Notes under the pieces: model-generated
Seen by the model: only the letters and a program-made list of their open reading frames with translations
Databases searched by the model: none
What the model was told of the DNA's origin: nothing
Virus record (IMG/VR): IMGVR_UViG_3300027749_000276
Span: 1-36,121 of that record
Length of the DNA stretch: 36,121 nucleotides
DNA from: a virus
Direction: 5' to 3' (one strand)
Shown here: in pieces, positions 1 through 36,121 of the stretch
Layout: each line of letters begins with the position of its first letter
How positions within the stretch are numbered: position 1 is the first letter of the stretch
Position numbers and translations under genes: made by a program

Positions 1-537
1 AACGTCTTGAACGTAGCGTTCAACAGCGCCTACCCCGGCGGCGATGGCGTGTCGCTGATTAATACTGCTCACCCCATCGTGAACGGTACTTTCAGCAACC
101 AGCTCGCTACTGCTGCGGTTCTATCGCAAACCTCCCTTGAGCAAATGTTGATCCAAGTCCGTCAGGCCGTGGACAACAACGGTAAGAAGATTCGTCTGGT
201 GCCCCGCCAATTGGTGGTTGCTCCGGGCAACATCTTCCAAGCCGAAGTGCTGCTCAAGTCGGTCTTGCGCACCGGCAACGCCAACAACGACATCAACCCA
301 GTGAAATCCATTGGTTTGTTGGACGAGGGCGCTGCTGTGTTGAGCCGTCTGACCAGTGCCACCGCTTGGTGGGTCCAGACTGATGCACCCGAGGGCATGA
401 AGCTCTTGATGCGTCGTCGTCTGGAGAAGACCATGGAAGGTGACTTTGAAACCGACTCCATGCGCTATAAGGCTACCGAGCGTTACGATGTCGGCTTCAC
501 CGACCCACGTGCGTTGTACGGTACTCCCGGCGCCTAA
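1..537 (+). CDS. Major capsid protein, C-terminal part (5' truncated by window edge)
   Basis: The frame is open from base 1, so the gene starts upstream of the window; the TTG at 7 is simply an internal Leu codon. The visible 178 residues resemble the C-terminal half of an HK97-fold or Mu-type major head protein: a stretch around 'NTAHPIVNG', a helix with 'LIQVRQAVDNNGKKIRLVPR', the strand 'QLVVAPGN', then 'TDAPEGMKLLMRRRLEKTM' and a 'RYKATERYDVGFTDPRALYG' ending that is typical of capsid P-domain/C-terminal segments. Its role would be the icosahedral shell. It is followed by a short hairpin and by virion-type genes on the same strand, which fits a head-gene neighbourhood. The family call rests on motif recognition only. 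Confidence 0.75.
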   Translation, partial: NVLNVAFNSAYPGGDGVSLINTAHPIVNGTFSNQLATAAVLSQTSLEQMLIQVRQAVDNNGKKIRLVPRQLVVAPGNIFQAEVLLKSVLRTGNANNDINPVKSIGLLDEGAAVLSRLTSATAWWVQTDAPEGMKLLMRRRLEKTMEGDFETDSMRYKATERYDVGFTDPRALYGTPGA

Positions 538-545
538 ACAAAAGT

Positions 546-568
546 AGGGGGGTTAACAGCCCCCCTCT
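546..568 (+). terminator. Hairpin after capsid gene, possible attenuating terminator
   Basis: A G6/C6 stem (extendable by one A-T pair) with a 7-nt loop lies 9 nt after the capsid stop. The following sequence (CTTAACT) has only a weak T tract, so it may act as a partial terminator or a 3'-end stabiliser that keeps capsid mRNA abundant relative to downstream genes. Confidence 0.4.
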
Positions 569-583
569 TAACTGGAGAAAATT

Positions 584-1033
584 ATGGCTCAAACCTATAT
601 TGGTTCTACCCTGCGCACGGGCTCGGGCACGTTGACTGACACCACGGATGGCGGCTACGTTGTCCTGACTCAGAACATAACGGTGACCACTGTGGCCGCA
701 GGTACGGCGGTTTCTGGTTCCATTACGCTTCCTGCTTCTTCACAAATCCTCAACTTACTTGTTGACCAGACTGTGGATGAAGTAGTTGGCGGCGGTACGG
801 CTACCACTATTAACGCTACAGTCGGCACGGCTGCTGCGGGCACCCAGTACGTCTCGGCAACGAACGTCGTTTCGGGTGGTCGCGCAACTTTGACGTTTAC
901 GGCGGCGCAATTGTTGGCGATGCAAAACATCGGCACCAATACCAGCGTGTACTTCACCATCGCCCCTAATGGCACGATCAGCACCACGCAAGGTACTTAC
1001 GTACTGAACGTTGTGTATGCTCAGAAAGTCTAA
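584..1033 (+). CDS. Small beta-rich virion-type protein, possible capsid decoration
   Basis: This 149-residue protein is rich in Thr, Val, Ala and Gly with alternating beta-strand patterns, has no cysteine, no membrane segment and no catalytic motif. The ATG is preceded by GGAGA with good spacing. It directly follows the major capsid gene, the usual site of a head decoration or head-completion protein, and the composition fits a secreted-like or virion surface beta-sandwich. I do not recognise a named family. A decoration role is inferred from position and composition; a small fibre or head-tail joining protein is an alternative. Confidence 0.6.
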   Translation: MAQTYIGSTLRTGSGTLTDTTDGGYVVLTQNITVTTVAAGTAVSGSITLPASSQILNLLVDQTVDEVVGGGTATTINATVGTAAAGTQYVSATNVVSGGRATLTFTAAQLLAMQNIGTNTSVYFTIAPNGTISTTQGTYVLNVVYAQKV

Positions 1034-1044
1034 GAGGCTATATC

Positions 1045-2118
1045 ATGGGTCAATTCAAACCAATGGTAAAGATGGAGACCACCGAGCCATCAGTGATCCT
1101 GAAACTCAAAAAAGGTGGTCATGTGGCCATGAACCGTGGCGGCGAGTACGGCTTTGAGAATATGCGTTCTAAAGGCATGAACACCATGCCTGACACCGCG
1201 TATTCTGCACCGGCTGCCGCTCCCAAAGCACCTTCTATGATGGCGCGTCGCGCTGCTATGGCCGCTCCTCTGATGAAGAAGGGCGGCAAGGCTGGTGACA
1301 TGGCTCAAGACAAAGCTATGGTCAAAAAGGCTTTTAAGCAGCACGACATGCAAGAGCACGAAGGCGGCAAGGGCACCAAGCTGAAGCTGAAAAAAGGCGG
1401 CACAACCAAAGTGGTTGACGGCGACAAAACCGACAAGGCACACGGTACTGGTGATGTCAAGATGGGTAAAGCTGCTGGTTACAAAACCGGCGGCACCATT
1501 GAAGGCAATGCTGGCAAGTTTGTGAAGACAAAGGTAGTGGACGGCGACAAGAAAGACAGTGCCCATGGTACTGGCGGCGTGCGCATGTCCAACTCTGGCG
1601 GCTTCAAAGACGGCGGCTCTACCAACTGGGAAAATCGCCCGGCTGATACTGCCAAGCCCGGCAAGTCCAACACCACCACAGGTGAAGTCAAGGAAGCCAA
1701 CGCTGGCGGCTTTAAAAAGGGCGGTGCTGCAAAAAAGCACTTCGCTACGGGGGGCAGTGTTAACGACACTGGCCACGCCGTAGCAATGCCTCGCAAACCG
1801 GTGTCCAAACCGGTGAGCAATACTGCGCAATCAGGCACCTTCAAAAAAGGTGGCAAGGTCATGCGCAAAGCCATTGGCGGTAGCATGGATGATCAGCAGA
1901 TGCCAATGCGCGATATGAGCGGCGGCAGGTATGACAAAGCCATTGAGCCAAGCGGGGATGATATGTCGATGGCTAATACCATCCGCAGTGCTCCGTCTGA
2001 CGCAATGAACGCTGTAATGCGTTTACTGGGCAAAAAGCGTACTTCTCCTGCCGGAGCAGGTCGTGGGTTTGTAAACCCGCCCATGGCCCGCAAAGGCGGC
2101 GGACGAGCCAAGTGCTAG
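1045..2118 (+). CDS. Lys/Gly-rich basic repeat protein with multiple Phi-K-x-G-G motifs
   Basis: A 357-residue, strongly basic, low-complexity protein predicted to be largely disordered. It carries five exact K-K-G-G motifs preceded by Leu, Met or Phe, plus degenerate copies (YKTGG, FKDGG, FATGG, RKGGG). In the middle, two 30-residue repeats begin TKVVDGDK and end in GYKTGG or GFKDGG; a third weaker unit ends AGGFKKGG. Met is frequent. No enzyme motif is visible. It sits between head-type genes and is followed by a strong terminator. Similar glycine-lysine proteins occur in the virion regions of aquatic phages, but I know of no established function; binding of packaged DNA or of a common virion partner is inference. 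Confidence 0.75.
   Translation: MGQFKPMVKMETTEPSVILKLKKGGHVAMNRGGEYGFENMRSKGMNTMPDTAYSAPAAAPKAPSMMARRAAMAAPLMKKGGKAGDMAQDKAMVKKAFKQHDMQEHEGGKGTKLKLKKGGTTKVVDGDKTDKAHGTGDVKMGKAAGYKTGGTIEGNAGKFVKTKVVDGDKKDSAHGTGGVRMSNSGGFKDGGSTNWENRPADTAKPGKSNTTTGEVKEANAGGFKKGGAAKKHFATGGSVNDTGHAVAMPRKPVSKPVSNTAQSGTFKKGGKVMRKAIGGSMDDQQMPMRDMSGGRYDKAIEPSGDDMSMANTIRSAPSDAMNAVMRLLGKKRTSPAGAGRGFVNPPMARKGGGRAKC
1405..1617 (+). repeat. Two 90-nt in-frame repeats (30-residue units)
   Basis: Copy 1 is 1405-1494 and copy 2 is 1528-1617. Both encode a unit starting TKVVDGDK, containing AHGTG, and ending in a [YF]-K-x-G-G motif. The nucleotide sequences have diverged while the pattern is kept, so this is an older duplication under selection for the motif rather than a recent slippage event. 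Confidence 0.8.
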
Positions 2119-2122
2119 TAAA

Positions 2123-2147
2123 GTGGGGGCTTCGGCCCCCGCTTTTT
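2123..2147 (+). terminator. Rho-independent terminator
   Basis: An 8-bp stem (one G-T pair) closed by a TTCG tetraloop and followed by five T residues, 4 nt after the stop at 2118. This is a textbook intrinsic terminator. It separates the capsid/KKGG unit from the gene starting at 2162, whose Shine-Dalgarno lies just after the T tract. Confidence 0.88.
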
Positions 2148-2161
2148 AATTGGAGATAGAT

Positions 2162-2566
2162 ATGGCAGATGCAGTTACAAGCCAGACGCTGTTAGACGGC
2201 GAGCGCGTGGCTATTATGAAATTCACCAACATTAGCGACGGCACGGGCGAAACTGCTGTGACCAAGGTCAATGTATCCACCTTAACCAGTAGCAGTTCCG
2301 GTAAGGCTTGCACTGGCGTTATCGTGAACAAAATTACCTCGGTATGCCACGGTATGGAAGTGCGCATGTATTGGGACGCCTCAACGGATGTGCCGTTTTT
2401 TATGACTACGATCAATACTAATTACATGAACGATTTCAGCGGCTTTGGTGGTATTACAAACAACTCGGGCGCTGGTAAAAACGGAAACATTGTTTTTAGT
2501 ACCGCTGATGCGAGTGCAGGTGATACGTACACCGTTGTTTTAGAGATGGTTAAAACCTACGCTTAA
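2162..2566 (+). CDS. Conserved small phage virion-type protein
   Basis: The 134-residue product begins MADAVTSQTLLDGERVAIMKF. The ATG at 2162 is preferred over the upstream in-frame TTG at 2150 because GGAGA lies at 2152-2156, ideally spaced for the ATG. The pattern (an N-terminal 'DGER..IMKFTN.SDGTGE', a central 'TGV' strand, a 'DFSGFGGI.NN.G' segment and the ending 'VLEM.KTYA') matches small beta-sandwich proteins I have seen repeatedly in podovirus structural regions, but their exact virion position is not known to me. It follows a terminator, so it may start a new transcription unit. Confidence 0.6.
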   Translation: MADAVTSQTLLDGERVAIMKFTNISDGTGETAVTKVNVSTLTSSSSGKACTGVIVNKITSVCHGMEVRMYWDASTDVPFFMTTINTNYMNDFSGFGGITNNSGAGKNGNIVFSTADASAGDTYTVVLEMVKTYA

Positions 2567-2568
2567 TC

Positions 2569-2811
2569 ATGGACCTGAGTTCTATATGGATCGCTGCGTT
2601 GACCATGGTTACCTCGGTGCTTGGATGGATTCTGCGGGAAAAGGCCGCTGAGCTTCAGCGCGTCACTATCTTGCTCAATCGCACCCGTGAGGAAGTGGCC
2701 AAGGAGTACGTCACCAAGGCAGAGGTCCATGCGGACATCAATCGCGTTTTAGACCGGATCGACAAGTTGGGCGAGAAGCTCGACCGTATGATGGGAGTTA
2801 AAAATGCCTAG
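2569..2811 (+). CDS. Small membrane protein with C-terminal coiled coil
   Basis: An 80-residue protein with one hydrophobic segment at about residues 4-21, then a charged helical region (about 25-75) with heptad-like spacing of Leu, Val and Ile ('REEVAKEYVTKAEV', 'VLDRIDKLGEKLDRM'). The ATG is 2 nt after the preceding stop, so translation is probably coupled; its stop overlaps the next gene by 8 nt. The topology resembles small phage membrane proteins often found with lysis or injection genes, including i-spanin-like proteins. No lipobox-bearing partner gene was found beside it, so a spanin role is not supported. Function unknown. Confidence 0.65.
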   Translation: MDLSSIWIAALTMVTSVLGWILREKAAELQRVTILLNRTREEVAKEYVTKAEVHADINRVLDRIDKLGEKLDRMMGVKNA

Positions 2812-3313
2812 TAAATCACCCGCCCAGCACCGTTTGATGGAAGCCGCCGCTCACACCAAGGGCGGCTTTGGTGGCGTGCCCCAGAGCGTGGGCAAGGAAT
2901 TTGTGAAGGCCGACAAGGGCATGAAAGAGGGCGGTCTGTACGCCAACATCCACGCCAAGCAGGAGCGCATCGCGCACGGCTCTGGTGAAAAGATGCGCAA
3001 GCCCGGCAGCAAAGGCGCTCCAACTGCTGCGGCGTTCAAAGAGTCCGCCAAGACGGCCAAGATGAAAAAAGGCGGCGTATCGCTGGCCATTGGCCGTGGC
3101 GAAAAACTTCCTGCAAAACAGGGCGCGGGGCTTACCGAAAAGGGACGCGCCAAGTACAATCGGGAAACCGGATCGCATCTGAAGGCTCCACAGCCCAAGG
3201 GTGGCGCAAGGCGCGATTCTTTCTGTGCCCGCATGGGCTCGGTCGCTGAGAAAAGCGAAACCGGTAGCCGTGCAAGGGCATCAATGCAACGCTGGAACTG
3301 TCCCGGCTGGTAA
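2804..3313 (+). CDS. Basic KKGG-motif protein, DUF3008-like N-terminus and DUF6321-like C-terminus
   Basis: A 169-residue basic protein. The N-terminus 'MPSKSPAQHRLMEAAAHTKG' resembles the small DUF3008-type phage proteins. The C-terminal half contains 'GLTEKGRAKYNRETG', 'PQPKGGARRDSFCARMGSV' and ends in Trp, matching the pattern I associate with DUF6321, a short Arg/Gly-rich module common in aquatic phages. Between them lie MKEGGL and MKKGGV motifs shared with the neighbouring proteins. GGAG lies 7 nt upstream of the ATG, and the start overlaps the preceding gene by 8 nt. The domain names are from memory; functions of both modules are unknown to me. Confidence 0.65.
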   Translation: MPSKSPAQHRLMEAAAHTKGGFGGVPQSVGKEFVKADKGMKEGGLYANIHAKQERIAHGSGEKMRKPGSKGAPTAAAFKESAKTAKMKKGGVSLAIGRGEKLPAKQGAGLTEKGRAKYNRETGSHLKAPQPKGGARRDSFCARMGSVAEKSETGSRARASMQRWNCPGW

Positions 3314-3322
3314 GGAACGAAC

Positions 3323-3622
3323 ATGGCCAAGGTCAAAAAATTTGCAAACGGTGGCGCACTCTCTGATGTGGTGGGCGCCGCGTCCAAGTTCACCGCGCCG
3401 CCCGGAGACAACTCCAGCGCCCCTAGCGCAGCCCCGGCGCTTAGTTACGGTGGCAGCGGCGTGACTGATGGCGCGGCAAACCAAAATCAAGACCCAACGC
3501 AACAGGCTATCAACGCGGCTTCTACAGGGCTGCAAATGGCGCCACGGTACAAAAAAGGCGGGCACGTCACCACCCGTCGCGTGTCAAGCGTCACCAAATC
3601 CTCAAAATCACCTACTTGGTAA
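3323..3622 (+). CDS. Small KKGG-motif protein
   Basis: A 99-residue protein starting MAKVKKFANGGALSD, with a Ser/Ala/Pro/Gln-rich disordered centre and an 'RYKKGGHVTTRR' segment near the C-terminus, ending in Trp. An AAGGA Shine-Dalgarno precedes the ATG. Both glycine-glycine sites carry an aromatic residue just upstream (FANGG, YKKGG), like the neighbouring genes at 1045-2118, 2804-3313 and 3633-4031. No known domain. Probably a virion or virion-assembly accessory protein by position. Confidence 0.6.
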   Translation: MAKVKKFANGGALSDVVGAASKFTAPPGDNSSAPSAAPALSYGGSGVTDGAANQNQDPTQQAINAASTGLQMAPRYKKGGHVTTRRVSSVTKSSKSPTW

Positions 3623-3632
3623 GGAGCAAATC

Positions 3633-4031
3633 ATGACCACCCCATCGCCAAAACCAATAACAAAGCCTGTTGTGCCACCTGTTGCGCCTAAGCCTGTTGT
3701 GCCACCTAAGCCTGTTGAGCCGCCTAAACCTGTGCAGCCTAAGATTGTTGCGCCAGAGCCTAAGTTTGTGCCTGTTGTGCAGCCTAAGCCTGTTGTGCCA
3801 CCTGTGCCACCTAAGCCTGTTGAGCCGCCTAAACCTGTGCAGCCTAAGATTGTTGCGCCAGAGCCTAAGTTTACGCCTACGCTTTCTCCAACTGAGCCTC
3901 AGACGCCATCACATTTTTATTACAAAAAAGGCGGCGCCGTTAAAAAATACACCGATAAAGGCGGGCGTATTAACCTTGGTAGCGGTCGAGTGTCTACTCA
4001 CACCCCTAGCAAGAAAAACAGCAATTGGTAA
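3633..4031 (+). CDS. Proline-rich repeat protein with C-terminal KKGG motif
   Basis: The reading frame is open further upstream, but the ATG at 3633 is the credible start: it has AAGGAG just upstream and follows the previous stop (3622) by 10 nt. The 132-residue product has about 90 residues of PKPV/PPKPVEPPKP/APEPKF repeats, expected to form an extended polyproline-type stalk, and then 'FYYKKGGAVKKY' and 'DKGGRINLGSGR' before a terminal Trp. The proline region resembles TonB-like or tail-spike linker segments; the C-terminal motif links it to neighbouring genes. A spacer that displays or anchors the KKGG tail is a reasonable inference, but function is unknown. Confidence 0.6.
   Translation: MTTPSPKPITKPVVPPVAPKPVVPPKPVEPPKPVQPKIVAPEPKFVPVVQPKPVVPPVPPKPVEPPKPVQPKIVAPEPKFTPTLSPTEPQTPSHFYYKKGGAVKKYTDKGGRINLGSGRVSTHTPSKKNSNW
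3702..3872 (+). repeat. 66-nt perfect direct repeat inside the proline-rich gene
   Basis: Copies at 3702-3767 and 3807-3872 read as identical, with a 105-nt period, encoding a 22-residue unit beginning PPKPVEPPKP and ending APEPKF. Identity at all codon positions indicates a recent duplication, so the length of this proline stalk is probably variable between relatives. Confidence 0.85.
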
Positions 4032-4034
4032 ATC

Positions 4035-5105
4035 ATGGCTTACTCAGGCACTGTCGGACAGACCGTTATCACGGTCCAAAAACTCATCGACCATGGGGCG
4101 CGGCGTGCTGGGAAACTGGCTGAGGAATTGACGGTTGAACAGGTGCAAGCGGCCAAGGAGTCGCTGTTCTACATTCTGAGCAACCTGATCAACCAAGGCA
4201 TCCAGTATTTCGCCATCAAAAAGACCGTAATTGGCCTCAATCCTGACCAATACGAGTACCTGCTACCCGTGGGTGGCAACGACGTATTAAACGCGCTCTA
4301 TCGCAAGTTAAACCGCCCGACCCCAAGCTCGCCCAGTGGATACTTCGCCTCGTCTGGTAACGCTGAACTCGCTTTTGACAACAATATCTCCACGGTGGAT
4401 ACCCAAACATCGCCCAATGGCTATATTGGCATCAACTACGGCACCAATAACTCGATCTACGCCGGATCAATCGGTATCTTGCCCGCCACCTCGGGCTCAT
4501 TCCACATCTTGCTGGAATGGTCCAATGATGGTTCCACGTGGAACACCCTGTACGACACGGGCGTAACCACATGGGTAAGTGGCCAGTGGCTTTGGTATGA
4601 CATTGATCCGGGCGTAACGGCGCAGTATTACCGCATGCGCGAGACTGGCGGCGGCACTTTGAGCGTGGCCGAGTTTTACGTGGGCAACAACTCCACCGAG
4701 ATCACCATGTCTCGGCTCAACCGCGACGATTACACCAACTTGCCCAACAAGAACTTTACGGCCAACCAGCCGTTCCAGTTCTGGCTTAACCGCACAATCC
4801 CGCAAGCCACCATCACGCTTTGGCCAACGCCTTCGGACCCGTTTGTGCAGATGACGGTCTGGTACTCAGCCTATGTGCAAGACGTGGGCACTTTGAGTGG
4901 CCAGTTGGCCATCCCTGATCGCTGGCTCATGGCCATCCAAAACATGCTTGGCCACCAGATGGCGCAAGAGCTGCCCGGCGTGGAATTGGCGCGCATCCAA
5001 TACCTTGAAGGCCAAGCGGAAAAATACTTCCAAATGGCCGAGCAAGAAGAGCGCGACAAGTCGCCGATCATGTTGAGCCCGAATATTTCCGTTTACTCAA
5101 GGTAG
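4035..5105 (+). CDS. Head-tail adaptor-type protein with inserted discoidin-like domain
   Basis: A 356-residue protein that looks like a composite. Residues about 1-95 ('VQKLIDHGARRAGKLAEELTVEQV', helices, then 'GLNPDQYEYLLPVGGNDVLNALYRKL') and about 230-356 ('RLNRDDYTNLPNKN', 'FWLNRTIPQATITLWPTP', 'IPDRWLMAIQNMLGHQMAQEL', C-terminal helix) fit a podovirus head-tail adaptor of the P22 gp4/T7 gp11 kind. Between them, about residues 98-228 form a beta-rich domain with 'SGYFASSGNAELAFDNN', 'LEWSNDGSTWNTLYDTG', 'WLWYDI' and 'YYRMRETGGGTLSVAEFYVG', which is the pattern of an F5/8 type C (discoidin, galactose-binding) fold. It would seal the portal and present a sugar-binding module outwards. Family assignment is by pattern recognition. 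Confidence 0.6.
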   Translation: MAYSGTVGQTVITVQKLIDHGARRAGKLAEELTVEQVQAAKESLFYILSNLINQGIQYFAIKKTVIGLNPDQYEYLLPVGGNDVLNALYRKLNRPTPSSPSGYFASSGNAELAFDNNISTVDTQTSPNGYIGINYGTNNSIYAGSIGILPATSGSFHILLEWSNDGSTWNTLYDTGVTTWVSGQWLWYDIDPGVTAQYYRMRETGGGTLSVAEFYVGNNSTEITMSRLNRDDYTNLPNKNFTANQPFQFWLNRTIPQATITLWPTPSDPFVQMTVWYSAYVQDVGTLSGQLAIPDRWLMAIQNMLGHQMAQELPGVELARIQYLEGQAEKYFQMAEQEERDKSPIMLSPNISVYSR

Positions 5106-5110
5106 CTGCC

Positions 5111-5446
5111 ATGCCCCGGTTCCTTGACACCCGTGGCGGCTCCGACATTGCGATCTTCGTATGCGACCGGTGCAAGATGAAGCGCGCGCACTCAACGGCG
5201 CGCAACGACCCCAACTTCCCCGGCTTGCTGGTATGCGATCAAGGCTGCGCGGACCAGATCGACCCCTACCGGTTGGCTGCTCGTCAAACTGAGCGCATCA
5301 CGATCCGCTTCCCTCGCCCTGATGTGAGCGTAGCGGTGACGGACGATAATCTGGTGACCAACCCGGGTGGCGATTACATTATCAGCACCGAGCAGAATAC
5401 GAACACGCCGGAGAACAACGGCAACAACAGCGGGTTGTCCCCGTAG
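5111..5446 (+). CDS. Small zinc-ribbon-like phage protein
   Basis: A 111-residue protein with two cysteine pairs, C18-x2-C21 and C42-x3-C46, in 'FVCDRCKMKR' and 'LVCDQGCADQIDPYR', suggesting one structural zinc site. The N-terminus (residues 1-60) is compact and conserved-looking; the C-terminal 40 residues are Asn/Thr/Gly-rich and probably disordered. It sits between the adaptor and the first long fibre gene. Such short zinc-knuckle proteins occur in this position in several podoviruses to my recollection; whether they are virion components or assembly factors is not known to me. Confidence 0.6.
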   Translation: MPRFLDTRGGSDIAIFVCDRCKMKRAHSTARNDPNFPGLLVCDQGCADQIDPYRLAARQTERITIRFPRPDVSVAVTDDNLVTNPGGDYIISTEQNTNTPENNGNNSGLSP

Positions 5447-5454
5447 GCCCAAAT

Positions 5455-8400
5455 ATGTCTATCAACGTAACCATCACCGAGCTGCCTCACGCCCTGACGA
5501 TTACTGGGACGGAAGCAGTGCCTATCGTCCAAAACGGGGTTACGGTGCAGACCACGACCGCTGCGTTGGCCGGATCACCCGTTCAAACGCAGAGCTTCCT
5601 GACGGCCAACAACGAGCCTACGCTGCCCAACAGCCGCGCTTTAACGGTTGGCACCGGGCTCAGTCTGGCTGATAGCGGACCGCAGGGCACGCTGCAAGTT
5701 AATTTGACGGGCGGATTGCCCAACTTAAATACCCTAGGCACTGGGATTGTCGCAAAAACAAGCACAAGCACTTTTGCGGCGCGCGCTTTGGCCACCAGTG
5801 GAGCGGGCCTATCAGTCACCGATGGCGATGGCGTGGCTAACAATCCAACCTTCCAATTGACCGGCGTGGCCGCTGCCATCGCCAGTTCGACCGGAACCGG
5901 CATGCTGGCCCTTATAGGCGGCACAGTCATCGCCAACCGCACGATCACTGGGACCGCCAACCAAATTGCGGTCACCGATGGTGATGGCGCCAACAACCCC
6001 ACGATTAGTTTGGCCAATAATCCTGTTGTGCCGGGAGCGGCGGGTTTGACTGTGCCCGTGGGGCCGACTGCAAGTAGGTCTGTTTCTGCCGGAGTTGGAA
6101 CGCTGCGGTACAACACCGACTTATTGGTTTTTGAGGGATATACCACCACTGGTTGGGGTGCCATTGTTGCCGGTAACGCGGTAACTAGCTTCAGTGCAGG
6201 ATCAACCGGGTTGACCCCCTCTAGCGCAACCACGGGGCCCATAGTGCTGGGCGGCACACTTAACGTCACAAGCGGCGGTACTGGGACAAGTACACCCGCG
6301 CTGGTGGCCGGAACCAATGTAAACATAACCGGCGCTTGGCCCAACCAAACAATTAACGCGACTAATTCTGGGACTGTTTCTAGCGTATCAGTAGTTGCCA
6401 TAAACGGTTTTGCGGGGACGGTAGCAAACAGCACCACTACCCCAGCCATATCACTCTCAACGTCAGTTTCTGGGCTTTTGAAAGGCAACGGAACGGCTAT
6501 CTCGGCAGCGATATCCGGCACAGACTATGCCCCCGCCACCAGCGGCACGTCGATCCTGTACGGCAACGGCACCGGCGGATTTAGCAATGTGGCCATAGGT
6601 TCTGGCGTTTCCTTTGCTGGCGGCACGTTATCGGCCACGGGATCAGGCGGCACGGTTACATCCGTGGCTGCTTCAGTCCCCGCCTTCTTGTCCGTCTCCG
6701 GTAGCCCGGTTACCACGACGGGCACGCTGGCGATCAGCTACTCTGGCACCGCCTTGCCGATTGCCAATGGCGGCACTGGGCAAACAACCGCTAGCGCGGC
6801 CATCACCGCGTTGACGGGCACGCAGACCTCGGGGTACTACCTGCGCTCTAATGGCACGGATGCGGTCCTTGCGGCTATTGTTGCGGGGGATGTGCCCACC
6901 TTAAACCAAAACACTACCGGCACAGCTTCTAACGTGACCGGTACAGTCGCGGTGGCCAACGGCGGCACTGGGGCTACCGTCGCAGCAACTGCTAGGGCTA
7001 ACCTTAGCGCGGCTAAAAGTGGCGCGAACACCGACATTACTTCGGTGACTTTGACAACAGGCACGATTACCACGGCCCCAACGTCAAGCGACGACATAGT
7101 CAATAAGTCTTACGCCGATAGCATTGCCAGCGGTGTCAACTTCCATGCGGCTTGTAACTACGCAACAACGGCGGCTTTATCGGCGGCGTACACGTACAAC
7201 AACGGCGCGAGCGGAGTAGGGGCAACGATAACTGCTGTTGCAGTTGGCACGCTAACTATCGACGGGTACACATTCACTTCTGGGGATGTCGGCAAGCGTA
7301 TCCTTATAAAGAACGAAACTGGCGCGTATGTCAGCAACGTGTTACCTAGCGCGGCGTTTAATGGCGTTTACACACTGACCACTGCTGGCACGGCTGGCGT
7401 CGCGTATGTCCTAACCCGCGCCACTGACTACGACACCAGCGGCACTGGCACAAACGAAATAGATGCAGGCGATCTGCTTTTGGTGCTATCTGGCACTGCG
7501 AATGCCAATACCTCTTGGGTCCAGCAAACGCTTTTGCCGATCACTGTCGGCACAACGTCCATAGCATTTATCCAGTTTGCTGCGGTTCAGACATACACGG
7601 CTGGTACAGGGTTAAGCCTAATATCCAACCAGTTCTCGATCACCAATATCGGCACGGCGGGCACCTATGGCTCGGCAACTCAAGTGCCGGTAGTTGTGAC
7701 CAATGCGCAAGGGCAAGTCACCAGCGTAACCAACACGGCTATTAATATCGCTGCTTCGCAGATAACTTCCGGGCAGTTAGCGATAGCCAACGGTGGTACA
7801 GGCACAGCAACGCCTGCGCTTGTGGCGGGTACGAATGTGACCATCACGGGCACTTGGCCAAATCAAACAATTAACTCCACCGGTGGTGGTGGCGGTGGCG
7901 GAACGGTTACCTCTGTCGAGCTTTCTGCACCGGCTTTGTTTACCGTTACCGGGTCGCCGGTCACTACATCAGGAACGCTTGCGCTTACCTACTCTGGCAC
8001 GGCGTTGCCTATCGCCAACGGAGGCACCGGGCAGACAACTGCTTCAGCAGCGTTCAACGCGCTGTCGCCTATTACTAGCACAGGCGACTTGATCCTAGGC
8101 AATGGGACGAATAGTGCGACCCGTCTTGCCATAGGAACAAATGGCCAAGTCCTGACATCTAATGGCACCACGGCGTCTTGGTCTGCTGCTACTGGAGGTG
8201 GCAGCGCATACACTCGGACCTCTTTTACCGCTACAGCGGGGCAGACAGCATTCACGGTAACCTACGCGGTGGGATATCTCCAAGTCTATGTAAACGGTGT
8301 TTTGCTGGCCACATCGGATTACACAGCTACCAGCGGCACGGGTTTTACCCTTGGTATTGCTTGTGCGTCGGGAGACATCGTAGAAGCGTTAGTCATCACA

Positions 8401-8463
8401 ACTTCGGTGGTCGGGGTGACCACCGGCAAGAGTATCGCAATGGCGATGATCTTTGGGTACTAA
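5455..8463 (+). CDS. Large tail fibre protein with NGGTGQTT repeats
   Basis: A 1002-residue Ser/Thr/Gly-rich, almost Cys-free protein, typical of a trimeric tail fibre shaft. Repeated motifs include 'LPIANGGTGQTTASAA' (twice, near 6750 and 8005), 'PALVAGTNV.ITG.WPNQTIN' (near 6297 and 7814) and 'SGTLA.(T/S)YSGTALPIANGG', so two large segments are duplicated. A different domain lies at about residues 545-760 ('NKSYADSIASGVNF', 'ATDYDTSGTGTNEIDAGDLL', 'GTTSIAFIQF'). The C-terminus ('TSFTATAGQTAFTVTYAVGY', 'YVNGVLLATSDYT') is a beta module common in phage fibres. The role would be receptor binding or fibre scaffold outside the virion. Confidence 0.8.
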   Translation: MSINVTITELPHALTITGTEAVPIVQNGVTVQTTTAALAGSPVQTQSFLTANNEPTLPNSRALTVGTGLSLADSGPQGTLQVNLTGGLPNLNTLGTGIVAKTSTSTFAARALATSGAGLSVTDGDGVANNPTFQLTGVAAAIASSTGTGMLALIGGTVIANRTITGTANQIAVTDGDGANNPTISLANNPVVPGAAGLTVPVGPTASRSVSAGVGTLRYNTDLLVFEGYTTTGWGAIVAGNAVTSFSAGSTGLTPSSATTGPIVLGGTLNVTSGGTGTSTPALVAGTNVNITGAWPNQTINATNSGTVSSVSVVAINGFAGTVANSTTTPAISLSTSVSGLLKGNGTAISAAISGTDYAPATSGTSILYGNGTGGFSNVAIGSGVSFAGGTLSATGSGGTVTSVAASVPAFLSVSGSPVTTTGTLAISYSGTALPIANGGTGQTTASAAITALTGTQTSGYYLRSNGTDAVLAAIVAGDVPTLNQNTTGTASNVTGTVAVANGGTGATVAATARANLSAAKSGANTDITSVTLTTGTITTAPTSSDDIVNKSYADSIASGVNFHAACNYATTAALSAAYTYNNGASGVGATITAVAVGTLTIDGYTFTSGDVGKRILIKNETGAYVSNVLPSAAFNGVYTLTTAGTAGVAYVLTRATDYDTSGTGTNEIDAGDLLLVLSGTANANTSWVQQTLLPITVGTTSIAFIQFAAVQTYTAGTGLSLISNQFSITNIGTAGTYGSATQVPVVVTNAQGQVTSVTNTAINIAASQITSGQLAIANGGTGTATPALVAGTNVTITGTWPNQTINSTGGGGGGGTVTSVELSAPALFTVTGSPVTTSGTLALTYSGTALPIANGGTGQTTASAAFNALSPITSTGDLILGNGTNSATRLAIGTNGQVLTSNGTTASWSAATGGGSAYTRTSFTATAGQTAFTVTYAVGYLQVYVNGVLLATSDYTATSGTGFTLGIACASGDIVEALVITTSVVGVTTGKSIAMAMIFGY

Positions 8464-8472
8464 GGAACAAGC

Positions 8473-8865
8473 ATGGCAAATCCAAACATAGTCAACGTAA
8501 CCACAATTTACGGCAACACGACCTATTACACGCCTAGCGGCACCACTGCGGTGGTGCTGTTGGCTAACGCAGCCGCCTCGGGTATTGTCAACAAGATTGA
8601 TAACGTGGTGGCGGCAAACGTGACAGCTACTACCGCTACTGCCACGGTTTCTATTTACACCAATGGTGCAGTGGCTCAGGGGTCTGCGCCTTCTGGCGGC
8701 ACGGCGTACCCGATTATTTTTCAAGTACCTGTACCCGGCAACTCTGCGGTCGTGGTGGTAGACAAAAGCACGGCGTTTTACTTGCAAGAAGGTACATCAA
8801 TATCCATTACGTCCGGCACTGCGAGCGCCATTACTTTCACAACCTCGTATGAGGCGATCAGCTAA
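8473..8865 (+). CDS. Small beta-rich fibre-associated protein
   Basis: A 130-residue protein, Thr/Ala/Val-rich with alternating hydrophobic strands, one central 'VSIYTNGAVAQGSAPSGGTAYPI' region and no Cys. AAGGA lies upstream of the ATG. Its stop codon TAA overlaps the next start by one base (TAATG), so it is translationally coupled to the LamG gene. It looks like a compact beta-sandwich virion protein, perhaps a fibre cap or adaptor, but no named family is recognised. Confidence 0.6.
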   Translation: MANPNIVNVTTIYGNTTYYTPSGTTAVVLLANAAASGIVNKIDNVVAANVTATTATATVSIYTNGAVAQGSAPSGGTAYPIIFQVPVPGNSAVVVVDKSTAFYLQEGTSISITSGTASAITFTTSYEAIS

Positions 8866-10340
8866 TGTCTACCCGTTACAAAGGTTCAATCCTATCCTCT
8901 ACTGCGGCTGCGTCGTCTAGCACAGCGGCGTATGGGCTTTGGAAACAATCTGACGTAGCGCAACTCATTAATTCTGCGTGGCCTGTTAATGATCCAAGCT
9001 GGTCTAGCGTCGCCATGCTGATTCACGGGGATGGTACCGGAGGCGCGCAGAACAACACGTTTATTGATAGCAGCAGCAATGCCTTTTCAATAACAAGAAA
9101 TGGCTCAACTACACAAGGGTCGATAAACCCATTTGGTTCAGTTGCGCCATACACAACAACAGTTGGTGGCGGCTCCGCATACTTTAACGGCACTACGGAC
9201 TATCTAACTATTCCAGCCAATGCTGCGTTTAGTTATACCACTGGTGACTTTACGTGGGAATGCTGGATTTATCCTTTAGCTTATGGTGCTTCGGGGTCAG
9301 TTTTCTTTGACTTTTTTAGCCAGCCTTCTGGTAGTTATATTGTTGGTCAATGCCAAATATTTATAACGTCCGCAGGATTGGTTCAATTCTTTTACTGTAA
9401 TACTAGTACCACAAGTTTAAGCATAACATCTACAGCAGCCGTAACGTTAAATGCATGGAGCCACATTGCTGTTGTTAGGTCTGGCTCTGGTACAGGAAAT
9501 TTAAAGCTGTTTGTCAACGGAGCATTAGTTGCATCAAGTGCCGGTGCGGTTACTCAAAACTTAGGCTCAACTGGTAACGGGTCTATCGGAAGACAAACAG
9601 CGGGAACGGCGTATTATTACAACGGGCAAGTATCAAACGTTCGCATTGTTAAAGGTACAGCGGTCTATACCTCTGCGTTTACACCGCCCACGGCCCCGTT
9701 AACGGCTATATCTGGTACGTCACTATTACTCAGCACCACCAATGCAGGTGTTATTGATAACGCAATGCAGAACAATTTGTTAACAGCAGGTAGCGCTCAA
9801 GTTTCTGGAAACTATAAATACGGCACAGGCTCCATATACTTTAATGGAACAACCGGCTATCTAAACAGCAACAACACCGCAACTGCTGCTTTTGGTGCTA
9901 ACGACTTTACAGTTGAGTTCTGGGTGATTGTAAATGTGCTTCCGGCTGGATCAGCGCAACTTCTTGATACAAGACCAGCGTCAACAAACGGCGCTTATAT
10001 GTTACTCTACTTAAATAGCGATGGCACTATCCGTTTGTTTGTTAGTTCTGCCGACAGGATAACGAGCACTGCCATAGTGATTAGCACTTGGTATCATATT
10101 GCAGTTTGCCGCAGCAGTGGCTCAACAAGACTGTTTATTAACGGAACACAATCAGGTTCTACGTACACAGACGCTACTACATACCTTGCTTCAAATGCCT
10201 TGATTGGTGCTTCCTATGGCGGCGGTGCGTCAATAGTAAACTTTCTAAACGGGAACATTGATGACTTGCGGATTACTAAAGGCGTCGCTAGGTATACGGC
10301 AAACTTTACAGCCCCGCAGCAAGCGTTCCCTAATCAGTAA
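8865..10340 (+). CDS. Tandem LamG/concanavalin A-like virion protein (putative receptor binding)
   Basis: A 491-residue protein with an N-terminal attachment segment (about 1-60) and two LamG-type jelly-roll domains. Domain 1 (about 60-285) shows 'SAYFNGTTDYLTIPANAAFS', 'DFTWECWIYP', 'WSHIAVVRSGSGTGNLKLFV' and 'VSNVRIVKGTAVYTSAFTPP'. Domain 2 (about 290-491) repeats the order with 'SIYFNGTTGYL', 'DFTVEFWVIV', 'WYHIAVCRSSGSTRLFINGT' and 'LRITKGVARYTANFTAP'. LamG domains in phage are found on fibres and spikes, where they probably bind surface glycans. Codon third positions are visibly more A/T-rich than in 4035-8463, suggesting exchange of this gene. Confidence 0.8.
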   Translation: MSTRYKGSILSSTAAASSSTAAYGLWKQSDVAQLINSAWPVNDPSWSSVAMLIHGDGTGGAQNNTFIDSSSNAFSITRNGSTTQGSINPFGSVAPYTTTVGGGSAYFNGTTDYLTIPANAAFSYTTGDFTWECWIYPLAYGASGSVFFDFFSQPSGSYIVGQCQIFITSAGLVQFFYCNTSTTSLSITSTAAVTLNAWSHIAVVRSGSGTGNLKLFVNGALVASSAGAVTQNLGSTGNGSIGRQTAGTAYYYNGQVSNVRIVKGTAVYTSAFTPPTAPLTAISGTSLLLSTTNAGVIDNAMQNNLLTAGSAQVSGNYKYGTGSIYFNGTTGYLNSNNTATAAFGANDFTVEFWVIVNVLPAGSAQLLDTRPASTNGAYMLLYLNSDGTIRLFVSSADRITSTAIVISTWYHIAVCRSSGSTRLFINGTQSGSTYTDATTYLASNALIGASYGGGASIVNFLNGNIDDLRITKGVARYTANFTAPQQAFPNQ

Positions 10341-10348
10341 GGACAGCC

Positions 10349-10723
10349 ATGAGCATCCCACGCAATCTATCGTTCTTTGCAGAAAATACCAGCACCACCG
10401 GTGCGGTAGTGCCACGGGTATTGGCAAGCACCGCCAACAGTGCAACGCCTACGATTAACACCAACAACTATGACATTGTGGTAATTACGGGTCAGACCGT
10501 AGCCATTACATCGTTTACTACCAACCTGACTGGAACGCCTACCAACGGGCAAAAGCTGTGGATTGCAATCACCGGGACAGGCGCTATTGCCATTACGTGG
10601 GGCGCATCGTTTGAAGCATCTACAGTGTCATTGCCGACAACCACGGTCACCACGGCTCGTTTGGATGTGGGCTTTGTTTGGAACGTGGCAACCAGCAAGT
10701 GGCGCTGCGTGGCCTCAGCGTAG
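10349..10723 (+). CDS. Small jelly-roll fibre-tip protein
   Basis: A 124-residue protein whose second half ('GTPTNGQKLWIAITGTGAIA', 'WGASFEASTVSLPTTT', 'VGFVWNVATSKWRCVA') lines up with the C-terminus of the gene at 10814-11557 ('GTPVDGDKLLFRILDNGTAR', 'WNATFTAVGATLPTTT', 'VGCIYNANSTRWDVVAVA'). This module is common at the ends of phage fibres. As a free-standing copy it may be a separate fibre tip or an exchangeable receptor-binding domain. AAGGA precedes the ATG. Confidence 0.6.
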   Translation: MSIPRNLSFFAENTSTTGAVVPRVLASTANSATPTINTNNYDIVVITGQTVAITSFTTNLTGTPTNGQKLWIAITGTGAIAITWGASFEASTVSLPTTTVTTARLDVGFVWNVATSKWRCVASA

Positions 10724-10732
10724 AGGTACTTT

Positions 10733-10813
10733 ATGATCAAATTTGCGGCAACTTTCTGGCATACAATGCTTTTGCCGAGCTATTACTGGTGTAATTTCCA
10801 GAGGAACTTTTAA
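10733..10813 (+). CDS. Possible 26-residue micro-gene
   Basis: An ATG at 10733 preceded by GAGG (overlapping the previous stop region) opens a 27-codon frame that ends at 10813, exactly abutting the ATG of the next gene at 10814. The peptide starts MIKFAATFWHTML and is aromatic and hydrophobic with one Cys and a basic end (NFQRNF). It exactly fills the only sizeable gap between two fibre genes and carries its own Shine-Dalgarno, which supports expression; the Shine-Dalgarno of the next gene lies inside it, so its translation may couple to that gene. Function unknown; it could be merely a leader ORF. Confidence 0.45.
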   Translation: MIKFAATFWHTMLLPSYYWCNFQRNF

Positions 10814-11557
10814 ATGGCACAAGCAGGCTTCACCCCCCTCCGGTTGTACTACAGTGCAACAACAACCAACGCGCCAACGACAGGTAATCTTGTTGCGGGC
10901 GAACTTGCGATCAATACCACTGATGGCAAGTTGTTCTACAAAGACAGCAGCAATGTCATTCAGGTAATCGGCTGGAAGACGACCCCAGTTAGCGCGGGGG
11001 GCACTGGGCTTACTTCTGGCACCTCTGGCGGCATCCCGTATTACTCAAGCTCTTCGGCCATCACAAGCAGCGCGGTACTAGCCGCGAGCGCTTTGGTCAT
11101 CGGCGGCGGCGCTGGCGCTGCACCAAGCACCACAACCACCGGTGCAGGCGTGGTGACGGCGCTTGGCAGTGCCGCCAACGCGACTGGTGGTTTTACCACG
11201 ATCAACGGCACGGCGACGCTGACCAACAAACGCATTACCACTCGCGTACTGGTGACCGCATCGTCGGCCACCGCCGTCACCCCAGACATCAGCTCTTATG
11301 ACGAGTACGCATGGACCGCGCAAGCTGCTACGCTGACGATCAACGCGCCCACAGGAACCCCGGTGGATGGTGATAAGTTGCTTTTCCGTATTTTGGACAA
11401 CGGCACCGCGCGCACACTAACTTGGAACGCCACGTTTACCGCGGTAGGCGCAACTTTGCCAACAACCACTACTGCGGGCAAAACAACTTACGTTGGCTGC
11501 ATCTATAACGCGAATAGCACTCGGTGGGATGTGGTTGCTGTAGCAACTCAAGCATAA
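10814..11557 (+). CDS. Tail fibre protein with C-terminal jelly-roll tip
   Basis: A 247-residue fibre-type protein. The N-terminus ('MAQAGFTPLRLYYSATTTNA', 'NLVAGELAINTTDGKLFYKD') is the common phage-fibre head motif that precedes a shaft. Residues about 60-130 are Gly/Thr/Ser-rich with an 'SAGGTGLTSGTSGGIPYYSS' element like the repeats of the 1002-residue fibre. Residues about 145-247 ('LVTASSATAVTPDISSYDEY', 'TLTINAPTGTPVDGDKLLF', 'TRWDVVAVATQA') form the jelly-roll tip shared with the gene at 10349-10723. GAGGA precedes the start. Likely a short fibre or a side fibre subunit. Confidence 0.75.
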   Translation: MAQAGFTPLRLYYSATTTNAPTTGNLVAGELAINTTDGKLFYKDSSNVIQVIGWKTTPVSAGGTGLTSGTSGGIPYYSSSSAITSSAVLAASALVIGGGAGAAPSTTTTGAGVVTALGSAANATGGFTTINGTATLTNKRITTRVLVTASSATAVTPDISSYDEYAWTAQAATLTINAPTGTPVDGDKLLFRILDNGTARTLTWNATFTAVGATLPTTTTAGKTTYVGCIYNANSTRWDVVAVATQA

Positions 11558-11567
11558 GGAGCATAAC

Positions 11568-11729
11568 ATGGTAAGCATTGTTTTTGAATTTGACACGCAG
11601 TACGGCACTTTCCGTGACGCCTTGGTGCTTCCTGATGACCATGGCTTGAATGATGCTGAGTTGGAGGCAATGAAGCAGCAGCGTTTGGATAACTGGATTG
11701 CTGTTATCACTGCGCCTTCTACGGAGTAA
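11568..11729 (+). CDS. Small conserved-looking phage protein, 53 residues
   Basis: The ATG at 11568 has AAGGAG 7 nt upstream and the frame ends with TAA at 11729, three bases before the ATG of the next gene. The product starts MVSIVFEFDTQYGTFRDAL, continues with an acidic helix ('DDHGLNDAELEAMKQQRLDN') and ends APSTE. This acidic small protein with the pattern 'FDTQYG.F.DAL.LPDDH...DAE.EAMKQQR..NW' is one I have seen between fibre genes of other phages. It may be a chaperone or accessory to fibre assembly; function is not known. Confidence 0.75.
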   Translation: MVSIVFEFDTQYGTFRDALVLPDDHGLNDAELEAMKQQRLDNWIAVITAPSTE

Positions 11730-11732
11730 AGC

Positions 11733-14396
11733 ATGGCAGTATATTATTGGGTTGGCGGTTCTGGTACTTGGAACAGCATAACAACCATTAATTGGGCAGC
11801 CTCATCTGGTGGGGCTGGAGGCGCTGGAGTTCCCACAAGCACTGATGATGTACTTTTTGATGCTAATTCAGGTACTGCTGCAACAATTGTTGTAACAACA
11901 ACTGCTGCTACTAATTCCATTTCTATAAATAAATCTGATATTAATCTATCACTCTCTGGTAATACAAGTGCAGGTTCTGCAAGTGGATTAGACTTTATAC
12001 AAGGAACAATTACATTAAATAACTTTACTTGGTCTGTATTTCAATTTCAATCTAATTATTCTAATACCCGTGCTATTGCATTTGGCACTGGTAATATTTC
12101 TATGTCTTCAAGTACAGCAGCTTTGCAAATGGCAACTGCCACTGGGTTTACTTGCACTGGGACAGGCGGTTTTAATATTACTTCTGGCGGCGCTTCAGTT
12201 GAATTTGGAACTACTGGAGGAACAGCCTCTAATGCTCCTAATTTATCTGCTAGTACTTCTGGTGTTGGTACATCAATAACAACTGGAAGTTATTTTAAAA
12301 ATGTTATTTTTGATAGCGCAGCTTTTAGTTCTGCAAGTGGGTCTTACAACGCTTGCGGAAATTTAACATTAAGCAGCAACGCTAGCGGCATATACACTTC
12401 TCTTGTCCCAACATTTATTGCGTCTGGAACAATAACCAGTAATGGTCGGACTATTAACTCTATAACAATAAATGGTTCAGGCGTTACCGTTACTTTGGCA
12501 GATGCCTTTACTGCTTCTGTGGCAATCACTTTAACCCAAGGAACTTTTACTACCAGCAATTTTTCTGTCACGGCTAGTGCTATATCATCTAGTAACGCCA
12601 ATGTTCGTACTATTAATTTAGGCAGTAGCACAGTAACTCTAACTTCAACATCACCAGTTGGTTTCGCAACATCTACAAATTTAACATTTAATGCTGGTAC
12701 ATCACAAATAAATATGTCATCTGCTTCCGCAACAACCTTTGCGGGAAATGGATTAACATATTACAACGTAGCATTTACAGGAACAACAGCCGTTACTCAT
12801 GTTGTCACTGGCGCAAATATATTTAATAACTTTACCGTTACAGCCCCTGCTGCTACGGGTCTGATGCAATGCACCTTTGCTGCTAATCAGACTATAAACG
12901 GAACCCTTACTGTTGCTGGAGCTACAGCAGTGCAGCGCGTTTTTATACGCTCTAATACGTTTGGTACTTCCCGTACTTTAACGGCTGCTGCATTATCTGC
13001 TACTGACGGTGATTTTCGTGATATTACGATTGCAGGAGTAGCGTCAGGTTCATCCCCAACAAGAGCTGGAAATTGTGGAGGTAATTCAGGAATTACGTTT
13101 CCCGCTGCTAAAACTGTGTATTGGAATCTTGCTGGCGCTCAAAACTGGAGCGCTACTGGCTGGGCAGCAACAAGCGGAGGAGCGCCAGCAATAAACAATT
13201 TTCCATTAGCACAAGATAGTGCTACGTTTGATAACACTGGTAGTGTCACTGGGATAATTAGTTTTGACCTTGCTTGGAACTTCGGAACTATAGATATGTC
13301 TGCGCGAACAACTGCAATGACATTAGCAACTAGCACTCTCACGCCCAGTATCTATGGCTCTTGGAAGAATGGAACAGGAACTACACTCAGTGGTACTGGA
13401 ATTATTAGTTTTAATGGTAGAGTAACCCAGCAAATTACTGGAAATGGTAAATCATTTACACAACCAATTACAGTCGATAACCTAACGGGAACAGTTCAAT
13501 TACAAGACGCTGTTACTGTCGCTACTGCTAGTACGTTTACCCTTACTTCTGGGACGCTTGACCTTAATGGTAAAACATTAACTACAGGGTTGTTTGCAGG
13601 GTCAGGAGCCGTCACGCGCACACTTGCATTTGGTATAGGTAATATTGCTTGTTCTGGTACAGGCACTGTTTGGACTACTGCAACCGTAACAGGATTAACA
13701 GTAACAGGAACTCCGGTCGTTAATGTTACTTACACCAGTAGTCTTGCAATTAGTGTTTTATCTGGCGCATTATCAGAAGCAAACTCCATAAGTTTTAACT
13801 TCAAAGCAGGAAGTTATGCGCTAACCTTTCTTGGAACGGCGAGTTATACAGCAAAAAGCGTAAATTTTACGGGCTATGCGGGTACATGGGGTGCAACCTC
13901 CACTGGCACTATTTATGGTGATTTGACATTATCCACAGGAATGACGCTTACTACAAGCGCCAGCGCGATGACGTTTGGTGCTACTAGCGGTACGCAAACC
14001 ATTACCAACAATACTAAGACGATGGACTTTCCCATCACTGTTAGTGGTGGTAGCACGGTAACTTGTGCGGATGCATTAACACTTGGGGCAACCCGTGCGC
14101 TGACTTTTAGCCTTGGCACAATACAGCTAAAAGCAGGAGCCACCAGCACTGTCGGTTCTTTTGTTACATCAGGCACAACGCTTAAGTACCTACAAAGTAC
14201 AACTTCTGGAACACAGGCAACTTTATCGGATGCAAGCGGCACGAACACAGCCACTTATCTTTCCGTACAAGACAGCGCAGCAACTGGTGGAGCAACATGG
14301 ATTGCAACTGCTGCAACAAACGTAAATGCTGGCAACAATACTGGTTGGACTTTTGCAGCCACATCTACTGGCAACTTCTTTTTTATGTTCGGGTAA
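11733..14396 (+). CDS. Large beta-strand repeat adhesin/tail fibre
   Basis: An 887-residue, Thr/Ser/Ala/Asn-rich protein with long runs of short alternating strands and essentially no charged clusters, the composition of a beta-helix or fibre shaft. A head motif 'YYWVGGSGTWNSI' with 'STDDVLFDANSGTAA' opens the protein and recurs in altered form at about residue 460 ('VYWNLAGAQNWSATGWAA', 'DSATFDNTGSV'), so it is two related halves. The end ('SVQDSAATGGATWIATAATN', 'NNTGWTF') is a typical terminal cap of such repeat proteins. Base composition is clearly more A/T-rich than the surrounding genes, suggesting acquisition. Receptor binding or polysaccharide contact is inferred. Confidence 0.75.
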   Translation: MAVYYWVGGSGTWNSITTINWAASSGGAGGAGVPTSTDDVLFDANSGTAATIVVTTTAATNSISINKSDINLSLSGNTSAGSASGLDFIQGTITLNNFTWSVFQFQSNYSNTRAIAFGTGNISMSSSTAALQMATATGFTCTGTGGFNITSGGASVEFGTTGGTASNAPNLSASTSGVGTSITTGSYFKNVIFDSAAFSSASGSYNACGNLTLSSNASGIYTSLVPTFIASGTITSNGRTINSITINGSGVTVTLADAFTASVAITLTQGTFTTSNFSVTASAISSSNANVRTINLGSSTVTLTSTSPVGFATSTNLTFNAGTSQINMSSASATTFAGNGLTYYNVAFTGTTAVTHVVTGANIFNNFTVTAPAATGLMQCTFAANQTINGTLTVAGATAVQRVFIRSNTFGTSRTLTAAALSATDGDFRDITIAGVASGSSPTRAGNCGGNSGITFPAAKTVYWNLAGAQNWSATGWAATSGGAPAINNFPLAQDSATFDNTGSVTGIISFDLAWNFGTIDMSARTTAMTLATSTLTPSIYGSWKNGTGTTLSGTGIISFNGRVTQQITGNGKSFTQPITVDNLTGTVQLQDAVTVATASTFTLTSGTLDLNGKTLTTGLFAGSGAVTRTLAFGIGNIACSGTGTVWTTATVTGLTVTGTPVVNVTYTSSLAISVLSGALSEANSISFNFKAGSYALTFLGTASYTAKSVNFTGYAGTWGATSTGTIYGDLTLSTGMTLTTSASAMTFGATSGTQTITNNTKTMDFPITVSGGSTVTCADALTLGATRALTFSLGTIQLKAGATSTVGSFVTSGTTLKYLQSTTSGTQATLSDASGTNTATYLSVQDSAATGGATWIATAATNVNAGNNTGWTFAATSTGNFFFMFG

Positions 14397-14398
14397 CC

Positions 14399-14869
14399 AT
14401 GATCGACCCGATCACCGCTTTTGCTACGGCCCAAGCGGCGATCAAGGGGGTAAAAGCCGCCATTGCACTGGGCAAGGACATACAGGCCGTCTCTGGCGAT
14501 TTGATGAAGTTCTTTGAGGCTAAGGACGTAGTACAGAAAGCTGCGGCCAAACCCAAGAGCAGTTTTGCCAAGTCGGACACGGCAGCAGCGTTTGAGGTAG
14601 TGATGCAGGCCAAGCAGCTTGCAGATGCTGAGAGGGAATTGAACAACTACTTTGTCATGTCGGGAAACGCCGACCTCTGGCAGCAATTGCTGATTGAGCG
14701 CAACAGGATTATCCAAAACCGCAAGGCGCAGGAGATACTGGACGAAAAGAACGCCAAGGCCAATCAAGAGGAGTGGGAAGATTTCCTAACTTGGCTGATA
14801 GCAGGTGCTTTAATAATCCTGCTGCTAGGCTTATGTTTTTGGTGGCTAACACTTTTGATGGGGAAATAA
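14399..14869 (+). CDS. Coiled-coil protein with C-terminal membrane anchor
   Basis: The start is placed at ATG 14399, 2 nt after the fibre gene stop, although the frame is open further upstream within that gene. The 156-residue product begins MIDPITAFATAQAAIKGVKA, is alpha-helical and charged (about residues 20-130, with 'QLADAERELNNYFVMSGNAD' and 'LLIERNRIIQNRKAQEILDE') and ends with a strong membrane segment at about 131-153 and a basic tail. I recall near-identical patterns in marine and freshwater podoviruses next to the holin genes. It may be a virion or lysis-associated membrane protein; no catalytic motif is present. The next gene starts immediately after its stop. Confidence 0.65.
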   Translation: MIDPITAFATAQAAIKGVKAAIALGKDIQAVSGDLMKFFEAKDVVQKAAAKPKSSFAKSDTAAAFEVVMQAKQLADAERELNNYFVMSGNADLWQQLLIERNRIIQNRKAQEILDEKNAKANQEEWEDFLTWLIAGALIILLLGLCFWWLTLLMGK

Positions 14870-15223
14870 ATGAGTGAAGAAAAAATTCAGACTATGGAAG
14901 CCAAAGGACAACTAATTGAGAAGATCACGTTTGCTTTATTACCGCTGCTATTCTCCTGCGTGGTTTACTTGATGTCGGCCTTGTCAAATTTGGCCCATGA
15001 AGTCACCATCCTAAACAGTAAGATTAGTTTGGTTGTTACCAGCGATAACAAGCAGGCAAGTAACACCGGGGCAGAGCTTGCAAGAGAAAAGCTACGTCAG
15101 GACTTGGAAAAAGAAATTCAGCGCAACCGTGACCAGATTGCCGAGAACAGGATGCACATTGCAATCCTTGAAGAAAAAGTTCCAGTGAGCAAATCACTTA
15201 AAACTGTAACCGGAAAGGACTAA
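14870..15223 (+). CDS. Small membrane protein, one TM plus coiled coil (spanin-like topology)
   Basis: A 117-residue protein with a short charged N-terminus, a membrane segment at about residues 20-38 ('FALLPLLFSCVVYLMSA') and a long charged helix (about 70-105) with coiled-coil spacing. The ATG directly follows the preceding stop. Topology (N-in, one TM, periplasmic coiled coil) would fit an i-spanin, and the position just ahead of holin and endolysin supports a lysis link, but no outer-membrane lipoprotein partner is visible. A DUF7201-type protein is another possible description. Function uncertain. Confidence 0.6.
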   Translation: MSEEKIQTMEAKGQLIEKITFALLPLLFSCVVYLMSALSNLAHEVTILNSKISLVVTSDNKQASNTGAELAREKLRQDLEKEIQRNRDQIAENRMHIAILEEKVPVSKSLKTVTGKD

Positions 15224-15226
15224 ACC

Positions 15227-15742
15227 ATGCTTACCATCCTATCAACCCTGATCTCTTTCCTCATGGGCGGTTTGCCCAAGCTGCTGGACTTCTTCCAAGA
15301 CCGCAACGACAAGAAACACGAACTGGCCCTTGCCGCCATGCAGATTGAGCGGGAACTGGAACTGCGCAAAGCTGGCTTTGAAGCGCAGGAGCGGGTGGAG
15401 CAGATACACAGCGCCCAGCTTGAAATGGAAACCACCGCCAAGGCTACAGAGAACCTAGTCAACGCCCAAGTGGCTGAGATGAGCGCCATCTACAAGCATG
15501 ATGAAAGCCTTGGAGACGGCACCAGCCAATGGATGAAAGACTTGCGTGCAGGTGTGCGTAGCTTTATCACGATGGGCTTTTTCTTCCTACTGGTGTTCGT
15601 GGACGTGGGCCTGTTTATCTACGGGTACAACCATGGAGTTGCGTTCCCTGATCTGGCTGAAAAGCTGTGGAACAGCAACACCCAAGCGCTGTTTGCCAGC
15701 ATCATTGCATTCCACTTCGGGGGCCGAGCCTTTGGAAAATGA
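15227..15742 (+). CDS. Holin, 3TM gene-transfer-release type
   Basis: A 171-residue protein with a hydrophobic N-terminal segment (about 1-22), a long amphipathic charged helix (25-90), and two hydrophobic segments at about 110-133 ('FITMGFFFLLVFVDVGLFIY') and 150-165, ending 'SIIAFHFGGRAFGK'. This layout and C-terminal signature match the 'holin of 3TMs, for gene-transfer release' type found in many phages. It would form the inner-membrane lesion that lets the endolysin, two genes downstream, reach the cell wall. The stop overlaps the next start in an ATGA arrangement, indicating translational coupling of the lysis genes. Confidence 0.75.
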   Translation: MLTILSTLISFLMGGLPKLLDFFQDRNDKKHELALAAMQIERELELRKAGFEAQERVEQIHSAQLEMETTAKATENLVNAQVAEMSAIYKHDESLGDGTSQWMKDLRAGVRSFITMGFFFLLVFVDVGLFIYGYNHGVAFPDLAEKLWNSNTQALFASIIAFHFGGRAFGK

Positions 15743-15894
15743 TCTGGACACTCGTGTTGGTCACAGGTATTAATATGAATAGTATCCTTGTTGTCGGCTA
15801 CTTTGAGAGTGAAACCGCCTGCCAACGAGCAGCAAAAGAGTGGCGCGACTTGGGGTACAAGGTAGGTTGTGTACAGAGCATGGGGAAGAAATGA
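15739..15894 (+). CDS. Small hydrophobic-N-terminus protein in lysis cassette (51 residues)
   Basis: The ATG at 15739 overlaps the holin stop by 4 nt (ATGA), and its own TGA overlaps the endolysin start by 4 nt (ATGA), so it is held in a tight three-gene translational chain. The product starts MIWTLVLVTGINMNSILVVG, an exportable-looking hydrophobic stretch, followed by a small domain with two Cys (about residues 32 and 43) and an 'AAKEWRDLGYKV' helix. The paired cysteines suggest a disulphide-bonded periplasmic peptide. It lacks a lipobox, so it is not an obvious o-spanin. Function unknown. Confidence 0.65.
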   Translation: MIWTLVLVTGINMNSILVVGYFESETACQRAAKEWRDLGYKVGCVQSMGKK

Positions 15895-16367
15895 AAGTTT
15901 CCGACAAAGCCCTTGGGATCATCCGCCACCATGAAGGTGTGCGCCAGCGCCCATACCGTTGCCCAGCACGACTTTGGACAATCGGCGTGGGCCATGTCCT
16001 TTACCCTGAGCAGGGACGTTTAAAGCTGGAAGAGCGGGACGGGTTTCCCCTGCGATCGGAAGATGACCGCCAGTTCAGCATGGAGGAAGTCAATGGAATT
16101 CTTGCAGCAGACCTTAGACGCTTTGAACTCGGAGTGGAGAAGTTCTGCCCTGTCCCTCTTACACAGGGTATGTTTGATGGCCTTACTAGCTTTGCGTTTA
16201 ACTGCGGCCTTGGGACACTCCAGCGTAGTACGCTTCGCCAAAAGCTGCTTCGTGGGGATAAAGAAGGCGCTGCGGACGAGTTCTTGAAGTATTGCATGGG
16301 TGGGGGTAAAATCCTCAAAGGGCTGCAAAATCGCCGTATTGACGAGCGCGCCTTATTCCTCTCATAG
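15891..16367 (+). CDS. Endolysin, GH24 lysozyme family
   Basis: The 158-residue product hydrolyses peptidoglycan glycan strands at the end of infection. The catalytic pattern is E15-(8 residues)-C24-(5 residues)-T30 in 'HEGVRQRPYRCPARLWTIGV', the E-8-(D/C)-5-T arrangement of phage lysozymes, followed by 'GVGH', 'LTQGMFDGLTSFAFNCGLG' and 'LQNRRIDERALFL', all hallmarks of this family. The start at ATG 15891 is chosen because it overlaps the previous stop (ATGA); upstream extension would be out of keeping with the family. No signal peptide or SAR segment is seen, so release should depend on the holin. Confidence 0.92.
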   Translation: MKVSDKALGIIRHHEGVRQRPYRCPARLWTIGVGHVLYPEQGRLKLEERDGFPLRSEDDRQFSMEEVNGILAADLRRFELGVEKFCPVPLTQGMFDGLTSFAFNCGLGTLQRSTLRQKLLRGDKEGAADEFLKYCMGGGKILKGLQNRRIDERALFLS

Positions 16368-16375
16368 GATAACTG

Positions 16376-17017
16376 ATGACCACACCGTCCTACGTCCTGA
16401 CCTACGATAGCCTCACGAGCACGGTGCTTCAGTACCTTGAGCGTAGCGACCCCGCCGTCGTCGAATTTATCCCAGTGGCCATCACGTTGGCCGAGTTTGA
16501 GATCGCCCAAGATATCAAGACACTGGGCCAGATGGCGGTGGTGGACGCCACCATGAACATCGGCAACCCGGTGATCGCCAAGCCTGCGCGCTGGCGCAAG
16601 ACGGTGTCCATGACCATGGTGGACGCCACCGGGGCCAAGACGCCCATGTACCTGCGCAAGCTGGAGTACCTGTCAAGCTACTGGCCTGATGTTACGGCAA
16701 CCGATACACCGCTGTTTTACTCCGATTACGACTACGACCACTGGTTCATCGCACCCACGCCCAGCGCTGCGTTCTCGTTTGAGGCGCTGTGTTATACCCG
16801 CTTGGAACCGCTGTCCTCTTCCAATCAGACCAACTGGCTTACCCAAAACGCGCCCAACGCGATGCTCTACGGCACGCTCAAGCAGACCGCGCCCTTTGTC
16901 AAGGATGACCCCCGCTTGGCGGTCTGGTCGGGGCTATTTGACAGCGCCATGGCCGCGCTCAAGACTGAGGACCAGCTCCGCATCGGTGACCGCCAAGCAA
17001 TTGCTCAGGACTCTTAA
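16376..17017 (+). CDS. Head-tail adaptor protein, P22 gp4/T7 gp11-like
   Basis: A 213-residue protein. The N-terminal helices ('YDSLTSTVLQYLERSDPAVV', 'FIPVAITLAEFEIAQDIKTL'), the central strand pair ('RWRKTVSMTMV', 'PMYLRKLEYLSSYWPD', 'DTPLFYSDYDYDHWFIAPTP') and the C-terminal helices ('NAPNAMLYGTLKQTAPFV', 'WSGLFDSAMAALKTEDQLR') match phage adaptor proteins that ring the portal in podoviruses. It follows the lysis genes and is 2 nt from the next gene. It is the second adaptor-type protein in the window (the other is at 4035-5105), and the only one without an inserted domain. Confidence 0.7.
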   Translation: MTTPSYVLTYDSLTSTVLQYLERSDPAVVEFIPVAITLAEFEIAQDIKTLGQMAVVDATMNIGNPVIAKPARWRKTVSMTMVDATGAKTPMYLRKLEYLSSYWPDVTATDTPLFYSDYDYDHWFIAPTPSAAFSFEALCYTRLEPLSSSNQTNWLTQNAPNAMLYGTLKQTAPFVKDDPRLAVWSGLFDSAMAALKTEDQLRIGDRQAIAQDS

Positions 17018-17019
17018 TC

Positions 17020-18252
17020 ATGACCACCTACACCAACCCGTTCACTGGCCAGACCATCAGCCCCTCGTCGGTCAGCTACGAGTCCTTGACGCTATCGGGC
17101 AACACGACGCTTGAGTGGCCAATTAATGGCAACCTTGACACCCCGGCCAGCAGCATCATCGACGTAACGGCCACCGCGCCGGGTTACTTGCTGAAGTTGC
17201 CGCCTGCTACGCAAGTATCCACTGGTCAAACCATCATTGTGCGCAATATTGGTCTTTTGGTTAACACCTTCACAGTCGCGGACTACTCGGGCAACACCAT
17301 CGTGCAAGTGTCCTCGGGCGTGGCTCAGTTCATCTTCTTGACCAATAACGGCACCGTCAACGGCGTTTGGTCTTCAGTAGTGCTCGGGGCAGGCACGTCG
17401 TCAGCCAACGCCGCCGCGCTTGCGGGTTACGGTCTAACTCCGATTGGCCTTACCCTCAATCAGGCGTACACCACGGCTGCGTACTTCAGCACCACAACGC
17501 TTCCCTCTACGGTACGCGCGCAATTGGTGCTTTGGGAAAGCGGTGTAGGGACGTTCTATTTGCCGTCTGCGGCCTCGGTAGGCGCCAACTGGTTTTGTAT
17601 GATCCGCAACAGCGGTACGGGTATCTTGACACTGACCCCCAGCGGCACAGACACCATCGACGGCAACGCAAGCCAACAACTCCAGCTCACCGAGTCGCTG
17701 GTGCTGGTGTCGGACGGCACAAACTGGAACACCTTTGGTTACGGGCGCTCTAACAGCTTTGCCTACACGCAGCTAGCACTTTCAGTTACTGGTGGGACCA
17801 CCACGCTTACGTCAACGCAAGCGGCCAACACTATCCAGTATTACTCTGGTGTGCTCACAAGCAATCAAATTATTGTGGTGCCGTCCACGGTCCAGCTATA
17901 TGTTGTCACCAACAACACCACGGGGTCTTTTTCCTTCACGGTAAAGACAGCCGTTGGTGGCGGCGCCACTGTTGCTATTCCTCGTGGAGCCACGGTCACG
18001 CTGGTGTGTGATGGAACCAATGTTTACGCCGCTGGTCTAAGCGCCGGAAGCGGGTCTACTACCTTTGCGGCTATCACGCTGGGTAACGGCTCCACGGCGG
18101 TTCCGTCGCTTAACTTCTCGGGTGACCTGAACACCGGGGTTTATTTGCCCGCATCAGGGCAATTAGGTTTTGTGGTGGGTAATACATTAGTTGGCTACTT
18201 TAGTTCAACCGGCTTTACGGCGCTAGGCGGTATTGCGGGGGGTGTTTTCTAA
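17020..18252 (+). CDS. Appendage/tail structural protein
   Basis: A 410-residue Thr/Ser/Gly-rich beta protein. The N-terminus ('TYTNPFTGQTISPSSVSYES', 'LSGNTTLEWPINGNLDTPAS', 'IIDVTATAPGYLLKLPPATQ') and the middle ('VRAQLVLWESGVGTFYLPSA') are sandwich-like domains, and the C-terminus ('LGNGSTAVPSLNFSGDLNTG', 'GQLGFVVGN', 'STGFTALGGIAGGVF') is a pattern I associate with podovirus appendage or fibre-attachment proteins. Its TAA overlaps the nozzle gene start by one base, so the two are probably co-translated and may be structural partners. Exact virion position is inferred. Confidence 0.65.
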   Translation: MTTYTNPFTGQTISPSSVSYESLTLSGNTTLEWPINGNLDTPASSIIDVTATAPGYLLKLPPATQVSTGQTIIVRNIGLLVNTFTVADYSGNTIVQVSSGVAQFIFLTNNGTVNGVWSSVVLGAGTSSANAAALAGYGLTPIGLTLNQAYTTAAYFSTTTLPSTVRAQLVLWESGVGTFYLPSAASVGANWFCMIRNSGTGILTLTPSGTDTIDGNASQQLQLTESLVLVSDGTNWNTFGYGRSNSFAYTQLALSVTGGTTTLTSTQAANTIQYYSGVLTSNQIIVVPSTVQLYVVTNNTTGSFSFTVKTAVGGGATVAIPRGATVTLVCDGTNVYAAGLSAGSGSTTFAAITLGNGSTAVPSLNFSGDLNTGVYLPASGQLGFVVGNTLVGYFSSTGFTALGGIAGGVF

Positions 18253-21200
18253 TGACCAAAAAAGTCATCTCAATGGAAGTCCCTCCGGGGATACAGCGTG
18301 ATGGTACGGTCTTTGATGCGCCTTGTTACACGGATGGTAAGTGGGTTCGTTTTCAACGCGGCAGGCCTCGCAAAATCGGCGGTTATGACGCCGTGTTTTT
18401 GAACACATCGGGCATTTCTCGCGGCATGGCCATGACGGCGGTTAACGGTTTTAACTACGTCGTATCGGGCTACAACAATGGTTTGCAGCAGTGGATAACC
18501 GGTCCCAGTGGTGGCGTGGGGTCTGGACCTTACAACTACACGCTAAACAACTTCACGGCCAGCGACAACAACCTGTGGCAGTTTGACATTGCATACGACT
18601 CCACCGGCAACAACACCAACAATTTAGTAGCGCATCCGGGGCAGAATTTGTCGTACCTAACCTCCACGGTGAATACACCGGTGTTGTATGGCACGTTTCC
18701 GGGCGACTACACCGCGCTGTCGCTGTCTAAAGTAGGCGCGTTTACGGCTCTTGCGAACACCACAAACGGAAGCTCCACGGTAACGCTCTTGGCCAATAAC
18801 ATCAGGGTTGGCGCGGGGCAAAGTATTTCAGGCACAGGTATACCTGCCAGCACAACGGTATCTTCAATTACGGGCACCACCATCGTTATGTCCAACAACG
18901 CAACGGCTTCCACGACAAGTGGTCTGTCGGGCGTCTATTTGACCAATACCTCAAGCAGTTTTGCGTGTACCGCCACCTCTGGGCTGGCTACTGGGCAGCT
19001 CGTCAACATCAGCGGGTCTACAGCAAGCACAACGCTTGGCTCTTTGTACGCCACAAGCACATCTGGGTTGTTTAGCTATACAAGCAGCGCACCGTTGACG
19101 GTAGGCCAAACCGTAACTGTGACTGGCTCTACGACCGATACTACGTTGGCCAATGTGTACGCGACTGGTACAGCGGGCGCTTTTTCATGTGCCAGCGCCG
19201 GTACAACAATTAGCGTTGGCCAGCGAATAACATTCAGTGGCACGGCAACAGATACCACACTAACCGGCTTGTACGCAACTACCACTACGGGTAATTTCAT
19301 CTGCAATGCGCCAGCAGCTAACTTGGCTGTTGGGCAAGTCATCGCTCTTAGCGGGACCGGCACAAATACTGCGCTCAGTAACGTCTATGCGACCGGCGCT
19401 GCGGGAACCTTTGTTTGTAGCACCGCTGGTACTGTCTTGCAAGTTGGCCAGCCAGTAACTGTCAGCGGAGCCACGAGCACTACGGCGCTGTCTTCGGTGG
19501 TCATCTCCGGTACGGCAGGCACGTTCACTTGCGCCGCATCGCCCGTGACCTTGTACGTGGGGCAACCGGTCGTCATCAGCGGCACGTTTGGTGGGACTGG
19601 AAGCATTAGTGGCTACTCCAACCCAACGACCTACTACGTCATCGCAACAAACGGGTCCACCACGTTCACGCTCTCGGCAACTCTGGGCGGCTCAGCGGTG
19701 ACCACGGTGGCGGGCACCCCAACCGGCGTGACCTACACGCTGAGCGCTGCCACCATCACCGGCTACACCACGCCCAATACCTATTACATCATCGCTACGG
19801 ACGGGCTGACTTCTTTCACGTTGTCGGCAACTTCGGGCGGCGCTGCGGTCGTCACAACAGTGGGCGCTACCACCGGATTGGGGTTTGCCGCTAACGTGGC
19901 GAGCATAACCGGCTACTCTACGCCCACCAACTACTACATCATCGCCACCAACGGCTCCACGACTTTTCAGTTGTCGGCCACCTCTGGCGGCTCTGCGGTT
20001 ACGACTACAATTGGGCCGAGCACGGGCTATACGCCCACCGCCAAGGCCTTGACCATCACTGGGTACTCCACGCCGACTACCTACTTCGTCATCGCCACCA
20101 ACGGCTCAACGACGTTCACGCTATCTACGACCGCCAACGGGAGCGCTGTGACGACAACGGTAGGCCCCTCTATCGGCTTGACGGTGACCTCGTTGGCCAC
20201 GTCCATCACCGGGTACACAAGCCCCAAGGTTTACTACGTCATATCGACCAATGGCACGTCTAACGTGCAGCTTTCCGCCTCCTCTGGTGGCGCGGCCATA
20301 ACGACGACCATCGGCCCCGCGACAGGGCTGCTGTTTACCTTGAACGCTCCAACTCTGCTCTCTGGTGTCGCCATCGCGGGCATTGCGGGGCAGTTCTCCT
20401 GCACCGCAGCGGCGGTTACGCTGGTCGTTGGCCAGCCTGTCCAGATCAGCGGCACATTTGGCGGTACGGGGTCTATTACGGGTTACGTGAACCCAACCAC
20501 GTACTACATCATCGCCACCAACGGCTCAACGACGTTTACCTTGTCCGCGTCTTTGGGCGGGTCGGCCATCACCACCACTGCTGGCACACCTACTGGCCTG
20601 ACGTATGCTTTGCTTCCAGCTTCGATACCCGGCTATAGCAACCCGACGAGCTACTACATCATCGCAACCAACGGGACTTCCACGTTCCAGTTGTCCGATA
20701 CTGCTGGCGGCGCCGCGTTGACGACCGTGGTGGGCACAACGACCAACTTGACGTTCACGGTGTCTAACCCTGTCACGGTCACCTTTGACAACAACATCGC
20801 GGTGTCTGGCGGCTGCGTGGTGATCCACCCGTACTTGTTCGTGTATGGCAATAACGGCCTGATACAGAACTCCAGCGCAGGGGACTTTGCCAACTGGGTC
20901 AGCCCGGACGCCAACGCGACCAACGTGGCCACCGGCAAGATCGTCAAAGGGCTACCTATCCGTGGCGGCTCTACGTCGCCATCTGGGCTGTTTTGGGCTG
21001 CTGACGCGCTCATCCGCGTGAGCTTCCAGCCATCGTCTTCGGGCGGCACGAACTACTTCTGGTCCTACGACCTAATAAGCAGCCAGACCTCGATCATGTC
21101 GTCTAGCTCGGTCATTGAGTACGACGGCATTTACTACTGGGCTGGCGTGGACCGGTTCTTGATGTACGGCGGTCAGGTGCAAGAGATACCTAACGGCAAC

Positions 21201-21872
21201 AACCAGAACTACTTTTTTGACAACATAAATTTAAACCAGCGCCAAAAAGTCTGGGCAACCAAGATTCCGCGCTATGGTGAAATCTGGTGGTTCTATCCCA
21301 AGGGCGATGCCACCGAATGCACCGATGCCGTTATCTACAACGTGCGCGATAAGACGTGGTACGACGCTGGACAGGCTGCGGGCGCACGCCGCTCTGCGGG
21401 TGTTTTCTCGGAGGTATTCCCCAAGCCTATCTGGGCGGGCAACGAGGCCAATTCTGAGGGAGACTACACCCTATGGCAACACGAAACCGGCGTGGACAGC
21501 ATCTACTTGACCAACGTTAACGCCATCCAGAGCTACTTTGAGACTTATAGCATAGGCACGTTGGGTGGGCTGGTGGGCTCGGTCCAGCAGCCGGGCGACA
21601 ACCTGTGGACGCGCTTGGAGCGTATCGAACCTGACTTTGTACAAGAGGGCGACATGACTGTGGTGGTTACGGGGCAAGGCTACGCTGAAGACACCGTGGT
21701 GGATTCTGCGCCTTACACGTTCTCACCGAATACGCTCAAGATTGACATGCGCGAGCAGCGCCGCGAAATGCGGCTGCGCTTTGAATCAAACACCGCAGGC
21801 GGGACGTACCAGACTGGCCGCGTGCTGTTGTCTATAACCACTGGCGATGTTCGCGGAACGGGCAACCCATGA
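18252..21872 (+). CDS. Nozzle-like tail protein with large central repeat insertion
   Basis: A 1206-residue protein. Residues about 1-165 ('VPPGIQRDGTVFDAPCYTDG', 'WVRFQRGRPRKIGGYDAVFL', 'NPVLYGTFPGDY'-like) and about 840-1206 ('TVTFDNNIAVSGGCVVIHPY', 'LFVYGNNGLIQ', 'GLPIRGGSTSPSGLFWAADA', 'YYWAGVDRFLMYGG', 'WTRLERIEPDFV', 'QRREMRLRFES') match podovirus tail nozzle or P22 gp10-type propeller proteins that close the short tail. Between them about 600 residues are repeats. The final 'MRLRFES..AGG.YQ.GRVLL' strand is the usual end of this family. Start and stop overlap the neighbouring genes (TAATGA-type and ATGA), so it is part of the tail operon. Confidence 0.7.
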   Translation: MTKKVISMEVPPGIQRDGTVFDAPCYTDGKWVRFQRGRPRKIGGYDAVFLNTSGISRGMAMTAVNGFNYVVSGYNNGLQQWITGPSGGVGSGPYNYTLNNFTASDNNLWQFDIAYDSTGNNTNNLVAHPGQNLSYLTSTVNTPVLYGTFPGDYTALSLSKVGAFTALANTTNGSSTVTLLANNIRVGAGQSISGTGIPASTTVSSITGTTIVMSNNATASTTSGLSGVYLTNTSSSFACTATSGLATGQLVNISGSTASTTLGSLYATSTSGLFSYTSSAPLTVGQTVTVTGSTTDTTLANVYATGTAGAFSCASAGTTISVGQRITFSGTATDTTLTGLYATTTTGNFICNAPAANLAVGQVIALSGTGTNTALSNVYATGAAGTFVCSTAGTVLQVGQPVTVSGATSTTALSSVVISGTAGTFTCAASPVTLYVGQPVVISGTFGGTGSISGYSNPTTYYVIATNGSTTFTLSATLGGSAVTTVAGTPTGVTYTLSAATITGYTTPNTYYIIATDGLTSFTLSATSGGAAVVTTVGATTGLGFAANVASITGYSTPTNYYIIATNGSTTFQLSATSGGSAVTTTIGPSTGYTPTAKALTITGYSTPTTYFVIATNGSTTFTLSTTANGSAVTTTVGPSIGLTVTSLATSITGYTSPKVYYVISTNGTSNVQLSASSGGAAITTTIGPATGLLFTLNAPTLLSGVAIAGIAGQFSCTAAAVTLVVGQPVQISGTFGGTGSITGYVNPTTYYIIATNGSTTFTLSASLGGSAITTTAGTPTGLTYALLPASIPGYSNPTSYYIIATNGTSTFQLSDTAGGAALTTVVGTTTNLTFTVSNPVTVTFDNNIAVSGGCVVIHPYLFVYGNNGLIQNSSAGDFANWVSPDANATNVATGKIVKGLPIRGGSTSPSGLFWAADALIRVSFQPSSSGGTNYFWSYDLISSQTSIMSSSSVIEYDGIYYWAGVDRFLMYGGQVQEIPNGNNQNYFFDNINLNQRQKVWATKIPRYGEIWWFYPKGDATECTDAVIYNVRDKTWYDAGQAAGARRSAGVFSEVFPKPIWAGNEANSEGDYTLWQHETGVDSIYLTNVNAIQSYFETYSIGTLGGLVGSVQQPGDNLWTRLERIEPDFVQEGDMTVVVTGQGYAEDTVVDSAPYTFSPNTLKIDMREQRREMRLRFESNTAGGTYQTGRVLLSITTGDVRGTGNP
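18958..20775 (+). repeat. Two interleaved families of protein repeats in the nozzle gene
   Basis: Type A units follow 'F-x-C-x(5-8)-L-x-VGQ-x-V-x-(I/V)SG' and occur seven times (for example 'FVCSTAGTVLQVGQPVTVSG', 'FSCTAAAVTLVVGQPVQISG'). Type B units follow 'GY-x-x-P-x-x-YY(I/V)IATNGSTTF-x-LS' then 'GGSAVTTT.G' and also occur seven times. Type A units dominate the first half and type B the second, with one A unit re-entering before the last two B units. Units differ by many substitutions at the DNA level, so the array is diverged. Confidence 0.8.
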
Positions 21873-22099
21873 GTGCCGCACAGGTCTACGACCCCCGCAA
21901 TCTGACATGGGACACTTGGTGTGCGCTCATGTCCGAGCTATTTGCGGCCAATCAATTGGGCGTTTCTCCTGAAGCGCAGTGGAAAGAATGGGCTAACGCG
22001 TTATCAGGCATCGGACGTTTTGTTGGCGTTCCGGGCAGCAACGGCTTTGATACTTGGCAAGACTGGGCTATGGCTCTTAATAACGCATTACGAAAATAA
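21869..22099 (+). CDS. Small acidic Trp-rich protein
   Basis: A 76-residue protein whose ATG overlaps the nozzle stop by 4 nt (ATGA). It has five Trp residues ('NLTWDTWCALMSELF', 'QWKEWANALSGIGRF', 'DTWQDWAMALNN') spaced in two similar helix-turn blocks, suggesting an internal duplication. No known family is recognised. Its coupling to the nozzle gene and position before the internal-virion genes suggest a small tail or assembly protein. Confidence 0.65.
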   Translation: MSAAQVYDPRNLTWDTWCALMSELFAANQLGVSPEAQWKEWANALSGIGRFVGVPGSNGFDTWQDWAMALNNALRK

Positions 22100-22111
22100 T
22101 TAGGAGTAATC

Positions 22112-25100
22112 ATGCCAGAACGTAAAGGAAATGAAGATGATGGTGAAGGAAAATCATCATCATTAGCCCCGTTATACTCAGCGGAAGAAGGGACAATTGA
22201 TGTACCTAAACCCGCCAGCGTTCTTGCGCTTGAAGCAAGTCTTGGTAAAACATTAAATCCATATTATGCCCACCAAGCTACGCCTCATGAGGGACAAGGG
22301 TACGATTACGGCCCCCCTATAGGCTACGCTTATGACAATGGGAAAAATCAAAATGTTTTGTTTGACACAAGTGGGAACTATCAAACAACGCAAAACCAAC
22401 GTACCGTAGCTCAAGATTTAGTTCCTCTCATTTCTCTTTTTGCGATGCCTCTTATGCCAATGGCTGGGGCTTATATCGGCGAATCGCTGGTGAGTGCAGG
22501 CGTTTTAACGAGTGCCGCAGATGCTGCTTTTGCGGCTGCGGCAGTTGAAGGCGCAACTCAAGCATCTATTGCTGCCGCAGGTACTGCTGCCACAGCAACT
22601 GCCAATATTGTTGGTACTGCTATAGCAAATACCACTCTTCAAGTAGCTCTAGGCAAGCCCGTTGGTGAAGCCGTGCTTAGTGGCGTGGCCGGTGCAACAA
22701 TAGGTATATACAGCCCCGCCGCTACAAAAGCGTTGACAGAGGTTATGGGCCATCCAGAGATAGCGTCTGCAATTGTGAAGGCTGGAGGGTCGGCAGCGCA
22801 AACCATTGTTGCCGGAGGAAATGCAGATGCAATTAAAAATGCATTTGTTGGTAGCCTTGTAAGTACCGCTACTACCAACTTGGTTACCAATGCTTTTAAT
22901 ACCGCGATGCCTGACCTTAACCCAAGGACAGCCCAAGTTATTGGTGCAGCTACTAGCGGTGCTATAAATGATGGCCCTAAAGGCGCATTAACATCAGCGG
23001 TAACTACGCTTGGCGAACAATTCATACAAGACGCTCAAAAAGCAGCAAAAACAAAAACAGGCGGTGGTGGTGACGTAGCTGCTGAAGACACTGGTGGGGG
23101 TGGGCTAGGCGGTGATGTAGCTGCGCTTGCCACTTCACAAATTAGCGCTTTGGATAGCGTAGGCGGTGGCCGAGGCAATATAAACCCGGCGACTAGGTAC
23201 GTGCCTGTTCAAAACGTAGATGCAGATAACCCGCTTGCGATTACAGCATCTGACGCATTAAGCGCTGCAATAGGACGTGATGGCGTTCCTTCTGGGGCTG
23301 ATATAACCCCTGTGTACCTTGCTACTGAAAATGATCCAGAAGCACCGGGGGGTATTGCGTTTACTTGGTATACAGATGTTTCAATAACAAATGCGGATGG
23401 CACGATAACTGGCTATCGTGTTAAATATGATCCTGTTACTGAAAAAACATTTTACGAAAGCCATTACACAGATAACGGTAATCCGGTCACTGTTGTTTCT
23501 CAAAAACCGCCTACGTATGATGTTAATACCGGGTCTTTTACTGCCAAACCGGGCGATACCACTAGCGGGTTAGGAAGTGCGGGTACGCAAGACGTTGAGG
23601 CTATAACAAGTAGCCCAATTGACGTATTGAATACGCAAGACGTTGAGGCTATAACAAGTAGCCCAATTGACGTATTAAATACGCAAGACGTTGAGGCTAT
23701 AACAAGTAGCCCAATTGACGTATTGAATACGCAAGACGTTGAGGCTATAACAAGTAGCCCAATTGACGTATTGAATACGCAAGACGTTGAGGCTATAACA
23801 AGTAGCCCAATTGACGTGCTTACTACTCAAGACATAGCAGCTTTAACAAGCAGCCCAATTGATGTATTAAACACGCAAGCTGCTGAGGCTATAACAAGTA
23901 GCCCAATTGACGTGCTTACTACTCAAGACATAGCAGCTTTAACAAGCAGCCCTATTGACGTATTAAACACGCAAGAGACTAAAGCTCTAGCAAGCAGCCC
24001 AATTGATGTGCTGAACACGCAAGAGACTAAAGCTCTAGCAAGCAGCCCAATTGATGTGCTGAACACGCAAGAGACCAAGGCTTTAGCAAGCAGCCCGATT
24101 GGCGCGCTTACTACTCAAGACATAGCGGCTTTAACAAGCAGCCCGATTGATGCGCTGAACACCACGGGTTCTGCTTTGTCTAGCCAAATGATCGGCGCGC
24201 TTACTACCCAAGATATAGCTGGGCTTAGCACTCAAAATCTATCTGGGCTTAGCACTCAAAATCTATCTGGGCTTAGCACTCAAAATCTATCTGGGCTTAG
24301 CACTCAAAATATAGTTGGGCTTGGTACTGAAAACTTATCGGGGCTTGGTACTCGTGGTGTATCCGGACTTGGTACTGAAGTTGTTTCTGGGCTTAGCACT
24401 CAAAATATAGTTGGGCTTGGTACTGAAAACTTATCGGGGCTTGGTACTGAAGTTGTTTCTGGGCTTAGCACCAAGGACATAAAAGCCTTAACTACGGAAG
24501 ACCTTACGAGGCTTAGCACCAAGGACATCACGGTCTTAACTACTAAAGCCCCCACGGTCTTAACTACTAAAGCCCCCACGGTCTTAACTACGGAAGACCT
24601 TACGGGGCTTAGCACCAAGGACATCACGGTCTTAACTACTAAAGCCCCCACGGTCTTAACTACTAAAGCCCCCACGGTCTTAACTACGGAAGACCTTACG
24701 GGGCTTAGCACCAAGGACATCACAACCTTAACTACGAAAGACCTTACGGGGCTTAGCACCAAGGACATCACAACCTTAACTACTGTGCCGGTTAGGGTGC
24801 TAGTGACAAGTCCTGTAAATACTTTAACTACAACGCCTGTGGGCGCTTTACCAACAAACAACCCAGCGACCTTCGCCGATGCTTCGTTGATACCCGGAAA
24901 CGTGCTTAAACTTGGAAAGATGGGGTCTTCAGATATGGGCTACAACCAAAACCTAAAACAACTGAGTGTTCCAGAACTTAAAGACTTGGCGGCTATGCAG
25001 AACGAAACGCTGTCCAACGTGGACATAAACAAGGCCCTGAGCCTATTGTCCATGTATGCGCCTGATGCCGAGAAGGACGTGATACCGCAGTTCTTCTCTG

Positions 25101-25666
25101 GGGGTGGCCAACCCGATGTTTCATCTTTGGTCAATGCGTATAGCCAAGAAGACCTGCAAACCGCGCTCAAGAAGCTGAGCAACATCGACACCGGCTTGAC
25201 CTCGGTTAACCCTCAACCGCTGGTCATAAAACGTATGGGCGCTACGTCCGAGCGGCAGCCTTTGCGGCAGTTGCAGGTCATCCCTCAACTTGCAGAAATA
25301 TTGCAAGCACGGGGCATGCGGATGGCTCAAGGTGGCCAACCGGACCACACCCATCCGCACTACGATGGCACGCCATTGTTTCGCACCGGTGGCCTTGAAA
25401 GCCTAGGCGGCAAGTACGTGGAAGGCAAGGGCGACGGCACCAGCGACGACATCGCCGCGATGCTGGCCAACGGTGAGTATGTTTTCTCCGCCGATGTGGT
25501 AGCGGCGCTGGGCAATGGCTCCAACAAAGCCGGGGCTGAAGAACTGGACCAGATGGTGCGGTCTATCCGTGCTCGGGCGCGCTCTGCGCCCCCCGACAAA
25601 CTACCCCCAGACGCCAAGTCTCCACTAGAATACCTAAAATCCTCAAAGGGGAAAAAGCATGACTGA
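22112..25666 (+). CDS. Large internal-virion-type protein with octapeptide repeat tract
   Basis: A 1184-residue protein. Residues 1-100 are hydrophilic; about 105-320 are Ala-rich hydrophobic helices ('LVPLISLFAMPLMPMAGAYI') that could insert in membranes, as in podovirus ejection proteins; about 320-490 are a Gly-rich linker and a small beta region; residues 492-914 are 52 octads of the type T-[QKE]-[DN]-[IVL]-x-x-L-[ST]; 915-1184 are a helical and then conserved C-terminal module ('GGQPDHTHPHYDGTPLFRTG', 'VEGKGDGTSDDIAAMLANGE', 'YVFSADVVAALGNGSN', 'ELDQMVRSIR') that I have seen at the ends of large phage virion proteins. AGGAG precedes the ATG. It overlaps the next gene by 8 nt. Role in DNA ejection is inferred. 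Confidence 0.65.
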   Translation: MPERKGNEDDGEGKSSSLAPLYSAEEGTIDVPKPASVLALEASLGKTLNPYYAHQATPHEGQGYDYGPPIGYAYDNGKNQNVLFDTSGNYQTTQNQRTVAQDLVPLISLFAMPLMPMAGAYIGESLVSAGVLTSAADAAFAAAAVEGATQASIAAAGTAATATANIVGTAIANTTLQVALGKPVGEAVLSGVAGATIGIYSPAATKALTEVMGHPEIASAIVKAGGSAAQTIVAGGNADAIKNAFVGSLVSTATTNLVTNAFNTAMPDLNPRTAQVIGAATSGAINDGPKGALTSAVTTLGEQFIQDAQKAAKTKTGGGGDVAAEDTGGGGLGGDVAALATSQISALDSVGGGRGNINPATRYVPVQNVDADNPLAITASDALSAAIGRDGVPSGADITPVYLATENDPEAPGGIAFTWYTDVSITNADGTITGYRVKYDPVTEKTFYESHYTDNGNPVTVVSQKPPTYDVNTGSFTAKPGDTTSGLGSAGTQDVEAITSSPIDVLNTQDVEAITSSPIDVLNTQDVEAITSSPIDVLNTQDVEAITSSPIDVLNTQDVEAITSSPIDVLTTQDIAALTSSPIDVLNTQAAEAITSSPIDVLTTQDIAALTSSPIDVLNTQETKALASSPIDVLNTQETKALASSPIDVLNTQETKALASSPIGALTTQDIAALTSSPIDALNTTGSALSSQMIGALTTQDIAGLSTQNLSGLSTQNLSGLSTQNLSGLSTQNIVGLGTENLSGLGTRGVSGLGTEVVSGLSTQNIVGLGTENLSGLGTEVVSGLSTKDIKALTTEDLTRLSTKDITVLTTKAPTVLTTKAPTVLTTEDLTGLSTKDITVLTTKAPTVLTTKAPTVLTTEDLTGLSTKDITTLTTKDLTGLSTKDITTLTTVPVRVLVTSPVNTLTTTPVGALPTNNPATFADASLIPGNVLKLGKMGSSDMGYNQNLKQLSVPELKDLAAMQNETLSNVDINKALSLLSMYAPDAEKDVIPQFFSGGGQPDVSSLVNAYSQEDLQTALKKLSNIDTGLTSVNPQPLVIKRMGATSERQPLRQLQVIPQLAEILQARGMRMAQGGQPDHTHPHYDGTPLFRTGGLESLGGKYVEGKGDGTSDDIAAMLANGEYVFSADVVAALGNGSNKAGAEELDQMVRSIRARARSAPPDKLPPDAKSPLEYLKSSKGKKHD
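23585..24853 (+). repeat. Tandem 24-nt/48-nt coding repeats, 52 octapeptides
   Basis: From 23585 to 24160 there are 12 copies of a 48-nt unit (consensus TQDVEAIT + SSPIDVLN); the first four are nearly identical at the DNA level. After a 21-nt irregular piece (24161-24181) come 28 single 24-nt octads to 24853, including TQNLSGLS three times and TKAPTVLT in pairs. A 96-nt block of four octads (24494-24589) is duplicated at 24590-24685. The reading frame is never broken. Confidence 0.92.
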
Positions 25667-26846
25667 TATTAATCAATCTTCGGCGGTAACCACCCAAACC
25701 GCGCCAGATTGGTATACCAACACAATGAACAACCTCGCCGCAAACGCGGCGAAGTATGGCGTGGGTGGAGCAAACGCGCCTTCCTATGTTGGCGCGCAGC
25801 CGCAACAAGAACAGGCATGGAACCTTGCTGGGGCCAATGTAGGAAATTACCAGCCGGGCCTGAACGCGGCGGGCAACCTGATCAACCAAGGCGCCAACGT
25901 GGACATCATGGGTGCAGCCAATCCATACTTGCAGGCCGGTACGTCAAGCTCTGCCGATCTGGTGGGCGGCTACATGAACCCGTACACCAGCAACGTGGTG
26001 GACAAGATCAGGATGGCCAACCAGCAGAACATCGCGCAGAACCTGTCGCCGGGCATTACAGCCGGTGCAGTAGGCTCTGGGCAGTTTGGTTCACAGCGCG
26101 GCGCAAATGCGCTGGCGCTGGGTATCTCTAACACCAACATCGGTGCTTTGGGCCAACAGGCCGCTGCGCTGCAATCGGGCTACTCTGACGCGCTCAAGGC
26201 CGCGCAGGCCCAGCGTGCAAACCAGCTCACCGCTGGCCAGACCGCTGGCAACATGGCCACACAGCAGGCCCAAGCCTACCGTGATCTAGCGGCCCAGCGC
26301 ATGAAGGCTGCCGAGCAGCAACAAACGCAAAGCCTTGCCGACACAAACGCGCTGGCAACCTACGGCGCGCAAAAACAGCAGATAGAGCAAAACAGGCAGC
26401 TCTTTCCGTTGGACGTGTTGAACAAGCAGGCAAGCATCCTAAGCGGTGCGCAGGTGCCTATGACCACCACCCAGACCGCGAACACCTCCACGCTATCAAT
26501 GCTCGCGGGTCTTGCGTCACTTGGAGCGGCGGCGTTTGGAACGCCTACTGGCGGCGGTCCTTCTTATGCTGAACGCTTTGTTAATTGGATTGAGTCGGGT
26601 AAACGCGGAGCTCCTCCTACTATCACCATACCTAGAGAAGGCGCCGGTGGGATGGGGTCAGTTACGATAGCTCCTGATGGCGCAGGCGGCTTCGTTGATA
26701 CTAGGACCAACATGCCTGTAAACGCGAATGGCACTCCCTCGACCGGCACTGGCGGCGGCGCTGGCGGTGGCGGCATGGGCGCTGGAACTACGGGCGGCCA
26801 TTGGGAGCAAGACGAAAACAATGATCCAGTTTGGGTTCCAAATTAA
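25659..26846 (+). CDS. Internal virion-type protein, Ala/Gln-rich helical
   Basis: A 395-residue protein, Ala/Gln/Asn-rich and mainly helical up to about residue 255, followed by a Gly-rich tail. It contains 'NPYTSNVVDKIRMANQQNIA', 'GAVGSGQFGSQRGANALALG' and 'LKAAQAQRANQLTAGQTAGN', a pattern recurring in podovirus internal or ejection proteins. A short hydrophobic stretch is seen at about 270-290 ('MLAGLASLGAAAFG'). The start overlaps the previous stop by 8 nt with a good AGGGG Shine-Dalgarno. Probably released into the host with the DNA; inferred from order and composition. Confidence 0.6.
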   Translation: MTDINQSSAVTTQTAPDWYTNTMNNLAANAAKYGVGGANAPSYVGAQPQQEQAWNLAGANVGNYQPGLNAAGNLINQGANVDIMGAANPYLQAGTSSSADLVGGYMNPYTSNVVDKIRMANQQNIAQNLSPGITAGAVGSGQFGSQRGANALALGISNTNIGALGQQAAALQSGYSDALKAAQAQRANQLTAGQTAGNMATQQAQAYRDLAAQRMKAAEQQQTQSLADTNALATYGAQKQQIEQNRQLFPLDVLNKQASILSGAQVPMTTTQTANTSTLSMLAGLASLGAAAFGTPTGGGPSYAERFVNWIESGKRGAPPTITIPREGAGGMGSVTIAPDGAGGFVDTRTNMPVNANGTPSTGTGGGAGGGGMGAGTTGGHWEQDENNDPVWVPN

Positions 26847-26859
26847 CAAGGAATAGATC

Positions 26860-28677
26860 ATGGCGACACAACCAATGGGCGGTTTGCCCGACCCCTCCAA
26901 GATCAATCAGTATGGCGCACCAACAGCGGATGTCGAAGAGTACCAGCGCTCGTTGGAAGACAGCGTGCGGGCACTGGAGCAGCGCTACGCCCAGCCCAAC
27001 TGGTTCAACGTAGCAGCGGGCTTCTTTAAGCCTCAATTGGGCGGTTTTGCAGCCTCCTTGGGCAGTGCGGCGCAGGCCCTTGGCGAGAACGTAGAGAAGC
27101 AGCGCGAATCGCAGTTGCCCATCGCGCAGATGCGTGCGCAGCTCGCCGCGTCCAAGATCGGTATGGGGCAGAACAAGGGCGCATCTGAGGCTTTTGCGGC
27201 ATGGAAAGCCACCGGCAAGCCCATGGACGAGGCCACGTACAGCCAGATCGTAGGTCTTGCGCCTAACTCTTCAGTAGCAGCCGCCGCCAAGGCCGCGTAT
27301 GAGGGCGATAAATCAACACAAACTTTAAAACAACAGCAGACGCAAATCACCATTGCGCAAGTACAGGCCGGAATAGATACAGCAAAAGCCCAGCGTGCTA
27401 TGGGGGCTTTAACCGAGGATCAATACAATGCTCGTGTCGCGTCTTTAAACGCGCAGTTAGAAGCATTACCCAGCGGCATCATGAAGGGGCCAACAGACAC
27501 GGCTATTGATAAAAAACCACCCGAGCTTTTAAACAGTAATGCGCCAGCTTATTCCGGCCCTGCTGTTTCTAAGGCTCCTGTTGTTGAGGCGCCTGCTGCT
27601 GCTGCTGCTGCCCCCGCTGCTACTGCAAAAGCATTCACACCGTTAGACTCAAAAAGTTTGTCTTACGACAGTTTAACCCCCGCGCAACATGCTGCGGTTA
27701 ACGACATGCTTACGTCTTCAGGTTTACGGCCAATCATGGGTACTGAAAGCGGACGCGCTGGTTGGGAACGAAACATTGCTAGGTTACAAAAAGAAAACCC
27801 AGCAGGGCTAGTTAAATTTATTGATGCTATAAACGCGCAAGGCGGTTTGACTTCAACTCCTACTACAACAAGTGCTGTTGCGCCAGCGCAAACAAGCGTT
27901 GTACCTGATGATTTTAAGTACAAGCCCTCATATACTTTGCCGTATACCCAAGCGGTAACCGAACCGGAAAAAGCAAAAAATGCATCGGTTTTAGCCCAAG
28001 CTGCCGCATCAAACAAAGTGCCCGAGCAGCAATACCAATCGCTTCAACAATTAAACGATCCGCGCATTTTTAACATTGCAAATGCCGCCACTGAGGGGGC
28101 GTCTAACATGTTAAAAAATAAACCGGATTTAGCGATTGAGGTTACCGATCAATTGCGACGCGAAGGGCCTTTAGCGGCCATGATTGATAAAGGGTTAAAT
28201 GTAAATTGGACACCGGTGGGCGGTGCCAGTATTGGCGTCGATGTTAGAAGCGGTTTAAAAGCCAATTTAACGCCCGCGCAAAGGTCATACCAAGACACTT
28301 TGCTAAATTATTTGGCGACAACAGCGTATTACGGTTTGCGTGCGCGGGGTATAGACCCTGAGATAGTGGGCGCAGAAAAGTTTAAGCAATTGTTGTTGCA
28401 AGAGACTGGTATAGATCAAGGACCCTTGGCAATATCACACCAATTGGAACTAAACAAACACCATTTGATGTACGCAAAGAATTTATTGGATGCCTATGAT
28501 GAAGGTTTGCCAAAAACACAAGGCTATCTTGCGCCGCACTACGAAGTGTATAAACAATCGCCTCGTATAAAATTTGAAACGGATTTATATAACCGCAAAA
28601 TACGCAACGAACAGGCTGATTACTTAAATAAAGTAGGTACTTTAGCCGATGCAGAAAAGAAAGGTAAAGCACCATGA
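26860..28677 (+). CDS. Internal virion-type protein, 605 residues
   Basis: A 605-residue soluble, largely helical protein. It has an N-terminal coiled-coil-like segment ('YQRSLEDSVRALEQRYAQPN'), an Ala/Gln-rich middle ('LKQQQTQITIAQVQAGIDTA', then a Pro/Ala linker near 220-250) and a C-terminal domain from about 380 ('PEQQYQSLQQLNDPRIFNIA', 'NYLATTAYYGLRARGIDPEI', 'HQLELNKHHLMYAKNLLDAY'). No lysozyme or peptidase motif is recognised. Third-position A/T use increases from about 27300 onwards, compared with the first 400 nt of the gene. Position between two helical virion-type genes suggests a core or ejection protein. Confidence 0.6.
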   Translation: MATQPMGGLPDPSKINQYGAPTADVEEYQRSLEDSVRALEQRYAQPNWFNVAAGFFKPQLGGFAASLGSAAQALGENVEKQRESQLPIAQMRAQLAASKIGMGQNKGASEAFAAWKATGKPMDEATYSQIVGLAPNSSVAAAAKAAYEGDKSTQTLKQQQTQITIAQVQAGIDTAKAQRAMGALTEDQYNARVASLNAQLEALPSGIMKGPTDTAIDKKPPELLNSNAPAYSGPAVSKAPVVEAPAAAAAAPAATAKAFTPLDSKSLSYDSLTPAQHAAVNDMLTSSGLRPIMGTESGRAGWERNIARLQKENPAGLVKFIDAINAQGGLTSTPTTTSAVAPAQTSVVPDDFKYKPSYTLPYTQAVTEPEKAKNASVLAQAAASNKVPEQQYQSLQQLNDPRIFNIANAATEGASNMLKNKPDLAIEVTDQLRREGPLAAMIDKGLNVNWTPVGGASIGVDVRSGLKANLTPAQRSYQDTLLNYLATTAYYGLRARGIDPEIVGAEKFKQLLLQETGIDQGPLAISHQLELNKHHLMYAKNLLDAYDEGLPKTQGYLAPHYEVYKQSPRIKFETDLYNRKIRNEQADYLNKVGTLADAEKKGKAP

Positions 28678-30041
28678 CTCCCGAGCACTATGAAGCGGAA
28701 ATGCAGCGGCGCATGGCTGAAGAAGGCGCTAAAGCTAATGCTCCGACGCCTAGTGAAGGCGGGGATGGTGCAAGCGCGCATGATGCTGTGTTACAGGCAG
28801 AATTAGCTCGTATGCAAACTAACGCTGCAAAACCTTCGGAAACTTTTGGTTCGCGTGTACAAGGGGTTTACAACAAGGGCATGGCTGCATTACCAGAAGA
28901 TTTGCGGGATGACGCCAAAACCGCCATGGAAATGACGGGGGGTTATTTAGGCGGAAAGGCTTTACGTTCACTTGCCACTGGTATAGAACCCGAGAGCGTG
29001 TACGGAACACCAGAGTACCTACGCAAACAAGACTTTTTAAGTCAAGCCCCCGATTTAGAAGCCCGCGCAAAAATTGCTGAGGCATCAATAAACAAAACCC
29101 AAGCTGATGTAGGCCAAGCTACTGCACAGCATAACGCTCTTGGCCAAAATTTGAAAGCTAACGTAAATTCCGCAGCAGCAAACCATGCAGCGGCTGAGAA
29201 TGCTTTACGGCAGGCCGAACAAGAACACCTGTTGCACAGCACCATAAACCCTAACGAAGAAGCCGAAAGACGATTGACTGGGGTGCAGCGGCAGGTACTA
29301 GGGAACGACGGAACCGGCCCCGGTGGCAATACTGGGCGTCAAAACCAAACAGGGTACAACACACGCACGGCTCAAGAAGCCGCGAGAGTAAACGCGGCAT
29401 CAAGTGCCCTTGGTGCTGTTGGCCTCAACCCGTCGTCAGCTTTGGCAAATGCACCAGATTTAGCCAGCACGGAAAGCGGTTTGTTGATACCTAAAGACGT
29501 AGCAGCGGAACAGGCACAACAAAAAGCTCAAGAAGAACAATTGCGAGAGCAACGCCGCTTGCAAATTGCGCAGCAAGTAGCACAAGAAAAAGCGGCTGCA
29601 AAATTAAAGTTTGAAAACGCTCAAAAAATTGAAGCAAATGCACGAGCGGCGCTTAAACAAGAAACGGATCGTTTACTTAAACACGCAGCAAACCCGCCTT
29701 CACCTGCGCCCGATACGACTAGGCACCAAGAGACCATAAGCGATTGGCAAAGAATGCGCGAAAAGATGCCAACAAAACTTGATGCCGCATTAGAAACTGT
29801 TGGGCGAAAAATACTCCCACGTTTTGTGCCGGGCGCTGGCGCGGCTTTTGCGCCTTTGGAATTTGAACAGGCATTAAAAGATTACGAAAAGAAAAAATAT
29901 ATACGGGCTGCAATACACGGTGCGGGAGGGCTTGGGGCGCTTGGCCAAGCCACTGGCGTGCCTGCTCTTATGGGCGCTGGCGACATCCTACAAACACCAT
30001 CGGTAGGCTTGGGTCTTTACGACTTGGCCAGTAAACCTTAA
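28674..30041 (+). CDS. Internal virion-type protein with long coiled coil
   Basis: A 455-residue protein starting MTPEHYEAEMQRRMAEEG, with the ATG overlapping the previous stop by 4 nt. It has an Ala/Gln/Glu/Lys-rich segment at about 125-185 and a very charged coiled-coil region at about 275-330 ('EQAQQKAQEEQLREQRRLQI', 'AQEKAAAKLKFENAQKIEAN'), then a Gly/Ala-rich amphipathic tail ('RAAIHGAGGLGALGQATGVP', 'MGAGDILQTPSVGLGLY') that may contact membranes. It is the last gene of the plus-strand block before the terminator. The trio of large helical proteins resembles podovirus internal core proteins. Function inferred. Confidence 0.6.
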   Translation: MTPEHYEAEMQRRMAEEGAKANAPTPSEGGDGASAHDAVLQAELARMQTNAAKPSETFGSRVQGVYNKGMAALPEDLRDDAKTAMEMTGGYLGGKALRSLATGIEPESVYGTPEYLRKQDFLSQAPDLEARAKIAEASINKTQADVGQATAQHNALGQNLKANVNSAAANHAAAENALRQAEQEHLLHSTINPNEEAERRLTGVQRQVLGNDGTGPGGNTGRQNQTGYNTRTAQEAARVNAASSALGAVGLNPSSALANAPDLASTESGLLIPKDVAAEQAQQKAQEEQLREQRRLQIAQQVAQEKAAAKLKFENAQKIEANARAALKQETDRLLKHAANPPSPAPDTTRHQETISDWQRMREKMPTKLDAALETVGRKILPRFVPGAGAAFAPLEFEQALKDYEKKKYIRAAIHGAGGLGALGQATGVPALMGAGDILQTPSVGLGLYDLASKP

Positions 30042-30129
30042 TGCGTGATGTACAAATAAAACAAAAATATTAAAAATATATTTAGCAAAAAATATCGCAT
30101 GATTGTCTCCTAGGTCAATTCTGACCCTT
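30042..30129 (+). other. A/T-rich intergenic segment with a small palindrome
   Basis: The gap between the convergent gene blocks contains a run of almost pure A/T (about 30053-30095) with phased A tracts, in contrast to the rest of the window, and then a 5-bp inverted repeat GGTCA-attc-TGACC at 30113-30126 immediately before the terminator stem. No gene is visible. It may be merely a spacer, a transcription pause region or a DNA-bending site. Confidence 0.5.
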
Positions 30130-30155
30130 AGCCCCCGTAACTGGGGGCTTCTTTT
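30130..30155 (+). terminator. Rho-independent terminator of the virion block
   Basis: A 7-bp stem (AGCCCCC/GGGGGCT) with a 6-nt loop followed by TCTTTT. It ends the plus-strand virion transcription unit and abuts the 3' end of the first minus-strand gene (30155). On the minus strand no T tract follows the stem, so it is mainly a plus-strand terminator. Confidence 0.85.
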
Positions 30156-30397
30156 CACATAGCCCCGCGCTTCTCGCTCAGTGCTCGCGCCACTTCGACG
30201 TTAAGCGACTTGACGAACTTGATGCACTCGGCGCGCTCAAGGCGGGCGTACTTTAGGGCCAACTTCTCTTCGATCTTGGCCGCGAACTCAATCACGTCCA
30301 AGTTGTCGCAGTACAGGCCCTTGGGGTCCACGGGCTGGCTGGGGTCTTGGCTCTTGCAAACCCACAGTATGTCTTTGATGTCTTGTTCAGTCAGCAT
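30155..30397 (-). CDS. Small hypothetical phage protein, 80 residues
   Basis: The product starts MLTEQDIKDILWVCKSQDPS, with 'GLYCDNLDVIEFAAKIEEKL' in the middle and a basic C-terminal helix ('YARLERAECIKFVKSLNVEV', 'EKRGAM'). A strong CCGGAGAG Shine-Dalgarno lies upstream of the ATG. Two Cys residues, no membrane segment. It is separated from the replication operon and divergent from the HTH gene, so it may be the first gene of a short leftward unit from the shared promoter at 30409-30437. Function unknown. Confidence 0.7.
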   Translation of the reverse strand: MLTEQDIKDILWVCKSQDPSQPVDPKGLYCDNLDVIEFAAKIEEKLALKYARLERAECIKFVKSLNVEVARALSEKRGAM

Positions 30398-30408
30398 AAT
30401 GCTCTCCG

Positions 30409-30437
30409 GTTAATGTAACTTCGGGTTTGATTATAAT
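30409..30437 (+). promoter_or_regulatory. Putative symmetrical (divergent) promoter
   Basis: The 8-bp palindrome ATTATAAT at 30430-30437 gives a perfect TATAAT on both strands (plus 30432-30437, minus 30435-30430). Rightward, the -10 ends 6 nt before the ATG of the HTH gene, with a weak TTAATG -35 at 30410-30415. Leftward, transcription from about 30423 would give a 26-nt leader with the GGAGAG site of the 30155-30397 gene. Neither -35 is good, so an activator or repressor may act here. Confidence 0.55.
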
Positions 30438-30443
30438 GCGGCC

Positions 30444-30644
30444 ATGACCCTAGCCGAATATTTCAAGACCGACGTGCGCGGTGCCAAGAGCGAGATGGCC
30501 GAGTACCTCAAGATCACGCCCACGTGGATGGCGCTGCTTGTTGCGGGCAAGCGGCAGGCATCCCCGGTGCTGGCGCTGGCTATTGAGAAGGCCACTGGGG
30601 GTCTAGTGACCCGGCAAGAGCTTCGTCCTGATATCTTTCTATGA
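30444..30644 (+). CDS. Small HTH regulator, Cro/YdaS-like
   Basis: A 66-residue protein: 'MTLAEYFKTDVRGAKSEMAE' (helices 1-2), 'YLKITPTWMALLVAGKRQAS' (turn and recognition helix) and 'VLALAIEKATGGLVTRQELR' (the closing helix and beta hairpin). The ending 'ALAIEKATGG.V.R.ELRPD' is the signature of YdaS/Cro-type phage repressors. It would bind operator DNA as a dimer, most likely in the adjoining divergent promoter. It has no Shine-Dalgarno and its ATG lies where a transcript from the TATAAT would start, so leaderless translation is predicted. It is the only plus-strand gene within the leftward replication operon, and its 3' end overlaps the minus-strand gene at 30580-30765 by 65 nt. Confidence 0.75.
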   Translation: MTLAEYFKTDVRGAKSEMAEYLKITPTWMALLVAGKRQASPVLALAIEKATGGLVTRQELRPDIFL

Positions 30645-30765
30645 GCGCCTCGCGCCATTGCTTTAGCAGCATTTTGTTGTCCTCCCTGAGCCGCTGGTTT
30701 TCTTCCGTTAGTTCATGGGCGATGTTCTCTAAATTCTCTCTTTGCCACAGGGCGAAATTAGCCAT
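30580..30765 (-). CDS. Small coiled-coil protein at the end of the replication operon
   Basis: A 61-residue protein starting MANFALWQRENLENIAHELT with a strongly charged helical region ('EENQRLREDNKMLLKQWREA') that should form a coiled coil. AAGGA lies 7 nt upstream of the ATG, and the start overlaps the helicase stop by 8 nt, both supporting translation. Its last 21 codons are antisense to the 3' end of the HTH gene. Such short coiled-coil proteins follow helicase genes in several phages. Function unknown. Confidence 0.6.
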   Translation of the reverse strand: MANFALWQRENLENIAHELTEENQRLREDNKMLLKQWREALIERYQDEALAGSLDPQWPSQ

Positions 30766-32143
30766 TTGTTTTCCTTCGGCGCTTCATGGCGTCCATCAAA
30801 ATATCTTGTACCTCGCGCTTGGTCTCCAAACGCTCTAACACCAGCTCGTCTACTGTCCCCTTGGCCAGTATCCGGTGGATGAACACCGGTCTGTTGTGGC
30901 CAGCCTGCATCTGCCGGGTGGGCCCGATCCGCTCAATGATCTGGAGGTGCTCTTCAAGGTTCCAATTGACCGCGAAGAACACCAGTATATTGCCGCCGTC
31001 CTGCAAGTTAAGGCCGTGCCCAGCGCTTGCCGGGTGGGCGAATAACAGCGGTATTTTGCCTTCGTTCCAGTCCCGTATGGTCTGCGGGTTCTTGTCCAGA
31101 TGGCGCCCCTGTGGGAAGGCCTTGAGCAGCCTTGCAAGGTCGCTCCTGAAGTTGTAGGCCACCAGCACCGGCATGCCTGCGGCCTCCTCCACAATTGAAT
31201 CTAAGGCCTCTATCTTGGCCTTGTGCAGCTCGCGCCACTCGATGGCACCCTCGCCCACGTACATGGCGCCGTTGGCGATCTGAAGGCACTTCTGGGTCTT
31301 TGCTGCGGCGTTGAACGCTTCAACCTCGTGCCCAGAGTCCAGCGACGTGAACATTTCCTTTTCCATCTCCTTATAGTGCTTGCGGGCCTTGGGCGGCAGC
31401 GTCACCATGATGTCGTTGATGATGGGTTTCTTCAGGTCAAACCAGTCCTTGGCCTCGATGGTCAGGCACACGTCGCGCAGCTTGTCTTGTATCTCTTTTT
31501 GGGCGTGGCGCATGGGCTCCAAGCCAAAGCCGTCACGGGCCGTCTGGAACCAGCGTTGGCTAAAGGCCGTGAACGTACGCCCAAGGCGCGTGCCCGCGTC
31601 TAGGAACCACGCCTGTCCCCACAGGTCCTTGAGGCCGTTGCTGGCCGGTGTGCCGGTCAGCTCAATGATCCGGTTGATGCGGGTGTGGGCGATAGAGCCC
31701 AGCGCCTGCGCCCGCTTGCCGCCTTGGCGTAGCCGGAAGGACTTGACCCGCGTGGACTCGTCCAGCACCACGGTGCGATAGGGCCACTTGTCGCCCCAGT
31801 AAGCCACCAGCCAGACCAGTTGCTCGTAGTTGGTGGTGTAGACCTGCGCTGGGCTGCGCACAGCTTCTATGCGCTCTTTCTCAGTGCCCGTGATGGTCAC
31901 GACGTTCATGCCGCACAAGTGCTTCCACTTGAGCACCTCGTCGGGCCACGTGCCGGTGGCCACGCGCAAGGGCGCCACGACCAGCACCGGGTCGTCCTCC
32001 ACCATCAAGAGCGCCTCAATGGCCGTGAGCGTGGCCACGGTCTTGCCGGTGCCCATACCGGCCCACACCGCGCAGCGCTTGCTGTTTAATATGTGCTCAA
32101 TGATCATGCCCTGATACGGGCGGGGAGTGAATACTTGCCTCAC
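30758..32143 (-). CDS. SNF2-type DNA helicase/translocase
   Basis: A 461-residue superfamily 2 ATPase. Visible motifs: Q-like 'RPYQ' (residues 8-11), Walker A 'AGMGTGKT' (28-35), motif Ia region 'VVAPLRV', DExx box 'LDEST' (127-131), motif III 'LTGTPASN' (162-169), the C-terminal helicase lobe with 'VAYNFRSDLARLL' and 'SAGHGLNLQDGGNILVFF', and motif VI-like 'QIIERIGPTRQMQ' (401-413). Compared with full-size SNF2 proteins it is short, a size usual for phage members. It should remodel or unwind DNA during replication or recombination. The start codon is GTG and overlaps the methyltransferase stop (GTGA). Confidence 0.88.
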   Translation of the reverse strand: MRQVFTPRPYQGMIIEHILNSKRCAVWAGMGTGKTVATLTAIEALLMVEDDPVLVVAPLRVATGTWPDEVLKWKHLCGMNVVTITGTEKERIEAVRSPAQVYTTNYEQLVWLVAYWGDKWPYRTVVLDESTRVKSFRLRQGGKRAQALGSIAHTRINRIIELTGTPASNGLKDLWGQAWFLDAGTRLGRTFTAFSQRWFQTARDGFGLEPMRHAQKEIQDKLRDVCLTIEAKDWFDLKKPIINDIMVTLPPKARKHYKEMEKEMFTSLDSGHEVEAFNAAAKTQKCLQIANGAMYVGEGAIEWRELHKAKIEALDSIVEEAAGMPVLVAYNFRSDLARLLKAFPQGRHLDKNPQTIRDWNEGKIPLLFAHPASAGHGLNLQDGGNILVFFAVNWNLEEHLQIIERIGPTRQMQAGHNRPVFIHRILAKGTVDELVLERLETKREVQDILMDAMKRRRKTNG

Positions 32144-32901
32144 ATCATGCTTTCAATGAAGACGCGCGCCGCTTCAGCGTTGATTGCGTTTCCGTAGGCG
32201 CGCAGTCGTCCCACTCTTGAGGCAGCCCCATGAGCCAGCGGGAATGTGCTGGGTTCAATTGGGCGGCGTTTTTTGTTTTGGCATTGAACCCATCGAGCGT
32301 TTCCCCAAAAAGTACCAGATGAACACAATGTGCTAGTTTGTCTGTCCTGCCGCTGCTCACCACGCTGGGGGCGGCTCCGTCCTTCCAATCGCGGGCATTC
32401 GGTGTTGGCCACCCAGTAAAGTCGGTCTCGGATGTGCGGAGCGCCGACGCCCGCAGACGGGAACGGGACGGCCCCGAAGGCGTAGCCCACGGCTTCCAAG
32501 TCAGCTTGTACAAGGTCGATCCAAGGCTCTGCGTCCTTGCTCGCAACCTGCTCTCCAATAATCGTTGCAGGGCGACACTGCTCAATGAGGTGGTGAAAGG
32601 CGGGCCAGAGATGCCGCTCATCATCAAACCCGCCGCCTTTACCTGCCGAGCTGAAAGGCTGGCAAGGACAGCTTCCTGTCCATACTGGGCGATCATCTGG
32701 CCAACCTGCTCGGCGTAGGGCAAGGCTCCAGACCCCGATTCCGGCAAAGAAGTGGCACTGGGTGTAGCGCTTGAGTTCGTTGGGTGTGACATCTTCAATA
32801 CTCCGTTCATCAACAATGCCGGGCGCGATATGCCCAGCTTCAATTAAATTGCGCAGCCATTGCGCCGCGTAGGGGTCTATCTCGTTGTAGTAGGCAGTCA
32901 T
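32140..32901 (-). CDS. DNA cytosine-5 methyltransferase (orphan, phage type)
   Basis: A 253-residue C5 methyltransferase that uses S-adenosylmethionine. Motifs: I '[16 protein letters not shown]' (51-66), IV '[14 protein letters not shown]' with catalytic Cys80, VI 'GEQV' (Glu117; usual form is ENV), VIII 'RDRLYWVA' (158-165) and X '[16 protein letters not shown]' near the end. A segment resembling motifs II/III ('[13 protein letters not shown]', 'VDERSIEDV') lies before motif I. The recognition region between VIII and X is short (about 60 residues). No restriction endonuclease partner is nearby, so protection from host restriction or self-marking is likely. Start ATG overlaps the nuclease stop (ATGA). 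A second frame overlaps it almost entirely; see the entry at 32145-32792. Confidence 0.88.
32145..32792 (-). CDS. Overlapping same-strand ORF inside the methyltransferase gene (possible dual coding)
   Basis: A 215-codon frame in another phase on the same strand. The ATG at 32792 is preceded by CGGAG with 8-nt spacing; the frame stays open upstream to a TTG at 32843. Its translation is not random: it contains '[18 protein letters not shown]', '[20 protein letters not shown]', '[20 protein letters not shown]' and ends '[20 protein letters not shown]' plus a basic tail. This combination (LTWK, TPSG, LRAS, TGWPTP, SRWLMG.P..W) is one I recall from many phage and prophage database proteins, usually called hypothetical or methyltransferase. 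Either it is a real overlapping gene or those entries are shadows of the methyltransferase frame. No function can be assigned. Confidence 0.4.
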
Positions 32902-33164
32902 GCCAATAGCGCGTCCACGCCCTCCATGCTGTCGATCACCTCAACAAACTCGCCCAGCCTGCGCATGCGGTTGTGCTCGCGTATCTGCGTGGAGCGGGGC
33001 TTGACGCCGGGCGCCTTGAGCTCAATCCAGATGGGCTGGCGTCCCGGCAGCATGACCCGGCGGTCCGGTGCGCCGACGTGGCCGATCCACTTGGCCTTGC
33101 GGATTTCGCCGCCCTGCTCTTTTACCCGTTTGACGAGGTATTTCTCGATGTCTGATTCGCGCAT
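32898..33164 (-). CDS. VRR-NUC domain nuclease
   Basis: An 88-residue single-domain protein with the VRR-NUC (PD-(D/E)xK superfamily) core: Glu7 in the N-terminal helix, 'GHVGAPDRRVMLPG' with Asp34, and 'WIELKAPG' with Glu48 and Lys50, then a C-terminal helix ('QIREHNRMRRLG'). Stand-alone VRR-NUC proteins of this length are common in phage replication operons and are thought to be structure-specific nucleases acting on branched or Holliday-type intermediates. The ATG overlaps the polymerase stop by 1 nt (TAATG), and its stop overlaps the methyltransferase start. Confidence 0.88.
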   Translation of the reverse strand: MRESDIEKYLVKRVKEQGGEIRKAKWIGHVGAPDRRVMLPGRQPIWIELKAPGVKPRSTQIREHNRMRRLGEFVEVIDSMEGVDALLA

Positions 33165-35221
33165 TAGTCTTTCCTGTATCGGTATGTTTCAAAACCCGCT
33201 GCTGCCAGCGGCATGTCTTGCGCCCACGAAGGCGGTGTGGCCAGCAGTGCGGCCATGTGGTCAACGTTGTACTCGGAGCTGTCCGGTGCCTCGGCGATGA
33301 TCTCGTCATGCACCGTCAGCACGATCTGGTAGCCCGCAGCCTCGATCAGCGGCATGTTCGCGGCCATCACGTCACGGGCGATGGCTTGGCACAGGTTCTC
33401 AAAGAGCTTGCCGCCGTGGGTGTGGATGCGGGTCCACTTGCGCGTGAACTGGTCCACGCCCATGTAGGTGATGCTGCCGTCCTCCACAATCTTAGGGCTG
33501 GGGTAGCACAGCGAGCGGCCCGAGGGCAGCGTGATCAGCAGCCAGCTCTTTGCGGCCTTGATCTTCAGGCCCAGCGTGGTGTAGGTCTGGCCACGGGTGA
33601 ACAAGGCTTGTATCACCGCGTTCTTGAGCCTGCCCCAGTAGCCTGAGATGTTGGGGTGGGCGACGCGCCATGCGCGCTTTAGCACGTCGCAGGCCACGAA
33701 GGCGTCATCGGACAGCCCGTAGCGCGGGCGCTTGTCCTTGATGGCCCACTCCAAAAACTTGTCGGCCTTGGCCACCAGCTCCTCGTCGGCCAGCTCCAGT
33801 ACCTTTATGGCAAGGTCTTCAAGGTTAATGCTGTAGGCTCCGGCAAAGGTCGCAAATGCCCCCACGCCGCCCTCGTAGGCCAGCGCAAGCTCTTGGACCT
33901 TGCCCACCTGCCGCTGGTCTTTGTTGACCTTGTCAGGAGCCACACCAAAGGACTTGCTGTACGCCATCTTGTACAGGTCAGGCCCGGTGCCCTCGTCAAA
34001 GTCACGGAAGGCCTTGAGCTTCCATTCCTCGTTGGCCAACCACGCCTGCACCCGGCCCTCAATGTTGGCCAAGTCGGCAATAACTAGTTTCTGCCTATCG
34101 GGCGCCACGATGCAGCTACGGATGGACGAGCTTATCAGCTCCATGGTGTTGCCGGTGATAAGGTGCGCGCACTCGGCCTTGAGCGCCTCGATGCCTAGGT
34201 CGATCTGGTCTTGCTTGAGCGTGGGCCGGGGCAGGTTCTGGGGCTGGAACAGCCGCCCAGCCCAGCGCCCAGTGCGCGCCGCGCCGTTGAACTGCAACAG
34301 CCCGCGCAGGCGCCCATCCGCGCTGGTGCCCTTGCGTAGCACCTTGTACTTGGCCGTGCTGGTGGAGCTGGCTTGTAAACGCACTGTCAGCAGCTCCTTG
34401 AGCGCTGGGGGTACGTCCATGGCCAGCGTTTTCTCTACGGTGGCCATCTGAAGGTCCGGCATGTCGATGCCGTAACTCTCAAGTATGTGCAAGCGCAACG
34501 CTGCACCCTGTGTGGTATTGGTAACGTGGCCGTCGGTAAGCTCCACCGAGCGCTCGGACAGTTCGCTCTGCGCTTTGGCCACGGCCTTGATGGCCGCGTC
34601 CACCAGAGCCATGTCGATGGCCACGCCCCGGTCGTTGATAGTCTGGTCAAGCTGCCACAGCGCCGTCTCGGTTGGGGTCATGTTAAGCATGGGCATGCGC
34701 TGCATCACTTCGCGCATGGCCTCGATGTCCGAGGCCGCGTAGGCCTTGAAGCGCTCCCACTCCACCGGGTGCGTCTCGCGGGTGGCCCGGCGCAGGATGC
34801 GGTTCTTGCCCAGCGGCTTGCAAAAGAGCTGGATTAGGCGCTTGCCGTCCTTGTCCTTGGCCTTGTCGGTGGGCAGGCCCAGTATCTCGCAGAGCATGCC
34901 CAGCGAGCCCGGCAAGCCGTGGCTCAGTGCTTGGACCATAGTGTCGTGGATGCGCGCCGTGGGGATGTCTATGCCCCACGCATGCCGGATCACCGTGCGG
35001 TCGAAGTGGCTGTTATGGATCACCACCTTGACCTCGGGGTCGAGGATGGCATCGCACAAGGACAATCGCGGTGCAGCGATTGTCACGTCATCTACCTGCA
35101 CGGGCCCATCGTCCCACGCATACGCCACCAGCAGTATCTCCGCGTCCGCCGCGTAGGCGTGCGTGCCGTTAGCAATCGGGGTCTCGGAGTACGTCTCCAA
35201 GTCCAGATAGAGAGTCTTCAC
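33164..35221 (-). CDS. DNA polymerase, family A with 3'-5' exonuclease
   Basis: A 685-residue replicative polymerase. The proofreading domain has ExoI 'LDLET' (Asp7, Glu9), ExoII 'NSHFDR' (Asp74) and ExoIII 'YAASD' (Tyr161, Asp165). The polymerase domain has motif A 'IADLANIEGR' (Asp383), motif B 'RQVGKVQELALAYEGG' (Arg437, Lys441, Tyr449) and motif C 'TVHDE' (Asp639). Motif A reads DLANIEGR instead of the cellular DYSQIELR, which is the usual phage variant. There is no 5'-3' exonuclease domain. The start is GTG and overlaps the preceding stop (GTGA); no Shine-Dalgarno is evident, so translation probably depends on coupling. Confidence 0.93.
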   Translation of the reverse strand: MKTLYLDLETYSETPIANGTHAYAADAEILLVAYAWDDGPVQVDDVTIAAPRLSLCDAILDPEVKVVIHNSHFDRTVIRHAWGIDIPTARIHDTMVQALSHGLPGSLGMLCEILGLPTDKAKDKDGKRLIQLFCKPLGKNRILRRATRETHPVEWERFKAYAASDIEAMREVMQRMPMLNMTPTETALWQLDQTINDRGVAIDMALVDAAIKAVAKAQSELSERSVELTDGHVTNTTQGAALRLHILESYGIDMPDLQMATVEKTLAMDVPPALKELLTVRLQASSTSTAKYKVLRKGTSADGRLRGLLQFNGAARTGRWAGRLFQPQNLPRPTLKQDQIDLGIEALKAECAHLITGNTMELISSSIRSCIVAPDRQKLVIADLANIEGRVQAWLANEEWKLKAFRDFDEGTGPDLYKMAYSKSFGVAPDKVNKDQRQVGKVQELALAYEGGVGAFATFAGAYSINLEDLAIKVLELADEELVAKADKFLEWAIKDKRPRYGLSDDAFVACDVLKRAWRVAHPNISGYWGRLKNAVIQALFTRGQTYTTLGLKIKAAKSWLLITLPSGRSLCYPSPKIVEDGSITYMGVDQFTRKWTRIHTHGGKLFENLCQAIARDVMAANMPLIEAAGYQIVLTVHDEIIAEAPDSSEYNVDHMAALLATPPSWAQDMPLAAAGFETYRYRKD

Positions 35222-35412
35222 TGTGAAGTCTTCAGTGTCGATGGCATGCTGATCTTGTGCAGGATGCTTACGACCTCTTGCGTGCCTTCAGTAAGTGCCT
35301 CTGACTGGAGCAAGCGGCCCACCAGCTCGGGGTTCTTCTTGGCGTAGCCCTCACCAAAAACGATGTCAATCGCCTCGGCGGCGTCCCATATCTTGTCTTT
35401 AAGTCTGCCCAT
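35218..35412 (-). CDS. Small hypothetical protein upstream of the polymerase
   Basis: A 64-residue, mainly helical protein starting MGRLKDKIWDAAEAIDIVFG, with 'KKNPELVGRLLQSEALTEGT' in the middle. The stop overlaps the polymerase start by 4 nt, so it probably drives polymerase translation by coupling. No domain recognised. Confidence 0.65.
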   Translation of the reverse strand: MGRLKDKIWDAAEAIDIVFGEGYAKKNPELVGRLLQSEALTEGTQEVVSILHKISMPSTLKTSQ

Positions 35413-35433
35413 GGTAATTCCAGTATGTGTGTA

Positions 35434-35781
35434 TTAAAGTAAATCTTCAAGACGTAAATAAATCATGCTGCGCCATTGCGTGACAACAGGCATGTGGTTG
35501 TGCGCTTGGGTAGGCTCAACTTTCCCAAGCGGGTGAATCCAACCAAGGCTTTTCAAAGCCCGGACCCCAGATACCCATACATTGGGATGCAATTCTTTTG
35601 GGCGATACAGCTTTTTTTGCGTGCAATATTCCCGAAACTCATCACCAAGCACTATGGGTTTTTGCATGAGCAACTGTTCAGCGCATGCTAAATAGCCCTC
35701 TACAAAGTCTGGCGCGGTTCCGTATGCTTTCTCCCAACACTTGCTTGCAAGGGCCATAGCGTTTTGCATTCGTTCTGACAT
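35434..35781 (-). CDS. Hypothetical protein, possible winged-helix DNA-binding type
   Basis: The ATG at 35781 is preferred over an upstream TTG at 35850: it has an AGGTG site and lies downstream of a promoter-like sequence. The 115-residue product starts MSERMQNAMALASKCWEKAY and contains 'GDEFREYCTQKKLYRPKELH', 'NVWVSGVRALKSLGWIHPLG' and 'MPVVTQWRSMIYLRL'. The 'F..C....L..P...N.W....RAL...G.I...G' arrangement is like small phage proteins with a winged-helix-type fold in replication regions; this is a weak resemblance. Function unknown. Confidence 0.6.
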   Translation of the reverse strand: MSERMQNAMALASKCWEKAYGTAPDFVEGYLACAEQLLMQKPIVLGDEFREYCTQKKLYRPKELHPNVWVSGVRALKSLGWIHPLGKVEPTQAHNHMPVVTQWRSMIYLRLEDLL

Positions 35782-35821
35782 CGCTGCACCTATGTGTATG
35801 TAAGGTGGGGGTACTCGCTGC

Positions 35822-35850
35822 ACTATGGGCCGCATGGGTTCAAGACTCAA
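35822..35850 (-). promoter_or_regulatory. Putative promoter for the replication operon
   Basis: On the minus strand TTGAGT (35850-35845) and CATAGT (35827-35822) are 17 nt apart, each matching the sigma70 consensus at four of six positions. A transcript would start near 35815 and carry the AGGTG site before the ATG at 35781. Moderate match only. Confidence 0.35.
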
Positions 35851-35887
35851 TTGTTTTAAACCATAGCATCCGCTTTCCCCCCGAAAA

Positions 35888-36121
35888 TCAAACCAAGTCG
35901 GCTGCGCTCAAGTCGTCAAAGTCATCGGAGTCGGCCACACCGCCGCCTGCAAAGCTCTCGCCGTCCTTGGCGAACTGCACGCCCATCAGCGTGGCGTTGA
36001 TGCGCTTGCCGTAGTTGTTGTCCTGCACCCACAGCTCGACGCTGGCGTTGACGTAGCAGCCAGCGTAGGGCTTGCCGTCCTGCGCCGTCAGCGGGGTCTT
36101 GTTCACGTCGATCACCAAGGG
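35888..36121 (-). CDS. ssDNA-binding protein, Enc34/DUF2815 type (N-terminus outside window)
   Basis: The frame is open through the window edge, so only the C-terminal 77 residues are seen; the apparent TTG start at 36118 is an internal Leu codon. Residues 'LTAQDGKPYAGCYVNASVEL', 'WVQDNNYGKRINATLMGVQF', 'KDGESFAGGG' and the acidic tail 'ADSDDFDDLS' match the C-terminal half of DUF2815/Enc34-type single-stranded DNA-binding proteins, which play the T7 gp2.5 role in replication. The acidic tail would contact polymerase and helicase. It would be the most upstream visible gene of the leftward replication operon. Confidence 0.82.
   Translation of the reverse strand, partial: PLVIDVNKTPLTAQDGKPYAGCYVNASVELWVQDNNYGKRINATLMGVQFAKDGESFAGGGVADSDDFDDLSAADLV

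Follow-up and report, generated by a model that had tools for sequence, protein, structure and literature searches.

A phage C5 cytosine methyltransferase gene with a conserved +1 reading frame that may encode its motif IX subunit

A C5 cytosine methyltransferase gene in the viral record IMGVR_UViG_3300027749_000276 (hereafter the window, meaning the whole 36,121-nucleotide stretch that was analysed) is almost certainly a genuine dual-coding locus, in which two overlapping frames of the same strand both appear, from comparison of relatives, to be protein-coding and under purifying selection. We call the large frame alpha and the small frame, which lies at +1 relative to it, beta. Very likely the two are the subunits of a heterodimeric C5 methyltransferase of the M.EcoHK31I type, with the small subunit embedded in the large one. 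A C5 methyltransferase made of two polypeptides is a known kind of enzyme; what is new is the breadth of the arrangement in phages, which alignments and stop-codon counts indicate is maintained across hundreds of distantly related phages. A preliminary description of this DNA had reported two protein-like frames on one strand; both are present as it described them, and the peptides that it quoted are exact, as is its mapping of LYWVAN in one frame onto TGWPTP in the other and of a second quoted pair.

Alpha (253 aa) is a C5 cytosine methyltransferase: it matches PF00145 over the cut-off (E = 2e-13), with an alignment to M.HhaI that spans the motif IV-VIII region and with the catalytic PCQ present, and it matches phrog_363 with E = 6.6e-85. 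The preliminary description credited this frame with all the C5 methyltransferase motifs, listing I, IV, VI, VIII and X; those five are there as listed, but motif IX is in the second frame, so that alpha is not complete as a single chain, although its family match stands. The GEQV that replaces the usual ENV in motif VI is invariant across the aligned relatives. The order of motifs in alpha also seems to be permuted, with FFAGIG of motif I directly before motif IV (positions 32734-32901, minus strand, and aligned phrog_363 relatives) and with an N-terminus (...GxVDERSI, before FFAGIG) that aligns with the motif II-III region, which trails motif I in ordinary C5 methyltransferases. The gene overlaps both adjoining genes by a few bases. 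Upstream of it are a family-A DNA polymerase and a small endonuclease (phrog_93), and downstream is an SNF2-type helicase; the coliphages K1H and fTaEco03 have a matching gene order, in which a DNA polymerase is followed by small endonuclease or hypothetical genes, then by the methylase and the helicase. No restriction endonuclease was recognized among these neighbours, and we therefore read alpha as an orphan enzyme within a replication module.

Table 1. Coordinates of the two overlapping frames and their sequence elements in the window.
Feature	Position	Strand	Basis
Alpha ORF (large frame), orphan methyltransferase of the C5 cytosine family; motifs I, IV, VI, VIII and X present	32140..32901	-	PF00145, phrog_363, motif alignment
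Alpha motif I, FFAGIG	32734..32751	-	Sequence
Alpha motif IV, PCQPFS, with the catalytic Cys	32650..32667	-	Sequence, alignment
Alpha motif VI, GEQV (ordinarily ENV)	32545..32556	-	Sequence, alignment
Alpha motif VIII, RDRLYWVAN	32404..32430	-	Sequence, alignment
Alpha motif X, RLRAYGNAI	32182..32208	-	Sequence, alignment
Small (beta) ORF, +1 frame, ATG start, 215 aa, carrying the putative motif IX	32145..32792	-	Reading frame, start-site conservation, profiles
CGGAG Shine-Dalgarno-like sequence of beta, 8 nt ahead of the ATG; relatives keep AGG/CGG-AG[CT]	32801..32805	-	Alignment
Putative motif IX element of beta; in the alpha frame the same DNA runs to just before motif X	32208..32258	-	Profiles
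Conserved LTWK of beta, predicted beta-hairpin	32493..32504	-	Conservation, model
WPTP of beta, overlapping WVANT of alpha just past motif VIII	32400..32411	-	Sequence

Evidence that both frames are coding comes in part from stop codons, whose number was compared with that expected after permutation of synonymous codons. Eighty viral loci were fetched via the alpha frame alone, and the 77 distinct ones hold, from codon 40 up to the final 25 codons, 3 stops in the +1 frame versus 276 expected, with none in 74 of them. An independent set of 75 relatives from bacterial genomes, likewise chosen by the alpha frame only, gave 10 versus 252, the frame being open in 71. In the viral relatives, stop counts were near expectation at +2 and in all three reverse frames, and the controls yielded 3790 stops versus 3962 expected in 387 flanking ORFs and 429 versus 480 in the window's own other genes; the flanking genes and the other frames rule out general stop avoidance or codon-pair bias as the cause. 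Three viral loci have a +1 stop: in L044 and L059 it lies beside the end of the conserved part, and L022 has an altered 3' end.

Beta is itself conserved as a protein. At several alignment columns it keeps one residue in 95-100% of cases where alpha varies (I/L/V with Ser in beta, A/V with Leu, varied residues with Pro), and some alpha codons are nearly frozen, one Pro being CCT in 75 of 76 relatives. Across 29 independent pairs of relatives, changes at alpha codon positions 1, 2 and 3 numbered 1143, 615 and 1116 (40, 21 and 39%), compared with 174, 116 and 539 (21, 14 and 65%) in neighbouring genes (7 pairs). The former pattern is what a +1 overlap predicts, because position 1 of alpha is the third position of beta and position 3 of alpha is the second of beta.

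The beta frame is open from 32843 to 32145 and ends five bases short of the end of alpha. Its start is likely the ATG at 32792, not the TTG at 32843 picked by the ORF finder. The preliminary description had noticed that the second frame has a CGGAG and an ATG of its own; the spacing between them is 8 nt and both are conserved. The ATG is supplied by Asp37 of alpha, which is encoded by GAT in 138 of 148 relatives (background 42%), and four residues before it Arg33 uses the rare codon AGG in 64 of 150 (background 8%); the corresponding P values of 5e-40 and 4e-30, from 150 aligned relatives, count related sequences as independent. In the aligned relatives this AGG is mostly followed by AGC or AGT, which creates GGAG 7-8 nt upstream of the beta ATG. 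The ATG itself is present in 133 of 149 relatives. About 14 of these 133 have an immediate stop after it (with an indel in one; for example, L006, L009 and L011), and in these a start further in must be used. Near codon 33, the alpha frame of Pseudomonas phage PMG1 (L165, about 2501-2610) seems shifted, with beta intact. The conserved ATG, the Shine-Dalgarno-like site and selection on the frame are consistent, at the sequence level, with a separate gene product.

The beta protein is family-like, as had been suggested: it matches phrog_1008 (5.7e-29) and phrog_31772 (1.4e-20), and tblastn finds it in 216 phage records. Its best-conserved C-terminal block is a hallmark, LNPxxxxWLMGxPxxW. In single-chain methyltransferases, drawn from viral contigs by a DNA pattern, the same element is in frame with the methyltransferase and precedes motif X by about 20 residues, and a single-chain profile aligns the hallmark element and motif X to residues 270-308 of M.HhaI (RKLHPRECARVMGYPDSY...YKQFGNSVV), a segment that comprises motifs IX and X of C5 methyltransferases. 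This C-terminal match is weak alone, but it is collinear with a strong N-terminal one. The AlphaFold model of one single-chain member has a C5-methyltransferase fold (pTM 0.71), with M.HhaI structures as its best PDB matches (E = 2e-13). When the beta family was compared with single-chain enzymes in hhalign, the hallmark element was the sole match (E = 1.1e-5). A profile of single-chain motifs IX-X detects 99 of 115 beta proteins versus 2 of 150 alpha proteins, one of the two being a natural indel fusion of both frames (L234); profile comparison therefore places motif IX on beta and finds it missing from alpha. AlphaFold models beta alone poorly (pLDDT 62, pTM 0.29), and the motif IX assignment therefore rests on sequence profiles; a fold search with this low-confidence model gave no match below E = 0.001.

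Alpha and beta probably work together, a functional reading that goes beyond the preliminary description, which proposed no function. In the two-subunit enzyme that we propose, alpha would supply motifs I, IV, VI and VIII, for SAM binding and catalysis, plus motif X, and beta, presumably translated from its own ribosome-binding site within alpha, would supply motif IX, which in single-chain enzymes lies within the target-recognition lobe and immediately precedes motif X. The two chains would assemble into the active enzyme, with beta presumably needed for catalysis, and the heterodimer may methylate phage DNA, presumably against host restriction.

An alternative interpretation is that beta is a real overlapping gene with some other job, for example as an inhibitor, regulator or anti-restriction protein. 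We consider this unlikely, even though beta is much longer than motif IX requires, its LTWK and WPTP blocks are conserved too, and searches of Pfam, NCBIfam and the PDB with the beta protein or alignment returned nothing significant: the best-conserved C-terminal block is motif IX by profile, and beta overlies methyltransferase frames without motif IX, the second ORF being usually closed where motif IX is in frame. A programmed frameshift, by which the first part of alpha would run on into the last part of beta as an alternative single chain, is very improbable. Nature does offer one such product by indel (L234, 2859-4107), and in L518 (10248-11196) an indel has likewise made a hybrid ORF that begins as alpha and finishes as beta. 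However, the conserved start codon and Shine-Dalgarno sequence of beta precede its conserved part, and the +1 frame is kept open throughout the region that encodes motifs IV-VIII, something that a frameshift late in the gene would not require. L518 also has a +1 ORF with a WLMG motif of its own and a separate motif X segment.

The preliminary description had left the choice between a widespread dual-coding pair and a deposited family that is merely an out-of-frame shadow of methyltransferase conservation, hence an annotation artefact. The frames do map onto each other letter for letter, and databases name both of them 'DNA methyltransferase', but we regard the shadow as having next to no chance of being correct, and the synonymous-shuffle, codon-position and start-site tests reject it: stops are nearly absent compared with synonymous shuffles, the beta start is conserved, beta residues are conserved where alpha varies, and the substitution pattern is that of an overlap. 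Frequent stops in the second frame of relatives, or constraint confined to the methyltransferase frame, had been named in advance as observations against dual coding; stops there are almost absent and constraint is present in both frames, which favours the widespread pair. The preliminary description had also proposed checking whether hits to the second frame sit over a methyltransferase frame, and nearly every such match that was inspected sits at +1 over one.

The nested arrangement extends well beyond close relatives of the window. Over all queries, the hallmark motif was in the +1 frame in 269 of 313 methyltransferase ORFs, and these 269 contain 71 stops in that frame versus 836 expected. 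The numbers of +1 stops were 39 versus 217 expected for Bacteroides phage relatives, 13 versus 131 for Paenibacillus phage relatives and 1 versus 30 for Mycobacterium phage relatives. A sample collected with the pattern EWMMG[FL]P, independent of the other sets, includes 35 enzymes with the motif in +1, which have 6 stops versus 112 expected (none in 30 of the 35), and 27 with the motif in frame, which have 56 versus 111 (none in 2 of the 27); the single-chain enzymes are from L452-L571. An in-frame motif thus usually goes with a closed second ORF. The two-fold depletion of +1 stops in this single-chain class, very few members of which are fully open, is an observation that the two-subunit reading does not explain. 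Two cases in the EWMMGLP sample scored as having the motif in neither frame (L459 and L466) are dual-coding on inspection, with a variant motif IV that the search pattern had missed.

Matches to phrog_1008 occur in 17 of 299 Pseudomonadota genomes. Most of the 30 loci returned from these 17 have the motif at +1 over a methyltransferase frame as scored by script; by reading, L584 (the same place as L596) and L586 have the second ORF over a methyltransferase frame, as does L582 with a variant motif, while in L587 the methyltransferase is truncated and L588 matches weakly and has four stops. Taken together, the reading frames indicate the same architecture in phages of Proteobacteria, Bacteroides, Paenibacillus and mycobacteria. 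Both frames are annotated in coliphages K1H and fTaEco03, where an 'Mte8-like protein' is nested in the methylase gene. Whereas phrog_363 is the family of the alpha frame, phrog_1008 and phrog_31772 belong to the beta frame and are nevertheless named as methyltransferases; beta proteins appear in databases under the names 'DNA methyltransferase' or 'DNA-cytosine methyltransferase' (in these two families and in L250, L258 and L165). In some phages the nested frame is annotated as a second 'DNA methyltransferase' ORF, and in some (SOVA965 and PMG1) beta is the only annotated frame.

The small subunit of M.EcoHK31I is reportedly encoded inside the large one, in another frame. In that enzyme, which recognizes YGGCCR, motifs I-VIII and X belong to the large polypeptide and the small one has motif IX alone (Lee, Kam and Shaw 1995, summarized in PMC3404938), and the phage proteins resemble the split given there in that alpha has motif X but lacks motif IX, which beta appears to have. 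This likeness is drawn from the published motif architecture of M.EcoHK31I. M.EcoHK31I is part of a restriction-modification system, in contrast to the phage pair, an orphan in a replication module. M.AquI (CYCGRG) is likewise a C5 methyltransferase split over two polypeptides, but motifs IX and X are both on its small subunit, together with half of the variable region (PMC3404938), whereas the phage pair keeps motif X on the large chain and its ORFs are nested over about 650 nt. The ShiLan domain, an inserted out-of-frame HNH endonuclease hidden in a phage methylase gene (PMC11855218), is similar as a hidden second frame in such a gene but differs in not being part of the enzyme. The YGGCCR enzyme of P. 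aminophilus, considered as a relative, was ruled out as an m4C enzyme. In open-licence papers we found no published account of a conserved dual-coding phage methyltransferase pair.

On balance, we think it more likely than not that a large share of phage and prophage C5 methyltransferases, in several bacterial phyla, are obligate heterodimers with subunits in overlapping frames. If so, these would be among the most widespread long same-strand overlaps known, and M.EcoHK31I, a little-known special case, would represent what is usual in a large group of phage methyltransferases. Phage annotations give one frame or the other, with the same enzyme name for both, and many 'DNA methyltransferase' entries would then be the non-catalytic motif IX subunit. 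Clones of the annotated ORF alone with recoded codons would wreck the second subunit and may show no activity. An overlap of 215 codons kept across phyla would also be a valuable natural example in which to study dual coding and the transfer of a motif between chains.
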